Shown: positions 1 through 64,000 of the stretch, piece by piece | Position numbering within the stretch: position 1 is the stretch's first letter | Layout: every line of letters starts with the position of its first letter | Source: Pseudomonas entomophila | Lineage (GTDB): Bacteria > Pseudomonadota > Gammaproteobacteria > Pseudomonadales > Pseudomonadaceae | Reading direction: 5' to 3' | NCBI RefSeq assembly: GCF_023277925.1 | Contig: NZ_CP063832.1 | Span: 2,079,001-2,143,000, forward strand | DNA: 64,000 bases | Program-made: the position numbers and the translations under genes | The notes under the pieces: model-generated | Told to the model about the DNA's origin: nothing | Seen by the model: only the letters and a program-made list of their open reading frames with translations | Databases searched by the model: none

Positions 1-5457
<5,457 letters not shown>

Positions 5458-5597
5458 CGGCGGTCATCCGTAAAGAGGGGCAACGAGCGGGACAGCTCGG
5501 TCGTCCATGGGAAACGGATGGCAAAGGGGGAAAATTAACCCGCGCCGGCACGGCCCGCCGGTCGCCTTGAAACATTTTCTTTCATTTAAACAGACGG

Positions 5598-5613
5598 GTT
5601 TCTCATTCTCATC
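5598..5613. promoter_or_regulatory. Possible Fur box in the synthetase/fpvG divergent promoter
   Basis: The 16 bases read GATGAGAATGAGAAAC on the minus strand, resembling two GATAAT-like hexamers of a Fur site. It sits between two iron-starvation transcription units. The match is partial, and a PvdS (iron-starvation sigma) box with correct spacing could not be found. Confidence 0.35.
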
Positions 5614-5681
5614 CGTCCTATCTAATGCAGCCCTCCAGGTTGAGCCGTGACTCGACCCCAATATTTCCAGTAGAACGACCG

Positions 5682-6872
5682 ATGGCCCGACAACCGAAAA
5701 AATCCAAGTCCAAACTGTGGTTCCTGGTGCACAGCTGGCTTGCCCTGCCGATCTGGTTCTTCGTCCTGATCGTCTGCTTCACCGGCATGCTCGCGGTGGT
5801 CAGCCAGGAGATCGTCTGGCTCGCCAACCCCGACGTGCGCGCCAGCAAGCCCGACGACACCGCCGAACGCCTGAGCTTCCAGCAGGTACTCGACGCCCTG
5901 CACCAGGCCGAGCCGGACATGGCCGTGCGCTTTCTCAACCAGCCCGACGGCTCGCACTTCGCCCTCAACGCCGGGGTAACCTTCCCCGACGGCAGCTCGC
6001 CGACCCTGTACGTCAACCCCTACACCGGCGCCATCCAGGGCAAGAGCCCGGACTTCAACTTCGAGGCTTTCACCCGCGCCCTGCACGGCTGGTGGCTGGT
6101 GCCCTTCACCAACGGCTACAGCTGGGGCTGGTACCTGGTCTCGCTGCTGGGCCTGCCGATGCTGGCCTCGCTGGTGACCGGGCTGGTGGTGTACAAGAAG
6201 TTCTGGAAGGGCTTCTTCAAGCTGCCCCGGCGCAACCATGGCCCGCGCATTTTCTGGGGCGACCTGCACCGCCTGGTGGGCGTGTGGTCGATCTGGTTCG
6301 TCGCCACCATCTCGATCACCGGCACCTGGTTCCTGATCCAGGCGGTGCTGGGTGACAACCACATCAGCATTACCACCGAGCCCGTGGTGCCGGTCATCGT
6401 CCGCGAACAGGTGCCGCTCACCGCGGACGGCTCGCCGGCCCCGCGTATCGACCTGGACGAGGCCACGCGCATTGCCCAGGCCAGCATCCCGGGCCTGGAC
6501 GTGAGCTTCATCTCGGTACCCGCCACCGCCTACAGCCATGTCAGCCTGGGTGGGCGCAGCTGGTACCCGCTGATGATCCAGACCGCCGCGGTCAACCCCT
6601 ACACCCGCGCCGTCGACAGCCAGTTCCTGCTCGGCGACCGCTCGCCCCTGGAGTTCGTCACCGAGTCCATGCGCCCGCTGCACACCGGCGACTTCGGTGG
6701 CCTGCCGATCAAGCTGATCTGGGCGTTCTTCGGTTTGCTGCTGTCGCTGATGGTGTTCAGCGGCCTGCTGATCTGGACCAAGCGTACCGCCCAGGCCACC
6801 GCGGCGGCGCTCAAGCGTGAGGAGCGCCCGCGCAAGGCGCATGCGGCCAGCGTATTGGAGGCCAAGCCATGA
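5682..6872 (+). CDS. fpvG: FpvG, PepSY-type inner-membrane ferripyoverdine reductase
   Basis: Inner-membrane protein that reduces Fe3+ bound to pyoverdine in the periplasm so that the iron is released. 396 residues with the PepSY-associated TM pattern: TM1 after a basic N-terminus (FLVHSWLALPIWFFV), a periplasmic part, TM2/3 around 160-230 and a C-terminal TM near 365. Histidines that could bind haem or metal lie in TM1 and in HGWW, DLHRLVG and PLHTGDFGG. The start at 5682 was preferred because the 19 extra residues from 5625 precede the basic/TM start and have no ribosome site; neither start has a strong one. First gene of fpvGHJKCDEF; overlaps fpvH by 4 bp (ATGA). Confidence 0.88.
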   Translation: MARQPKKSKSKLWFLVHSWLALPIWFFVLIVCFTGMLAVVSQEIVWLANPDVRASKPDDTAERLSFQQVLDALHQAEPDMAVRFLNQPDGSHFALNAGVTFPDGSSPTLYVNPYTGAIQGKSPDFNFEAFTRALHGWWLVPFTNGYSWGWYLVSLLGLPMLASLVTGLVVYKKFWKGFFKLPRRNHGPRIFWGDLHRLVGVWSIWFVATISITGTWFLIQAVLGDNHISITTEPVVPVIVREQVPLTADGSPAPRIDLDEATRIAQASIPGLDVSFISVPATAYSHVSLGGRSWYPLMIQTAAVNPYTRAVDSQFLLGDRSPLEFVTESMRPLHTGDFGGLPIKLIWAFFGLLLSLMVFSGLLIWTKRTAQATAAALKREERPRKAHAASVLEAKP

Positions 6873-7408
6873 ACCAGGCCCAGGCATTACCGCACGGCCC
6901 GCTCAAGCGCTTGTGGCTGAAATGGCGCTTCCACCTGAACATCCTGCTGCTGCTCATCCCGCTGGGGTTCATGCCCAAGTACTTCGCCGACGCCAGGCTG
7001 ATCCGCGGCGACAGCGGCCTGGGCGCGAACCCGATCAGCGCCATCCAGGTCGGCCCCTACAGCCTGGACCTGGCCGAGCTGCGCGACGAGGCCCCGCGCG
7101 CCGATGGCCCGGCCGGTTACTTCAAGGTGTTCAACGCGGCCTTGTGCAAGGCCTGCATCGGCCCGGTCAAGGCCGTCTACCTGCGCATCGGCAAGCCGCG
7201 CAGCCTGCGCGCCGCCGGCACGCTGTTCTTCGGCGCGCCGTATCGCATGGGCACCTCGCTGCCGATTCCGCCGCGCACCCCCGCCGACGCGCAGATCTGG
7301 ATCACCATCGAAGGCTGGGACGGCAGCATGCACCAAGGCTCGGTGGCCTTGGCCAAGGCATCGCCGGCCACCGCGGCCTGGCTCGCGAAACAAGGAGGCA
7401 AACCATGA
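6869..7408 (+). CDS. fpvH: FpvH, membrane-anchored partner of the FpvG reductase
   Basis: 179-residue protein in the position of P. aeruginosa fpvH (PA2404). One N-terminal membrane segment (about 17-35, HLNILLLLIPLGF), then a periplasmic domain with a CKACIG cysteine pair near residue 92, followed by a beta-rich C-terminus (WITIEGWDGSMHQG). FpvH is reported to assist FpvG in iron release from pyoverdine. ATGA overlaps with both neighbours imply coupled translation. The paired cysteines suggest a redox or metal-transfer role, which is inference. Confidence 0.82.
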   Translation: MNQAQALPHGPLKRLWLKWRFHLNILLLLIPLGFMPKYFADARLIRGDSGLGANPISAIQVGPYSLDLAELRDEAPRADGPAGYFKVFNAALCKACIGPVKAVYLRIGKPRSLRAAGTLFFGAPYRMGTSLPIPPRTPADAQIWITIEGWDGSMHQGSVALAKASPATAAWLAKQGGKP

Positions 7409-7722
7409 AACACCTGATGCGCAGGCTCGCCCTGCCGCTGCTGCTGGGCAGCGCCCTGCCAGCCCTGGCGCACAACCCGATGTGCGAGTGCACCGAAACC
7501 GGCGAGCAGATCACCTGCAAAGGCGGTTTCTCCGACGGCAGCGGCGCGCCCGGGGTGACCCTGGACGTGATCGGCTACGACGAGCAGGTGCTGGTGGCCA
7601 GCAAGCTCGGTGACGACTCCACCCTGACCTTCAAGCGCCCCGACGGTGAGTTCTACGTGCTGTTCGACGCCGGCCCCGGCCACGTGGTGGAAGTCGACCA
7701 TGCCGATATCGGTGCGCCATGA
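7405..7722 (+). CDS. fpvJ: FpvJ, small periplasmic component of the ferripyoverdine reductase system
   Basis: 105 residues with a Sec signal peptide (MKHLMRRLALPLLLGSALPALA) and a short mature domain starting with a metal-ligand-like cluster HNPMCECTETGEQITCKGG (three Cys, one His), then a beta-sandwich-like segment. Ribosome site AGGAGG at 7393-7398. Homologous by position to PA2405. It overlaps fpvH and fpvK by 4 bp each. The Cys cluster could hold iron or copper during hand-over; this is not shown by the sequence alone. Confidence 0.82.
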   Translation: MKHLMRRLALPLLLGSALPALAHNPMCECTETGEQITCKGGFSDGSGAPGVTLDVIGYDEQVLVASKLGDDSTLTFKRPDGEFYVLFDAGPGHVVEVDHADIGAP

Positions 7723-8288
7723 GCCGCGCCCAGGTGGTGCGCCCGGCCGGCGCCGGGCATGAAACCCTGTATGTGCTGCTGGCCGCCGTGCTGATCCTGA
7801 TGGTCGCCGCGACGGTGGTGAGCCTGCGTGGCGCGCGCGAGGACGAAGTGACCATCGCCGCCCACCAGCTCGACGCCCGGCGCGACCTCAACGCCGCCGA
7901 GCAAGGTATCCACACCGACCTGTGGGTGGCCGTCGAAGAGATCCGCCTGTTAAGCGAGGAAACCGGCGCCGCGCCCGCCGTCGAGGCCCTGGCCGAGGAA
8001 GGCCTGCCGCCCTTCGTTATCGATGCCAGCCAGCAAAGCCGTGGCCAGCACCAGTGGTCGAAGCTCGCCAGCGGCGCCTACCTCGGCCGCAGCCAGGACG
8101 CCCAGGTGGCCGGCAGCTTCCTGCTGATCCCGCCCCAGGCCGAAGGCGCGCAGCCCGATATCTGGCTACGCCGCGACAGCAGCGCCCTGGCCCCCGACGA
8201 CCTGGGCCGCGACGCGCTGATCGCCGCCGGCTGGCAACAGGTGGTCACCCACTACGACGCCGGGGTCACCCGCCAACACCGTCACTGA
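7719..8288 (+). CDS. fpvK: FpvK, single-span membrane component of the ferripyoverdine reductase system
   Basis: 189 residues with one N-terminal transmembrane helix (about 17-36, LYVLLAAVLILMVAATVV) and a periplasmic domain rich in acidic residues, with conserved-looking tryptophans and a final Tyr/His-rich tail. Occupies the PA2406 position between fpvJ and the metal-transport genes. Starts four bases inside fpvJ. No catalytic motif is visible; a scaffold or stabilising role for FpvG is the family expectation. Confidence 0.78.
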   Translation: MSRAQVVRPAGAGHETLYVLLAAVLILMVAATVVSLRGAREDEVTIAAHQLDARRDLNAAEQGIHTDLWVAVEEIRLLSEETGAAPAVEALAEEGLPPFVIDASQQSRGQHQWSKLASGAYLGRSQDAQVAGSFLLIPPQAEGAQPDIWLRRDSSALAPDDLGRDALIAAGWQQVVTHYDAGVTRQHRH

Positions 8289-8304
8289 ACCGAAGGACTC
8301 GCCC

Positions 8305-9216
8305 ATGCTCCGCTTCGCCCACCGCGCCCTGGCGCTGCTGCTGGCCTGCACCCTGCCGGCCCTGGCCCTTGCCGACAACGGCAAGCCCCTGCGCATCGGC
8401 ATCACCCTGCACCCCTACTACAGCTACGTGAGCAATATCGTCGGCGACAAGGCCGAGGTGGTGCCGCTGATCCCGGCCGGCTTCAACCCCCACGCCTACG
8501 AGCCGCGCGCCGAAGACATCAAGCGCATCGGCAGCCTGGATGTGATCGTACTCAACGGCGTCGGCCACGACGACTTCGCCGACCGCATGATCGCCGCCAG
8601 CGAAAAACCCGACATCAAGACCATCGAGTCCAACGCCAACGTGCCGCTGCTGGCCGCCACCGGCATCGCCGCGCGCGGTGCTGGCAAGGTGGTCAACCCG
8701 CACACCTTCCTGTCGATCAGCGCCACCATCGCCCAGGTCAACAACATCGCCCGCGAGCTGGGCAAGCTCGACCCGGACAACGCCAAGTTCTACACCCAGA
8801 ACGCCCGGGCCTACGCCAAGCGCCTGCGTGCCCTGCGCGCCGAGGCCCTGGCCAAGGTCACCCAGGCGCCGGACACGACCTTGCGCGTCGCCACCATCCA
8901 CGCCGCCTACGACTACCTGGTGCGCGACTTCGGCCTAGAGGTCACGGCGGTGGTGGAGCCGGCCCACGGTATCGAACCCAGCCCGGCGCAGTTGAAGAAG
9001 ACCATCGACCAGCTCAAGGCCCTGGACGTAAAAGTGATCTTCTCGGAGATGGACTTCCCGTCCGCCTACGTCGACACCATCCACCGTGAGTCCGGCGTGC
9101 GCATCTACCCGCTCACGCACATCTCCTACGGCGAATACACCCAGGAGAAGTACGAGGTGGAGATGAAGCGCAACCTCGACACCGTGGTCCAGGCCATCCA
9201 GGAGAACCGCGCGTGA
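8305..9216 (+). CDS. fpvC: FpvC, periplasmic metal-binding protein of the pyoverdine iron ABC system
   Basis: 303-residue cluster A-I / ZnuA-TroA type solute-binding protein with a signal peptide ending near LALADNG. The family's metal ligands appear as H in ITLHPYYSYV, NPHAYEPRAED, GVGHDDFADR and TIHAAYDYL, and the C-terminal ISYGEYTQEKYEVEM region is typical. It captures iron released from ferripyoverdine for FpvDE. The 16-bp gap before it is the only non-overlapping junction of the operon; it overlaps fpvD through GTGA. The name fpvC follows the PA2407 synteny. Confidence 0.87.
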   Translation: MLRFAHRALALLLACTLPALALADNGKPLRIGITLHPYYSYVSNIVGDKAEVVPLIPAGFNPHAYEPRAEDIKRIGSLDVIVLNGVGHDDFADRMIAASEKPDIKTIESNANVPLLAATGIAARGAGKVVNPHTFLSISATIAQVNNIARELGKLDPDNAKFYTQNARAYAKRLRALRAEALAKVTQAPDTTLRVATIHAAYDYLVRDFGLEVTAVVEPAHGIEPSPAQLKKTIDQLKALDVKVIFSEMDFPSAYVDTIHRESGVRIYPLTHISYGEYTQEKYEVEMKRNLDTVVQAIQENRA

Positions 9217-9962
9217 CCGCCGCCGCCAACCTCACTGCCGCCAGCGGGCCGCGCATCGACTTCGACGGCATCGACCTCACCCTCGGCCGCACGCGCATTC
9301 TCGAACAGGTGCGTTTCAGCGTCGCCCCCGGTAGCGTGCACGCCATCGTCGGCCCCAACGGCGGCGGCAAGAGTTCGTTGATCAAGACCCTGCTCGGGCA
9401 GATGCCGCACCAGGGCCAGCTGACCCTGCACTGGCCAGGCGAGCGCGAGGTGATCGGCTACGTGCCCCAGGCCCTGGAGTTCGACCGTGGCCTGCCGATG
9501 ACCGTCGATGACTTCATGGCCGCCATGTGCCAGCGGCGCCCGGCGTTCCTCGGCCTGGCCCGGCGCGCGCGGCCGGCCATCGACGCGGCGCTGGCGCGGG
9601 TGGGCATGCTCGACAAGCGCAAGCGGCGCATGGGCGCCCTGTCCGGCGGCGAGCGCCAGCGGGTGCTGCTGGCCCAGGGGCTGATCCCCGAGCCGCAACT
9701 GCTGGTGCTCGACGAGCCGATGTCGGCCCTCGACGAGGCCGGCATCCAGGTGTTCGAGCACCTGCTGCACGGCTGGCGCCAGGCCGGCACCACCGTGCTG
9801 TGGATCGAGCACGACCTGGAAGCGGTGCTGCGCCTGGCCGACCGGGTCACCGGGCTGAACCGCCAGGTGCTGTTCGACGCCCCACCGGCCCAGGCCCTGA
9901 CGCCCGAGCGCCTGCTCGGGCTGTTCTCCGTCCACCCGCGCAGCGAGGGCCTTGCCCAATGA
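9213..9962 (+). CDS. fpvD: FpvD, ATPase of the pyoverdine iron ABC transporter
   Basis: 249-residue ABC ATPase with GTG start overlapping the fpvC stop. Walker A GPNGGGKSS near residues 47-55, Q-loop VPQALEF, signature LSGGERQRV near 144, Walker B LLVLDEPMSALD near 163, switch His in WIEHDLE. It powers import through FpvE of iron brought by FpvC or FpvF. Related to ZnuC/MntB ATPases rather than to siderophore-importing FhuC types, which fits a bare-metal substrate. Confidence 0.9.
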   Translation: MTAAANLTAASGPRIDFDGIDLTLGRTRILEQVRFSVAPGSVHAIVGPNGGGKSSLIKTLLGQMPHQGQLTLHWPGEREVIGYVPQALEFDRGLPMTVDDFMAAMCQRRPAFLGLARRARPAIDAALARVGMLDKRKRRMGALSGGERQRVLLAQGLIPEPQLLVLDEPMSALDEAGIQVFEHLLHGWRQAGTTVLWIEHDLEAVLRLADRVTGLNRQVLFDAPPAQALTPERLLGLFSVHPRSEGLAQ

Positions 9963-10858
9963 GTTTCGACACCTTCCGCGAAACGGTCCAGGCATGGGCC
10001 AGCGCAGGCTACCTGCCGGAGGCGCTGGCCTATGGCTTCGTGGTCAACGCCCTGCTCGCCGGCCTGATGATCGGCCCGGTGCTGGGCGGGCTGGGCACCC
10101 TGGTGGTGGTCAAGCGCTTCGCCTTCTTCTCCGAAGCGGTGGGCCATGCCGCGCTCACCGGCGTGGCCATCGGCATCCTGCTCGGTGAGCCCTACACCGG
10201 CCCCTATGGCAGCCTGTTCGGCTACTGCCTGTTGTTCGGCATCCTGCTCAACTTCCTGCGCAACCGCACTGGGCTGTCACCAGACACGCTGATCGGCGTG
10301 TTCCTCTCGGTGTCCCTGGCGCTGGGCGCGAGCCTGCTGCTTATGCTGGCTGGCAAGATCAACGTGCACATCCTCGAGAACGTGCTGTTCGGCTCGGTGC
10401 TCACCGTCAGCGGCCACGACCTGCTGGTGCTGGGCATCGTCGCGGTGCTGGTGCTGGCCCTGGCCCTGCCGCTGTACAACCGCATCATGCTGGCCAGCTT
10501 CAACCCGCAGCTGGCGGCGGTGCGCGGGGTGGCGGTGAAGACCCTGGACTACCTGTTCGTGGTGCTGGTGACCCTGGTGACCGTGGCCTCGGTGAAGGTC
10601 ATCGGGGCGATCCTGGTGGGTGCCCTGCTGGTGATCCCGGCCGCCGCGGCGCGGTTGGTGAGCCAGTCGCTGAAGGGGTTCTTCTTCATCTCGGTGCTGA
10701 TCGCCACCCTGAGCACCCTGTTGGGGATCCTGCTGCCGATCGTGTTTGACCTGCCAGTGCCTTCAGGTGCGGCGATCATCCTGGTGGCCGGTATCTGCTT
10801 CGCCCTCGCCGCCCTGGCCCGCGCCCTCGTCCCCCGCCTGCAAGGAAACCCGGCATGA
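9959..10858 (+). CDS. fpvE: FpvE, permease of the pyoverdine iron ABC transporter
   Basis: 299-residue ABC-3 family (ZnuB/MntC-like) permease with about eight hydrophobic helices; typical motifs include EAVGHAALTGVAIG and the C-terminal VKVIGAILVGALLVIPAAAA. It forms the inner-membrane channel with FpvD. Coupled by ATGA overlaps to fpvD upstream and fpvF downstream. Confidence 0.9.
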   Translation: MSFDTFRETVQAWASAGYLPEALAYGFVVNALLAGLMIGPVLGGLGTLVVVKRFAFFSEAVGHAALTGVAIGILLGEPYTGPYGSLFGYCLLFGILLNFLRNRTGLSPDTLIGVFLSVSLALGASLLLMLAGKINVHILENVLFGSVLTVSGHDLLVLGIVAVLVLALALPLYNRIMLASFNPQLAAVRGVAVKTLDYLFVVLVTLVTVASVKVIGAILVGALLVIPAAAARLVSQSLKGFFFISVLIATLSTLLGILLPIVFDLPVPSGAAIILVAGICFALAALARALVPRLQGNPA

Positions 10859-11724
10859 CCCTCAAGCACCTGACCCTGGCCGCGCTCCTGGCCGGCCTGC
10901 CCACCCTGTCCAGCGCCACCCAGGTGCTGACCACCCTGCCGGTGACCCACAGCCTGGCGCTCGGCCTGCTCGACGGCACTGCCGTCAAGCTCGAGCGCGC
11001 GGCGCCGGCCAACCTGCCCGCCAGCCGCCAACCGTCGTACTTCAGCGGCCGTGGCGGCGCCAGCCTGCACAAGGCCGCGCAGCAGGCCGACGCAGTGATC
11101 GGCGTGCGCTCGATCTGGCGCGACGACCCGCTCTACCCCATGGCCCGACGCAGCAATATCCGCATCGTCGAGATCGACGCGGCGCGGCCGGTGGATGGCG
11201 CGCTGCCCGGAATCGCGGTCAAGGGCGAGGAAGCGTTCGGCGCCTACCCCTGGCTCAACCCGACCAACCTCGGGCGCATGGCCGACGTGGTGGCCAACGA
11301 CCTGGAGCGCCTGGCGCCCACTGAAAAGGCGAAGATCCAGGCCAACCTGGCCGGCCTCAAGCGGCAGATGCTGGAACTGACCGCCAGCAGCCAGGCGCGC
11401 CTGGCCGAGGTGGACAACCTCAGCGTGGTCAGCCTGTCCGAACGGCTGGGCTACCTGGCCAGTGGGTTGAACCTCGATGTGGTCGAGCAGCCGTTGCCAG
11501 CCGATGACCGCTGGGATGATGCGGCGCTCAAGGCGTTGCGTGACAATCTGAAGGCCCAGGATGTGGCGCTGGTGCTGCACCATCGCCAGCCGGACGCCAA
11601 GGTGGCCGAGGCGATCCAGGCGGCCGGGGTGAAGCTGGTGGTGGTCGAAAGCGATCCGGAGGATACCGTGGCGGGGCTCAAGGCCAGTGTCGAGCAGGTG
11701 ATCCAGGCGCTGGTGCAGGGTTGA
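10855..11724 (+). CDS. fpvF: FpvF, second periplasmic binding protein of the pyoverdine iron system
   Basis: 289-residue metal-type solute-binding protein with signal peptide (MTLKHLTLAALLAGLPTLSSA). It lacks the His-rich loop of zinc-binding relatives; YFSGRGGASLHKAAQQADAV and YPWLNPTNLGRMADVV mark the binding lobes. In P. aeruginosa FpvF binds pyoverdine and FpvC and is thought to bring reduced chelate to the transporter. Last gene of the operon; a REP palindrome follows within 13 bp and may terminate or protect the message. Confidence 0.87.
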   Translation: MTLKHLTLAALLAGLPTLSSATQVLTTLPVTHSLALGLLDGTAVKLERAAPANLPASRQPSYFSGRGGASLHKAAQQADAVIGVRSIWRDDPLYPMARRSNIRIVEIDAARPVDGALPGIAVKGEEAFGAYPWLNPTNLGRMADVVANDLERLAPTEKAKIQANLAGLKRQMLELTASSQARLAEVDNLSVVSLSERLGYLASGLNLDVVEQPLPADDRWDDAALKALRDNLKAQDVALVLHHRQPDAKVAEAIQAAGVKLVVVESDPEDTVAGLKASVEQVIQALVQG

Positions 11725-11736
11725 TTGCACCGCCCA

Positions 11737-11793
11737 TTCGCCGGCAAGGCCGGCTCCTACCGCGATCCAGGTAGGAGCCGGCTTGCCGGCGAA
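11737..11793. repeat. REP-like palindrome between fpvF and the LysE gene
   Basis: Near-perfect inverted repeat of the GCCGGC / GTAGGAGCC type with a 10-bp centre. It lies between convergent genes and may act as a bidirectional stem-loop. Confidence 0.8.
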
Positions 11794-11798
11794 CCGAC

Positions 11799-12419
11799 CT
11801 ACCGCCGACTAAAGGCCAGGCGCACCGCAAACAACACGAACACCACCCCAGTCACCCGATCCATCCACTTCACCACCCGCCCCTGACGCAGCACTGCGGC
11901 CAGCGGTTGGGTCGCGGCGATCAGCGCCACCGCCCAGAGCAACCCGAGCAGCACATGGATGCCGACCAGGCCGAAGGTCCACGGCACCAGCGCCTGCCCC
12001 TGGGGGATGAACTGCGGCAGGAACGACACGTAGAAGATCCCCACCTTGGGGTTGAGCAGGTTGCCCAGCAGGCCCTTGACGAACCAGTTGGCTCCCGGCT
12101 TGCCCTGGGCGTCGGCGCTGGCCACCGACTGGCGTGGGCGCAGCAGCATGTTCAGGCCCAGGTATGCCAGGTAGGCAGCGCCGCAGTACTTGAGTACGTC
12201 ATAGGCCAGCGTCGACACCGCGATCAGCGCCCCCAGCCCGAAGGCCACCGCCGCGCCCCATAGCAGGCAGCCGGCGTTGATGCCCAACGCCGCGCGCATG
12301 GCTTGTCGGCGGTTCTCCACCGCGGCGGTGCGCAGGATCAGCGCGGTGTCCAGGCCTGGGGTGATAGTGAGCAGGGTCGCGGCCAAGGTGAAGGCGATCA
12401 GGTTGTCGGCGAAGGGCAT
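11799..12419 (-). CDS. LysE/RhtB family amino acid exporter
   Basis: 206-residue inner-membrane protein with six predicted helices. The family motif GLDTALILRTAAVENRR follows TM1 and GNLLNPKVGIFYVSFLPQF sits at the third/fourth helix, both diagnostic for LysE/RhtB exporters of amino acids or homoserine lactone. It is followed downstream by a REP palindrome. The neighbouring LysR-type remnant could once have regulated it, but nothing in the sequence proves that. Confidence 0.88.
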   Translation of the reverse strand: MPFADNLIAFTLAATLLTITPGLDTALILRTAAVENRRQAMRAALGINAGCLLWGAAVAFGLGALIAVSTLAYDVLKYCGAAYLAYLGLNMLLRPRQSVASADAQGKPGANWFVKGLLGNLLNPKVGIFYVSFLPQFIPQGQALVPWTFGLVGIHVLLGLLWAVALIAATQPLAAVLRQGRVVKWMDRVTGVVFVLFAVRLAFSRR

Positions 12420-12475
12420 GGCGGGGTGGCCTCGGCAGGGGAATGACGAACGTTAGCAGGGCGGCGGCCTTTCCC

Positions 12476-13013
12476 TCAACGCGTCTGATGGGGGCAACGG
12501 GCAATCAGCTCACGCAACCAGCGGTGCCCCGGATCACGATGCACCCGCTCCGGCCAAAGCATCAGCATCTCGAACCCGGCGACCGCCAGCCAGCACCGAA
12601 GCCAGCAGCATGAAGTGCGGCACCGACAGCACCACCTTGCGCGCCAGCCCCTGCTCGGCCAGCGCCGCATCGGTCGGCCCAGCGAAACCCCCGCCATCGG
12701 GCGAGACGATCACCTGTTCCAGTGCGCAGAACTGCGCCAGGCTCGGCCGGCGCTTCAAGCGCGGGTGGTCGACACGCCCGACCAACACATAACGCTCATG
12801 GAACAGCGAACGCTGGCGCAACCCGGCCGGCGCCTGCTCGGCGATATGGAAGGCCAGGTCGATCTCGCCCTGCTCGGCCTGGCGCGACAACGTGCCGGGC
12901 ACCAGGTCGAGCACCGCCAGGCGCGTGCCCGGCGCCTCGCTGCGCAAGGTGGCCAGCGCCGGTTGCAGCAAGGTCGAGGCGGTGCTCGACGCCGCCGACA
13001 ACACCGCCATGCC
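12476..13013 (-). pseudogene. LysR-type regulator remnant: helix-turn-helix missing and frameshifted
   Basis: The effector-binding domain of a LysR regulator is readable from about 13010 (SAASSTASTLLQPAL) to VPHFMLLASVLA. Near 12583-12590 the frame changes; the rest (VAGFEMLMLWPERVHRDPG, ending CPHQTR and TGA at 12476) is in another frame, consistent with one inserted G. There is no DNA-binding domain: upstream of 13010 the homology stops abruptly and a different gene's tail begins on the other strand. Hence a dead regulator with two lesions. Confidence 0.75.
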
Positions 13014-13175
13014 GCCGCCTGCGCGGCACTGGAGCAGCGCCTGGACGGTTTGTGGCACGACGCCCCGATCCCCTTCCGCCGGCAGAATGGCGGCGATTAC
13101 CTGATCCCGGCGCTGACCCTGCGCGAAGACCTCGCCCCCGGCGAGCAAGGGCTCGGTATCCACCTGCAAAGCTGA
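13014..13175 (+). pseudogene. C-terminal remnant of a flavodoxin-fold NAD(P)H oxidoreductase (probable)
   Basis: About 53 residues, ALEQRLDGLWHDAPIPFRRQ through LTLREDLAPGEQGLGIHLQS and TGA at 13173, look like the tail of a small NAD(P)H-dependent quinone oxidoreductase. Upstream in the same frame the translation turns into low-complexity Arg/Gln sequence, because that DNA is the reverse of the LysR remnant. The two are fused head to head at about 13010-13020, so one deletion seems to have removed both 5' ends and the shared promoter. Confidence 0.5.
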
Positions 13176-13210
13176 TAGCCTTGGGCGGTCCCTGCCGCTT
13201 CGGACCGCCC

Positions 13211-13831
13211 ATGGCCAACCACAAGATCGAGATCCGCCGCCGCAACATCGAGAAGATCCTGCTCGCCGCCGAGCAGGTATTCGCCGAGAAAGGCTACGGC
13301 GGCACATCGATGGGCGATATCGCCGAACTGGCGCAACTGCCGCGCTCCAACCTGCACTACTACTTCAGCACCAAGGATGAGCTGTACCGCGCGGTGCTGC
13401 AGGACCTGCTGGATGTCTGGAAACAGGACGCGCTGTGCTTCGAGCGCTTCGACGACCCTCGCGTGGTGCTGACCAGCTATATCCGCGCCAAGATGGGCCA
13501 CTCGCGCTCGCGGCCACTGGGCTCGAAGATCTGGGCCGAGGAGATGCTGCACGGCGCGCCGCTGCTGGGAGCAAGCCTGGATGAGTCGCTGGTGCCCTGG
13601 GCCAAGCTCAAGGAATCGAAGATCCGTGCCTGGGTTGAAGACCAGCGCATCCTGCCGATCGAGCCTTCGGCGTTGCTCTACATGATCTGGGCCTCGACCC
13701 AGCACTATGCCGACTTCGGCTACCAGGTGACGTTGCTCAACGGCGGCGAAGCGCTGTCGGATGCGGCGTTCGAAAGCGCGGTGCAGACAGTGACCGGTGT
13801 CATCCTGCGCGGGATCGGGCTGGAGCCCTGA
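13211..13831 (+). CDS. TetR regulator of the RutR type, candidate regulator of pyrimidine catabolism
   Basis: 206-residue TetR family repressor: N-terminal helix-turn-helix (GYGGTSMGDIAELAQLPRSN, then LHYYFSTKDELYRAVL) and a RutR/YcdC-like C-terminal domain (SKIWAEEMLHGAPLL, IWASTQHYADFGYQV). RutR-type proteins bind uracil or thymine and control pyrimidine use. The pyrimidine genes pydAX, dht and carriers begin 3.3 kb away at 17.1 kb, so this is the probable local regulator. ATG at 13211 lacks a strong ribosome site. Confidence 0.85.
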   Translation: MANHKIEIRRRNIEKILLAAEQVFAEKGYGGTSMGDIAELAQLPRSNLHYYFSTKDELYRAVLQDLLDVWKQDALCFERFDDPRVVLTSYIRAKMGHSRSRPLGSKIWAEEMLHGAPLLGASLDESLVPWAKLKESKIRAWVEDQRILPIEPSALLYMIWASTQHYADFGYQVTLLNGGEALSDAAFESAVQTVTGVILRGIGLEP

Positions 13832-13840
13832 ACCGCACGC

Positions 13841-14743
13841 TCAGCGGCCCAGGTGCTCGCAGAGAAAATCGATGAACACCCGCGTGCGCTGCGGCACATG
13901 GCTGCCGTTCGGGTACACCACGCTGATCGGCTGCTTCGGCAGGCTGTAGTCGGGCAGCACCCGCTGCAAGCTGCCATTGGCCAGGTCCTGCTCGATCAAC
14001 CAGGCCGGCAGCACGGCGACACCCAGGGAGGCCAAGGCCATTGCCCGGACTCCCTGCGCGGCGTTGGACTGGTAGGCCGCAACGCCCCCCACACTCACGT
14101 TTTCGCCGCCGGCCGACAGCAGCGTCCAGCGCGTCGGGCTGTGCAGGTTGCTGTTGGCAATCCAGGGCACACCCGCCAGGTCATCGGGTTTGCCGAGCGC
14201 GTGCCTGCCGAGAAAGTCCGGCGAGGCGACCAGCACGATGGCGTATTCATCCAGCGTGCGACTGCGCAGGTTCGAGTCCGGCAGCGTGCCGAGGCGCACT
14301 ACCAGGTCGAGGCGTTCGGCGATCAGGTCGCTGAGGGAAGAGTCGGTTTCATAGCTGAGCGACAGCGCCGGGTAGCGCGCGGCGAATGCCGGCAGCAGCG
14401 GCAGGATGAAGCGCTCGCCATATTCGGCCGTGGTGCTGATGCGCAGGCGCCCCGCCACGCCGTTGTGCCGTTGCATGACATTGTCGAAGGCGCTTTCGAC
14501 ATCGCTGACGATCACCTTGAAGTCGTCGTAGAACGCCTGGCCGGCTTCGGTCAGGGCGATGGCGCGGGTGCTGCGCAGCAGCAGGGTCACCGCCAGCGCT
14601 TCTTCCAATGCCTTGATGTGCTGGCTGACCATGGCCTTGCTGATGCCCAGGGTGTCGGCGGCCTTGGTGAACGAGCCGGCATCGACCACGGCGAGGAAGG
14701 TCTGCACCCGGTTGAGCTGGGTGTGAAGGGCCGTGCGCGGCAT
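13841..14743 (-). CDS. LysR-type regulator divergent from the MFS exporter
   Basis: 300 residues. N-terminal winged helix with LNRVQTFLAVVDAGSFTKAA and SKAMVSQHIKALEEAL; C-terminal effector domain with the short-chain pattern seen in the AaeR/DmlR group (RLRISTTAEYGERFILPLL). It is transcribed away from the MFS gene with 91 bp between, the usual geometry of a LysR protein regulating a drug or solute exporter. Its target exporter is frameshifted here. Confidence 0.88.
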   Translation of the reverse strand: MPRTALHTQLNRVQTFLAVVDAGSFTKAADTLGISKAMVSQHIKALEEALAVTLLLRSTRAIALTEAGQAFYDDFKVIVSDVESAFDNVMQRHNGVAGRLRISTTAEYGERFILPLLPAFAARYPALSLSYETDSSLSDLIAERLDLVVRLGTLPDSNLRSRTLDEYAIVLVASPDFLGRHALGKPDDLAGVPWIANSNLHSPTRWTLLSAGGENVSVGGVAAYQSNAAQGVRAMALASLGVAVLPAWLIEQDLANGSLQRVLPDYSLPKQPISVVYPNGSHVPQRTRVFIDFLCEHLGR

Positions 14744-14834
14744 TGTTCAGTTCCATCAAACAGAGTTTCAAGGGTAGCGACATCGACACGGAGCGTCCAT
14801 GCCACCTAGGCTGCGCGCCGAACAAGGAGTGCCG

Positions 14835-16179
14835 ATGACCTACCGATACCGCGTGGCGACTGTTTTCCTGATGGGGTTCTTCATCGACTGCATCAATATC
14901 TTCATGCCGGCTGTGGCCCTGCCACGGATCACGGCTGAATTCGCCATCGCCAGTGCCAGCAGTGCCTGGGTGGGCAACGCCTACATCCTCGGGCTGACAC
15001 TGGTGATGCCGGTCAGCACCTGGCTGGCGGGGCGTTGCGGCACGAGATGGCTGTTGGCGCTGTCGATGCTGGCGTTCGCCGTGGCCGCCTGGGGCTGTGG
15101 CCAGGCCGATTCGTTCTCGGCGTTGGTCGCCTGGCGCTTCGTCCAGGGCCTGGCGGGCGGCCTGCTGATCCCCGTGGGCCAGGCGCTGACCTTCAACCTG
15201 TTCCAGGGCCCGCAGCGTGCCCGTGTCTCGACGCTGGTGATGGCCGTGGCGCTGATCGCCCCGGCGCTGTCGCCTACCTTGGGTGGGCTGATCGTCGATG
15301 GCGGCAACTGGCCCTGGGTGTTCCAGGCGAATATCCCCCTCGCGTTGCTGACGGCCGGGTTGGCCTGGTGGTGGATTCGCGAGGCGCCCGGCACGGCAGT
15401 ACCCCCCGGACTTCAAAGGGCTGCTGCTGGTCAGCGGCACCCTCGCCTGCCTGCTGCTGGGCCTGTCGCTTTACGGCGCCGGTCACCCGGCCTGGTTGGC
15501 ACTGGCGTGCCTGGCAATGGGTTTGACATGCGCGCTGCTGTATCAGCGTCACTACCCGCGTTCGCGGCACGGCATCGTCGAGCTGAAGCTGCTGGCCAAC
15601 CCACGGTTGCAGGTGTCGATGCTGGTCTACCACGCGATCCCGGGCGTGTTCACCGGGGTGAACCTGCTGAACATCTTCTATTTGCAGGAAGTGTTGAGCC
15701 TGAGTGCCCGGGCCACCGGGATGTTCATGATCGTCTATGCCGTTGGCGCCTTCGCCGCCATGCTGCTGGTCGGTCGGGTCTACAACCAGGTCGGGGCGCG
15801 GCGCTTGTTGCTGCTTGGGATGCTCCTGCACAGCTTGGGTATCGCCCTGCTGGTGCTGGTCGACAGCGCCACCGATACCGCCCTGCTGATCGCCGCCTAT
15901 GGCCTGATGGGCATCGGTGGTGGCCTTGGCGCCAACACCGCGCAGGCCACCGCGCTGATCGATTTCGCCGGCGAGCAGACCCACCAGGCCAGTGTGCTGT
16001 GGAACCTCAACCGGCAGATGGCGTTCAGCTTCGGCGCGGCGCTGTTGCTGATGATCTGCGACCTGCTGCCGCCTGCAAATGCCTATCACCTGACCTTCGC
16101 CCTGGCGGCACTGCTCGGGCTGCTACCCCTCACACAACTACGCACACTGCCCCAGGAGAACCGCCACGATGCTCGATAA
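14835..16179 (+). pseudogene. MFS (DHA2-like) exporter interrupted by a frameshift in a C tract
   Basis: Inner-membrane drug:proton antiporter-like protein of about 448 residues if intact. Ribosome site AAGGAG precedes ATG at 14835. Helices 1-6 are in one frame up to residue 190 (WWWIREAPGTAVPP). A run of six C at 15402-15407 then shifts the frame; removing one C gives VPPDFKGLLLVSGTLACLLL and restores a continuous second half (LACLAMGLTCALLYQ to TLPQENRHDAR). The stop overlaps the next gene. Either a true loss, a phase-variable tract, or a sequencing error. Confidence 0.85.
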
Positions 16180-16573
16180 CACCCAAGCCCACGCAGCACA
16201 CAGCATCCATCACGTCCATGTATTGATCCAGAAGGTCTTCACCCGCCCAGCCGCCGAGACCCAGGCAACGCTCGTGGAATTGATGGCGGTGTTCGCCGAC
16301 GACTTCAGCATGGTTGGCACGGCCGGCAGCGTATTCGATCGTCAGCAGGTAGAGCAGTTGTTCCACCGCGCGGCCGGAGCCCGGCCGGGGCTCGAGATCG
16401 TCGTCAGCGATGTGCGGGTGGTCTGGCAGGCGGGGGAAAATGTGGCCGTGCGCTACAAGGAGACACATTGGTTGCAGGAGGTGGAGCAGGCCCGCTGGTC
16501 ATTGGCGATCATCGAGTGCAGCGACCAGGCCGTGACATGGCACTGCCTGCATGAAACAGCAATACCACAGTGA
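16169..16573 (+). CDS. SnoaL-like / DUF4440 polyketide-cyclase-fold protein
   Basis: 134 residues of the NTF2-like fold: helices at 12-50, then strands DDFSMVGTAGSVFDRQQVEQ, LEIVVSDVRVVWQ and AVRYKETHWLQEVEQARWSL. Members are small hydrolases, isomerases or ligand binders; the substrate is unknown. ATG overlaps the end of the MFS gene by 11 bp and uses its AGGAG, so the two are coupled. A REP element follows. Confidence 0.75.
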   Translation: MLDNTQAHAAHSIHHVHVLIQKVFTRPAAETQATLVELMAVFADDFSMVGTAGSVFDRQQVEQLFHRAAGARPGLEIVVSDVRVVWQAGENVAVRYKETHWLQEVEQARWSLAIIECSDQAVTWHCLHETAIPQ

Positions 16574-16587
16574 CCTGGCTCCTCCTG

Positions 16588-16630
16588 TAGGAGCCGGCTT
16601 TGCCGGCGAACACCGGCAAGGCCGGTGCCA
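16588..16630. repeat. Short REP-like palindrome
   Basis: GTAGGAGCCGGCTTTGCCGG followed by CACCGGCAAGGCCGGTG, in the gap between two convergent genes. Confidence 0.7.
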
Positions 16631-16657
16631 CCCACCGCGCAGCCTTCGCCCTGAAGG

Positions 16658-16927
16658 TCAGTCTCGAACCAGGTCGGCCAGGCGAAGGTACAACCACATT
16701 GCAGCGTCTTTGGGCGTTCCCTTCAGCGCCCCCCAACCGCGCCTCTTGATGTCGTCCTCATAGCTACAACTGACGGCCAGGGCCTCGGCCTTATCGTGGT
16801 CGCCGCACGTCGCCTGCTGATGAAGCGTCCAAAGCAATACCCGAACTTCCAACGGTGGGCTGGTGCGAAGCTGCTTCAGCCTGCGCTCGGTCTCCAGGAA
16901 TCTTGCCTCCAGATCGTCGCGCATCAT
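16658..16927 (-). CDS. Small protein of unknown function
   Basis: 89 residues, mostly helical and charged (MMRDDLEARFLETERRLKQL; KDAAMWLYLRLADLVRD). GAGGAG lies 4 bp before ATG at 16927 and 7 bp before the adjacent ATG at 16924, which supports translation. No domain was recognised. The terminal WLYLRLADLV resembles short Pseudomonas proteins of no known function; no functional link to the flanking SnoaL-like or pyd genes is visible. Confidence 0.55.
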   Translation of the reverse strand: MMRDDLEARFLETERRLKQLRTSPPLEVRVLLWTLHQQATCGDHDKAEALAVSCSYEDDIKRRGWGALKGTPKDAAMWLYLRLADLVRD

Positions 16928-17019
16928 GACGCTCCTCACCTATCGCCGATTGCCGAAGGAGCGCGTCACCTGCGAGGTAGCTGAGATCGGAGCCACCAGA
17001 TCCGCGGATATGAAAAGAC

Positions 17020-17063
17020 GACGCCCCAATGCAAGCAGACTGCTTGCATTCCCATGGAGCGTC
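17020..17063 (-). terminator. Long hairpin after pydA, probable terminator
   Basis: Core is a perfect 11-bp inverted repeat, AATGCAAGCAG / CTGCTTGCATT, at 17028-17038 and 17040-17050 with a single-base centre, flanked by a second GACGC/GCGTC pair. On the minus strand it is followed by GTCTTTTC, and it begins 43 bp after the pydA stop. The one-base centre would also suit a protein-binding palindrome. Confidence 0.6.
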
Positions 17064-17105
17064 TACTGACAGAATTGCCAGGTAGCGATCACCACCGTGC
17101 CCTAC

Positions 17106-18380
17106 TCAACCCACCTCACGATAGGGATTGCGCGGATCCTGGGTCCAGTTCAGGTACGGCTTGCCGGTGTCCTGCGCGACCATCTCGATACAGCTTTCCA
17201 CCGGGCAGGTGATCTGGCACAGGTTGCAGCCCACGCACGCCTCCTCGATCACGCTGTAGGTGTGGGTGCCGTCGGCCTTGAGGGTGCTGGCGATGGCCTG
17301 GTGCGAGGTGTCCTCGCAGGCGATGTGGCAACGCCCGCAACCGATGCACGCGGCCTGGTCGATCTGCGCCACCGACTTGTAGTTGATGTCCAGGTACTTC
17401 CAGTCGGTGGTATGGCCCACGGCCAGGCCACGGAACGCGTCGAGGTTGGCGTGCCCATGCTGGTCCATCCAGCGTGCCAGGCCGTCCTTCATGTCGTCGA
17501 CGATGCGAAAACCATGCAACATCGCCGCCGTGCACACCTGCACCGCGCCACTGCCCAGGGCGACGAACTCCGCCGCGTCGCGCCAGGTGCCGATGCCGCC
17601 GATGCCGCAGATGGGCAGGCCGAGGGTCTCGGGGTCGCGGGCAATCTCGGCGACCATGTTCAGGGCAATGGGCTTGACCGCCGACCCGCAGTAGCCGCCG
17701 TGGGTGCTCTGGTCGCCGACGATGGGGTGGGCAACCATGCGGTCCAGGTCGACGCTGGTGATCGAGTTGATGGTGTTGATCAGCGACACCGCGTCGGCCC
17801 CGCCGCGATAGGCGGCGCGCGCCGACTGGCGGATATCGGTGATGTTGGGGGTGAGCTTGACGATCACCGGCAGCGAACAGTGGGTCTTGCACCAGCGGGT
17901 GACCCGCTCCACGTACTCCGGTACCTGGCCGACCGCGGCGCCCATGCCGCGCTCGGGCATGCCGTGGGGGCAGCCGAAGTTGAGCTCGATGCCGTCGGCG
18001 CCGGTGGCCTCCACCAGCGGCAGGATGAACTTCCATGCGTCTTCCACGCACGGCACCATCAGCGACACGACCAGCGCGCGGTCGGGCCAGTCCTTCTTCA
18101 CCTGGGTGATTTCGCGCAGGTTGATCTCCAGCGAACGGTCGGTGATCAGCTCGATGTTGTTGATGCCCTGCACCTGGCGGTTTATGCCGTAGTGCGCCGA
18201 GTAGCGCGACGACACGTTGACCGCCGCCGGGTCCTCCCCCAGGGTCTTCCACACCACCCCGCCCCACCCGGCCTCGAAGGCGCGGACCACGTTGTAGGCC
18301 TTGTCGGTGGGCGGCGCGGAGGCCAGCCAGAACGGATTGGGCGCCTTGATGCCGGCGAACACGATGGACAGGTCGGCCAT
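17106..18380 (-). CDS. pydA: Dihydropyrimidine dehydrogenase (NADP/NAD), catalytic subunit
   Basis: 424 residues. Catalyses reduction of uracil and thymine to dihydropyrimidines, first step of the reductive pathway. The FMN barrel (MADLSIVFAGIKAPNPFWLA, with FGCPHGMPERGMGAAV and GIGGIGTWRDAAEFV) is followed by two 4Fe-4S motifs, CIGCGRCHIACED near 340 and CVGCNLCQITCP near 380, as in the C-terminal half of the mammalian enzyme. ATG directly abuts the pydX stop (TAAATG on the coding strand), so the two subunits are coupled. Confidence 0.93.
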   Translation of the reverse strand: MADLSIVFAGIKAPNPFWLASAPPTDKAYNVVRAFEAGWGGVVWKTLGEDPAAVNVSSRYSAHYGINRQVQGINNIELITDRSLEINLREITQVKKDWPDRALVVSLMVPCVEDAWKFILPLVEATGADGIELNFGCPHGMPERGMGAAVGQVPEYVERVTRWCKTHCSLPVIVKLTPNITDIRQSARAAYRGGADAVSLINTINSITSVDLDRMVAHPIVGDQSTHGGYCGSAVKPIALNMVAEIARDPETLGLPICGIGGIGTWRDAAEFVALGSGAVQVCTAAMLHGFRIVDDMKDGLARWMDQHGHANLDAFRGLAVGHTTDWKYLDINYKSVAQIDQAACIGCGRCHIACEDTSHQAIASTLKADGTHTYSVIEEACVGCNLCQITCPVESCIEMVAQDTGKPYLNWTQDPRNPYREVG

Positions 18381-19748
18381 TTACGCAGCCTCCACGTTGA
18401 GCATGAGTTGGGCATGGATGGCTTCGGCGGCCAGCTTGCCATGTTGCACGGCCTGAACGGTGAGGTCCTGGCCCAGGGCGGTGCAGTCGCCACCGGCGTA
18501 GATGCCCGGCAGGTTGGTGCGCATCTGTTCATCGACGCGGATGCGCTCGCCGTCGCGGGCCAGTTGCGCGGCCAGCGGGTCGCCGAGGCTTGCGTCGTCG
18601 AAACGTTGGCCGATGGCCTTGAAGATCGCGTCGGCGGCCAGTTCGAAGGTTTCGCCGGTATCGTTCAGGCGACCATCGACCCGTTGCGTGCGCGCGAAGC
18701 GCATGCCGCGCACGCGGCCCAAGTCATCGAGCAGCACGGCATCGGGCCGCGCCCAGGTGTGCAGGCGCACCTGGTTCTGCTTGGCGATTGCCTGTTCGTG
18801 GCCGGTGGCGCCCATGTCGGCCTCGCCACGGCGGTACACCAGGTTGACGTCGCGGGCGCCCAGGCGGCTCATCTGCACGGCCATGTCGATGGCGGTGTTG
18901 CCGGCGCCGATCACCAGGCAACGGTCGGCCAATGGCAGCTGGCTCAGGTCGTCAGCCTGGCGCAGTTCACGGATGTAGTCGGTGGCGGCCAGCAGGCCGG
19001 GCGCCTCCTCATCCGGCAAGCTCAATTGCCGCACGGCGTTCAGGCCCAAGCCGAGGAACACCGCGTCGTACTGGCTGTGCAGCTCGCCCAGCGCGAGGTT
19101 GCCACCCAGGCGCTGGCCGTGACGGATCTCGATGCCGCCGATGCCCAGCAGGAACGCCACTTCGCGCTGGGCGTAGTCGTCCACCAGCTTGTAGCGGGCA
19201 ATGCCGTATTCGTTGAGGCCACCGGCCTTGTCCCGCGCCTCGAACACCACCACGTCGTGGCCGTGCATGGCCAGGCGGTGGGCGCAGGACAGCCCTGCCG
19301 GCCCCGCGCCGACCACGGCGATGCGCTTGCCGGTGGCAGGCGCGCGCTTGAACGGGTGTTCGCTGAACTGCGCGTTGTCCAGGGCGTAGCGTTGCAGCTG
19401 GCCGATCAGCACCGGCGCGCACTCCTGGGCATTGTTGCGCACGCAGGCCTGCTGGCAGAGGATCTCGGTCGGGCACACCCGGGCGCAACTGCCACCGAGG
19501 ATGTTGGCCGAAAGAATGCGCTCGGCGGCGCCTTGCAGGTTCTCGTCGCTGATGCGGTGGATGAACGAGGGGATGTCGATGTCGCTGGGGCAGGCATTGA
19601 CGCAGGGCGCGTCGTAGCAGTACAGGCAGCGCGCGCTCTCGAGGGCGGCCTGGCGGGCGGTGAGCGGGGGCGCAAGGTCGGTGAAGCTCTCGGCCAGCTG
19701 GTCGGCGCCGGCCCGGGGGCGCGGCAAGTGGTTCAGGGCGTCGATCAC
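18381..19748 (-). CDS. pydX: Dihydropyrimidine dehydrogenase, electron-transfer subunit (glutamate synthase small-subunit-like)
   Basis: 455 residues. N-terminal cysteine clusters CLYCYDAPCVNACP and CARVCPTEILCQQACV bind 4Fe-4S; FAD site GAGPAGLSCAHRLA near 193-206 and NAD(P) site GAGNTAIDMAV near 277 follow. It passes electrons from NAD(P)H to PydA. Start is GTG at 19748 with AGAGAGG 8-9 bp before it. The upstream dihydropyrimidinase gene is separated by a REP palindrome, so pydXA may have separate expression. Confidence 0.92.
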   Translation of the reverse strand: MIDALNHLPRPRAGADQLAESFTDLAPPLTARQAALESARCLYCYDAPCVNACPSDIDIPSFIHRISDENLQGAAERILSANILGGSCARVCPTEILCQQACVRNNAQECAPVLIGQLQRYALDNAQFSEHPFKRAPATGKRIAVVGAGPAGLSCAHRLAMHGHDVVVFEARDKAGGLNEYGIARYKLVDDYAQREVAFLLGIGGIEIRHGQRLGGNLALGELHSQYDAVFLGLGLNAVRQLSLPDEEAPGLLAATDYIRELRQADDLSQLPLADRCLVIGAGNTAIDMAVQMSRLGARDVNLVYRRGEADMGATGHEQAIAKQNQVRLHTWARPDAVLLDDLGRVRGMRFARTQRVDGRLNDTGETFELAADAIFKAIGQRFDDASLGDPLAAQLARDGERIRVDEQMRTNLPGIYAGGDCTALGQDLTVQAVQHGKLAAEAIHAQLMLNVEAA

Positions 19749-19815
19749 GGTGGGTAGCCTCTCTGTTTTTTTATGGGCTCAGGTGGCGGTCATGGGCCTG
19801 GCCTTTCGGGCGCTG

Positions 19816-19870
19816 TTCGCCGGCAAGCCTGCCCCTACACGTGCGAGGTAGGGGCAGGCTTGCCGGCGAA
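19816..19870. repeat. REP-like palindrome between dht and pydX
   Basis: Long inverted repeat TTCGCCGGCAAGCCTGCCCC / GGGGCAGGCTTGCCGGCGAA with a 15-bp centre, 6 bp downstream of the dihydropyrimidinase stop; may trim or stabilise the transcript between the two coding units. Confidence 0.85.
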
Positions 19871-19876
19871 CCCGAT

Positions 19877-21913
<2,037 letters not shown>

Positions 21914-23407
21914 ATGCAACAGAGCAGATCGCAAGTGGTCGAGCAGCACGGCCTGTACGAGCTCGACGCCGGCAGCGACGTCCTCGACAGCCCTCGCTAC
22001 AACCATGACATCGCCCCCACCAAGGTGCACCAGCGCACCTGGAACAAGTGGCACATCACCGCGCTGTGGGTGGGCATGTCCATCTGCGTGCCCACCTACA
22101 CCCTGGGCGGCGTACTCACCGCCTACTTTGGCCTGAGCGTGGGCGAGGCGCTGCTGGCGATCCTGCTGGCCAACCTGATCGTGCTCATTCCGCTGACCCT
22201 CAACGCCTTCCCCGGCACAAAGTACGGCATCCCCTTCCCGGTGCTGCTGCGTTCATCGTTCGGCATCTTCGGCTCCAACGTGCCGTGCCTGATCCGCGCC
22301 GTGGTGGCGTGCGGCTGGTTCGGTATCCAGACGATGTTCGGCGGCCTGGCCATCCACCTGTTCCTCGGCTCGCTGTTCCCCGAGTGGAAGGCCCTGGGCG
22401 GCACCGGCGAGGTGATCGGCTTCATGCTGTTCTGGTCGCTGAACCTGTGGGTGGTGTTGCGCGGGGCGGAGTCGATCAAATGGCTGGAGACGCTGTCGGC
22501 GCCGCTGCTGGTGGCGGTCGGGGTCGGCCTGCTGTTCTGGGCGCTGCCGCACATGTCGATGACCGAGCTGCTGGCGCAACCACCGAAACGCCCCGAGGGC
22601 GCCAGCGTGGCCAGCTACTTCTGCGCCGGGCTCACGGCCATGGTCGGGTTCTGGGCCACCCTGTCGCTGAACATCCCCGACTTCAGCCGCTACGCGAAAA
22701 GCCAGAAAGACCAGATTCTCGGGCAGATTTTCGGCCTGCCGCTGACCATGTTCCTGTTCGCCGCGCTGGGGGTGGTCATGACCGCCGCCTCGGCCTCGCT
22801 GGTGGGCCAGACCGTGTCCGACCCGGTGAACCTGATCGGCCATATCCAGAGCCCGGGCTGGGTGGCCCTGGCCATGGCGCTGATCATCATCGCCACCTTG
22901 TCGACCAACACCGCGGCGAACATCGTCTCGCCGACCAACGACTTCCAGAACATCGCCCCGCGCCTGATCGGCCGCAGCCGGGCGGTGTGGCTGACCGGGT
23001 TCATCGGCTTGGCGCTGATGGGCCATGAGCTGCTCAAGAAGCTGGGCTGGATCGTTTCCGATCTGAGCCTTGAGAGTGTCTATTCCAACTGGCTACTGGG
23101 CTACTCCAGCCTGCTCGGGCCGATCGCCGGGATCATGGTGGTGGACTACTTCCTGGTGCGCCGCCAGCAGCTGGACCTGGCCGGGCTGTACCGCGACGAC
23201 GTGTACCCGGCGTGGAACTGGGCGGGGTTCGCCGCCTTCGCCGTGCCGGTGGCACTGACCGTGATGGCCATCGGCAACAGCAGCTTCAGCTGGTTCTACG
23301 ACTACGGCTGGTTCACCGGCTCGCTGCTCGGTGGCGGGCTCTACTACGCCCTGGGCGGCCTGGCGCTGCGCGGGCCGGCGCGCCTCGACCAAAACCTGAC
23401 CCATTGA
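21914..23407 (+). CDS. NCS1 family nucleobase / hydantoin transporter
   Basis: 497-residue inner-membrane symporter with twelve helices. Family features: DVLDSPRYNHDIAPTKVHQR, then TWNKWHITALWVGMSICVPT, and FSRYAKSQKDQILGQIFGLP near helix 6. NCS1 members carry uracil, allantoin or hydantoin with Na+ or H+. GGAGAAGG precedes ATG at 21914. Located between dihydropyrimidinase and beta-ureidopropionase genes, so uptake of uracil/dihydrouracil is the expected job. Confidence 0.92.
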   Translation: MQQSRSQVVEQHGLYELDAGSDVLDSPRYNHDIAPTKVHQRTWNKWHITALWVGMSICVPTYTLGGVLTAYFGLSVGEALLAILLANLIVLIPLTLNAFPGTKYGIPFPVLLRSSFGIFGSNVPCLIRAVVACGWFGIQTMFGGLAIHLFLGSLFPEWKALGGTGEVIGFMLFWSLNLWVVLRGAESIKWLETLSAPLLVAVGVGLLFWALPHMSMTELLAQPPKRPEGASVASYFCAGLTAMVGFWATLSLNIPDFSRYAKSQKDQILGQIFGLPLTMFLFAALGVVMTAASASLVGQTVSDPVNLIGHIQSPGWVALAMALIIIATLSTNTAANIVSPTNDFQNIAPRLIGRSRAVWLTGFIGLALMGHELLKKLGWIVSDLSLESVYSNWLLGYSSLLGPIAGIMVVDYFLVRRQQLDLAGLYRDDVYPAWNWAGFAAFAVPVALTVMAIGNSSFSWFYDYGWFTGSLLGGGLYYALGGLALRGPARLDQNLTH

Positions 23408-23422
23408 CCTGACACGACGTCC

Positions 23423-23505
23423 GTAGGAGCGGCTTCAGCCGCGATCACCCGCGCAGTGGGTGCCAGCCACCACGGTGCCAGCATCGCGGCTGAAGCCGCT
23501 CCTAC
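23423..23505. repeat. REP-like palindrome pair
   Basis: GTAGGAGCGGCTTCAGCCGC is repeated in inverted form after about 45 bp, between the transporter and the ureidopropionase gene. Confidence 0.85.
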
Positions 23506-23533
23506 CGAACGACAAAGCCCTGAGGAGACACCC

Positions 23534-24820
23534 ATGACCACCCTCGCCAAGGAAGTCCTGCAATCCACCGAACACCACGTCGACAGCGCCCGCCTCTGGC
23601 AATCGCTGATGGACCTCGCCCGCCTCGGCGCCACCCAGAAAGGCGGCGTCTGCCGCCTGGCCCTGACCGACCTCGACCGCCAGGCCCGCGACCTGTTCGT
23701 GCAATGGACCCAGGCCGCCGGTTGCAGCGTCAGCATCGACGCGGTCGGCAATATCTTCGCCCGCCGCCCAGGGCGCAACGACAACCTGCCACCGGTAATG
23801 ACCGGCAGCCATATCGACACCCAACCCACCGGCGGCAAATTCGACGGCTGCTTCGGGGTCATGGCCGGCCTGGAAGTGCTCCGCACCCTCAACGACCTGG
23901 GCTTGGAAACCGAAGCGCCGCTGGAAGTGGTGGTGTGGACCAACGAGGAAGGCTCGCGCTTCGCCCCGTGCATGATGGGTTCGGGGGTGTTCGCCGGCAA
24001 GTTCACCCTCGAAGAGACCCTGGCCAAGCGCGACGCCCAGGGCGTGAGCGTCGGCGAGGCGCTGAACGCCATCGGCTACGCCGGCCCGCGCGCGGTGCTC
24101 GGCCACCCGGTGGGCGCCTACTTCGAGGCGCATATCGAGCAAGGCCCGATCCTCGAGGACCAGCGCAAGACCATCGGCGTGGTGCTCGGAGCCCTGGGCC
24201 AGAAGTGGTTCGACCTCACCCTGCGCGGCGTCGAGGCCCACGCCGGCCCCACCCCCATGCACCTGCGCAAGGACGCCCTGGTCGGCGCCGCCGCCGTGGT
24301 CGAGGCGGTCAACCGCGCCGCCCTCGCCCACCAGCCCCATGCCTGCGGCACGGTCGGCTGCCTGCAAGCCTACCCAGGCTCGCGCAACGTGATCCCTGGC
24401 GAAGTGCGCATGACCCTGGATTTCCGTCACCTGGAAGGCGAGCAGTTGCATGCGATGATCCAAGAGGTACGCGCGGTGATCGACGCCACCTGCGCCAAGC
24501 ACGGCCTGAGTTTCGAGCTGACCCCGACCGCCGACTTCCCGGCGCTGTACTTCGACCGTGGCTGCGTCGATGCCGTGCGCGATTCGGCGCGCACCCTGGG
24601 TTTGCCGCACATGGATATCGTCAGCGGTGCCGGGCATGACGCGATCTTCCTCGCCGAGCTGGGGCCGGCGGGGATGATCTTCGTACCGTGTGAAGGTGGG
24701 ATCAGCCACAACGAGATCGAAAATGCCACACCGCAGGACCTGGCGGCCGGCTGCGCGGTGTTGCTGCGGGCGATGCTGGCGGCGTCGGAGGCTATTGCCA
24801 GTGGGCGGTTGGCGGCTTGA
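23534..24820 (+). CDS. Beta-ureidopropionase / N-carbamoyl amino acid hydrolase (M20 family)
   Basis: 428 residues. Hydrolyses N-carbamoyl-beta-alanine to beta-alanine, CO2 and ammonia, third step of reductive pyrimidine breakdown. Binuclear metal site residues: TGSHIDTQPTGGKFDGCFGV (His, Asp), WTNEEGSRF (Glu-Glu), EAHIEQGPILE, and a late His in GGISHNEIENA. Dimerisation domain lies between about 210 and 330. GAGGAG precedes ATG at 23534. Same direction as the NCS1 gene, with a REP between them. Confidence 0.92.
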   Translation: MTTLAKEVLQSTEHHVDSARLWQSLMDLARLGATQKGGVCRLALTDLDRQARDLFVQWTQAAGCSVSIDAVGNIFARRPGRNDNLPPVMTGSHIDTQPTGGKFDGCFGVMAGLEVLRTLNDLGLETEAPLEVVVWTNEEGSRFAPCMMGSGVFAGKFTLEETLAKRDAQGVSVGEALNAIGYAGPRAVLGHPVGAYFEAHIEQGPILEDQRKTIGVVLGALGQKWFDLTLRGVEAHAGPTPMHLRKDALVGAAAVVEAVNRAALAHQPHACGTVGCLQAYPGSRNVIPGEVRMTLDFRHLEGEQLHAMIQEVRAVIDATCAKHGLSFELTPTADFPALYFDRGCVDAVRDSARTLGLPHMDIVSGAGHDAIFLAELGPAGMIFVPCEGGISHNEIENATPQDLAAGCAVLLRAMLAASEAIASGRLAA

Positions 24821-24872
24821 GACGTAGGGCTTTGGAGGTGTTCGACGGGGGGCCTGCGGCGTTTATGCAATA

Positions 24873-24995
24873 GAGCGCCGCTCGCGCGGCGCATCGCGGA
24901 TGAATCCGCTCCTACAAGCAAATTCGGGTATGGCCTGTCAGGCAGGGTCACGGTGCAACGAAGGTAGGAGCGGATTCATCCGCGAGCGGTGCTCG
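24873..24995. repeat. REP-like palindrome pair overlapping a gene end
   Basis: Inverted copies of GCGGATGAATCCGCTCCTAC separated by about 45 bp. The right copy runs into the 3' end of the P-loop protein gene, so the last residues of that protein are encoded by repeat DNA. Confidence 0.8.
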
Positions 24996-25545
24996 ATCTC
25001 GAGAGCACCGCAAGACCATCGCCCTTGACCACCCCAGGCAACCCCTCGACAAAAGCCGCCACCTCCCGCGCACTCCCGAGGTGCACCACCGGCACCTGCG
25101 CCCCTATCGCCAGCCGCATCGCCTCGATCCCCAACCGGCTGACCCGGTCGAAATGCCAGACGAACTTGAGAAATTCGAGAAAATCCTTGTTCGGCTTCTC
25201 ATTGCACCCCTGCGGCAGGTCAGGCCGCGCAGGCTTGAGCAACGAGCGCTGGATGACCCGCCTCAGGCAGGTAAGCCGCGGCGTGTCCAGCCAGATCACC
25301 AGGTCGGCGTGGGGCAGGCGCAGGTCGAAGGTGCGCCGCGAATAATTGCCATCGGTCACCCAACTGCCACCCGCAAGCGCCTGCACCACCCGCTCGCGAA
25401 ACACCTCGTCGTCCGCCTCCTCCCAGCCGGGCTCCCAGAACAACCGGTCCAGGTGAACCACCGGCAGCCCCAGCCGTGCGCCAATCGCCCTGGCCAGGGT
25501 CGACTTGCCACTGCCCGCGTTGCCCAGAATCACGATCCGTTGCAT
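24976..25545 (-). CDS. P-loop AAA/kinase-like protein ('topology modulation protein' type)
   Basis: 189-residue P-loop NTPase: Walker A GNAGSGKST at residues 8-16, base/phosphate segment PVVHLDRLFWEPGW, YSRRTFDLRLPHADLVIWLD as the Walker B-like strand, and a lid region with several Arg. Resembles adenylate-kinase-like proteins annotated FlaR or topology modulation; the true substrate is not known. A close paralogue lies at 53.7 kb. The C-terminus (VLSRSSTARG) is read through a REP and is unlikely to be conserved. Confidence 0.8.
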   Translation of the reverse strand: MQRIVILGNAGSGKSTLARAIGARLGLPVVHLDRLFWEPGWEEADDEVFRERVVQALAGGSWVTDGNYSRRTFDLRLPHADLVIWLDTPRLTCLRRVIQRSLLKPARPDLPQGCNEKPNKDFLEFLKFVWHFDRVSRLGIEAMRLAIGAQVPVVHLGSAREVAAFVEGLPGVVKGDGLAVLSRSSTARG

Positions 25546-25656
25546 GAGCGCCCCTTCGCTGCGGCGTATCCAGCGTGTTCGAACCAGGACGAACGCCCTC
25601 CACGAGGCGCTCGGCGCTATACTCGGCGCCCTTCGTACCTGGATCGGGAAAAATCA

Positions 25657-26130
25657 ATGCGGCAAGTACTGCTCATCGTAGACGTGCAATCCACCTTCAG
25701 CCCGTCCGAGCGACTGGTGGACGGCATTCGCCGGCTGTCGGCGACCATCCCCACCGTTGCCTCCATCGAACTGCACGACGAGCAGGCCACCCCGTTCCAG
25801 CGCCAGCTCGGCTGGCACCCGGCCGCCGAGGACGTGGCCCTGGTCGAGGCCGACAAGGTGTTCGTCAAGCACGGCTACGGGCAGACCGCCGAAACCCTCG
25901 CCTACATCAAGGGCCTGAACGTCGAGCGCGTGCTGGTGTGCGGCCTGCAGACCGAAACCTGCGTGCTGGCGGCGGGGTTTGCCCTGTTCGACGCCGGGCT
26001 CAACCCGACCCTGGTGACCGACCTCACCTCGGGCTCCTCGCTGGACCGCTCAGGGCAACTGGGCATCGACCTGTGGAAGCACCACTTCGGCCAGGTGACC
26101 ACCGCCGCGCAAGTGCTGGCCGACCTCTGA
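25657..26130 (+). CDS. Isochorismatase-like cysteine hydrolase
   Basis: 157 residues. Catalytic triad pattern of the family: Asp in LLIVDVQSTF (residue 9), Lys in DKVFVKHGYGQT, and Cys in CGLQTETCVLAAGFALFDAG. Hydrolyses an amide or C-N bond of a small substrate (nicotinamidase, ureidoacrylate and isochorismate hydrolases belong here). Shorter than most members. Start ATG at 25657 has a weak GGGAA-like site upstream. It is divergent from the P-loop gene; no pathway partner is next to it. Confidence 0.82.
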   Translation: MRQVLLIVDVQSTFSPSERLVDGIRRLSATIPTVASIELHDEQATPFQRQLGWHPAAEDVALVEADKVFVKHGYGQTAETLAYIKGLNVERVLVCGLQTETCVLAAGFALFDAGLNPTLVTDLTSGSSLDRSGQLGIDLWKHHFGQVTTAAQVLADL

Positions 26131-26135
26131 GTACA

Positions 26136-26159
26136 GGCGCCGCCCGTGAGGGCGGCGCC
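26136..26159. terminator. GC-rich stem-loop between convergent genes
   Basis: Perfect 10-bp arms GGCGCCGCCC / GGGCGGCGCC with a 4-base loop. No U-tract on either side, so termination strength is uncertain. Confidence 0.55.
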
Positions 26160-26168
26160 GGCACAGGG

Positions 26169-26399
26169 TCACACTTCCTTGAACGTGGCGGCTGCGCCAC
26201 CCACGCCGCCACCCAAGGTGAGGCACTCGACGGAAATCTGCGGGCGATTGCCGTCTCGCAAGGTGTAGCGGTCGCCGACGACGAGCGTCTGCCCAGCCGC
26301 ATTCACACAGTTGGGTACCGCATAGTTCTGGTTACCCCCTGTGTAGGCATTACCGGTTGCAACCACTTTGTTCAGCGCGGCGCTATAAACATCAGTCAT
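26169..26399 (-). CDS. Small uncharacterised protein of the 26-29 kb cluster
   Basis: 76 residues beginning MTDVYSAALNKVVATGNAY, with GGAAGG 9 bp before ATG. No signal peptide or membrane segment. Two cysteines (VPNCVNAAGQ, SVECLTLGGG), a glycine-rich tail GGGVGGAAATFKEV, and mostly beta-strand propensity. Not recognised. It has its own copy of the 19-bp cluster motif about 100 bp upstream, which points to co-regulation with the two genes further right. It is bounded at its 3' end by a stem-loop. Confidence 0.65.
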   Translation of the reverse strand: MTDVYSAALNKVVATGNAYTGGNQNYAVPNCVNAAGQTLVVGDRYTLRDGNRPQISVECLTLGGGVGGAAATFKEV

Positions 26400-26495
26400 G
26401 TTGGTTTCCTTCCCTGTCTCATTGATGGATGCAGGTGACGGTGCTGGATGTACCGCTACCCACGCCCTGACAGTACTTCGCCCACCCCACCTGAG

Positions 26496-26514
26496 TAAGT
26501 ATCGATACCGTAAC
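26496..26514 (-). promoter_or_regulatory. Copy A of the 19-bp cluster motif
   Basis: TAAGTATCGATACCGTAAC on the + strand, 97 bp upstream of the 76-residue gene's start. Matches copies B and C at 16 or more of 19 positions. Its centre GTATCGATAC is a perfect palindrome. Confidence 0.65.
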
Positions 26515-26523
26515 CCCGGCCAC

Positions 26524-27309
26524 TCAGGATTGCGGGGGGTAGTTCCCCGCCACGAAAGCATTGATCGACACATCGAAATAGACGCTTTGCGGGCTCGATG
26601 CGCTCAAGGTCACCACCGTGTAACGGCCAATCTGCAACGTCGCGTTGGCCGACAGCTGCGCCGACTTGCTCATCGTCTGGGGCGCCACCGGCCGCAGCAT
26701 GCTCACGGGCAGTACCGTGCCCGACGGGACATTGCTGGCCACGAACACCCAGACCGTCGGCGCGAGGACCTGGGTGTAACGTGTCTGGAAAGGGTTGAGG
26801 CTGTTGTAATTGACGGGTGAAGGGCTATCGGGCTTCTCGTCACCGTTCTGGTAGATGAAACTCGCCGCGCCCGTGACCACGGGCTGGGCATTCGGCGGCG
26901 CGTCGTAATACATGCCGATGTACCCCGCCAAGCCAGTGCCATCGCCGTTCACCTGCACGCCATCGAAGCTGTAGGTATTACCTGCCAGCGCCTCGGACCA
27001 GGGCCCCAGCGTCAGTGTGCCTGGGTACGCCACCGCGCCATGGGACACATAGGCCACGCGGGTGGTGTCGAACAACAGCGTGGTCTGGTCGGCAATCGGT
27101 TGCAGGGTGTAGGCCGCCACGACATTGCCGCCCTCGGAGGCAGGGTCAGGCAGCACCACGACGATGTACTGGTTGTTGTCGACCAGGAACTTCCTGGCGT
27201 CGTAGTCGACATTCAGGTTCAACTGCAGCGTCCCTGCGCGGCATGGCGGCGGCGCAAGCATACCCAGCAGCCAGGCGAAGGTCAGACACATCAATCCGGA
27301 TCGATTCAT
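26524..27309 (-). CDS. Secreted beta-rich protein of unknown function
   Basis: 261 residues with a Sec signal peptide (NRSGLMCLTFAWLLGMLAPP, cleavage after about PCRAG). The mature part is almost wholly beta-strand: LQLNLNVDYDARKFLVDNNQ, YIVVVLPDPASEGGNVV, TLTLGPWSEALAGNTYSFDG, ending YFDVSINAFVAGNYPPQS. No known domain recognised. It follows the 242-residue gene after an intrinsic terminator, suggesting reduced expression by read-through. Start ATG at 27309 sits after GGGAG. Likely partner of the neighbouring 242-residue protein. Confidence 0.75.
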   Translation of the reverse strand: MNRSGLMCLTFAWLLGMLAPPPCRAGTLQLNLNVDYDARKFLVDNNQYIVVVLPDPASEGGNVVAAYTLQPIADQTTLLFDTTRVAYVSHGAVAYPGTLTLGPWSEALAGNTYSFDGVQVNGDGTGLAGYIGMYYDAPPNAQPVVTGAASFIYQNGDEKPDSPSPVNYNSLNPFQTRYTQVLAPTVWVFVASNVPSGTVLPVSMLRPVAPQTMSKSAQLSANATLQIGRYTVVTLSASSPQSVYFDVSINAFVAGNYPPQS

Positions 27310-27321
27310 TGGTTTCTCCCA

Positions 27322-27360
27322 AGAAAAACACCCGTATCCACCAAGGGCGGATACGGGTGT
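27322..27360 (-). terminator. Strong intrinsic terminator between two cluster genes
   Basis: Perfect 12-bp arms ACACCCGTATCC / GGATACGGGTGT around a 9-base loop; in the minus-strand message the stem is followed by UUUUUCUU. It begins 22 bp after the 242-residue gene stop and lies just before the 261-residue gene, so it would set the ratio between the two proteins. Confidence 0.85.
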
Positions 27361-27382
27361 CATGGCATCAAGCGATGTGCTT

Positions 27383-28111
27383 TCAGCTGCCTGAGTTGAC
27401 GATGGTGCCGATCGTCGAACCGGAGCTCACCGGCTGTACTGCTGGGGTATTGGGCAGGTTGGTGATCGCGAAGGTACTGGCCAGAACCTGCAGATCGTAT
27501 TCGATGGTGCTGGCGTTGAAGGAGAACGTGCAGCCAGGCGCCGAAACGCTGGCCTGGACGTTACCCGACTGCAGGCTCTGTTGCGCCGCCACCATCAGGA
27601 TGGTGTCCAGTGGCTTCATCATGATCGAACCTTGTGGGTTCAGGGTGAAGGCGCAGAACGGCAGGTACTGGCTACCGTTCGGTGTGTTGACCAGGCCAGC
27701 AAGGCCTACGGTCAAGGGTGGGGTCCCGGACGGCCGGTTGTTGAACAACCCCAGGCTGTCGGCAGGCACGCCCGACACGCCGCCCGACACGAAGCTGCCG
27801 TCGGGGTTGAAGGTCTGCGCGCTGCCCAGCGACAACTCAGCGGAAATGGACTGCATCTGGATCGTGGTGTTGGCCGCGATGTTGCCTTGCGTGGTGACGT
27901 AGATCTTGTATTGCGGGGTGTACTCGATGTCGACCAGCCCGAACATCGAGCCGAACGGCACGGAGAACCAAGTAGGCACACCGGCGGTGAGCTGGTTTGG
28001 CCCTACCGCGCCCTTGTAGGCCATCAGGCTGTAGCCTTGGTTTTGCAATGCGCTGAGCACCGCCTTCTGGTCGGCCGAAGTAAAATCAAAATCCATGGAG
28101 AACGTGGTCAT
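27383..28111 (-). CDS. Uncharacterised 242-residue beta-rich protein
   Basis: No signal peptide; begins TTFSMDFDFTSADQKAVLSA after Met. AGGTG precedes ATG at 28111 by 5 bp. Aromatic and beta-rich stretches (VPTWFSVPFGSMFGLVDIEY, YKIYVTTQGNIAANTTIQMQ) followed by a Gly/Ser/Pro-rich middle (GSFVSGGVSGVPADSLG) and a strand-rich end. The alternating hydrophobic strands and amphipathic N-terminus would fit a self-assembling or inclusion-body protein, or a membrane-active one; this is inference. First gene after motif B. Confidence 0.75.
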   Translation of the reverse strand: MTTFSMDFDFTSADQKAVLSALQNQGYSLMAYKGAVGPNQLTAGVPTWFSVPFGSMFGLVDIEYTPQYKIYVTTQGNIAANTTIQMQSISAELSLGSAQTFNPDGSFVSGGVSGVPADSLGLFNNRPSGTPPLTVGLAGLVNTPNGSQYLPFCAFTLNPQGSIMMKPLDTILMVAAQQSLQSGNVQASVSAPGCTFSFNASTIEYDLQVLASTFAITNLPNTPAVQPVSSGSTIGTIVNSGS

Positions 28112-28256
28112 GGTGTCACCTGTCATTCCTTAACGCCTTGATGTATGTCAGCCGTTTATGTTCCCGGCTAACGACCTGAGTCACCGAAGAGCAACTTTCT
28201 ATCCTTGGCTTTCCTTGTGACTCAGGGTGGAGCGTAAATATAATCTGGCCATTCAA

Positions 28257-28275
28257 TAAGTAGCGTTACCGTAAC
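28257..28275 (-). promoter_or_regulatory. Copy B of the 19-bp cluster motif
   Basis: TAAGTAGCGTTACCGTAAC on the + strand, 146 bp upstream of the 242-residue gene and 17 bp downstream of the regulator stop. On the minus strand it contains the inverted repeat GTTAC-G-GTAAC. Confidence 0.65.
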
Positions 28276-28291
28276 TAAAAGCCCCCCTTAG

Positions 28292-29071
28292 TTACATGTT
28301 CAAGCACATCCGCTCCTGCTGCGAAGCACCGAGAAATGCCTGTAGCGCCTGGCAGATGGAGGACGCCAAGGCTTCCTGGTGGGTGATTTCCAGGTAAGCC
28401 TCGCCGTTGAACTGCTCCGACCAGGTCACGCAACCGGTGGCCGTTTCGATCAAACGGACGCTGGTGCGGATGCGTTGCGCATCGACATGCACGCTGCCCT
28501 CCAGGCGATGCCCGCCGGCCATGGGTTGCGGTGCCATACCAACAGGCTCGACGATGATGCGCCGGCCCAGGTTCTTGTACAGCAGGTGCGTCAGCTCCTC
28601 ATGCAGCCCCAAGGCGAAACACTCCCACTCGGCGGCTTGCGCCACGCATTTGAAAGGGCAGATGGAAAAGGCACTGCCTTGCTCAAAACCACAGGTAACC
28701 GGGCGCAGGCGCCGAAACACAGGCATGTAGCAACCCAGCGGCACGACGATCTCGAGCGCGGCGGTGTTGTTCCCCACGGCGTAGTAGTGCTTGAGCTTGG
28801 CCCGCAACCGCCCCACCTGGACACGGACCACCGGATCCTCTCCCGGGCTGTAGTTCTGGGGGTCGCGGTCGAACACCCCGATACCAATGGCGTACTCGCT
28901 GGTGTCGCGGGCGCATTCCTTGAGTGCCTGCTCCACCAGGTAATCCAACAGCCGGCTCATGCGTGGCGACTTTCTGAAAGTCGCGCTCGCCAACAGCGCG
29001 TCCTTCGCGGACCTGACTTCATCTACCGCCACAAGGTCCCGACCTTCTTGTTTGCCCTGCACTTCAGCCAT
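28292..29071 (-). CDS. Winged-helix regulator with TolB/FlgO-like domain
   Basis: 259 residues. Residues 25-125 match the winged-helix module found at the start of many adenylate-cyclase/TPR regulators: SATFRKSPRMSRLLDYLVEQ, EYAIGIGVFDRDPQNYSPGE, DPVVRVQVGRLRAKLKHYY and VPLGCYMPVFR. Residues 185-240 look like the TolB N-terminal/FlgO-like fold (GSVHVDAQRIRTSVRLIETA, VTWSEQFNGE). No cyclase or TPR part follows. AAAGGA lies about 10 bp before ATG at 29071. It has motif copy C in its own upstream region, so it is the likely autoregulated controller of the three genes to its left. Confidence 0.75.
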   Translation of the reverse strand: MAEVQGKQEGRDLVAVDEVRSAKDALLASATFRKSPRMSRLLDYLVEQALKECARDTSEYAIGIGVFDRDPQNYSPGEDPVVRVQVGRLRAKLKHYYAVGNNTAALEIVVPLGCYMPVFRRLRPVTCGFEQGSAFSICPFKCVAQAAEWECFALGLHEELTHLLYKNLGRRIIVEPVGMAPQPMAGGHRLEGSVHVDAQRIRTSVRLIETATGCVTWSEQFNGEAYLEITHQEALASSICQALQAFLGASQQERMCLNM

Positions 29072-29492
29072 GGCATGAATTTCCTTTGCGTCCTTACATG
29101 GAAAAGTTGCCTGTATGCCGAGTGGCTTTGTTCGATACATCCCTGGGCAGCACTGCACTCGCCACACAGCATTATTTAGAAACATCGGCTCCGTTTTTAT
29201 ATTCGAGAAGTTCCGACAACCGCGGAAGCCGCACAACTTCCAGCGGTGCCTGACAGGCTAACGGTGCGCGCAGTAACCTATAAGTATCGTTACCGTAGCG
29301 CGGAAGTTGCCTGGCCTGGCGCCCGCGGCGGGTGGCGCATTTTTATCCAGGCCGCTGTGGTGGCCCGGGCACCACCCTGTGTATGCTGTCCCCCGCGCGG
29401 CGAACGGAATCCCGGGCTGGCCTGCAGGAGCGCTCAAGCCACCCCACGCGATCGGGCCATGATCGAGCACTTTGTGACGGACGCCCCGCCCT
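29072..29492. other. Intergenic region upstream of the cluster regulator
   Basis: 421 bp with no convincing gene. It holds motif copy C and, next to it, CAGTAACCTATAAG, which partly repeats the motif's GTAAC half. The right part presumably contains the diguanylate cyclase promoter; no clear sigma-70 boxes were identified. Confidence 0.5.
29281..29299 (-). promoter_or_regulatory. Copy C of the 19-bp cluster motif
   Basis: TAAGTATCGTTACCGTAGC on the + strand, 210 bp upstream of the winged-helix regulator's start. Same orientation as copies A and B relative to the genes read leftward. Confidence 0.65.
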
Positions 29493-30356
29493 ATGCCCGT
29501 TGACTTGCAAGCGCTCTACCCCAAGCTGATCCACCTGATGCTGGATACCGTGTTCGTGGTCGACCGGCACGACACCATCGTGTTCGTCAGCAATGCCTGC
29601 GAGGCGCTGCTCGGCTACCAGGCCGACGAGCTGACCGGTACCCCGATTACCCGCTACATGCACCCCGACGACCTGGAGGCCACCCGCGCCTCGATCGTCA
29701 AGGTCATGGGCGGCACGCCCCACTTCGATTTTCGCAACCGCTATGTGCGCAAGGATGGCGGCATCGTGCATATCCTCTGGGCGGCGTTCTGGTCCGAAGA
29801 GGTGGGCGCGCGCATTGGCGTCGCGCGCAACATCACCGCCCTCGCCCAGGCCGAGCACGAACTGCGCTTCCTCGCCCACCACGACCCGCTGACCCAACTG
29901 ACCAACCGCTCGCTGTTCAATGACCGGCTGGCCTCGGCCCTGCGCGTGGCACATCGCCACCAGCGCAGATTGGCGCTGCTGTTCCTGGATATCAATGACT
30001 TCAAAGGCATAAATGATGGCCATGGACACGCGGCGGGCGATCGCGTGCTCTGCATGATCGCCCACCGCTTGCAGGCCTGTGTGCGCGAGGCGGACACGGT
30101 GGCGCGGATGGGTGGGGACGAGTTCATCGTGTTGTTGACGGATATCCCGTCAGATGCCGCCGTGCACGAGAAAGTGGAGCAGATTGCCTCGGCCATGGCC
30201 GAGCCGCTGGGTACTGAGTTCGGTGAGGTCAGAATGCCGTCCTGCAGTATCGGCTTGGCCTTCTACCCCGAGGATGGCGAGGACGCTGACACCTTGCTCA
30301 GCCATGCGGACAGCGACATGTACCGCAAGAAACGACACCGCGCCCGGGTGGGTTGA
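29493..30356 (+). CDS. PAS-GGDEF diguanylate cyclase
   Basis: 287 residues. N-terminal PAS domain (about 10-120: DTVFVVDRHDTIVFVSNACE, YVRKDGGIVHILWAAF, IGVARNITALAQAE) joined to a GGDEF domain (125-285). Active site RMGGDEFIVLL is intact, with substrate motif DINDFKGINDGHGHAAGDRV. An RxxD inhibitory site (READ) lies five residues before GGDEF, so product inhibition by cyclic di-GMP is expected. Soluble: no membrane segment. ATG at 29493 has a poor ribosome site. Not obviously linked to either neighbour. Confidence 0.92.
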   Translation: MPVDLQALYPKLIHLMLDTVFVVDRHDTIVFVSNACEALLGYQADELTGTPITRYMHPDDLEATRASIVKVMGGTPHFDFRNRYVRKDGGIVHILWAAFWSEEVGARIGVARNITALAQAEHELRFLAHHDPLTQLTNRSLFNDRLASALRVAHRHQRRLALLFLDINDFKGINDGHGHAAGDRVLCMIAHRLQACVREADTVARMGGDEFIVLLTDIPSDAAVHEKVEQIASAMAEPLGTEFGEVRMPSCSIGLAFYPEDGEDADTLLSHADSDMYRKKRHRARVG

Positions 30357-30366
30357 AGCGCCCGGC

Positions 30367-31008
30367 TCACCAGCGCAACAGGCGCGGCCCCAACGCAGCG
30401 CCGAGCAGCGTGGGCACCAGCATGCCCAGCAGGTACCACAGGCCCCAGAACGGCACGCCCATCTCCGGGCAATGCAGGCAGTACGCCAATGCCGCGGTGG
30501 CGCCGGCGAGCAACCCGCCCGCGGCGCCGGCCTGGCGCAGACGGGTCGGGGCGAGGCCACGCAACGCCCAGAACACGGCGATGAACACGGGTGTCGAAAG
30601 CAAGCTGATGTTCAGCGCGCAGGTACGCCAGGTGCGGCCAAAGATCAGGTCAGCCCGTGCCTCAGGTGGGGCGCCCTGCAAGCTGATGGCGGCGCCCAAC
30701 CAGACCAGCAGCAGCGGCACCCCCAGCAGCCCCCAGAGTGCGCCCCCTCTGACACCCGGCCGGGCCAATCGCTGCGTCAACCCCAGCCCCAGCAGCGCCA
30801 GGCTGGTGGGCAAGGCCACCTTGGCCCAGAACAATGGCGTGCGCGCCACCTCGGCCAGGTCGCTACGTACCCCGTAGAGCGCCACGGTCAGCAACAGCGC
30901 GCCCAGCATGCCGGCGAGCAGCGCCAACCCCAAGCCCCGCGCCAGTGCATGGCGGTCTACCGGCCCCTGCGCGGTGGCCAGCAGGCTGATCAGTTCATTG
31001 GTCTTCAT
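30367..31008 (-). CDS. nrsF: NrsF-like anti-sigma factor (DUF1109)
   Basis: 213-residue inner-membrane protein with six helices, typical of the DUF1109/NrsF anti-sigma family (MKTNELISLLATAQGPVDRH at the N-terminus; TCALNISLLSTPVFIAVFWA and CLHCPEMGVPFW in later segments). The cysteine pair in CLHCPE and Cys near TCALN are the likely metal or oxidation sensor. It would sequester the ECF sigma factor encoded just upstream; the two genes overlap by 14 bp. Signal in the related Caulobacter system is excess copper or chromate. Confidence 0.85.
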   Translation of the reverse strand: MKTNELISLLATAQGPVDRHALARGLGLALLAGMLGALLLTVALYGVRSDLAEVARTPLFWAKVALPTSLALLGLGLTQRLARPGVRGGALWGLLGVPLLLVWLGAAISLQGAPPEARADLIFGRTWRTCALNISLLSTPVFIAVFWALRGLAPTRLRQAGAAGGLLAGATAALAYCLHCPEMGVPFWGLWYLLGMLVPTLLGAALGPRLLRW

Positions 31009-31558
31009 CTTTGCCTTTACCTCGAATCAACCTGCCCAAAGCCTTGAGGCCCCGGTGGATGCCCACCTTCACCGCCGAACTGGAAAGCCCGGTGATCCGT
31101 GCGGCCTCCTCCACCGACAGGCCCTCCAGCTTGACGTGCACGATGGGCAAGCGCTGACGATCCGGCAGTTGCCCGAGCAGTTTGCCCAGGTCCCGGCTGG
31201 CCTGGGCGGGTTCTTCGTCACTGACGGCGAACAGTTCGCTGTCATCCTCCAGCGCATCGTGCCGCGCCTCATGGCGGGCGTGGCTGCGCAGGTGGTCGGC
31301 CAGCTTGTAGCGGGCGATCGCCTGCACCCAGGCGGTGAGCGGCTGCTGCGCCTGGTAGGTGTGGCGCGCATTGTGCACCGCCAGCAGCACCTCCTGCAGC
31401 AAGTCCTCGACCTCGGCCGGGTGCTGAGGCAGGCGCCGCCGCAAGAAACCGCGCACATGGGCTGCCAATGCCGTAAGGAACTGGCGATAGGCAAGCGCAT
31501 CGCCGGCCAGCCCTTGCAGCAGCAGAGCCTGCAAGTGCGATTCGCGAGTGCTGAGCAC
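30995..31558 (-). CDS. sigF: ECF sigma factor of the SigF type
   Basis: About 187 residues from GTG at 31558. Region 2 (AEVEDLLQEVLLAVHNARHTYQAQ, WVQAIARYKLADHLR) and region 4 (LPDRQRLPIVHVKLEGLSVEE, SSAVKVGIHRGLKAL) are both present. An ATG eight codons earlier (31582) is in frame, but the element matching its own promoter (-10 CGAA at 31573-31576) lies inside those codons, so a message from that promoter would lack the ATG; GTG is therefore chosen. Overlaps nrsF. Directs the sigma regulon that includes the divergent bufferin operon. Confidence 0.82.
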   Translation of the reverse strand: MLSTRESHLQALLLQGLAGDALAYRQFLTALAAHVRGFLRRRLPQHPAEVEDLLQEVLLAVHNARHTYQAQQPLTAWVQAIARYKLADHLRSHARHEARHDALEDDSELFAVSDEEPAQASRDLGKLLGQLPDRQRLPIVHVKLEGLSVEEAARITGLSSSAVKVGIHRGLKALGRLIRGKGKDEDQ

Positions 31559-31572
31559 GTCCTGTGAATTAG

Positions 31573-31598
31573 TTCGTTGCATCGTCCGCCTGGGTTAC
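31573..31598 (-). promoter_or_regulatory. ECF (SigF-type) autoregulatory promoter
   Basis: Minus strand GTAACC (31598-31593), 16-bp spacer, CGAA (31576-31573). Identical boxes and spacing to the promoter of the divergent operon at 31797. Confidence 0.75.
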
Positions 31599-31796
31599 AG
31601 CGTCGGTAGGATTCTTTTCATCCAAGCATCGCCACCGTACCGGGCGCAAGTGCCGGATGAACGGTGAAGCCGTCCAGATGCCCGCCTCAGGTTATGTGCG
31701 GGTACGCAGATCGCGCGCCGCGCGGGGCGCGCTCGACCTGATGGGCGCAGAAGATTTCAAGGCAATCGACCAAGAACAAAAAAATTTCCTGGCCCT

Positions 31797-31822
31797 GTAA
31801 CCCGACCCGCCTCCACCACGAA
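31797..31822 (+). promoter_or_regulatory. ECF (SigF-type) promoter of the bufferin operon
   Basis: GTAACC at 31797-31802, 16-bp spacer, CGAA at 31819-31822, 56 bp before the precursor start codon. Matches the promoter type described for Caulobacter SigF-controlled bufferin genes. Confidence 0.8.
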
Positions 31823-31878
31823 CTACTCCATGAGCCGCCGGTAAACCGCCTCGGCCACTTCCCCTGGAGCGCACTCTC

Positions 31879-32163
31879 ATGAAAACCCTCGCCCTCGCCT
31901 CTGCCGCCCTCGCCCTCGCCGCCCTTGCAGGCACCGTCATGGCCGACGACACCAAACCCGCCGGCACCGGCGCCACCATGGAGAAATGCTACGGCGTCGC
32001 CATGGCTGGCAAGAACGATTGCAAGGCCGGTGCCGGCACCACCTGCGCCGGCAGCGCCAAGAAAGACTACGACGGCATGCACTGGAAAAACGTCCCGACC
32101 GGCACCTGCACGTCGATCCAGACCCCCAACGGCATGGGCTCGCTCACCCCGATCAAGTCCTGA
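31879..32163 (+). CDS. bufA: Bufferin-type metallophore precursor (DUF2282, BufA1)
   Basis: 94-residue ribosomal precursor. Sec signal peptide ([20 protein letters not shown], cleavage after VMA) then a core with four cysteines: [38 protein letters not shown]. In characterised bufferins cysteines become thiooxazoles that chelate copper in the periplasm. CTGGAG lies 7 bp before ATG. First gene of an ECF-driven operon with the DUF692 modifying enzyme 16 bp downstream. The C-terminal MGSLTPIKS tail is typical of the family. Confidence 0.9.
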
Positions 32164-32179
32164 ACAGAGGCCACCGACC

Positions 32180-33013
32180 ATGAACGGGATCCCGACGATG
32201 GGTGCCGGGCTCGGGCTCAAGCCAGAGCACTATGCCCAGGCCTGGGCCTGCTGCGCCGACGGGCTGTGGTTCGAGGTGCATCCGGAAAACTACATGGTCG
32301 GCGGCCCACGCCTTGCCTGGCTGCGGCGGATGGCCGAGCGCCATCCGCTGTCGCTGCACGGTGTCGCGCTGTCACTGGCGGCGGACGCCGAACCGGATAT
32401 AGAGCACCTGCGCCGCCTGCGTCTGCTGGTCGAACAGGTGCGCCCGGCACTGGTGTCGGAACACCTGGCCTGGTCGACCTGGGGTGACCAGTATCACCCC
32501 GACCTGCTGCCCTTTCCCCGCAGTCACGAAGCGCTGGCCCGGATCAGCGCGAACATCCAGCGCACCCAGGAGGCATTGGGGCGCCCCATTTCCATCGAGA
32601 ACCCCAGCCACTATCTACACCTGGACGGCCACGACTGGGACGAGATCGACTTTCTCGGCGAACTGGTTCACCGCACCGGTTGCGGCCTGCTGCTGGACGT
32701 CAACAACGTGCACGTCAGTGCCCACAACCTCGGTTTCAGCGCGCCGGACTACCTCGCACGCTTTCCCGCCCAGGCCATCACCGAGGTACACCTGGCCGGC
32801 CACAGCCATGACGACCAGGCCGCTCTGCTGATCGACTCCCACGACGCCCGCATCGCCGAGCCGGTGTGGGCGTTGTACCGGCAACTGATCCAGCGGATCG
32901 GCCCTCGGCCGACCCTGATCGAACGCGACGGCAACATTCCCGCCTTCAACGAATTGCTGGCCGAGCGCGCCATCGCCCAGGCGACCCTCGACCGCGCCGG
33001 AGACCTGCCATGA
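32180..33013 (+). CDS. bufB: DUF692 multinuclear iron oxygenase, bufferin maturase (BufB)
   Basis: 277-residue TIM-barrel enzyme of the MbnB/TglH superfamily that installs heterocycles on precursor cysteines. Conserved segments holding metal-binding His, Glu, Asp and Asn: [55 protein letters not shown] and EVHLAGHSH. Acts in the cytoplasm before export. The stop overlaps the next gene (ATGA at 33010), so enzyme and partner protein are made together. Confidence 0.92.
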
Positions 33014-33765
33014 ACCTCAGCCTTGGCCAGTTCCAGGCCGCGTTCGTCGACGCCCTGTACCTGCGCCCTGCCCCACAACTGGCCGCACTCACCGGGCAAG
33101 CGGCGTTCACGGTATACCGCAACACCGTGCTGGCCGGCTGCGTCGACGCATTGCGGGCCAACTTCCCCAGCGTCGAGACCCTGGTGGGGCCTGAATGGAT
33201 GCACGCCGCCGCCACGGCCTACGCCCAGCAGTCGCCGCCCTGTGATCCTCGCCTGATCCGCTATGGCGCGGCGTTCCCGGCCTTTCTCGATGACCATCTG
33301 GCCCATCATGGCCTGGTTTACCTGGCAGATGTCGCGCGCCTGGACGTTGCCTGGACTGAAGCCTTCAGTGCGCCCGACGATCCTTGCCTGCAACTGGCCG
33401 AGCTGTCGGGCATGACTGCCAGTGACCTTGTTCTCAGCCACCTGCGCCCGCGGGCCAGCGTGCGCTGGCAGTGGTTCGATACGCACCCGGCCTACAGCCT
33501 CTGGCGCCACAGCCGCGAACACCTGCCCTGGCCAGCGGATCACCCCTGGGCCGCCGAAGGCGCTCTGTTCAGCGGTGATTGCGAGGGCGTCACCCACCAG
33601 GCGCTCAGCCTCGGCGGTTGCGCCTTCCTCGATGCCTGTGCCGCCGGGCAGCCGCTGGAGCAGGCTTCGCTGCACGCCGAACAGACCCAACCCAATCTGG
33701 ACTTCAACGACCTGCTCGGGCGGTTGTTGCAAGCCCGGGTCTTTCGCCCACTCACCTTCGCTTGA
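33010..33765 (+). CDS. bufC: DUF2063 partner protein of the DUF692 enzyme (BufC)
   Basis: 251 residues. N-terminal DUF2063 helical domain ([56 protein letters not shown]) as found beside DUF692 genes, where it is thought to recognise the precursor and present it, like MbnC. C-terminal half is beta-rich ([15 protein letters not shown]). Translation is coupled to bufB. Confidence 0.87.
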
Positions 33766-33775
33766 GGGAGCCGTC

Positions 33776-34243
33776 ATGGACATCACCCACGCCAGCGCGT
33801 CGCCCCGTGGCTTGCGCCAACACTGGAACCGCCTCGCCGACCGCCTGCAAGGGTTGTTGAGCGATAGCCTGTTGTGCCTGGTCGCTCGCCTGGGCATCGC
33901 CTCGATCTTCTTTCTGTCCGGGCGCACCAAGGTCGAAGGGCTGCTGACCATCACCCCCGGCACCTACGAGCTGTTCCAGAGTGACTACGCCCTGCCGCTG
34001 GTGTCGCCCTGGCTCGCAGCGCACCTGGCGACCTATGCCGAGCACCTGTTCCCGCTGCTGCTGGTGCTGGGCCTGTTCACCCGCCTGTCGGCGCTGGCCT
34101 TGCTGGGCATGACCACGGTGATCGAGGTCTTCGTCTACCCCGATGCCTGGCCTACCCACCTGTCGTGGGCCGGCCTGCTCCTTCTGCTGATTGCCCGGGG
34201 CGGTGGGGCGTTGTCGCTGGATCGAGTGTTGCGGTTGCGCTGA
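33776..34243 (+). CDS. DoxX family membrane protein of the bufferin operon
   Basis: 155 residues, about four helices: [20 protein letters not shown], then [40 protein letters not shown] and a last hydrophobic segment. DoxX proteins often end DUF2282-DUF692-DUF2063 operons; a role in redox or metal handling at the inner membrane is presumed. GAGGGAG lies before ATG at 33776. A REP pair follows and probably ends the operon. Confidence 0.85.
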
Positions 34244-34618
34244 AGGGCCTGATCAGCTTTGTGGGCAGGGGGGCTGCCACGCAATCTTCATCGTCCGTGA
34301 GATCGAGCGCCGCCCGTGCGGCGTATCGCGGATGAATCCGCTCCTACCAAGGCGATCCCCGGTACCTTCCCAGACATGGCTGGCCGGAAACAAACGTGTA
34401 GGAGCGGATTCATCCGCGATGCGCCGCGCGGGCGGCGCTGGATGTGTACACCACCACAAGACCTGAGACGAACACCGGGCAGCCGTCAGTCGCCAATCTG
34501 ACACAATTATTTTCACTATGTTGATTTATGAAATTATTCATGTCATTTTCTGACTCGCCTGATCCATCACCCGCAACGGGCCATGGCAGGCACCGCCCTA
34601 CCCACCGGAGTCAAGAAT
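34244..34618. other. Intergenic region with REP pair and AT-rich promoter tract
   Basis: 375 bp. Left half is the REP pair at 34301-34443. Right half (34495-34555) is AT-rich, including TTGATTTATGAAATTATTCA, and likely holds the promoter of the amino acid ABC operon. Confidence 0.55.
34301..34443. repeat. REP-like inverted pair
   Basis: Inverted copies of a 45-base unit containing GCGGATGAATCCGCTCCTAC and a GC-rich GATCGAGCGCCGCC end, about 50 bp apart. The same unit recurs at 44.3 kb. Confidence 0.85.
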
Positions 34619-35395
34619 ATGAACAAGACCGGACTTCTCGGCGCATTGACACTCTGTGCCTGCAGCGCACTCACACAAGCCGACGAAGGCAGCCTGCGCA
34701 TCGGTATCGAAGCCGCCTACCCGCCGTTCTCCTACCGCACCCCCGCAGGTGAGCTGGCCGGGTTCGACTACGACATCGGCAACGCCCTGTGCGCGCAGAT
34801 GCAGGTGAAATGCCAGTGGGTCATCCAGGAATTCGACGGGATGATTCCGTCATTGAAGGTGCGCAAGATCGACGCTGTGCTGTCGTCCATGTCGATCACC
34901 GAGGACCGCCTGAAATCGGTCGATTTCACCGACAAGTACTACCACACCCCCGGCAAGTTCGCGATGAAGGCCGGCAGCACCCTCAACGACCCGGCCGCCG
35001 ACCTCAAGGGCCGCAAGCTCGGCGTGCAACGCGCCTCCACCTACGACCGCTATGCCACCGAGCAACTGGAGCCCGCCGGCGTCGAAGTGGTGCGCTACGC
35101 CTCGCAGAATGAAGCTTTCCTGGACCTGGTGGCCGGCCGCCTGGACGCCACCCTCGCCGATATCGTCAACACCGAGGAAAGCTTCATCAAGACCCCGGCG
35201 GGCCAAGGCTTCGCCCTGGTCGGCCCGGATATCAGCGACCCGCAGTACTTCGGCCGTGGCGCCGGCATCGCCGTGCGCAAGGGCGATAGCGCCAACCTGG
35301 CCCGGCTCAACGCCGCCATCGCCGCCATCCGCGCCAACGGCACCTACCAGCAGGTGCAGAGCAAGTACTTCCCGTTCGACATCTACGGCCAGTAA
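34619..35395 (+). CDS. Periplasmic polar amino acid-binding protein (LAO/HisJ/ArgT type)
   Basis: 258 residues with signal peptide (MNKTGLLGALTLCACSALTQ-A). Family 3 binding protein: LRIGIEAAYPPFSYRTPAGE, GFDYDIGNALCAQMQVKCQW, FDGMIPSLKVRKIDAVLSSM, ITEDRLKSVDFTDKYY. The Asp/Arg pattern (SITEDR, R in QRASTYDRY, D in DATLADI) fits a cationic or polar amino acid or derivative such as octopine. GGAG lies 8 bp before ATG. First of five genes with two permeases, a desuccinylase-like enzyme and the ATPase. Confidence 0.9.
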   Translation: MNKTGLLGALTLCACSALTQADEGSLRIGIEAAYPPFSYRTPAGELAGFDYDIGNALCAQMQVKCQWVIQEFDGMIPSLKVRKIDAVLSSMSITEDRLKSVDFTDKYYHTPGKFAMKAGSTLNDPAADLKGRKLGVQRASTYDRYATEQLEPAGVEVVRYASQNEAFLDLVAGRLDATLADIVNTEESFIKTPAGQGFALVGPDISDPQYFGRGAGIAVRKGDSANLARLNAAIAAIRANGTYQQVQSKYFPFDIYGQ

Positions 35396-35419
35396 CCCCG
35401 GCCGACGAGGACTCTCATC

Positions 35420-36109
35420 ATGCTTTACGGCTACGGCTCGAGCATTCTCGAGGGCGCCTGGCTGAGCGTCAGCCTGGCCCTGCTGGCGATGGCCCTGGCC
35501 ATCACCCTGGGCCTGATTGGCGCGGCCTGCCGCCTGTCACCGCTGAGATGGCTGGCGACCCTGGGTGATGTCTACACCACGGTGGTGCGCGGCATTCCCG
35601 ACCTGGTGCTGATCCTGCTGGTGTTCTACGGCGGCCAAGACCTGGTCAACCGGCTGGCGATGGCGCTGGGTTACGAGCAGTACATCGACATCAACCCGTT
35701 CATCGCCGGGGTCTGCACCATGGGTTTCATTTTCGGCGCCTACCTGTCGGAAACCTTTCGCGGCGCCTTCCTGGCCATCCCTCGCGGGCAGGCCGAAGCG
35801 GGCGCGGCCTACGGCATGAGCGGCCTGCAGGTGTTCTGGCGGATCAGCGTGCCGCAAATGGTGCGCCTGGCCCTGCCGGGCTTCACCAACAACTGGCTGG
35901 TGCTGACCAAGTCCACCGCGCTGATTTCGGTGATCGGCCTGCAAGACATGATGTTCAAGGCCAAGAACGCCGCCGACGCCACCCACCAACCCTTCACCTT
36001 CTTCCTCGCCGTGGCCGGGCTGTACCTGCTGCTGACCAGCGTGTCACTGGTGCTGTTGCGCGGTGTGGAGAAGCGCTATTCGGTCGGTTTCAAAGCCGCC
36101 GAGCTGTGA
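35420..36109 (+). CDS. Polar amino acid ABC permease, HisQ/ArtQ type
   Basis: 229 residues, five helices, with the EAA loop GQAEAGAAYGMSGLQVFWRI. N-terminal LYGYGSSILEGAWLSVSLAL is characteristic. Forms the inner-membrane heterodimer with the following permease. AGGA lies 13 bp before ATG. Confidence 0.9.
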   Translation: MLYGYGSSILEGAWLSVSLALLAMALAITLGLIGAACRLSPLRWLATLGDVYTTVVRGIPDLVLILLVFYGGQDLVNRLAMALGYEQYIDINPFIAGVCTMGFIFGAYLSETFRGAFLAIPRGQAEAGAAYGMSGLQVFWRISVPQMVRLALPGFTNNWLVLTKSTALISVIGLQDMMFKAKNAADATHQPFTFFLAVAGLYLLLTSVSLVLLRGVEKRYSVGFKAAEL

Positions 36110-36122
36110 GAGGACGCCTTCG

Positions 36123-36821
36123 ATGATGCTCGACTATCAATTGATCTGGCAGAACCTGCCGCTGTATCTGGGCGGCATCGCGCTGACCCTGAAAGTGCTG
36201 CTGATGTCCCTGGCCTGCGGCCTGGCGCTGGCGATCCCACTGGCGCTGATGCGGGTCTCGCGCGCCTGCCTGCTGCGCGTGCCGGCCTGGCTCTACACCT
36301 ATGTGATCCGCGGCACGCCGATGCTGGTGCAACTGTTCCTGATCTACTACGGCCTGGCGCAGTTCGAGGCGGTGCGCCAAAGCCCGCTGTGGCCGTACCT
36401 GTCCAGCGCCACCTTCTGCACCTGCCTGGCGTTCGCCATCAACACCAGCGCCTACAGCGCCGAGCTGCTGGCCGGCAGCCTCAGGGCCACGCCCCGGGGC
36501 GAGCTGGAGGCCGCCCGCGCCATGGGCATGTCGCGCCTGACCCTGTACCGCCGCATCCTGCTGCCGTCGGCCCTGCGCCGGGCGCTGCCGCAGTACAGCA
36601 ACGAGGTGCTGATGATGCTGCAGACCACCAGCCTGGCCTCGATCGTCACCCTGGTCGACATCACCGGCGCGGCCAAGACCTTCAACGCCCGCTACTACCT
36701 GCCCTTCGAGGCGTACATCACCGCCGGGCTGATCTACCTGGCCCTGACCTTCATGCTGGTGCGCCTGTTCAAGCTGGCCGAACGCCGCTGGCTGGCCTAC
36801 CTGGCCCCGCGCAAGCACTAA
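36123..36821 (+). CDS. Polar amino acid ABC permease, HisM/ArtM type
   Basis: 232 residues, five helices; EAA loop GELEAARAMGMSRLTLYRRI and the RGTPMLVQLFLIYYGLAQF helix are diagnostic. GAGAGGA lies about 9 bp before the first of two tandem ATG codons at 36123. Pairs with the preceding permease; 13-bp gap between them. Confidence 0.9.
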   Translation: MMLDYQLIWQNLPLYLGGIALTLKVLLMSLACGLALAIPLALMRVSRACLLRVPAWLYTYVIRGTPMLVQLFLIYYGLAQFEAVRQSPLWPYLSSATFCTCLAFAINTSAYSAELLAGSLRATPRGELEAARAMGMSRLTLYRRILLPSALRRALPQYSNEVLMMLQTTSLASIVTLVDITGAAKTFNARYYLPFEAYITAGLIYLALTFMLVRLFKLAERRWLAYLAPRKH

Positions 36822-36831
36822 GGAGCTTCCC

Positions 36832-37944
36832 ATGCAGCACATTGACCACACTCTGCCCTGGAGCACCTGCGGCACCCAGCGCAGCCTGCGCGTGTTGCGC
36901 TTCGGCAACGGCCCGCGCAAGGCCTATATCCAGGCCTCGCTGCATGCCGATGAACTGCCGGGCATGCGCGTGGCGGTCGAGCTCAAACGCCGGCTGCTCG
37001 AGCTCGAAGCCCAGGGCCGGCTCAGCGGGGTGATCGAACTGGTGCCGCTGGCCAACCCGATCGGCATCGGCCAGATGTTCCAGGCCACCCACCAGGGCCG
37101 TTTCGAGTTCGACAGCGGCAAGAACTTCAACCGCGATTTCCCGGCGTTGACCGAAGCACTGGCGGCGCACCTGCAGGGCCGGCTGGGTGGCGATGGCGAC
37201 GCCAACGTGGCGACCATCCGCCAGGCCATGCTCGACCTGCTCGCCGACCTGCCGCCGGCCAGGTCCGAGCTCGACGGCCTGCGCCGCCTGCTGCTGCAAC
37301 ACGCCTGCGACGCCGACCTGGTGCTGGATCTGCACTGCGATTTCGAGTCGGTGATGCTGCTCTACGCCATGCCCCAGCACTGGCCGCGATTGCACTCGCT
37401 GGCCGCGCGCCTGGGCGCCGAAACGGCGCTGCTGGCCGAAGGCGCCGGTGGCGATGCGTTCGATGAAGCCTGCGCGGCGCCCTGGCTGCACCTGCGCGAG
37501 TACTTCCCCGAAGCCGAGATCCCCCTGGCCTGCGTGGCCACCACCATCGAGTTGCGCGGCATGGCCGACACCGGCCGCGAACAATGCCAGGCCAGCGCCG
37601 AGCAGATTCTCGGCTACCTCGCCGACCAGGGCCTGATCGACGGCCCGTGGCCCGCCGCGCCCGATCACCACTGCCCGGCCACGCCGTTCGCCGGTGCCCA
37701 GTACGCCTACGCCGAACACCCAGGCGTGGTCAGTTTCCTGCAACCGCTGGGGGCCAAGGTGAGGGTCGGTGATCCGCTGTTCGAAGTGATTGACCCACTC
37801 AGCGACCGCCACAGCGTGGTCCACGCCAGCACCGACGGCATCCTCTATGCCCGCGAACGCCTGCGTTTCGCCCAGCCCGGCCTGTGGCTGGCCAAGGTCG
37901 CCGGCAGCACACCCATCCGCCAGGGTCGCTTGCTCAGCGACTGA
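36832..37944 (+). CDS. Succinylglutamate desuccinylase / aspartoacylase family zinc hydrolase
   Basis: 370 residues of the M14-like AstE/ASPA family. Zinc ligands: His and Glu in QASLHADELPGMRV (HxxE) and His in LVLDLHCDFES; catalytic Glu probably in CVATTIELRGM. A C-terminal barrel (FEVIDPLSDRHSVVHASTDG, LYARERLRFAQPGLWLAKVA) matches the lipoyl-like extension of larger members. It sits between the permease and ATPase genes with AAGGAG ahead, so the imported ligand is likely an N-acylated amino acid split inside the cell. Confidence 0.85.
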   Translation: MQHIDHTLPWSTCGTQRSLRVLRFGNGPRKAYIQASLHADELPGMRVAVELKRRLLELEAQGRLSGVIELVPLANPIGIGQMFQATHQGRFEFDSGKNFNRDFPALTEALAAHLQGRLGGDGDANVATIRQAMLDLLADLPPARSELDGLRRLLLQHACDADLVLDLHCDFESVMLLYAMPQHWPRLHSLAARLGAETALLAEGAGGDAFDEACAAPWLHLREYFPEAEIPLACVATTIELRGMADTGREQCQASAEQILGYLADQGLIDGPWPAAPDHHCPATPFAGAQYAYAEHPGVVSFLQPLGAKVRVGDPLFEVIDPLSDRHSVVHASTDGILYARERLRFAQPGLWLAKVAGSTPIRQGRLLSD

Positions 37945-37963
37945 CACCACGGGGAATCGACAC

Positions 37964-38728
37964 ATGAACAAACTGGACATCCAGCAACTGCACAAAAGCT
38001 ACGGCGACCACCAGGTGCTGCGCGGCGTCTCGCTGCAGGCCAACGCCGGCGATGTGATCAGCATCATCGGCTCCAGCGGCTCGGGCAAGAGCACGTTCCT
38101 GCGCTGCATCAACCTGCTCGAACAGCCCAACGCCGGGCAGATCCTGGTCAACGGCGAGCAGCTGAAACTGCGCAATTGCCCGCGTGGCGGGCTGCGCGCC
38201 GCCGACCCGCGCCAGCTGCAACGGCTGCGCGCACGGTTGAGCATGGTCTTCCAGCATTTCAACCTGTGGTCGCACATGAGCGCACTGGAGAACGTCATGG
38301 AGGCCCCGGTGCAGGTGCTGGGCATGGGCCGCAAGGAAGCGCGTGAAAAAGCCGAGCACTACCTGCACAAGGTCGGCGTCAGCCACCGGCGCGACGCCTA
38401 CCCGGCGCACATGTCCGGCGGCGAGCAGCAACGGGTGGCCATCGCCCGGGCGCTGGCCATGGAGCCTGAGGTGATGCTGTTCGACGAGCCCACCTCGGCG
38501 CTCGACCCGGAGCTGGTGGGCGAGGTGTTGAAGGTCATGCAGGACCTGGCCCAGGAAGGCCGGACCATGGTCGTGGTCACCCATGAGATGGGCTTCGCCC
38601 GCGAGGTGTCCAACCAGCTGCTGTTCCTGCACAAGGGCCTGGCCGAAGAATGTGGCGACCCACGCGAGGTGCTGGCCCGGCCACGGTCCGAGCGCCTGCG
38701 CCAGTTCCTCGCCGGCAGCCTCAAGTAA
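37964..38728 (+). CDS. Polar amino acid ABC transporter ATPase, HisP type
   Basis: 254 residues. Walker A GSSGSGKST at 36-44, Q-loop MVFQHFNLWSHM, signature MSGGEQQRVAIARAL near 157, Walker B MLFDEPTSALDPELV, switch His in VVTHEMGFAR. Contains the HisP-type insertion after the first strands (NCPRGGLRAADPRQLQRLRA). GGGGAA precedes ATG at 37964. Last gene of the transport operon before a stem-loop. Confidence 0.93.
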   Translation: MNKLDIQQLHKSYGDHQVLRGVSLQANAGDVISIIGSSGSGKSTFLRCINLLEQPNAGQILVNGEQLKLRNCPRGGLRAADPRQLQRLRARLSMVFQHFNLWSHMSALENVMEAPVQVLGMGRKEAREKAEHYLHKVGVSHRRDAYPAHMSGGEQQRVAIARALAMEPEVMLFDEPTSALDPELVGEVLKVMQDLAQEGRTMVVVTHEMGFAREVSNQLLFLHKGLAEECGDPREVLARPRSERLRQFLAGSLK

Positions 38729-38738
38729 CCCCCTGACG

Positions 38739-38761
38739 CTTCCCGGCGCCGCGCCGGGAAG
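38739..38761. terminator. Stem-loop after the ABC ATPase gene
   Basis: Perfect 10-bp arms CTTCCCGGCG / CGCCGGGAAG with a 3-base loop, 10 bp after the stop codon. No U-tract, so it may attenuate rather than stop transcription into the RpiR gene. Confidence 0.6.
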
Positions 38762-38807
38762 TGCCTTGGGATACACTACGGCCACGCTTACAGGAGCCTC
38801 GCCGCGG

Positions 38808-39713
38808 ATGACCAGCCACTCGAAGAACACCACCGTCTACGCCTCGCCGGTCATGCGCAAGCTGTCGCAGGGCCTGGCCGAACTGCCGCCCTCGCTGCGC
38901 AAGGTCGCCGACTACATCCTGCGCCATCCGCTGAAGGCCGCGACCCTGACCATCGAGGAAATGGCCCAGGCCACCGCGACCTCGCCAGCGGCGGTCAATC
39001 GCCTGGCCAAGGCCCTCGACCTCGGCGGCTACAGCGGCATGAAGACCGAACTGGTGGCGACCTTGCAACAGATGGTCTCGCCGGTGGACAAGCTGCGCAA
39101 CGAACTGGCCCAGCGCCCAGGCGGCGACTTTGGCCTGCATGAGCAGATCCAGAGCGCCACCAGCAACCTGGCGACCACCGCCAGCAACAACCAGGCCGAA
39201 GCGTTCGAAGCCTTCATCAGCAGCCTGGTCGGCGCGCGCAAGGTGTACGTGCTCGGTTTCGGCAATAGCGTGTACCTGGCGGGGCTGGCAGCTTCGACCC
39301 TGGTGCCGTTCTGCAAGGATGCCTGCGCCATCAGCATGGAAGGCGGCAACGAGAACGCCGCCTACCGCCTGGCCGCGATCACCGAGCAGGACGTGCTGCT
39401 GGCGATCGCCCTGCCCCGCTATTCCCAGGACACCCTGCAGCTGTCGCGCTTCGCCCATGAGCGCAACGCCACGGTGTTGGCGATCACCGATTCGCCCGCT
39501 TCGCCCCTGGCACCGATCGCCCGCCATGTGCTGTACGCCCCCGCCGACCACCCGGTGCTGACCAGCTCCAACATTGCCGTGCTGGCGCTGATCGAAGGGT
39601 TGGTGGCCGGGGTCATGGCGCGTAACAAGGAAGCGGTGAAGCTGGCGACCGAGTTGACCGAGAGTGTGATGTCGTACCTGCATGTGCCCGGCGGCAAAGC
39701 GACCAGGAAATAG
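38808..39713 (+). CDS. MurR/RpiR family regulator
   Basis: 301 residues. N-terminal helix-turn-helix (LPPSLRKVADYILRHPLKAA, TIEEMAQATATSPAAVNRLA) and C-terminal SIS sugar/ligand-binding domain (GARKVYVLGFGNSVYLAGLA, DVLLAIALPRYSQDTLQLSR). RpiR members with SIS domains usually sense phosphosugars, but several control amino acid or amino sugar catabolism. It directly follows the ABC/desuccinylase operon in the same direction and is the best candidate for its regulator. Confidence 0.88.
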   Translation: MTSHSKNTTVYASPVMRKLSQGLAELPPSLRKVADYILRHPLKAATLTIEEMAQATATSPAAVNRLAKALDLGGYSGMKTELVATLQQMVSPVDKLRNELAQRPGGDFGLHEQIQSATSNLATTASNNQAEAFEAFISSLVGARKVYVLGFGNSVYLAGLAASTLVPFCKDACAISMEGGNENAAYRLAAITEQDVLLAIALPRYSQDTLQLSRFAHERNATVLAITDSPASPLAPIARHVLYAPADHPVLTSSNIAVLALIEGLVAGVMARNKEAVKLATELTESVMSYLHVPGGKATRK

Positions 39714-39742
39714 TGGCGAATCCTTCGCGGATCACCACCGCA

Positions 39743-39836
39743 CCTGTAGCAGCCCGCCTTGCTGGCGAACAGCCCCCGCACGGATCCAAGGCCAGCGTTG
39801 AACCCGGTTCGCCAGCAAGGCTGGCTCCTACAGGGG
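39743..39836. repeat. REP-like inverted pair
   Basis: CCTGTAGCAGCCCGCCTTGC and, inverted, GCAAGGCTGGCTCCTACAGG about 50 bp apart. A shorter REP of the CCAGCAAGG class. Confidence 0.75.
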
Positions 39837-39880
39837 GTCTATGCTGTTTCCGGCGACCTGCCATCCTCAAGGAGCTGCAC

Positions 39881-40264
39881 ATGCCTCTGGTACGCATCGA
39901 CATCCGCCGCCACCCCGACCGCATGCACCTGCAGAAGCTCGGGCAGGTGGTGTTCGCGGCCATGAAACGCACCATCAATGTGCCGGAGCACGACAACTTC
40001 CAGGTGCTGACCGAGCACGACGACGACCGCTTGGTGAACGACCGCGAGTACCTGGGCATCCCGCGCACGGACCGCCAGGTGTTCATCCAGCTCACCATCA
40101 GCGAGGGGCGTACGGTCGAGCAGAAGAAAGCGCTCTTCCAGGCCATCGCCGAGGGGTTGGAAGCAGAGGCGGACGTGCGCCCGGAGGATGTGTTCATCAA
40201 CCTGGTCGAAGTGCGCAAGGAGAACTGGTCGTTCGGCCACGGCATTGCCCAGTACGCGACCTAG
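39881..40264 (+). CDS. Tautomerase family protein
   Basis: 127 residues starting MPLVRIDIRRHPDRMHLQKL: Pro2 becomes the catalytic N-terminal proline after Met removal. Longer than 4-oxalocrotonate tautomerase (62 residues), so it belongs to the group of double-length tautomerases (EDVFINLVEVRKENWSFGHG near the C-terminus is typical). AAGGAG lies 7 bp before ATG. Substrate unknown. Monocistronic between a REP and a LysR gene. Confidence 0.88.
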   Translation: MPLVRIDIRRHPDRMHLQKLGQVVFAAMKRTINVPEHDNFQVLTEHDDDRLVNDREYLGIPRTDRQVFIQLTISEGRTVEQKKALFQAIAEGLEAEADVRPEDVFINLVEVRKENWSFGHGIAQYAT

Positions 40265-40355
40265 GTGATGGTTTTTCTACTGGCATGGGTTCCTTTACCC
40301 AGGCATCGAGGCTAGTCTCGGCACACACGTTCCCGCCCATAGAACAGCCATCGCC

Positions 40356-41249
40356 ATGCCCGCCGGTTTCCCCGCTTTGCCATCGCTCAATGCCCTTCGC
40401 ATGTTCGAAGTCGTGGCCCGTCACCTGAACTTCCGCCTGGCCGCCGAGGAACTGGGGCTGACCCAGGCGGCGGTGGCCCAGCAGATTCGTGGGCTGGAGG
40501 CCAGCCTCGGGATCCGCCTGTTCGAGCGCCTGCCACGGGGCCTGGGGCTGACCGACGCGGGGCTGGCCTACAGTGCCAGCGTGCGCGACGCCCTGGCGAT
40601 GATCGATGAGGCTACCCGCCTGCTCAGGCCAGCGCCGACACACCTGACGGTCAGTGTCACCCCCACCTTCGCCTCGAAATGGCTGATTCCCCGGCTGGGG
40701 GCGTTCGCCGAGGATAACCCGCAGATCGACCTGCGCCTGCTGGCCACCGACCGGCTGTCGCACTTCCACACCGACGGGGTGGACCTTGCCGTGCGCCAAG
40801 GCCAGCCGCCGTTCGGCGCCGGGCTGAACGCCGAACCGCTCCTTGAGCAGCGCATCGTCGCCGTGGCGAGCCCACGGTTGATTGCCGACAAGGGCCTGCC
40901 AGACAGCTTCGAGGCCCTGCAGGGCTTCGTCTGGCTGCACGACGCCCACGGCTTCTGGCCCCAGTTCACCGCCACGCTGTACCCCGGGCACGCGCCGGCC
41001 AGCGCCAGGCACATGCGCTTCAACCAGACCGCCCTGGCCATCGAGGCCGCCGTCAACGGCCAGGGCATCTGCCTGGCCAGCCATGCCTTCGTCGCGGCCG
41101 ACCTCGTCGCGGGCAGGTTGGTCCAGGTGTTCGCCGAGCAACTGCGCCTGGACAAGGCGTTCTACCTGGTGTGGCCACGCAAGCCCCGGCAGCCGGCGAC
41201 CTTGCAGCGGGTCAAGGCCTGGCTGCTGCAACAGGTAGCCGATAGCTGA
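40356..41249 (+). CDS. LysR-type regulator of the GcvA group
   Basis: 297 residues. Winged helix LPSLNALRMFEVVARHLNFR, LAAEELGLTQAAVAQQIRGL; GcvA-like features include LTVSVTPTFASKWLIPRLGA and VDLAVRQGQPPFGAGLNAEP. It reads into the SDR gene, 92 bp downstream in the same direction, so that gene or the tautomerase could be its target. Confidence 0.88.
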   Translation: MPAGFPALPSLNALRMFEVVARHLNFRLAAEELGLTQAAVAQQIRGLEASLGIRLFERLPRGLGLTDAGLAYSASVRDALAMIDEATRLLRPAPTHLTVSVTPTFASKWLIPRLGAFAEDNPQIDLRLLATDRLSHFHTDGVDLAVRQGQPPFGAGLNAEPLLEQRIVAVASPRLIADKGLPDSFEALQGFVWLHDAHGFWPQFTATLYPGHAPASARHMRFNQTALAIEAAVNGQGICLASHAFVAADLVAGRLVQVFAEQLRLDKAFYLVWPRKPRQPATLQRVKAWLLQQVADS

Positions 41250-41341
41250 GCTACTGGCTTGACAAAGCCAGACTGCCTCCCTCACCGCGCACCGTACTGC
41301 TAGGGTTACACCCTCAGTCAAGGCATTTACCTGGAGGCAGC

Positions 41342-42046
41342 ATGTCAGTCGAAAAAGTAGCGATCATCACCGCCGGTGGCAGTGGCATGGGCGCGGCCGC
41401 AGCGCGGCGGCTGGCCGCCGACGGCTACAAGGTCGGGGTCCTGTCGTCGTCGGGCAAGGGCGAGGCCCTGGCCGAGGAACTGGGTGGCGTGGGCATCACC
41501 GGCAGCAACCAGTCGGTAGATGACTTGCAACGCCTGGTCGATACGGTCATGGCCAAGTGGGGGCGCATCGACGTGCTGGTCAACAGCGCCGGCCACGGCC
41601 CGCGCGCGCCGATCCTCGAGATCAGCGACGAAGACTGGCACAAGGGCATGGACACCTACCTGCTCAATGTCATCCGCCCGGCCCGCCTGGTAACACCGAT
41701 CATGCAGCGGCAGAAGGCTGGGGTGATCATCAACATCTCCACCGCCTGGGCCTTCGAACCCAGCGCCCTGTTCCCCACTTCCGCCGTGTTCCGTTCGGGG
41801 CTGGCCGCATTCACCAAGATCTTCGCCGACGAGTTCGCCGGCGACAACGTGCGCATCAACAATGTGCTGCCCGGCTGGATCGACAGCCTGCCGGCCACCG
41901 AGCAGCGCCGCGACAGCGTACCGCTCAAGCGCTACGGCACCAGCGACGAGATTGCCGCCACCATCGCCTTCCTGGCCAGCGACGGCGCCGCCTACATCAC
42001 CGGGCAGAACATCAAGGTCGATGGCGGGCTGACACGCAGCGTGTGA
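41342..42046 (+). CDS. SDR family protein lacking the canonical YxxxK
   Basis: 234 residues with an intact Rossmann start: TAGGSGMGAAAARRLAADGY, and NSAGHGP for cofactor support. In the active-site helix, where classical members have SxxxxxxxxxxxxYxxxK, the sequence runs INISTAWAFEPSALFPTSAV then FRSGLAAFTKIFADEFAGD; counting back from FTK puts Ser and Arg at the usual Tyr and Lys positions. The rest (NNVLPGWIDSLPATEQRRDS, AYITGQNIKVDGGLTRSV) is ordinary SDR. Annotate as oxidoreductase-like; catalysis is uncertain. GGAGG precedes ATG. Confidence 0.82.
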   Translation: MSVEKVAIITAGGSGMGAAAARRLAADGYKVGVLSSSGKGEALAEELGGVGITGSNQSVDDLQRLVDTVMAKWGRIDVLVNSAGHGPRAPILEISDEDWHKGMDTYLLNVIRPARLVTPIMQRQKAGVIINISTAWAFEPSALFPTSAVFRSGLAAFTKIFADEFAGDNVRINNVLPGWIDSLPATEQRRDSVPLKRYGTSDEIAATIAFLASDGAAYITGQNIKVDGGLTRSV

Positions 42047-42052
42047 GGCGGC

Positions 42053-43678
42053 TCAGCCCTTGTCACTGTCCTCGCCGGGGGCCCGGGCAGGTGCCGAGAA
42101 CCACTGGTCCCGTGGCACCCACTTCTCTTGCGCCGGGTCGCCCAGGTAATGCGGCGACATGATCTGCACGCCGTACTCGTTGAATACATCCTGGATGTTG
42201 GCGTGCAGCAGGCTCAGCAGCTCCGCGCGTGGCCTCGGCTCGCTGGGGATCGCCTGGGCCACCAGGCGGTACTCGGGGTAGAAATCCGAAAGCCCGGTCT
42301 GGAACACTTGCGGCCTGGGCGTGGTGACGATCCCCTCGGTGCGCGTCGCGGCCTCGATCAGCATGGCCTCGACCTGGCGCCAGGGTGTGTCGTAGCCGAT
42401 GGTCACCACGGTGTCGACGATGTAGCCCTGGCCCTGGACCACCCGCGAATAGTTGCGCGTCACGGAGCCGGTGATCATCGAGTTGGGCAAGGTCAGCACC
42501 TCGCCAAGCCCAGTGCGGATCGTGGTGTTGAACATGCCCACTTCGGTCACCGTGCCCTCGTTGTCGCCCACGCGCACGTACTCCCCGGCCTTTAGCGTGC
42601 GTGAGTAGGTGAGAATGAGCCCGGCCGCCGCCTGCCCCACCACGCTGGAAGCGCCCAGGGAAATCATCAGGCCCAGCAGCACCGACAACCCCTTGAAGGC
42701 ATCGGTCCCCGAACCCGGCAGGTAGGGGTAGGCCATCACCAGGGCGAACAGCCAGATCGCCAGCGACGTCAGGCGCGTGGTCGGTTGCAGTGTCTCCTCG
42801 GTCAACCAGTTGAGCGTGCCAGGGCGCGCCATGCGCTCGAGCAGACGACGGCTGAACGCACTGATGCCACGGGCGATGAAGAAAATCAGCACGGCCACGG
42901 CGATACCAGGGATCGCTTGCAATATGCCGTCGAGCAGGTAGCGCAGCAGGTCGAGCAGGTGCACGTTGAGGCTTTCGCCCCAGGGCCGGGTATAGGGGAA
43001 CTGCGACAGCACGAAGCTCAGCCACTGGTAGCTCAGCAGCAGCACCACGCCCCAGTACAGCAGGCGCAGCAGGCGGTCGATCAACCAGTACACATACTGC
43101 ATGTCGAACAAAGGCAACTGCCCGACCCGCAATTGGTAGGCGCGCTGGCGCATCAGTTGCGGCAGGCTGCCGCGCAACTTGCTCCGGGCCAGGTTGGCGG
43201 CCTTGATCAGCGCCAGGTAGATCAGCGTGGCCAGCGCCGAATAGCCCAGCGCCTTGAGCAGGAAATGCAGGTTGCGCGCCTCGCCTGTCTCCTGGACCAC
43301 CTGGCGCAGGACCGCCGCGGCCTGTTCGGCGGCCGCCCGGGTATCGCCACCGACCTCGAGGTCATGGGGCGACACGATGAACGCTCGCCGTCCGCCCAGC
43401 AGGACCAGGTGGCTGTGCTGGATGGGGTCGATGCTGACCGTGAGCTCGTCGGTGCTGCGCAAGGCGTCATCGATCACCAGCGTGGCACGCTGCGCCCGCG
43501 CGGCGGGTGTCTCACCCAGCAAGGTGGCATGAAAGGTGAAGATGTCGCGGTTGGCGATACGCAGCTCGGCAGGTTTGCCGGCCACACCGTCGGTGGCGCT
43601 GTCTGCCGCTTCGTTGGCCTTCCCCACGACGGGGAGCAAGGTGAACAACATAATCAACACGTAGATCAGGCGATTCAT
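42053..43678 (-). CDS. Mechanosensitive ion channel, large MscS type
   Basis: 541 residues with signal peptide (MNRLIYVLIMLFTLLPVVGK), a periplasmic N-terminal domain, then about five helices. The pore helix and beta domain are clear: LLGLMISLGASSVVGQAAAG, LKAGEYVRVGDNEGTVTEVG, TTIRTGLGEVLTLPNSMITG. Opens under membrane tension to release solutes. Start ATG at 43678 follows GGGAG by 7 bp; earlier in-frame codons lack one. It converges on the SDR gene with 6 bp between stops. Confidence 0.9.
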   Translation of the reverse strand: MNRLIYVLIMLFTLLPVVGKANEAADSATDGVAGKPAELRIANRDIFTFHATLLGETPAARAQRATLVIDDALRSTDELTVSIDPIQHSHLVLLGGRRAFIVSPHDLEVGGDTRAAAEQAAAVLRQVVQETGEARNLHFLLKALGYSALATLIYLALIKAANLARSKLRGSLPQLMRQRAYQLRVGQLPLFDMQYVYWLIDRLLRLLYWGVVLLLSYQWLSFVLSQFPYTRPWGESLNVHLLDLLRYLLDGILQAIPGIAVAVLIFFIARGISAFSRRLLERMARPGTLNWLTEETLQPTTRLTSLAIWLFALVMAYPYLPGSGTDAFKGLSVLLGLMISLGASSVVGQAAAGLILTYSRTLKAGEYVRVGDNEGTVTEVGMFNTTIRTGLGEVLTLPNSMITGSVTRNYSRVVQGQGYIVDTVVTIGYDTPWRQVEAMLIEAATRTEGIVTTPRPQVFQTGLSDFYPEYRLVAQAIPSEPRPRAELLSLLHANIQDVFNEYGVQIMSPHYLGDPAQEKWVPRDQWFSAPARAPGEDSDKG

Positions 43679-43751
43679 CACAAGCTCCCAGGCCTCCATG
43701 TGCAACCTTGTAGTGATAGCACAGCCTCGGCGATTGCCTTGCAGCGTTCTC

Positions 43752-43780
43752 AAAAATGAAAAAGGGCCGCAAAGCGGCCC
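43752..43780 (-). terminator. Intrinsic terminator of the twin-peptide unit
   Basis: GGGCCGC / GCGGCCC arms (43764-43770, 43774-43780) with a 3-base loop; on the minus strand followed by UUUUUCAUUUUUG. Lies 20 bp after the second peptide gene. Confidence 0.85.
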
Positions 43781-43800
43781 TCTTCACATCCCCGATCAGC

Positions 43801-43938
43801 TCAAGGGCATACGCAGGTGGATGGCCCGAACACCGGCCCCGCGCAAGGATCCTCGGACGGCCCGAACACCGGGCAGGACGCCTGGGCGGTCAGCGCGACG
43901 CCCCAGGTCAACAGCACAGCCAGCAACGCTTTTTTCAT
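43801..43938 (-). CDS. Secreted Cys-rich micropeptide 2 (VFGP-type)
   Basis: 45 residues: signal peptide MKKALLAVLLTWGVALTAQA, then a 25-residue mature part ASCPVFGPSEDPCAGPVFGP followed by STCVCP (from A20), with four cysteines. The mature peptide contains two near copies of PVFGP. AAGGAAG lies 7 bp before ATG. It is 38-45% identical by eye to its upstream neighbour (43970-44113) throughout and shares all four cysteines. Function unknown; metal binding, disulfide-rich toxin or RiPP precursor are all possible. Confidence 0.7.
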   Translation of the reverse strand: MKKALLAVLLTWGVALTAQASCPVFGPSEDPCAGPVFGPSTCVCP

Positions 43939-43969
43939 GGGTAACTTCCTTGTCATCAGAAAAAGGGTA

Positions 43970-44113
43970 TCAACGCTCGCACACGCAAACCGTTGGCCCA
44001 AGCACCGCGCCCGCGCACGGGTCTTCCCACGGGCCCAGCACCGCGCAGTCCGCCTGTGCATTCAGCGAGAACATCCACAGCAGCGCCGACGCTGCCAGCA
44101 GTTTTCTTTTCAC
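43970..44113 (-). CDS. Secreted Cys-rich micropeptide 1 (VLGP-type)
   Basis: 47 residues from GTG at 44113, chosen because AAGGAGG sits 5 bp ahead. Signal peptide (V)KRKLLAASALLWMFSLNAQA, then DCAVLGPWEDPCAGAVLGPT and VCVCER. Same layout as the next gene: Cys, V-(L/F)-G-P, EDPCAG, V-(L/F)-G-P, C-V-C. The 31-bp gap between them and a single terminator after both indicate one transcript. Homologues are not known to me. Confidence 0.68.
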   Translation of the reverse strand: MKRKLLAASALLWMFSLNAQADCAVLGPWEDPCAGAVLGPTVCVCER

Positions 44114-44465
44114 CTTGACCTCCTTGGTCGAAACATCGACAACGATCCGTGTTACGCACGGTGACGTGGGCGTCAGCATGTGACTTTAGGGTCGGTCTGG
44201 CAAGCGTGGCGCAGTGTCGCGCTCATTTGGATGGTTTTGATCGCGTGATGGCGAACAGCGGCCTTGCAGTGCTCTGGTGATCGAGCGCCGCCTGCGCGGC
44301 GCATCGCGGATAAATCCGCTCCTACACCAGCCGGGAAACCTTGTCCCGCCCAGGCATGATTGGCCTTGTAGGTGCGGATTTTATCCGCGATGCGCCGCGG
44401 GGGCGGCGCTCGATCTCAAAGGCGCTGCAGCACTACCGCCGAACACCTTGAAACAACCAACTCCC
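44114..44465. other. Intergenic region upstream of the micropeptides
   Basis: 352 bp. Contains the REP pair at 44279-44416 and, left of it, the probable promoter of the peptide genes around 44140-44230; no firm boxes assigned. Confidence 0.45.
44279..44416. repeat. REP-like inverted pair
   Basis: Same unit as at 34.3 kb: GATCGAGCGCCGCC end, GCGGATAAATCCGCTCCTAC and its inverted copy about 45 bp later. Confidence 0.85.
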
Positions 44466-46661
44466 TCAAACCAACCCCGCCGCGCGAGCCCGCGCCGCGT
44501 GCAGCTTCTTGTAGCTCTCGACCAGCCGCAGGTGCCGGTCCAACCCTTCCAGCTTCATGCTGGTCGGCGTCAACCCATGGAAGCGCACACTGCCATCCAC
44601 CGAGCCCAGCACCGCGTCCATCCGCTCGTTGCCGAACATGCGGCGGAAGTTGGGCTCGTAGTCGGCCATTTCCAGCTCATCGTCCAGCACCACCTCCAGC
44701 ACCACGTTGAGCGCCTGGTAGAACAGCCCGCGTTCGACGGTGTTGTCGTTGAACTGCAGGAACATCTCGACCAGTTCCTTGGCATCCTCGAAACGCTGCA
44801 GCACCAGGTGGACCAGCAGCTTCAGCTCGAGGATGGTGAGCTGGCCCCACACCGTGTTGTCATCGAACTCGACGCCGATCAGCGTGGTGATGGTGGTGTA
44901 ATCGTCCACCTCGGCATTGTCCAGGCGCTTGAGCAGCAGCTTCAGCGAGCGGTTGTCGAGTTGGTGCAGGTTGAGGATGTCGGAACGGAAACCCAGCGCT
45001 CGGTTGGTGTTGTCCCAGATCAGGTCCTCGACCGGGTAGATCTCCGAGTAACCCGGCACCAGGATGCGGCAGGCGGTAGCGCCGAGGTCGTCGTACACGG
45101 CCATGTACACCTCCTTGCCCAGGCCCTCGAGGATGCCGAACAGGGTCTGCGCCTCTTGCACGTTGGAGTCTTCGCCATGGCCGCTGAAGTCCCACTCGAC
45201 GAACTCGAAGTCGGCCTTGGCGCTGAAGAAGCGCCACGACACCACGCCGCTGGAGTCGATGAAGTGCTCGACGAAGTTGTTCGGTTCGGTCAGCGCGTGG
45301 CTTTCGAAGGTGGGTTGCGGCAGGTCGTTCAGGCCCTCGAAGCTGCGGCCCTGCAGCAGTTCGGTAAGGCTGCGCTCCAGCGCCACCTCGAAGCTTGGGT
45401 GGGCGCCGAACGAGGCGAACACGCCACCGGTGCGCGGGTTCATCAGGGTCACGCACATCACCGGGAACTCACCACCGAGCGATGCGTCCTTGACCAGCAC
45501 CGGGAAGCCCTGCTCCTCCAGGCCCTGGATGCCGGCGACGATACCCGGGTACTTGGTCAGCACCGCTTGCGGCACGTCCGGCAGGCACAGCTCGCCTTCG
45601 AGGATTTCGCGCTTGACCGCCCGCTCGAAAATTTCCGACAGGCACTGCACCTGCGCCTCGGCGAGGGTATTGCCGGCGCTCATGCCGTTGCTCAGGTACA
45701 GGTTCTCGATCAGGTTGGATGGGAAGTACACCGTCTCACCGTCCGATTGGCGCACGAATGGCAGCGAGCAGATGCCGCGCTCCTTGTTGCCCGAGTTGGT
45801 GTCGTACAGGTGCGAGCCGCGCAGTTCGCCGTCCGGGTTGAAGACTTCCAGGCAGTACTCATCGAGGATCTCGGCCGGCAGCGCGTCCTTGGGCCCGGGC
45901 TTGAACCACTGCTCGTTGGGGTAGTGCACGAACGGCGCGTTGGCGATGTCCTCGCCCCAGAACTGGTCGTTGTAGAAGAAGTTGCAGTTCAGCCGCTCGA
46001 TGAACTCGCCCAGCGCCGAGGCCAGCGCGGCTTCCTTGGTGGCGCCCTTGCCGTTGGTGAAGCACATCGGCGACTGCGCGTCACGCACATGCAGCGACCA
46101 GACATTGGGCACGATGTTGCGCCACGAGGCGATCTCGATCTTCATCCCCAGCCCCGCCAGGATCGCCGACATGTTGGCGATGGTCTGCTCCAGCGGCAGG
46201 TCCTTGCCCGGAATGTAGGTGGTGCTGTCCGATACCGGCATCAGCAGCGCCTGGGCGTCGGCGTCGAGGTTGTCGACTTCTTCGATGATGAACTCGGGGC
46301 CGGTCTGCACCACCTTTTTCACGGTGCAGCGGTCGATGGAGCGCAGGATGCCCTGGCGGTCCTTCTCGGAGATATCCTCGGGCAACTCGACTTGGATCTT
46401 GAAGATCTGGTTGTAGCGGTTCTCGGGGTCGACGATGTTGTTCTGCGACAGGCGGATGTTCTCCGTCGGGATGTCGCGGGTCTGGCAGTACAGCTTGACG
46501 AAGTACGCCGCGCACAGGGCCGACGACGCCAGGAAGTAGTCGAACGGCCCCGGGGCCGAACCGTCGCCCTTGTAGCGGATCGGCTGGTCGGCGATCACCG
46601 TGAAGTCGTCGAACTTGGCTTCGAGACGGAGGTTGTCGAGAAAATTGACCTTGATTTCCAT
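44466..46661 (-). CDS. OsmC-YcaO fusion protein
   Basis: 731 residues from MEIKVNFLDNLRLEAKFDDF. Residues 1-140 are an OsmC-like domain (YKGDGSAPGPFDYFLASSAL, CAAYFVKLYCQTRDIP with its Cys). Residues about 170-580 are a YcaO domain: ATP-binding parts NGKGATKEAALASALGEFIE, RLNCNFFYND, and EAQVQCLSEIFERAVKREIL. The C-terminal 150 residues are a TPR-like helical tail. It lacks a Pro-rich C-terminus of azoline-forming RiPP YcaO enzymes; in E. coli YcaO assists RimO in S12 methylthiolation. A housekeeping role is the default reading. Confidence 0.88.
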   Translation of the reverse strand: MEIKVNFLDNLRLEAKFDDFTVIADQPIRYKGDGSAPGPFDYFLASSALCAAYFVKLYCQTRDIPTENIRLSQNNIVDPENRYNQIFKIQVELPEDISEKDRQGILRSIDRCTVKKVVQTGPEFIIEEVDNLDADAQALLMPVSDSTTYIPGKDLPLEQTIANMSAILAGLGMKIEIASWRNIVPNVWSLHVRDAQSPMCFTNGKGATKEAALASALGEFIERLNCNFFYNDQFWGEDIANAPFVHYPNEQWFKPGPKDALPAEILDEYCLEVFNPDGELRGSHLYDTNSGNKERGICSLPFVRQSDGETVYFPSNLIENLYLSNGMSAGNTLAEAQVQCLSEIFERAVKREILEGELCLPDVPQAVLTKYPGIVAGIQGLEEQGFPVLVKDASLGGEFPVMCVTLMNPRTGGVFASFGAHPSFEVALERSLTELLQGRSFEGLNDLPQPTFESHALTEPNNFVEHFIDSSGVVSWRFFSAKADFEFVEWDFSGHGEDSNVQEAQTLFGILEGLGKEVYMAVYDDLGATACRILVPGYSEIYPVEDLIWDNTNRALGFRSDILNLHQLDNRSLKLLLKRLDNAEVDDYTTITTLIGVEFDDNTVWGQLTILELKLLVHLVLQRFEDAKELVEMFLQFNDNTVERGLFYQALNVVLEVVLDDELEMADYEPNFRRMFGNERMDAVLGSVDGSVRFHGLTPTSMKLEGLDRHLRLVESYKKLHAARARAAGLV

Positions 46662-46773
46662 GCGCGGGGGTACCAGAAAGCGGGCGGGAACAAATGAATG
46701 GCGGGCATTATCCGGGATTTTTGCCGGGAAGTGTTGGCTACGCGCGGCCATCCGACAGCGGTCAGTGATTCAC

Positions 46774-46816
46774 TTGTAGGGGCCAGCCTTGCTGGCGGTG
46801 CCCGGCAAGGCCGGGC
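46774..46816. repeat. Degenerate REP-like palindrome
   Basis: GTAGGGGCCAGCCTTGCTGG followed by CGGTGCCCGGCAAGGCCGGG; weaker symmetry than other copies. Confidence 0.5.
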
Positions 46817-46975
46817 CAATACGCTTCCACGACCACCCACCCTGGTCCATGGTTTCCTTCGATCACTACGCCGCCGGCCCTGCGGCGGCAACCTGCAAGC
46901 ACGACGTACCGGTCAAGCTGGTGTTCATGCCCAAGACGCCGCCAAACGTGAACCGCTTATTTCCGAGACAGGACA

Positions 46976-47320
46976 CTAGGCCGCGCGGAAGCTCCAGACA
47001 ATCTCCACCACCCGCGAGGCCAGGATCAGGTACAGCAGGCACAGCAGCACCTGCAGCAAGGTGTGGTAGGGCAGCTTGGCCAAGCGGTGCAAGGTGTCGC
47101 TGACGTTGAGCAGCAACAGCAACGCCGACACCAGGATCAGCCCCCAGCCGCTGGTGCTCGACACCCACAGCCCCAGCAGGATCTGGTGGTCGCCATGAAT
47201 GGCTTCGGTGCCCGCGGCGAACAGCAAGGCGCACACCAGCAGGTTCTTGAAGTTGTCGAAGACCTTGGTGCTCAGGTCCGCTTCCAGCAGGTCGAGGTAC
47301 TTTCGCCACAGTCTGCGCAT
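46976..47320 (-). CDS. Small inner-membrane protein of unknown function
   Basis: 114 residues with a basic cytoplasmic start (MRRLWRKYLDLLEADLSTKV) and three to four hydrophobic segments: NLLVCALLFAAGTEAIHG, WGLILVSALLLLLNVSD, LLQVLLCLLYLILASRVVEI. No domain recognised. Single gene, divergent from the dioxygenase gene. Confidence 0.65.
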   Translation of the reverse strand: MRRLWRKYLDLLEADLSTKVFDNFKNLLVCALLFAAGTEAIHGDHQILLGLWVSSTSGWGLILVSALLLLLNVSDTLHRLAKLPYHTLLQVLLCLLYLILASRVVEIVWSFRAA

Positions 47321-47454
47321 GCGCCGCTCCCCCAGTGGGTTTCCGTCATCAGCGCAAGTCTAGAAGCGATTGGTGTTTCCTGGCTTCACTCGCAAAAGCA
47401 CGCTCCAGTCACTACCATTGCCCGGCACACGGATGACAAGGATTTCCAAGCACG

Positions 47455-48135
47455 ATGAACGAACGCGAACGGCTGCACCGAGACGGCTATGCCCTGCTTC
47501 GCGGAGCGATTCCAGCTGCCTGGCTGGAAGGTTTGCGCGCCGTGTTCGATGCCGGGGTGAAACCCTCGGCGCAATGGCCAGTGCCACGTGGCCAGGACTG
47601 GCGTCATTCGCAGTTGGACTGCGACCCGCTGATCCAGGCGGTGTGCCGGCTACCGTGCGTGCTGGCGACGGCTGGCGAGCTGATCGGAGAGCGTTTCTTC
47701 CTCGCCCAGGTGGAGGGGCGCGAACCCCTCGTTGGCGGCGGTCATCAGCAACTGCACCGCGACCTGAGCGCGCAACGCCCGGGCGATATGGTGGGTGCCC
47801 TGGTTTACCTGGATGATTATGGCCCCGCCAACGGCGCGACCCGCATCGTCCCGGGCAGCCATCGCCCGGTGCCGGGCGCGCCGCCCTTCGACTTCGGCGA
47901 CGAGTCCCGCGCCGTGCATGTGTCCGGCCTGGCCGGTGACATCCTGGTGTTCGATGTCGACCTGGTGCACGCGGCCAGCCTCAACACCAGTGGCGCACGC
48001 CGCCGCTCACTGCTGGTCAACTACAGCGCGCAGGGCCTGTACGCGTCCCATCTGCAAACACTGAAGCTGCGTGATATTCGCATGGCCACCCATGACAGGT
48101 TCGAGCCGTCCGGCTTCCCCCTCAGTGCGCCGTGA
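47455..48135 (+). CDS. Phytanoyl-CoA dioxygenase (PhyH) family protein
   Basis: 226-residue Fe(II)/2-oxoglutarate oxygenase fold. The HxD iron motif is HRD in GGGHQQLHRDLSAQRPGDMV, the distal His is in DVDLVHAASLNTSG, and the 2-oxoglutarate Arg is in ARRRSLLVNYSAQ. N-terminus EREREL-like, LHRDGYALLRGAIPAAWLEG, is typical. Substrate unknown; PhyH relatives hydroxylate small molecules including amino acids. Start ATG at 47455 after an AAGC-rich stretch. It overlaps the convergent DUF1289 gene by 14 bp. Confidence 0.85.
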   Translation: MNERERLHRDGYALLRGAIPAAWLEGLRAVFDAGVKPSAQWPVPRGQDWRHSQLDCDPLIQAVCRLPCVLATAGELIGERFFLAQVEGREPLVGGGHQQLHRDLSAQRPGDMVGALVYLDDYGPANGATRIVPGSHRPVPGAPPFDFGDESRAVHVSGLAGDILVFDVDLVHAASLNTSGARRRSLLVNYSAQGLYASHLQTLKLRDIRMATHDRFEPSGFPLSAP

Positions 48136-48334
48136 CCTGCCCGGCCTGGCGCTTGGCATTTTTCTTGACGATGGCCTTCATCCGCGTGGCGGCCCGCTGC
48201 ACGGTCGCCATCTTCTCCGGGCGCTTCATGCCCCGCCACTTGCGGATCTCGTCCCGAGTCCGGCCGCAGCTCACGCACAGCTCACTGTTGAGCTGGCACA
48301 GCGAGACGCAGGGGTTGTCGATGTCTTTGGCCAT
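48122..48334 (-). CDS. DUF1289 small Cys-rich protein
   Basis: 70 residues: MAKDIDNPCVSLCQLNSELC, then VSCGRTRDEIRKWRGMKRPE. The CVSLC...CVSCGRT pattern is the DUF1289 Fe-S or zinc-like motif. The tail is basic (RMKAIVKKNAKRQAG). Function unknown in the family. Converges with the dioxygenase gene, overlapping its stop. Confidence 0.87.
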   Translation of the reverse strand: MAKDIDNPCVSLCQLNSELCVSCGRTRDEIRKWRGMKRPEKMATVQRAATRMKAIVKKNAKRQAGQVTAH

Positions 48335-48399
48335 GGGGTTGTTCCGTTGAGGGGCGCGCATCTTACCGGCAACACCCGTGGGAACCAACAGCACGCGCT

Positions 48400-51198
48400 T
48401 CAGGCAACGGGCTCGGCCGCCTCCACACGCCGCTTTGCGCGCCCCTTGCCCAAGCGTGTCATCACCCAACGTACCAGGCTGTTCCAGCAATACCCCACCA
48501 CCACGCCCCCCACCAGGCAGAGCACCAAGGCAAACACCGGCTGGTCGAAAATACGTTGCGCGACGGACTTGAATTGATAGTGGGTCAGGTAAATGAACAG
48601 GGTCGACGAGGCGATCAGCGTCCCGACCCGCGCCAACAGCGCCGGCACCGGCACGGCGCGTACCCAGATCAGCGCGAGCACCGCCGGCAGGGCGATATCG
48701 ATGGGCATCCTGACCATCGCGGCCGCCCACCCGTAGCCGGACAGGGTGAACAGATCGAGCTCACCGATCACCAGCACCGCCAGGGCACTGGCCACCCACT
48801 TGCGCGCCGTCGAATCGGCGTAGTGCACCGCCATGCCCAGCACGGTGATGGCCAGGTAATGCTGCGGCACCCGGTTGTACAACGGGCTGGCGTCGTAGAC
48901 GAACAGCGTGATCAACACATCGGCCACCAGCAACGCACAGGCCGCCAGCGCCAGGCTACGGAACGGGTCGGCCAGGAGCGCCCTGCGCACCCGCCCGATC
49001 GACAGCACCAGGCCGATGAGCAGGATCATCTGCACCAGCACTTCGATGTACCAATAGTTGAAAAGACCGACCTGTTCAGGGGCAAACCAGTTGGACACCA
49101 GCAGCAGCGACTGCCAGTGCAGGCGGTCGAACACGCATTGGATCAGCACGGTGTACAGCACGGTTGGTACCGCGATGGCGGCGACCGACCGGAGCAAGGC
49201 GCGAGCATCGCCCCGTTCCTCGATGGCCTGGAGCTGAAACCGCGCCAGGCCAAGGCCGGAAATCAGGAACAGTGTCGCCGTGTCGCCGGTCACCATCCAG
49301 CCGCCGAACAGCCCGAAATGCCCGGCGACGATCAGGAGGATCGCCAGCATGCGCAACAGGACCGGTACTTCCATGGCCCGCGTTGCCCGGCGCGCAACCC
49401 CGGGCGCAACCGCCTGCGTCGCCAGCTCCCGCACCGGGATCAGTTCCCAGCGCTCCGGCAACTGGCCGATCAGCTTCTGCAGGGTCATCGAGGCCTGGAC
49501 GAAGGTCAGCGAATCACCGCCCAGCTCGACGAAGGTGAGATTGCTGTCGATGCTCGGTACCTGAAGTATGCGTGCCCAGGCTTCGCTCAATTGCTGTGCC
49601 AGGGGTGTCAACGGTTGGGTGGGCGCTGCTCCCGCAGTGTCGACGAGCCTGGTCAGCGCGCGCCGGTCGACCTTACCATTGGGCGTGAGCGGCACCGACT
49701 CCAAGAACAACCACTGCGCCGGCACCATGTAGTCCGGCAATTGGCCGCCCAGCGCATCGCGCAACTCAGCGCTCGACACTGCCTGGCGCGCCACGCAACA
49801 AGCCACCAGCTTTGTCGCGCCATGTTCATTCAAGGCCAACACCACGCACTGGCAAATCCGCGGGTGCCGCGCGATGGTGTTCTCGATCTCGGCCAGCTCG
49901 ACGCGGTGACCGCGGATCTTCACCTGGCTGTCGGCACGTCCGAGATAATCGACACTACCATCGGGCAGGTAGGTGCCCAGATCGCCGGTGCAATAGCAAA
50001 TATCCTTGGCATCACCGGTAAACGGGTTGACCACGAACTTTTCGCCGGTCAGCGCCGCGTCCCCCCAGTAGCCCAGCGACAGGTAGGGGCTGCGGATCAG
50101 GATCTCCCCCACTTCGCCCTCGCCCGCCAACTGCCCGGCCTCGTTGAGCACCAGCAACTGTGCGCCATCGATGCCTTTGCCTAACGGTATCCGTCCCGTG
50201 ACGGCCTGCGCATCAACGGGGTGGAAGGCCATGGCCTGCGGGGTCTCGGTGGTCCCGTAGAAATTGACGCAGCCAGCCTGGGGGGCGACGGCTCGTATCC
50301 GCTGGTGCAGCGCGGGGCTGAGCGCATCACCGCCCCAGAACAGATAGCGCAGGCGCTCGAACACCACCCCCGTGAGCGTGGCGCCGGCCTCGATCAACCT
50401 GCCGAGCGGCGGCGTGAGGTGCATGACCGTGATCCCTTCGCGGTGTATCCAGGTCGCCAGGGCCTGGGGGTCGGTCAGGGTTGCCTGGACTGGGCAGACG
50501 ATCCGCGCGCCAATCGACAAAGGGGTAAACACATCGCGGTATACCGGATCATGGCCCAGCCCCGATACCATGGAAAAATGCTCATCGCAGGTAAAACCGT
50601 GGCGTTCGACATGCCATTCGACAAAGTGCACCAACGGCGCATGGTGGGTGACGATCCCTTTGGGTACACCGGTGCTGCCAGAGGTGAAGGTGATATAGGC
50701 CGAGCGTGCCGGGTCGACCGGGGACAGGTCGTCCCCCTCGACGCTCGCGAATCGCGCCAGTGCTGCCTTCGGGTCTTCCGGAACCCTGACCACCCGTGGG
50801 CCTGGCGGAACCAGCGCACTATCCACGTCACCACACAGCAGCACGAAAGCGGGCCCGAGCAGGCCAATGATCTGATCGATACGGCCACGAGGATAGGCGG
50901 CGTCGGCCACGGTGAAGGTCAGCCCGGCGCGCGAGGCACCCAACATCGCATAGACCAGCCCTGCGCAACGACTTGAGACGATCACGACCCGGTCGGCTAT
51001 GCCGCCCCCCTGGGCCAACAGGTATTCAGCGATGCCGTGGCTGACGCGTTCGAGCTGCCGGTAGCTGCAGGTTACCTCGTGGCCACAGATGGCCGTAGCC
51101 TCGGGGCAGTCCCGCGCTTGCCCCATGAAGGCATGGAAAATCGGGGTGTCGGCCTGATACGCCAGGCGACTCGTCGGGTCAGGCAGTGACTTTGGCAT
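48400..51198 (-). CDS. Adenylation-carrier-acyltransferase (A-T-AT3) fusion protein
   Basis: 932 residues from MPKSLPDPTSRLAYQADTPI. Adenylation domain 20-520: FTSGSTGVPKG at 171-181, YGTTET at 314-319, GDLG, catalytic Lys in PNGKVDRRAL near 509. Its A4 region SGLGHDPVYRDVFTPL (212-227) is that of Lys2 alpha-aminoadipate reductases, not of ordinary NRPS. Carrier domain 535-605 with Ser in ELGGDSLTF. From 612 to the end about ten helices open with the acyltransferase-3 motif RMLAILLIVAGHFG. No condensation, reductase or thioesterase domain. It may load an acid on the carrier and pass it across the membrane. Divergent from the MACPF gene. Confidence 0.85.
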   Translation of the reverse strand: MPKSLPDPTSRLAYQADTPIFHAFMGQARDCPEATAICGHEVTCSYRQLERVSHGIAEYLLAQGGGIADRVVIVSSRCAGLVYAMLGASRAGLTFTVADAAYPRGRIDQIIGLLGPAFVLLCGDVDSALVPPGPRVVRVPEDPKAALARFASVEGDDLSPVDPARSAYITFTSGSTGVPKGIVTHHAPLVHFVEWHVERHGFTCDEHFSMVSGLGHDPVYRDVFTPLSIGARIVCPVQATLTDPQALATWIHREGITVMHLTPPLGRLIEAGATLTGVVFERLRYLFWGGDALSPALHQRIRAVAPQAGCVNFYGTTETPQAMAFHPVDAQAVTGRIPLGKGIDGAQLLVLNEAGQLAGEGEVGEILIRSPYLSLGYWGDAALTGEKFVVNPFTGDAKDICYCTGDLGTYLPDGSVDYLGRADSQVKIRGHRVELAEIENTIARHPRICQCVVLALNEHGATKLVACCVARQAVSSAELRDALGGQLPDYMVPAQWLFLESVPLTPNGKVDRRALTRLVDTAGAAPTQPLTPLAQQLSEAWARILQVPSIDSNLTFVELGGDSLTFVQASMTLQKLIGQLPERWELIPVRELATQAVAPGVARRATRAMEVPVLLRMLAILLIVAGHFGLFGGWMVTGDTATLFLISGLGLARFQLQAIEERGDARALLRSVAAIAVPTVLYTVLIQCVFDRLHWQSLLLVSNWFAPEQVGLFNYWYIEVLVQMILLIGLVLSIGRVRRALLADPFRSLALAACALLVADVLITLFVYDASPLYNRVPQHYLAITVLGMAVHYADSTARKWVASALAVLVIGELDLFTLSGYGWAAAMVRMPIDIALPAVLALIWVRAVPVPALLARVGTLIASSTLFIYLTHYQFKSVAQRIFDQPVFALVLCLVGGVVVGYCWNSLVRWVMTRLGKGRAKRRVEAAEPVA

Positions 51199-51585
51199 GA
51201 CGGGTGTTGACCCTCGCGGCGACGGTGGGTGACTGACATCCCTGGCCGGCAGCCCAGCGCGGTAGTGGCCGAAGGCTATAACCCTGAACGCTAGTGCACG
51301 CCTCGCCGGCTCGCCAGCAACCGAGGGGGTACTCCCGCTCGCCAGAAGACATTCCCGACCAACTGTCGATGCCGACCCGCCGACCTGTACGGCAGCGAGC
51401 ATCATTCGCACATACCGAACCGACGATCACTCAACCGTTATAACAACTTTTGAATAGTACGAAGTTCCATCCCTGAACCTTACGAGTGGTCCCATGCCAT
51501 CCATTTGAACGTCTACGCTGTGCTCCTGCTTGTGCACAGAGCATGAGCAGACTGCCACTACCCAACTAAAAATAGGGACATCATC
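51199..51585. promoter_or_regulatory. Divergent promoter region between the A-T-AT3 and MACPF genes
   Basis: 387 bp without a supported gene. An AT-richer part at 51435-51475 (TTATAACAACTTTTGAATAG) may hold a promoter for the MACPF gene. A small inverted element GTGCTCCTGCTTGTGCAC lies at 51520-51537. Confidence 0.4.
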
Positions 51586-53037
51586 ATGGAACACGTCGAC
51601 CTGCCGACGGGACTCGTCAAATTTTCCAGCAATCACCATCTGCAATTGCTGCGCGACACCGCCGACCTCAGTGAATCAGTGCTTCCGGGCGTAGAGGCCA
51701 TTGGCTTGGGATACAACCCATTCCTCGGCTACGCCGGTGTGGGAAGCGGCACCGTCCAGCTTTTCGACTGGAACAACGCAAAAAAGAAAAAAGTGTCATT
51801 CAAACCCGAGTTCGTCGTGCCGGAGATCGTCGACGTCCAGCAGAATGACAGCGCCAGCTACACCAACATCAGTGGCAACACCGTCACCGAGTATCAACGC
51901 AGCCTGGCCGTCAGCGTGGCCATCGAAGGCAAATACAACTTCTTCAGTGGTTCGCTTTCAACCGACTACGACGAAAACTCGCTGCGTAATGCCGAGAACG
52001 AGTTCACCCGTATCCAGCAATCGATCAACCTCTGGTCGCTGCGCCTGCCTTCGGTCAAATCACTGCGCGACCTGATGCTGCCGCACATGCGTGAGCAACT
52101 GGATGAGCTGGACGTGAAAAACCCGAGTGCCATCAGCCGGTTCTTCGACCGGGTGGGCAGCCACTTCCTCACCGGCATCGTGATGGGCGGCCGAGCCATA
52201 CTCGCCGCCTCGACCAACAAACTGAAGGTCAAGCGCGACTACTCCGTGTCGGTCATCGCCAAGGCGAGCTACGAAGGCTTGACCGGCCAGCTGAGCGCCG
52301 AGGCCAGGACCAAGTACGGCGAATCCATGAGCAGTTTCACCCAGTACTCCAGCACCCACCAGGAAGTCCGTGGCGGCGATGGCACCAAGGCCCATGGTGT
52401 GTTCGAGGGCAAGGCCGGGTTCCAGGCCTGGGTCGACAGCGTGGGGACCTCGCCCGATTTCGTCGACTTCGTGCCCACCATCCCGATGCTGGAGATCTGG
52501 AGCCTGTGCAAGACCGATTCACAGGCTGAAGCCATGAAGCGCCATTTCGACACGGTCTGGGCCCGCGAACAATCGGACAAGTACCGGATAAAGGCGAACT
52601 ACATCGATCAGCTGGTGGTAATCACCGGTGACAGTTCGACCATCGAACCTCCGGCTGGCTATACCAAGATTCCCTACGACCTCAATGCCGGGGCCAAGGG
52701 CGACTTCATCTATTTGTGCTACCACGAACAAGCGTGGTATCCCGACAACACCAAACCTGCCGTCACCGCGATCAAGATCATCTACGACCGGGAACCGGTA
52801 CCCACCGGGTATATCAAGCTGCCGCAAGACCTCAACAAAGGCGCAGGTGGCGCGGACATCTACCTTTGCTACAAGCTCGAGAGCTACAACACCGATACCG
52901 CGATCAACAAGATCACCGTGATCAGCGGGAACAACCCCGACATTAACGCCCCCTATGGCTATGAGAAAGTGCCGGGCGACCTGAACAAGGGCGCAAAAGG
53001 CAACTTCATCTATGCCTGCACTTTCGTCGGCAAGTAA
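51586..53037 (+). CDS. MACPF-MABP pore-forming protein, insecticidal-toxin-like
   Basis: 483 residues. MACPF domain 30-340 with the family signature RVGSHFLTGIVMGG at 189-202 (GSHF-x6-GG), the strand/helix clusters that unfold into the pore on either side. The C-terminal 345-483 has three repeats of the MVB12-associated beta-prism: GYTKIPYDLNAGAKGDFIYL, GYIKLPQDLNKGAGGADIYL, GYEKVPGDLNKGAKGNFIYA. This architecture is that of Photorhabdus Plu-MACPF and of gammaproteobacterial insecticidal MACPF proteins. No signal peptide. AGGGA lies 9 bp before ATG. A lower GC than neighbours suggests transfer. Confidence 0.9.
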   Translation: MEHVDLPTGLVKFSSNHHLQLLRDTADLSESVLPGVEAIGLGYNPFLGYAGVGSGTVQLFDWNNAKKKKVSFKPEFVVPEIVDVQQNDSASYTNISGNTVTEYQRSLAVSVAIEGKYNFFSGSLSTDYDENSLRNAENEFTRIQQSINLWSLRLPSVKSLRDLMLPHMREQLDELDVKNPSAISRFFDRVGSHFLTGIVMGGRAILAASTNKLKVKRDYSVSVIAKASYEGLTGQLSAEARTKYGESMSSFTQYSSTHQEVRGGDGTKAHGVFEGKAGFQAWVDSVGTSPDFVDFVPTIPMLEIWSLCKTDSQAEAMKRHFDTVWAREQSDKYRIKANYIDQLVVITGDSSTIEPPAGYTKIPYDLNAGAKGDFIYLCYHEQAWYPDNTKPAVTAIKIIYDREPVPTGYIKLPQDLNKGAGGADIYLCYKLESYNTDTAINKITVISGNNPDINAPYGYEKVPGDLNKGAKGNFIYACTFVGK

Positions 53038-53049
53038 CCGGCGACCCTG

Positions 53050-53073
53050 GCTTCCCCGCCCCGGCGGGGAAGC
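53050..53073 (+). terminator. Stem-loop after the MACPF gene
   Basis: Perfect 11-bp arms GCTTCCCCGCC / GGCGGGGAAGC with a 2-base centre, 13 bp after the stop codon; no U-tract. Confidence 0.6.
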
Positions 53074-53265
53074 ACTCACCACGGGGCGCCCACGTCCCTG
53101 GCATTCCTGGCGACAGCGCGCAACGCGTTGAGTTCGCTCACTATTTTTGTAGCAATCCGCTCGAACTTTTTCCGCTTTGCAGGTCTATGTGGGTAAGCCC
53201 GATACCGCAGGTGCCGTGCTCCCAGATGGCCACGTTCCCTTGTCATTCAGAGGTTGTCTTCCCCC

Positions 53266-53664
53266 ATGAAACTACACGCCCCACGGATGCTGCTCATCGG
53301 CTTGTTCGCGCTCGCGGCGGCGGGCTCGGCGGCGGCCGCGCAGATGAAGGCCCCAGCCCCTGTTTTCATATCCGAAGTCGCGGCCGCTCGAGCACCGGGC
53401 CACATCAATGACAACCCGTGGCAGGCCACGGCCAACTTCGCCGGTACGCAAAACGAACCGTTGCTGGCCCATGACGACCGGGGCTGGCGCGACGGGCGTG
53501 GCTATGACCGCCGCGACGACTGGCGCAGGGAGCAGTGGCGCCGTGACCAGTGGCGCCGGGAGCAGTACCGCCGGGAAATGGAACGCCAACGCTACTGGGA
53601 ACGCCATCACGATCGCGCCATGCGCCATCGCTACGAGGACGACCATCGCTATTACCGCCGCTGA
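53266..53664 (+). CDS. Secreted Arg/Trp-rich repeat protein
   Basis: 132 residues. Signal peptide MKLHAPRMLLIGLFALAAAG ending near AAAAQ. The mature part becomes strongly charged after residue 75, with repeated RR(D/E)xWRR-like units (DDWRREQWRRDQWRREQYRR) and ends RHRYEDDHRYYRR. Such Arg/Asp-rich tails resemble RcnB-like or BA14K-type envelope proteins; binding to nickel, DNA or polyanions is guesswork. ATG at 53266 chosen as the first ATG. Confidence 0.65.
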   Translation: MKLHAPRMLLIGLFALAAAGSAAAAQMKAPAPVFISEVAAARAPGHINDNPWQATANFAGTQNEPLLAHDDRGWRDGRGYDRRDDWRREQWRRDQWRREQYRREMERQRYWERHHDRAMRHRYEDDHRYYRR

Positions 53665-53733
53665 AGGTCGTTGACAGACTTCGCGAAACCCGCAGAATCG
53701 CCGTCCTTTTAATTTCGCGACAGGACGTCTTCC

Positions 53734-54276
53734 ATGCAACGGATCGTGATTCTGGGCAATTCTGGCAGCGGCAAATCCACGTTGGCCCGTGACCTGGGCG
53801 CCCGACTCGGCCTGCCGGTGGTGCATCTGGACACACTGTTCTGGGAGCCCGGCTGGGTCGAACCCGACGCCGGGCAATTCCGTGACCGGGTGCGCGAAGC
53901 CATCGCCCCTCAGGCCTGGGTCTGCGAGGGCAACTATGCCCGCCGCACATTCGATTTGCGCCTGCCCCGCGCAGACCTGGTCATCTGGCTCGATACTCCC
54001 CGCCTGACGTGCCTGGGCCGGGTGATCCTGCGCAGCCTGATGAACCGTCCCCGGCCCGACCTGCCCTCCGGTTGCAGCGAGAAACTCGACAAGGCATTCC
54101 TGGGCTTTCTCAAGTTCGTCTGGCAATTCGACCATGGCTACCGCCAAGGTATCGAGGATGTACGTCTGAAAACGGCCCCGCAGGTGCCCATCGTGCACCT
54201 GCGCGGTGAACGGCAGGTCGAAGCCTTTCTCGCCAGGTTGCCCAACGCCCACCCATGCGCGCCACCACACTTGTAA
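53734..54276 (+). CDS. P-loop AAA/kinase-like protein, second paralogue
   Basis: 180 residues starting MQRIVILGNSGSGKSTLARD, with Walker A GNSGSGKST, PVVHLDTLFWEPGWVEPDAG, YARRTFDLRLPRADLVIWLD and a final basic part. Roughly two-thirds identical to the protein at 24976-25545 by eye, so the window holds two copies of one family. AGGACG lies before ATG. Ends in a REP element. Substrate unknown. Confidence 0.8.
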   Translation: MQRIVILGNSGSGKSTLARDLGARLGLPVVHLDTLFWEPGWVEPDAGQFRDRVREAIAPQAWVCEGNYARRTFDLRLPRADLVIWLDTPRLTCLGRVILRSLMNRPRPDLPSGCSEKLDKAFLGFLKFVWQFDHGYRQGIEDVRLKTAPQVPIVHLRGERQVEAFLARLPNAHPCAPPHL

Positions 54277-54355
54277 GCGGCTTTAGCCGCGATGCAGGCA
54301 GCACGGTTCATGGCATCCGCTTTGCGGATGATCGCGGCTGAAGCCGCTCCTACAG
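54272..54355. repeat. REP-like inverted pair
   Basis: GTAAGCGGCTTTAGCCGCGA and its inverted copy TCGCGGCTGAAGCCGCTCCT, about 45 bp apart; the left arm contains the stop of the P-loop gene. Confidence 0.8.
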
Positions 54356-54417
54356 GGGGCGTGCCTGAGCAATGGGGCAGCTAGCCAAACACATCGCGAC
54401 AGCCCCTTGCACAATAA

Positions 54418-54449
54418 ATATGGAAATCCGTATATTCGAATTTCCATAT
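54418..54449. promoter_or_regulatory. ArsR operator
   Basis: Perfect 10-bp inverted repeat ATATGGAAAT / ATTTCCATAT with a 12-bp centre, 15 bp before arsR. Typical of operators bound by ArsR repressors in front of their own genes. Confidence 0.75.
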
Positions 54450-54463
54450 CAAGAATCACCACC

Positions 54464-54811
54464 ATGCTCACGCCGCCTGATGTCTTCAAGTGCCTCGCCG
54501 ACGAAACCCGCGTCCGCGCCACCCTGCTCATCGCCCAACTCGGTGAGCTGTGCGTGTGCGAGCTGATGTGCGCCCTCGACGACAGCCAACCCAAGGTCAG
54601 CCGTCACCTCGCCCAACTGCGCAATTGTGGCCTGCTCAAGGACCGCCGCCAGGGCCAGTGGGTCTATTACCACCTCGACCCGCAGCTCCCCGGCTGGGTG
54701 CACGACCTGCTGCAACTGACCCTCCAGGCCAACCAGGCCTGGCTGCACGAAAATACCACCCGCCTGCAGCACATGGACGGCCGCCCGGTGCGTGCCGCCA
54801 GTTGCTGCTGA
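54464..54811 (+). CDS. arsR: Arsenic-responsive repressor ArsR
   Basis: 115 residues. Metal site ELCVCEL (Cys34/Cys36 region) begins the recognition helix, followed by [21 protein letters not shown]-terminus ends AASCC, with two extra cysteines. Represses arsRBC until arsenite binds. Start ATG at 54464 lies just after the operator. Followed by arsB with 19 bp between. Confidence 0.93.
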
Positions 54812-54830
54812 CCCACCTGGAACGTCTTTC

Positions 54831-56114
54831 ATGCTGATCGCAATCGCGGTATTCGTTTTCACCCTGGTGCTGGTGATCTGGCAGCCAAAGGGCCTGGGCG
54901 TGGGCTGGAGCGCAGCCCTTGGCGCACTGATCGCCCTGGCCGTCGGCGCAGTGTCCCTGCAAGATATCCCGACCGTCTGGGCCATCGTCTGGAACGCCAC
55001 GGCCACCTTCATCGCGGTGATCATCATCAGCCTGCTGCTGGACGAAGCCGGTTTCTTCGAATGGGCGGCCCTGCATGTGGCGCGCTGGGCCAATGGCAGT
55101 GGCTACCGTCTGTTCGCCTTCTGTGTGCTGCTGGGCGCGGCGGTGTCGGCGCTGTTCGCCAACGACGGCGCCGCGCTGATCCTCACCCCCATCGTCATGT
55201 CGATGCTGCTGGCCCTGCGCTTCTCCCCCGCCGCCACCCTGGCCTTCGTCATGGCTGCCGGCTTCATCGCCGACACCGCCAGCCTGCCGCTGGTGGTCTC
55301 CAACCTGGTGAACATCGTCTCGGCGGACTATTTCGGCCTGGGCTTTGCCGAGTACGCCTCGGTGATGGTGCCGGTGAACCTGGCCAGCGTCGCGGCCACC
55401 CTGGTGGTGCTGTTTCTGTTCTTCCGCCGCGACCTACCCCGGCACTACGCGCTCGATGCATTGAAGGCCCCCGAAGCGGCGATCCATGATCGCGCCACCT
55501 TCGTGGTGGGCGGCTGGAGCCTGCTGGTGCTGCTGGTCGGGCTGTTCGCCCTGGAGCCACTGGGCATCCCGGTGAGCGCGGTGGCGGCGGTGTGCGCGGC
55601 AATGCTGTTCGCGGTCGCCGCCCGCGGCCATCGCATTTCCACCCGGCGCGTGCTGCGCGGAGCACCGTGGCAGGTGGTGATCTTCTCGCTGGGCATGTAT
55701 CTGGTGGTCTACGGCTTGAAGAATGCCGGCCTCACCGACCTGCTGACCCAACTGCTCGACCGCCTGGCCGAACACGGCCTGTGGAGCGCCACCCTGGGTA
55801 CCGGCCTGCTCGCGGCGCTGCTGTCATCGGTGATGAACAACATGCCCAGCGTGCTGGTCGGGGCCCTGTCGATCCAGGCCAGCGCCGCCGAGGGTGTGGT
55901 GCGCGAGGCGATGATCTACGCCAACGTCATCGGCTGCGACCTCGGCCCCAAGATCACCCCCATCGGCAGCCTTGCCACCCTGCTCTGGCTGCATGTGCTG
56001 GAGCGCAAGGGCATGCGCATCACCTGGGGTTACTACTTCAAGGTCGGCCTGCTGCTGACCCTGCCGGTGCTGTTGCTCACCCTTTCGGCCCTGGCCCTGC
56101 GCCTGAGCCTCTGA
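54831..56114 (+). CDS. arsB: Arsenite efflux pump ArsB
   Basis: 427 residues, about twelve helices, of the ArsB/NhaD superfamily. Conserved [40 protein letters not shown] and [20 protein letters not shown]. Exports arsenite/antimonite through the inner membrane by proton coupling. Starts at ATG 54831; coupled to arsR and arsC in one operon. Confidence 0.93.
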
Positions 56115-56126
56115 CGAGGAGTTCCC

Positions 56127-56597
56127 ATGCGAGTCTTGTTCATGTGCACGGCCAACAGTTGCCGCAGCATCCTGTCCGAAGCGCTGTTCAACCACATTGC
56201 CCCGCCCGGTTTCGAAGCGGTGAGCGCCGGCAGCTTTCCCAAGGGGCAGGTGTTGCCGCGCAGCCTGAGCACGTTGCAGCAAGCCGGTATCGCCACCGAT
56301 GGATTGCATAGCAAAGGCAATGAAGCGTTCGAGCAAGACCCACCGGACATCGTCATCACCGTATGCGACAAAGCGGCCGGCGAAACCTGCCCGGTGTACT
56401 TCGGCCCGGCGCTCAAAGCCCATTGGGGCTTGGAAGACCCTTCCGAGGTGGTGGGCGACGAGCAGGCCCTGAGCACTGCGTTCGACGCAACCCTGGCACA
56501 CATCGAGAAGCGTTGCCGGGCGTTCTTCGCCTTGCCCTTCGCCAGCCTCGACCGTGACCAGCTCAAGCGTGAACTGGATCAGATCGGTACAGGCTGA
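56127..56597 (+). CDS. arsC: Arsenate reductase ArsC (low-molecular-weight phosphatase type)
   Basis: 156 residues with the P-loop FMCTANSCRSILSEALFNH (C-x5-R) at residues 6-24 and CDKAAGETCP carrying the other two redox cysteines near 84 and 91. Reduces arsenate to arsenite using thioredoxin (or glutaredoxin). AGGAG precedes ATG at 56127. No arsH follows. Confidence 0.92.
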   Translation: MRVLFMCTANSCRSILSEALFNHIAPPGFEAVSAGSFPKGQVLPRSLSTLQQAGIATDGLHSKGNEAFEQDPPDIVITVCDKAAGETCPVYFGPALKAHWGLEDPSEVVGDEQALSTAFDATLAHIEKRCRAFFALPFASLDRDQLKRELDQIGTG

Positions 56598-56754
56598 GCC
56601 TATCGATGGGCGCGTTGTCGCGGGATGCAAAGCCGAAATCATAGCGCCACTGTTCATGTTCAAGGCAAGCGACACCTAGCAACGCCAATGCCCAAGGCAG
56701 CCCCTCTCCCATAGAGACCGACAAGCCGGGCATCAGGCCAATGAACGGATGATT

Positions 56755-57096
56755 TCAGCCAAGGCGCACGATATCCACCGAGATCTCAACCGCCTCCTCC
56801 GTGCCGCGATTTTCGAGCCAGTGCAGGGTGGCGTGGTCCTCTGGCCAACCCACCCCCGGCCCGTAGTCGGTGGCGACGCCATCGCGGTGGTCGGTGATGA
56901 TGCCGCGCAGGATGTACACGGTGCCGGGGCGGTCGACATGGTCGTGCAAGGGCCCGAACACAGCGCCTGGTGCGAGGGTGACCTTGCGCATGCGTAACTG
57001 GCGCCCGGCCATGCCCTCGATCTCCGGCCCCAGGTCGACCGTTGCCAACAGTTCCACCGTGACGCCTTGGGTTGGAGGTGCCGCTTGCTCGTTCAT
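56755..57096 (-). CDS. Cupin domain protein
   Basis: 113 residues from MNEQAAPPTQGVTVELLATV. Single cupin barrel: GPLHDHVDRPGTVYILRGII contains the HxH-x-(E/D) metal motif, and the second half has GWPEDHATLHWLENRGTEEA with another His. Likely metal-bound small-molecule binder or isomerase; function unknown. Confidence 0.8.
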   Translation of the reverse strand: MNEQAAPPTQGVTVELLATVDLGPEIEGMAGRQLRMRKVTLAPGAVFGPLHDHVDRPGTVYILRGIITDHRDGVATDYGPGVGWPEDHATLHWLENRGTEEAVEISVDIVRLG

Positions 57097-57461
57097 TGCC
57101 GTGTCGACCTTGCTCGTCGATGAAAAAAACCTGGACCGCTTTACAAAGTGAAGCGCCGCACGCGCGTGCCAGCGAACGCGCAATCGTTTGGGCGCAGGGC
57201 AGGCGACGAAAGGTCGGGGGTGGGATTCATACCATTTGTCTGGGAAATAACGCCAAGCCCCGCTCTAGCGCAAGGCTGCCGCCCCGGTATGACACGGACT
57301 TGAAGCCTTGGCCCCACTGGCAGCCCCGAAGGCATGGCGGAATGCTGCTACGCTTCTGACAACATGAAAAAGTTTTCATTTGACAGGAGCGGCGCCAGGT
57401 AAGACGGCAAAGGCGCACTTCGCACGGAGGCTTCATCCGCACCGAAAGGAAGGAGCGTCAC
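57097..57461. other. Intergenic region between cupin and UPF0303 genes
   Basis: 365 bp with no gene or repeat that stands out; AT-rich near 57365-57380 (TGAAAAAGTTTTCATTT, itself partly symmetric), possibly the promoter of the UPF0303 gene. Confidence 0.4.
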
Positions 57462-58004
57462 ATGGCACTGGCCGAAGATCTGGCGCTGCTGGTCCGCCAG
57501 GAAGAGGTGCTTCAGTTCGAGCACTTCGACGAAGACGTGGCATGGCAACTGGGTTCGCTCCTGCAACGGCGAGCCGAGGCTGAAGGCTGGCTGGTGGTGA
57601 TCGACATCCGCCGCTTCGAGCGCCCGTTGTTCCTCGCCGCCAGGCCTGGGGTGACGCCCCACAATCATGACTGGATACGGCGCAAGTGCAATACGGTGCA
57701 GCGCTTTCTGTGCAGTTCCTACCGGATCGGTCACCAACTGGCCATCGACCAGAAGGACATCGCCCAACGCTATAACCTGTCGCCGGTGGACTATGCCAGT
57801 GCAGGTGGCGGTTTCCCAATCACAGTCAAAGGCGCCGGGGTGATCGGCAGCGTGGCGGTTTCCGGCCTGCCGGAGCGTCAGGACCACCAGGCCATCATCG
57901 ATGCGCTGTGCGCGCTGCTCGGGCATGACCGCGCGGCCTTGTCGCTGGCACCGGCCGGCACGTTCGCCAACACCAAAGGCAAGATGGTCGCCGTCAGCAG
58001 TTGA
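57462..58004 (+). CDS. UPF0303 / heme-degrading-domain-like protein
   Basis: 180 residues. Matches the UPF0303 (YBR137W/HbpS-like) fold: ALAEDLALLVRQEEVLQFEH, WLVVIDIRRFERPLFLAAR, PHNHDWIRRKCNTVQRFLCS, YASAGGGFPITVKGAGVIGS and GLPERQDHQAIIDALCALLG. Heme or cobalamin adduct binding has been shown for related proteins; the role here is unclear. Start follows AAGGAAGGAG, a strong ribosome site. A REP follows. Confidence 0.85.
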   Translation: MALAEDLALLVRQEEVLQFEHFDEDVAWQLGSLLQRRAEAEGWLVVIDIRRFERPLFLAARPGVTPHNHDWIRRKCNTVQRFLCSSYRIGHQLAIDQKDIAQRYNLSPVDYASAGGGFPITVKGAGVIGSVAVSGLPERQDHQAIIDALCALLGHDRAALSLAPAGTFANTKGKMVAVSS

Positions 58005-58007
58005 AGG

Positions 58008-58089
58008 GTAGGAGCGGCTTCAGCCGCGATGCAGGCAACGCTATTTCTGGCACCCGCTTCGCGAGTGATCGCGGCTGAAGCCGCTCCTC
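58008..58089. repeat. REP-like inverted pair
   Basis: GTAGGAGCGGCTTCAGCCGC with inverted copy GCGGCTGAAGCCGCTCCT, about 45 bp apart. Confidence 0.85.
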
Positions 58090-58236
58090 CAAAGGTCGTA
58101 TCTGGTCCAAGGCCAATGGATCGAAACCACGATCCTTCATCCTTTCACCCCCCACCTTTGAGCTACCCTGTGTCGCCGTCGCGGCGGCGTTCGTCCGACT
58201 GGCAAGCGATCCGCATTCCACCCACGCCAGGCCCCC

Positions 58237-59157
58237 ATGCACGCATTACTGCAAGAGATCCTCGACCACGTCCGCCCCCTGCTCGCCCAAGGCCAGGTGG
58301 CGCAATACATCCCCGCCCTCGCCCAGGTCCCCCCCAACCAGCTGGGTATCGCCGTGCAGAGCCTGGACGGCCAGTTGCACTATGCGGGAGACGCGCACAC
58401 GCCGTTCTCGATCCAGAGCATCTCCAAGGTGTTCAGCCTGGTGCAGGCGATCAACCACAGTGGCGAGGACATCTGGTCACGGCTGGGCTACGAGCCATCC
58501 GGGCAGGCCTTCAACTCGCTGGTGCAGCTGGAGGTGGAAAAGGGCCGGCCACGCAATCCGTTCATCAACGCCGGCGCCCTGGTGATCTGCGACATCAACC
58601 AGTCGCGCTACGCCACCCCGACCCTGTCGATGCGCGACTTCGTCCGCCGCTTGTCCGCCAACCCCCGCATCGTCAGCGACGCGGTGGTGGCCGAGTCCGA
58701 GTACCAGCACCGTGCGCGCAATGCCGCCATGGCCTACCTGATGCAGGCCTTCGGCAACTTCCACAACGATGTCGACGCGGTACTGCGCAGCTACTTCCAC
58801 CATTGCGCATTGTCGATGAGCTGCGTCGACGTGGCCCGTGGCTTCGCCTTCCTGGCCAACGGCGGCCTCTGCCCGCACAGCGGCGAGCAAGTCTTGAGCC
58901 GACGCCAGGCGCAGCAGGTGAACGCGATCATGGCCACCAGCGGGTTGTACGACGAAGCCGGCAACTTCGCCTACCGTGTGGGCCTGCCGGGCAAGAGCGG
59001 TGTGGGCGGGGGCATCGTCGCGGTGGTGCCAGGGCGCTACAGCATCTGCGTGTGGTCGCCGGCACTGAATACCTCGGGCAACTCGCTGGCCGGGTTGCGG
59101 GCGCTGGAGCTGCTGAGCGAGCGGATGACCGGCTCGGTATTCTCCGCCGTCTCCTGA
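58237..59157 (+). CDS. glsA: Glutaminase
   Basis: 306-residue beta-lactamase-fold glutaminase, glutamine to glutamate plus ammonia. Active-site SISK in [13 protein letters not shown] near residue 65, [31 protein letters not shown], and [17 protein letters not shown]. Length fits the family (about 300). ATG at 58237 has no ideal ribosome site. Monocistronic. Confidence 0.95.
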
Positions 59158-59171
59158 CGCAGCCCATCGTG

Positions 59172-59250
59172 TAGGAACCGGCTTGCCGGCGAACAAGGGC
59201 AAAGCCCTTGCCAGGCAGCGCGGTGCCCCCTTCGCCGGCAAGCCAGCACC
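59172..59250. repeat. REP-like palindrome
   Basis: GTAGGAACCGGCTTGCCGGC and a shorter inverted CGCCGGCAAGCC about 40 bp later. Confidence 0.65.
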
Positions 59251-59338
59251 TCAGCGACGCGCTCGGCCGCGCCTACCAAGCCGCGTACCCTCGAAGCGAG
59301 CGTGGACTGCAGGTTCTTCCCCCTCGCTACCCAGGATA

Positions 59339-59369
59339 GCCAGGCTCGATAGTCACTATCGAGCCTGGC
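59339..59369. terminator. Perfect 14-bp stem-loop downstream of glsA
   Basis: GCCAGGCTCGATAG / CTATCGAGCCTGGC with a TCA loop, then AATTTCTCTTC. Lies between glsA and the lipoprotein gene; could stop or attenuate glsA transcripts. Confidence 0.65.
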
Positions 59370-59448
59370 AATTTCTCTTCGCCGGGCGCGCCCCATACCC
59401 TTGTTCCATCGATTCGGCACTGCGAATCCCGGAACATGGAACCACCCG

Positions 59449-59700
59449 ATGAACACTCTCTCCCGCCCTCTCTGCACCGCCCTGTTCGTGCTTGGCCTGG
59501 CCATGCTCGGCGGTTGTGCCAACCACCCGGAACTGCGCCCCTACACCGCCGAGCAAACCCGGCAATTGCAACTGGAAGCGCTGCAACGCCAGGGCCTTTC
59601 CCAAACCGAATACGAACAGCGTCGGCTGGCCATCCTGCGGGCCTACCAGGCAGAGCGCGTCAGCCAGACTGGCGCAGCGCATCCGTCGATGCGCGGCTGA
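59449..59700 (+). CDS. Small lipoprotein
   Basis: 83 residues. Lipobox LAMLGGCANH gives an acylated Cys at residue 23. The mature part is helical and charged (YTAEQTRQLQLEALQRQGL, SQTEYEQRRLAILRAYQAE), suggesting a short coiled coil. Outer membrane location is expected. No domain was recognised. Confidence 0.75.
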   Translation: MNTLSRPLCTALFVLGLAMLGGCANHPELRPYTAEQTRQLQLEALQRQGLSQTEYEQRRLAILRAYQAERVSQTGAAHPSMRG

Positions 59701-59703
59701 TAC

Positions 59704-60009
59704 TCAGCGGCTCGGCTGCTCGCGCAACAACCGCCTGGGCAGGACAGCCGGTGCCAGGTGGATGAGCGTCATCCGCAGCACATGATTGAGCATCACGAAC
59801 GCCGGATCGAGCTTCAGCAGCAGCGCCGCCGCCAGGGCCACCAGCACGGTACAACAGAGCGTCAGGGGGGGACCACAAGGCCAGCGCACACGTGACGCAG
59901 CAACATCGCACAAGGTGATGTCCTGCAGGCGGATGCCGCTCAGGTAGCCAGCCCAGGTGCCGAGTGCTGCGATGGGGAGGGGTATCAGGCATTGCAACAG
60001 TGCAATCAC
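59704..60009 (-). CDS. Small membrane protein of unknown function (doubtful)
   Basis: 101 residues with two or three hydrophobic segments (IALLQCLIPLPIAALGTWAG; PPLTLCCTVLVALAAALLLK; HVLRMTLIHLAPAVLP). No homology recognised and no clear ribosome site; it fills the space between the lipoprotein gene and a REP. Confidence 0.4.
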   Translation of the reverse strand: MIALLQCLIPLPIAALGTWAGYLSGIRLQDITLCDVAASRVRWPCGPPLTLCCTVLVALAAALLLKLDPAFVMLNHVLRMTLIHLAPAVLPRRLLREQPSR

Positions 60010-60047
60010 GATCGCTGCATCCCCTTGTCGAGGTAAGGCCCATTCAC

Positions 60048-60126
60048 TACGGCTTCAGCCGCGATCACCTGCGAAGCGGGCGGCCAGGCACCGCGTTGCC
60101 TGCTTCGCGGCTGAAGCCGCTCCTAC
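60048..60126. repeat. REP-like inverted pair
   Basis: ACGGCTTCAGCCGCGATCAC and inverted GCGGCTGAAGCCGCTCCTAC about 40 bp apart, next to the ATP-grasp gene end. Confidence 0.8.
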
Positions 60127-60150
60127 AGGCGAACAGGGACCTCACCGAGC

Positions 60151-61365
60151 TCATCGCTCCACGCCAGACCAATCGCAGTGCTGGTCAAACCAGTGCTCGA
60201 CCTGCTCCAGCCTGGCCCGCAGGGTGCTGTCGTCCGGCCCGCTGACAGTGGCACTGAACACTTCGCCCTCCCTTTCGCAGATCATTCGCCGAGCCGAAAC
60301 ACGGCAGGCCAGCACCCCCTCCAGCGGACACTCGCCCGGCACATCTGGCAGCAGGCCCACACGCGGCGCGATACTCAGATGCCCGACCCGCAAGCGTGGC
60401 TCGGGCACAGGTGGCGGGCGATAAGCCACATCACGCAGCGCACGCAGGTACGTCATGCGCAGGTCCAGGCCCCAGGCCCGTTCCAGTTCAAGGTGGGTGA
60501 ACGCATCGCCCTGGTGCATCGCGATCTGGCACAGGGCGATTTCACCGTCCTCGGTCACCCGCACCTCCAGCTGGAACAGCAGGGTTGGTTCAGAGGGCAG
60601 CACCTCCTCGACCAGCGCCCGCGCATAGCGCAGCAACTCATCGCGCACCGGGTTGCCGGCATCGAGCATGTACAGGCTGCGCGGCTTGCCGGCGCGACAG
60701 TCCAGCGAGGTGGCGATCACCCGGGCGGGTGACAGCAGGATCGGCCGCCCCTCGATGTACAGGCCATCGACCAGATAGTGATCACCACGTACATGGCTCT
60801 CGATCATCAGGTTGTGAAAGGTGCTGGCGGTTCGCTGCGCCAACCACTGGCGCAGCCCGGCCATGTCCTCGATCACCTCGACGCCGCTCCAGCCTCGACC
60901 GTGGCGTGGCTTGATCACCACCGGAAAACCGAACTGCTCGCAAAACCGCAGCGCTTCGGTGGCATTGGCCAGCGGCGCCATGTCGGCGATGGCCAGCCCG
61001 CAGTTCCTGGCGCGCTGCTTCATGAAGAACGTGTCGCGGTAGAACATGGCACGCCCCTCGGCGCCCATGCTGACACCGAGGCGGTCATTGATCCGCGCCA
61101 CGCGCAGCACATCGGCCTCGTCCAGGGCCACGCACAACGGGGCTTCGAGCTCCCACACCAACGCGCAGACGTCAACCTCGACCAACGGGTTGTCCTGGTA
61201 ATGCTCGAACAACCGGTACTCGACCTTGCCACCCAGGTGCGCAGCAATTTCCTCGGCCTGGGTGTTGCTGCTCACCAGCATGCCACCTGGGCCAATGGCG
61301 CTGGCCCAGTTCGCTGCGCTGTGCTGGAAGATGACGTGGGGTGGGCAGAAAACGATGAGTTGCAT
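60151..61365 (-). CDS. ATP-grasp domain ligase
   Basis: 404 residues. Preceded by AAGGA. N-terminal pre-grasp lobe (MQLIVFCPPHVIFQHSAANW), ATP-binding lobe with GFPVVIKPRHGRGWSGVEVI (Lys for the triphosphate) and FHNLMIESHVRGDHYLVDGL, metal-site region LFQLEVRVTEDGEIALCQIA. The family joins carboxylates to amines through acyl-phosphate. Downstream of the putative oxidase and exporter genes in one direction, so it likely condenses two small molecules in a biosynthetic route. The C-terminal 80 residues are not recognised. Confidence 0.87.
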   Translation of the reverse strand: MQLIVFCPPHVIFQHSAANWASAIGPGGMLVSSNTQAEEIAAHLGGKVEYRLFEHYQDNPLVEVDVCALVWELEAPLCVALDEADVLRVARINDRLGVSMGAEGRAMFYRDTFFMKQRARNCGLAIADMAPLANATEALRFCEQFGFPVVIKPRHGRGWSGVEVIEDMAGLRQWLAQRTASTFHNLMIESHVRGDHYLVDGLYIEGRPILLSPARVIATSLDCRAGKPRSLYMLDAGNPVRDELLRYARALVEEVLPSEPTLLFQLEVRVTEDGEIALCQIAMHQGDAFTHLELERAWGLDLRMTYLRALRDVAYRPPPVPEPRLRVGHLSIAPRVGLLPDVPGECPLEGVLACRVSARRMICEREGEVFSATVSGPDDSTLRARLEQVEHWFDQHCDWSGVER

Positions 61366-61443
61366 GCGCTGTTCCTTGCACGCTCGAGTGTCGGACAGGC
61401 CCCTGCCATGCCCGGGGGGGCATGACAGGCGGCAACAGCGGGG

Positions 61444-62274
61444 TCAGCCCAGGCTCGCCGCGCAATCGCGCATGACCTCGGCCTTGCGTTGCAGGTACTG
61501 GGCGAAGATCGCCTGGGCGGCGGCCTGGTCGACCTCGATACCCATGGCCTTGACGAAGCCTTCCACAGCCTCGACCGCATGGGCGAAGTGGTTGCTCTCG
61601 GTGCCGCCGGTGTGCACGGTGACCCAGGCGACGGTCTTGCGCACGCTTTCCGCCGGCACTCCCATGTCACGCTCGAACCACTGTTTGAACAGCGGGTGGA
61701 TGAACTCCACCTCACCGTGGGTGTACACCTCGTGCACCAGGGTGGTCAGCAAGCCCTGCATCAGGTCGCGGTCGCGCAGGCGACGGGCATCGGTCCAATC
61801 CTTGAAAGCCTGCGCCGATGGCAGGCAGTTCTCCTTGAGCAGCCACTGGTCGTCGCCGCAGATGGGCGTGGCCATGTTGTAGAACAGGTCGCTGTGCAGG
61901 GTGTTGCCCAGGGCGCCCAGGTCTTCGTCGGTGATGCGCTGCAGGCTGCCGCAGACCTGGTAGATCTGCTGCGCCGCCGCGCTGCCCTGTTCCGAGCGAG
62001 CCAGCAGGGTCAGGCGGTTGGCCAGGCCCGAAACACTGGCGGCCGAGTTGTTGGTCTTCGACCAGCTGGCGAAGAACCGACGCAGCTGCGCTGCGCCATG
62101 GCGGCGGGCGGTCAGGGTGCGGAACGCCTGCTCGATCTCCACCAGCGCCGCTTCCTGGTTGCCGAACTCGGCCAGCAACGCCCGCTTCAGCACGCTCGGT
62201 GCCATCTGCTGCAGCACCGGTTCAATCACACTCAGCAACTGGCTGTGCGTCGTCGGCAAGTTACTTACGGTCAT
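61444..62274 (-). CDS. Helical protein with a possible heme-oxygenase-like (diiron oxidase or PqqC-like) fold
   Basis: 276 residues from MTVSNLPTTHSQLLSVIEPV (AAGGA 10 bp upstream; an ATG at 62328 overlapping the MFS stop as ATGA is an alternative). All-helical with Glu/His-rich helices in the second half: TTLVHEVYTHGEVEFIHPLF, TVHTGGTESNHFAHAVEAVE. This recalls heme-oxygenase-fold diiron enzymes or PqqC/TenA relatives, but the exact H-x3-D-x2-H triad of those oxidases is not seen; HTGGTESNH is offset. Lies between exporter and ATP-grasp genes. Confidence 0.6.
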   Translation of the reverse strand: MTVSNLPTTHSQLLSVIEPVLQQMAPSVLKRALLAEFGNQEAALVEIEQAFRTLTARRHGAAQLRRFFASWSKTNNSAASVSGLANRLTLLARSEQGSAAAQQIYQVCGSLQRITDEDLGALGNTLHSDLFYNMATPICGDDQWLLKENCLPSAQAFKDWTDARRLRDRDLMQGLLTTLVHEVYTHGEVEFIHPLFKQWFERDMGVPAESVRKTVAWVTVHTGGTESNHFAHAVEAVEGFVKAMGIEVDQAAAQAIFAQYLQRKAEVMRDCAASLG

Positions 62275-62324
62275 CTCGCTGTTTTCCTTGTTGGATGATG
62301 AATCGAGCGCTAGGGAAAGAAGGC

Positions 62325-63500
62325 TCATTGCAATTGCCGGTGGGGACGGCCGGGGGCCGGGGCGTATCGCCAGCTACCCCGGGCAATCAGCAACGGCATC
62401 AGTTGGAACATCACGATCAATGCGATACAGCCCGGCCAGCCCCACTGCTCCCACAGCGCGCCCGGGACGAAGGCACCAAAGCTGCCGCCCAGGTAGTAGC
62501 AAGCCAGGTACAACCCCACCGCGGCGGCCTTGTGCTGCCTGGCATTGGCGGTGATGAAAGCATTGGCGGCCGCCTGGGCCAGAAACACCCCGGTCGAGCT
62601 GAGTGCCAGGCCAACCACGATCAGCCACAGCGAGGGCGACAGGGCCAGGGCCGAGCCGGTGATACCCAGGCAGCCCGCGACCCGTATCAAGTCGCCTTGC
62701 GGCCGCGCCTTGGTCAGCCGCCCGGCCACCGGCACCACCACCAGCGCCAGCAGGAACACCGCATAGATCGAGCCGAGCGCCGCAGTGCCCAGGTTGAACG
62801 GCGCCTGCCCCAGGTGCAGGCCAACGTAGGTGAAGGTCGCGACCTGGGCGAACAGCACGCAGAAACCCACCGCATAGGCGCCCAGCAGCGGCTTGCCGAA
62901 CAGCTCGCCAGGCGGGACTCGCTGTTGATGCAGCGCAGTGGGGGCAGCGCGCGGCAACAGCACAGCGATAGCCACGCCGATGGCCAGGCTCAGGCCACCC
63001 AGCACGGTCAGGGCCATGCGCCAATCGTAGAGTTCGGTAACCAGCCCGGTCAGGAAACGCCCACAGAAACCACCGAGCACCGTGCCTGCCACGTAGACAC
63101 TGGTCACTTCGGGCACCGCACTGCCCTCCCAGTGCACCCCGATATAGGCAACGCTGGTGGCGAACACCACGGGAATGAACAGGCCCTGAACGCCACGCCA
63201 GAGCAGGAACTCGCCAAAACTGCCCGCCCAGGCCGCCAGCACGGCGGGCAGCGCGAGCAGCAGCGCGGCCCCGGCAATCACCCGGTGTTGCGCGCGGCGA
63301 GCGGTCAGCCAACCGACGAAGGGCGCGGTGATGGCCACGGCGAGGATGGTGGCAGTGATGCTCCAGCTGGCCTGATGCAGCGTGATCGGGAAAGTGCCCG
63401 ACAACTCGCCCAGCAGCCCTTGGGTGGCATAGAGGTTGAGAAACGCGGCGCACCCTGCAAGAAACAGCGCGATTCGAGGAAATTTCGCAGGAAAACGCAT
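62325..63500 (-). CDS. MFS exporter of the ATP-grasp cluster
   Basis: 391-residue MFS transporter with twelve helices, YnfM/Bcr-like: WSITATILAVAITAPFVGWL, LTARRAQHRVIAGAALLLAL, and GFCGRFLTGLVTELYDWRMA. Probably proton-driven export of the pathway product. Stop overlaps an ATG of the next gene. Divergent from the LysR gene by 92 bp. Confidence 0.88.
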   Translation of the reverse strand: MRFPAKFPRIALFLAGCAAFLNLYATQGLLGELSGTFPITLHQASWSITATILAVAITAPFVGWLTARRAQHRVIAGAALLLALPAVLAAWAGSFGEFLLWRGVQGLFIPVVFATSVAYIGVHWEGSAVPEVTSVYVAGTVLGGFCGRFLTGLVTELYDWRMALTVLGGLSLAIGVAIAVLLPRAAPTALHQQRVPPGELFGKPLLGAYAVGFCVLFAQVATFTYVGLHLGQAPFNLGTAALGSIYAVFLLALVVVPVAGRLTKARPQGDLIRVAGCLGITGSALALSPSLWLIVVGLALSSTGVFLAQAAANAFITANARQHKAAAVGLYLACYYLGGSFGAFVPGALWEQWGWPGCIALIVMFQLMPLLIARGSWRYAPAPGRPHRQLQ

Positions 63501-63592
63501 GACAGCACTCGTGAAAATTTGCAGGTTTTATAAGATAGGGCGCTGTTTGGATCCAATACCGAATTCCGACCGATTGATACTCAAGGACGAAG

Positions 63593-64000
63593 ATGATCGA
63601 CCTCCGCCGCCTGCGCTATTTCCTGGCTGTCGCCGACGAGCTGCACTTTGGCCGCGCCGCTTCGCGCCTGCACATCGCCCAACCCCCGCTGACCCGGCAG
63701 ATCTCGGCGCTGGAAGCGGAGCTGGGTTTCCGCCTGTTCGACCGCAGTACCCGCAATGTCACCCTCACCTCCGAAGGCCTGCATTTCTTGCCGTATGCGC
63801 GAGCCGTGCTGGAGCAGGTCGACCTGACAGCCGCCATCACCGGCAAGCTGGCGGCGGGCTCGGCGGGCCACCTGGCGGTCGGCTATGCCAGCTCGATCGC
63901 CCTGTCGGATGTGTTCAGCCACACCATCCAGGCGTTCTGCTCGGCTTATCCGGATGTGCAACTGACGGTCGAGGAAGGCGCGTCGAGCACCCAGTGGTCG
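63593..64000 (+). CDS. LysR-type regulator, N-terminal part (cut by window end)
   Basis: 136 codons visible. Begins MIDLRRLRYFLAVADELHFG, with helix-turn-helix RAASRLHIAQPPLTRQISAL and linker EAELGFRLFDRSTRNVTLTS, then the start of the ligand domain (LAVGYASSIALSDVF). Divergent from the MFS/oxidase-like/ATP-grasp operon with 92 bp between, so it is the likely activator of that operon. Confidence 0.92.
   Translation, partial: MIDLRRLRYFLAVADELHFGRAASRLHIAQPPLTRQISALEAELGFRLFDRSTRNVTLTSEGLHFLPYARAVLEQVDLTAAITGKLAAGSAGHLAVGYASSIALSDVFSHTIQAFCSAYPDVQLTVEEGASSTQWS

Follow-up and report, generated by a model that had tools for sequence, protein, structure and literature searches.

Three near-identical 19-bp elements precede leftward genes in the window (the whole 64,000-nucleotide stretch of DNA that was analysed), and the questions raised by this locus are which protein reads these elements and what the genes behind them provide. 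Our conclusion is that a private one-component regulon drives a large-plus-small protein pair together with a secreted protein; a dedicated one-component activator with a regulon of its own, in which b242 and its small partner form one unit, is the probable arrangement. The features of the locus are as follows.

26169..26399, minus strand: s75, small protein of 76 aa
26470..26475, minus strand: predicted -10 of the s75 promoter, TACTGT, at the fixed spacing
26496..26514, minus strand: box of the s75 promoter, GTTACGGTATCGATACTTA, directly past the stop codon of the 261-aa gene
26524..27309, minus strand: 261-aa protein with an N-terminal signal-peptide-like stretch (by eye)
27327..27361, minus strand: intrinsic terminator between the b242 and 261-aa genes, a 16-pair stem and a T run
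27383..28111, minus strand: b242, 242-aa beta-rich protein of an unnamed family, no signal peptide seen
28231..28236, minus strand: predicted -10 of the b242 promoter, TACGCT, at the fixed spacing
28257..28275, minus strand: box of the b242 promoter, GTTACGGTAACGCTACTTA, directly past the regulator stop codon
28292..29071, minus strand: 259-aa regulator with a presumed N-terminal winged helix and C-terminal TolB-like domain (sub-threshold Pfam matches, homologues, hydropathy)
29255..29260, minus strand: predicted -10 of the regulator promoter, TAGCCT, at the fixed spacing
29281..29299, minus strand: box of the regulator promoter, GCTACGGTAACGATACTTA in gene direction

The sequence-only reading had described three near-identical elements of one orientation lying 97-210 bp before leftward genes, and this description holds. 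At ≤3 mismatches, the 5,755,740-bp genome contains exactly three matches, starting at 26496, 28257 and 29281 and each one mismatch away from the consensus, vs. none when the window was dinucleotide-shuffled 100 times and none for the reversed-pattern control in the whole genome. The distances to the start codons are 97 bp for the 76-aa gene (start at 26399), 146 bp for the 242-aa gene (28111) and 210 bp for the regulator gene (29071). No box was found upstream of the 261-aa gene, so that the four genes have three boxed promoters. In gene direction the box is GYTACGGTAACGMTACTTA, in which a 5-mer recurs at 11 bp, as GYTAC and GMTAC repeats. Its core, GTTACgGTAAC, can also be read as a 5-1-5 palindrome, which makes a symmetric dimer possible as against a head-to-tail pair; a longer dyad occurs at the last site in four loci (L046, L069, L072 and L073).

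Among 298 Pseudomonas genomes, the exact matches to GYTACNGTAACGMTACTTA all lie at the module (12/12), as do 8 of the 9 one-mismatch matches, and these module-located matches fall in the 7 genomes with a close regulator. Of the 48 matches listed, 27 carry two mismatches; these are scattered and include one in G186. The reversed-pattern control also gave many matches in this search. In a further search at ≤3 mismatches, the box counts of 77 and 87 are lower than those of the control (452 and 421), and only exact box matches therefore count.

In related genomes, a TAnnnT follows the box at a fixed distance; by sequence, the box is therefore a promoter element, and its centre lies near -42 of a promoter of the sigma70 type. 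The offset is identical in 17 of 20 sites from the 7 genomes and one base longer in 2, and 20 bp separate the end of the box from the predicted -10. Of the 85 columns in an alignment of 39 rows, a set that takes in reverse-strand sites and counts certain genomes twice under different names, those above 0.9 bit are the 19 of the motif and three of the -10 alone. Box and -35 position overlap, and the -35 looks poor (TTA/TTC) in the promoters listed. As for the half-sites, their positions relative to ACTT in the clade of the window are -14 in 31/32 and -3 in 30/32 rows (11-bp phasing), this set again including reverse-strand sites and some genomes under two names.

The regulator measures 259 aa from its ATG. 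Trans_reg_C (PF00486) was matched at E ≤ 1 in 12 of 13 regulator homologues, all below the Pfam cut-off, with a best value of 0.0035; the window regulator itself reaches E 0.084 and 13.4 bits, the cut-off being 26.2. The same Pfam scan of 13 members returned no receiver (the feature of two-component response regulators), BTA or TPR family at E ≤ 1. The C-terminal domain is one which we take to be TolB-like; the regulator profile matches the winged-helix/TolB-like/TPR protein WP_083948845.1 of Aminobacter at 7e-15, and the PDB match 5t11 has only E=1. No membrane segment was predicted, the highest 19-residue mean hydropathy being 1.15. Concerning autoregulation, which had been proposed for the system as a whole, a box with ≤2 mismatches precedes the regulator gene in 5 of 7 genomes; the property is not general, G024 having a box with 4 mismatches and G189 none at ≤4.

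All four genes, in this order, are present in 7 of the 298 Pseudomonas genomes; the expected co-occurrence was thus found in 7/7 genomes with a close regulator, and the carriers are some soil and plant Pseudomonas. Strong regulator homologues (E ≤ 7.4e-12) occur in 25 genomes and adjoin a b242-family gene in 25/25; G169 (E 1.5e-9, a 544-aa frame matched over residues 18-121) and 16 genomes with weak partial matches (E 3.5e-5 to 9.5e-4) were not counted. The 18 further genomes form a second clade, in which a diverged regulator (41-43% identity in 17 genomes, the remaining one being cut by a contig end) adjoins a distant 242-type gene, whose box is another one built to the same design. The segment DPVVRxQxGRLRxKL is invariant in the regulators of both clades. 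The second box lies at the b242-type locus in 13/13 exact and 4/8 one-mismatch matches among the 298 genomes. TAnnnT was found in 18/18 of its b242-type promoters, these being kept only if TAnnnT fell within a range around the expected place, which all 18 locus boxes did. The c2 promoters were found by requiring ACTT-N20-22-TAnnnT, and their spacing is therefore partly by construction. The repeats are shifted by one base relative to ACTT between the two clades: second-clade half-sites stand at -13 in 18/18, -24 in 9/18 and -35 in 8/18 promoters and extend to ~67 bp before ACTT, a -3 half-site being present in just 4/18. Before the second-clade regulator gene, where several start positions are approximate, no box was seen by eye. 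A class-level search returned 2 of 369 genomes. One is the genome of the window itself; the second is G664, where two divergent b242-like genes occur and the 10 kb examined contain no regulator. Of the sets compared, A7 leaves out L043 and other rows, and A1, A4, A5 and A8 are chosen subsets.

Several known systems resemble this one. CadC/ToxR-type regulators have an N-terminal winged helix and a C-terminal sensing domain and are membrane-bound, whereas the window regulator has no predicted membrane segment. One-component winged-helix/TolB-like/TPR proteins such as WP_083948845.1 of Aminobacter share the presumed winged helix and the similar region after it; unlike them, the window regulator has no TPR region, and its putative targets lie next to its own gene. 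PMC4415409 describes the pho box as tandem 11-nt direct repeats in PhoB target promoters, and a winged-helix DNA-binding domain with tandem 11-bp direct repeats would be common to PhoB/OmpR-type regulators and the predicted site here. The window regulator differs by the absence of a receiver match and by its Trans_reg_C score under the cut-off, the half-site is another one, and the regulon comprises only three promoters. SARP/AfsR proteins, according to PMC10936776, have an OmpR-type winged helix, a C-terminal domain, direct repeats 11 or 22 bp apart and a poor -35, and the window system is alike in its presumed winged helix with a C-terminal domain, 11-bp repeats and poor -35. The same paper places the centre of the afs box at -29.5 and its 3' repeat 8 bp from the -10, whereas the box of the window has its centre near -42, a position typical of class II promoters, and ends 20 bp before the -10; a presumed TolB-like domain also stands in place of the BTA domain that adjoins the winged helix in SARPs, for which no match was found.

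Concerning the products, none of the four module proteins reaches a Pfam or NCBIfam cut-off. The b242 family counts 568 database hits, has no Pfam family, and includes members without a small domain in cyanobacteria, Chloroflexi and Bacteroidota. By sequence, b242 has no PDB match at E ≤ 1. Its AlphaFold2 model has a pLDDT of 51 and a pTM of 0.48, at which the lack of a significant match in PDB and viral structures is uninformative; the model of the fused relative P0065 is good for the first ~75 residues only. An identity with Phage_fiber_2 (best 0.0034, in 3 of 52 members, among scattered weak Pfam matches) is not believed, the best PHROGs match (0.0068) comes from one fused relative, and kinship between b242 and the 261-aa protein is unsupported (HHalign probability 0.5%). 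A phage, plasmid or defence origin finds evidence against it: no relative was found in viral contigs, b242 itself was absent from plasmids (six Aminobacter plasmids carry a fused relative, and an Ensifer plasmid a partial one), and PADLOC gave no match at E ≤ 0.1 for b242, s75, the 261-aa protein or three fused relatives, the regulator alone reaching 0.015, to HEC-01B.

Many b242-type relatives are fused to a small domain, which is of more than one type. One type is c2 (78-82 aa), which the second clade encodes as a small neighbouring gene. For another, the type-M domain, a PilZ-type barrel is a candidate fold. The fused single proteins come from Aminobacter, a Methylococcales bacterium, one Pseudomonas and metagenomes; in Pseudomonas, the b242-type and small proteins are mostly separate genes, and no s75 gene was seen at loci L072 and L073. 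The strong terminator reported between the 242- and 261-residue genes was also recovered, its stem being kept in 7/7 module genomes with 91.5% of cells paired and a two-sided change in 4 of 16 pairs; it may set a controlled stoichiometry. As for the one protein said to be secreted, the N-terminus of the 261-aa protein resembles, by eye, a Sec signal peptide. This protein has few relatives (at least 4 matches), and the best E of its family against PDB by sequence is 0.98.

Who reads the box, and in which sense, can be weighed on these data. That it is an ordinary repeat (a REP, a mobile element end or a piece of a housekeeping promoter) has nothing in its favour beyond the repetition itself and carries a negligible probability, since the three genomic copies each precede a module gene, with none elsewhere, and exact matches in the 298 genomes are confined to the module; a widespread promoter or REP fragment is ruled out. 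A factor encoded elsewhere could read the box, the adjoining winged-helix gene being a hitchhiker, yet this is very improbable: regulator and boxes co-occur in 7/7 and 18/18 genomes and differ together between the clades, and L106-L108, divergent b242-like genes without an adjoining regulator, lack both the first box (at ≤5 mismatches) and the second (at ≤3). The link between regulator and motif, previously a surmise, is thus well supported by this co-occurrence and by a second clade whose diverged regulator goes with a box of the same design. An unlikely, though less remote, alternative is that the regulator is a repressor whose position on the box blocks the -35, the three promoters firing once the TolB-like domain meets its signal. 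The overlap of the box with the -35 position would fit this, and the 5-1-5 palindrome suits a dimeric repressor, whereas the poor -35 is that of activator-dependent promoters, and cooperative activation would account for the extra half-sites of the second clade.

The small and large proteins could also have separate functions and merely share a regulator, a somewhat unlikely reading to which the separate promoter of s75 and its weak similarity to the type-M fusion domain (HHalign probability 54%) lend weight. Against it, other bacteria encode c2 and a b242-type domain as one protein (55% identity over 76 residues), and the type-M domain is likewise found fused.

In the favoured reading of a dedicated activator, the 259-aa protein would bind the 19-bp box as two copies arranged head to tail, one on each of the GYTAC/GMTAC repeats 11 bp apart, the pair standing on one DNA face, centred at about -42 and overlapping the poor -35 (TTA...). 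Once bound, presumably in response to a signal sensed by its C-terminal domain, it would activate rather than repress, by bringing sigma70 RNA polymerase to the conserved -10, TAnnnT. The genes that it turns on in the clade of the window would be b242, s75 and usually its own, and partial read-through of the terminator would extend b242 transcription into the secreted 261-aa gene. The b242 protein would associate with its small partner (s75 here, c2 in the other clade) as a large-plus-small unit.

The logic of such a regulon is known, and the pairing and its output appear undescribed in Pfam/NCBIfam and in a literature search conducted in part on titles and abstract beginnings. We propose only tentatively, as possible rather than probable, that b242 and its small partner are a new, widely spread two-part protein machine, placed in Pseudomonas under a soluble winged-helix/TolB-like activator of a type not yet described, which recognises sites phased at 11 bp and has no other targets. 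More speculative, and rather doubtful, is the idea that the b242 pair provides a beta-sandwich protein with an accessory binding or effector role, exerted outside the cell or at its surface.

The locus offers a complete testable unit, with regulator, box, -10 and targets, for a family of hundreds of members that has neither name nor function. As the regulon looks private, knowing what the regulator senses would lead straight to the purpose of the family, and the two clades, with their matched differences in regulator and box, form a natural pair for the co-evolution of a winged helix and its site.

The module found in the window consists of four genes, all on the minus strand, listed here in transcription order:

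28292-29071, minus strand, regulator, 259 aa, with an N-terminal winged helix
27383-28111, minus strand, b242, a beta-rich protein of 242 aa
26524-27309, minus strand, gene of a 261-aa protein with, by eye, a signal-peptide-like N-terminus
26169-26399, minus strand, s75, a small protein of 76 aa

The three 19-bp elements claimed by the sequence-only reading are present: TAAGTATCGTTACCGTAAC, hereafter the box, occurs at 26496, 28257 and 29281, in the same orientation and with one mismatch each, respectively 97, 146 and 210 bp upstream of the starts of s75, b242 and the regulator. Two of the three boxes lie directly 3' of the preceding gene's stop codon, and the 261-aa gene has none. The GC content of the module is 59.5% vs. 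65.7% for the window.

Zero occurrences of TAAGTATCGTTACCGTAAC were found in 100 shuffles of the window, and a search of the whole 5.76-Mb genome (up to three mismatches) returned only the same three sites, all at the module. A loosened pattern gave three exact matches in this genome, all of them module sites, and one single-mismatch place among the matches listed. Among 298 Pseudomonas genomes, all 12 exact matches to GYTACNGTAACGMTACTTA and eight of the nine one-mismatch matches (the ninth being in genome G181) were at the module, the 27 two-mismatch matches representing background.

When aligned along the direction of their genes, the sites give GYTACGGTAACGMTACTTA. Beyond the 19 bp, 0.9 bit is exceeded only by T, A and T at positions 39, 40 and 44, which form a TAnnnT whose offset from the box is constant in 17 of 20 sites from seven genomes and one base longer in two; all three window sites obey this spacing. 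With TAnnnT taken as the -10, the box would reach from about -51 to -33 and have its centre near -42; sequence analysis identifies it as a promoter element. Inside the box, the 5-mer GHTAC is repeated at 11-bp spacing, as would be expected for tandem winged-helix binding; the pho box (PMC4415409) and SARP repeats (PMC10936776) offer comparison cases. At four loci (L046, L069, L072 and L073), a second box in divergent orientation overlaps the last box, which makes for a longer dyad downstream of the 261-aa gene.

Close relatives of the regulator (63-100% identity) and of b242 (76-100%) occur in the same seven of the 298 genomes. The co-occurrence check bore out the four-gene grouping, since the 261-aa gene and s75 also occur in all seven, in identical order, the s75 of G189 being divergent (E 4.6e-15). 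Named relatives carrying a close b242, a set that overlaps those seven genomes in part, are P. entomophila, P. fontis, P. viridiflava, P. farsensis, P. mosselii, P. veronii and Pseudomonas sp. W4I3; s75 was not recognisable at L073 and L072 (P. veronii and Pseudomonas sp. W4I3, in the order of that list). A diverged regulator is present in 18 further genomes, 41-43% identical in 17 (37-41% by other alignments), the eighteenth, G232, giving a 35% match to a gene cut by a contig end; in all 18, it adjoins and converges with a distant b242 relative. The b242 profile is positive in 27 of the 298 genomes, namely the 25 bearing a regulator plus G186 and G108, where the b242-like genes have diverged strongly and neither a regulator match at E<=0.001 nor a box at the locus is present. 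At L108 (8791-10357), two very divergent b242-like genes stand in tandem, close to what by eye are glycine-cleavage genes, with regulator and box absent. The distribution of the module is patchy. Over 22 loci, regulator identity correlates with b242 identity (r 0.94 overall), mostly due to the clade split; within clades, r is 0.72 and 0.75.

The clade with the diverged regulator, the second clade, has its own box, GTAACGCCAAGAYACTT, found with up to four mismatches ahead of 18/18 distant b242-type genes and at two more places in these loci. Across the 298 genomes, 13/13 exact and 4/8 one-mismatch matches fell at the locus and between them accounted for 17 of the 18 genomes. The ACTT-to-TAnnnT distance is the same in all 18 b242-type promoters, with half-sites (for example GATAC, GTTAC, GTAAC) 13 bp ahead of ACTT in 18, 24 bp in nine and 35 bp in eight. 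A word search found c2, a small gene of 78-82 aa, in 12 of the 18 loci; its upstream region carries a half-site in 12/12, 23 bp before ACTT, and TAnnnT at the same distance in 11 and one base further in one, a spacing that is partly by construction, the c2 promoters having been picked by an ACTT-N20-22-TAnnnT pattern. By eye, and with some starts approximate, no such box was seen before the distant regulator genes. Between the clades, then, both regulator and site differ, the design being kept.

Trans_reg_C was matched below cut-off by 12 of 13 regulator homologues (best E 0.0035), and a DPVVRxQxGRLRxKL segment is invariant in both clades. No membrane segment was found in the regulator, and its C-terminal part is presumably TolB-like; its only PDB echo is to 5t11 and 5t10 (E about 1). 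In the regulator gene of L043 (G190), an in-frame TAG falls in that part of the 5' end which can still be aligned, followed by a 246-aa open frame.

As for the targets, the b242 profile matched 568 proteins, and Pfam domains are absent from all of the 120 listed; among the sources that have a name are Pseudomonas, Methylococcales, Chloroflexi, Spirulina, Microcoleus and Bacteroidota. Sorted by eye, 33 of these 120 have an additional domain fused at the N-terminus. In 13 it is of c2 type (55% identity to c2 over 76 residues); in the other 20 it is a different small domain, type M, for which HHalign gives a colinear alignment to s75 (probability 54%, E 1.3e-4). Six Aminobacter plasmids bear a full-length type-M-like fusion (52% identity), its domain being checked by profile on one plasmid. 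The fusion of c2 to a b242 domain argues for joint action of the small and the large protein; in the case of s75 and b242 themselves, the fusions are only suggestive. On one Aminobacter plasmid (L109), a winged-helix/TPR regulator is encoded 5 kb from the fused b242 relative, whose gene directly follows a helix-turn-helix gene. The regulator profile matches an Aminobacter winged-helix/TPR protein at 7e-15. For s75, 37 matches were found, the minority with an organism name being Pseudomonas, and for the 261-aa protein at least four.

The terminator claimed between b242 and the 261-aa gene was recovered as a 16-pair hairpin with a T run. A stem forms at this position in 7/7 module genomes, with 91.5% of alignment cells paired vs. 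at most 59% in slid controls and two-sided changes in four of the 16 pairs; further pair types (9 vs. 7.7 in shuffles) are hardly better than chance. The presumably secreted 261-aa protein is probably made at a reduced level behind this conserved terminator.

Concerning neighbouring genes, a PAS-GGDEF diguanylate cyclase gene (29493-30356) adjoins the module, likewise in L042 and L043, and lies about 6 kb away in L044; this neighbour and a possible PilZ-like fold in the small domain of the fusions may or may not coincide by chance. Next, 30367-34243 encodes an NrsF anti-sigma factor (PF06532), an ECF-type sigma factor, a DUF2282 small protein, an MbnB/TglH-type RiPP enzyme (PF05114, E 1.3e-94), DUF2063 and DoxX, which we take to be a bufferin-type copper RiPP operon of known kind with its own sigma/anti-sigma pair.

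As a whole, the regulatory principle is already known. Within the sources searched, there appears to be no description of the regulator type, of its box or of its target family. Regulation would most likely be by a private one-component winged-helix activator with its box at -42, and the predicted output would be a beta-rich pair, one protein large and one small, together with a secreted protein.
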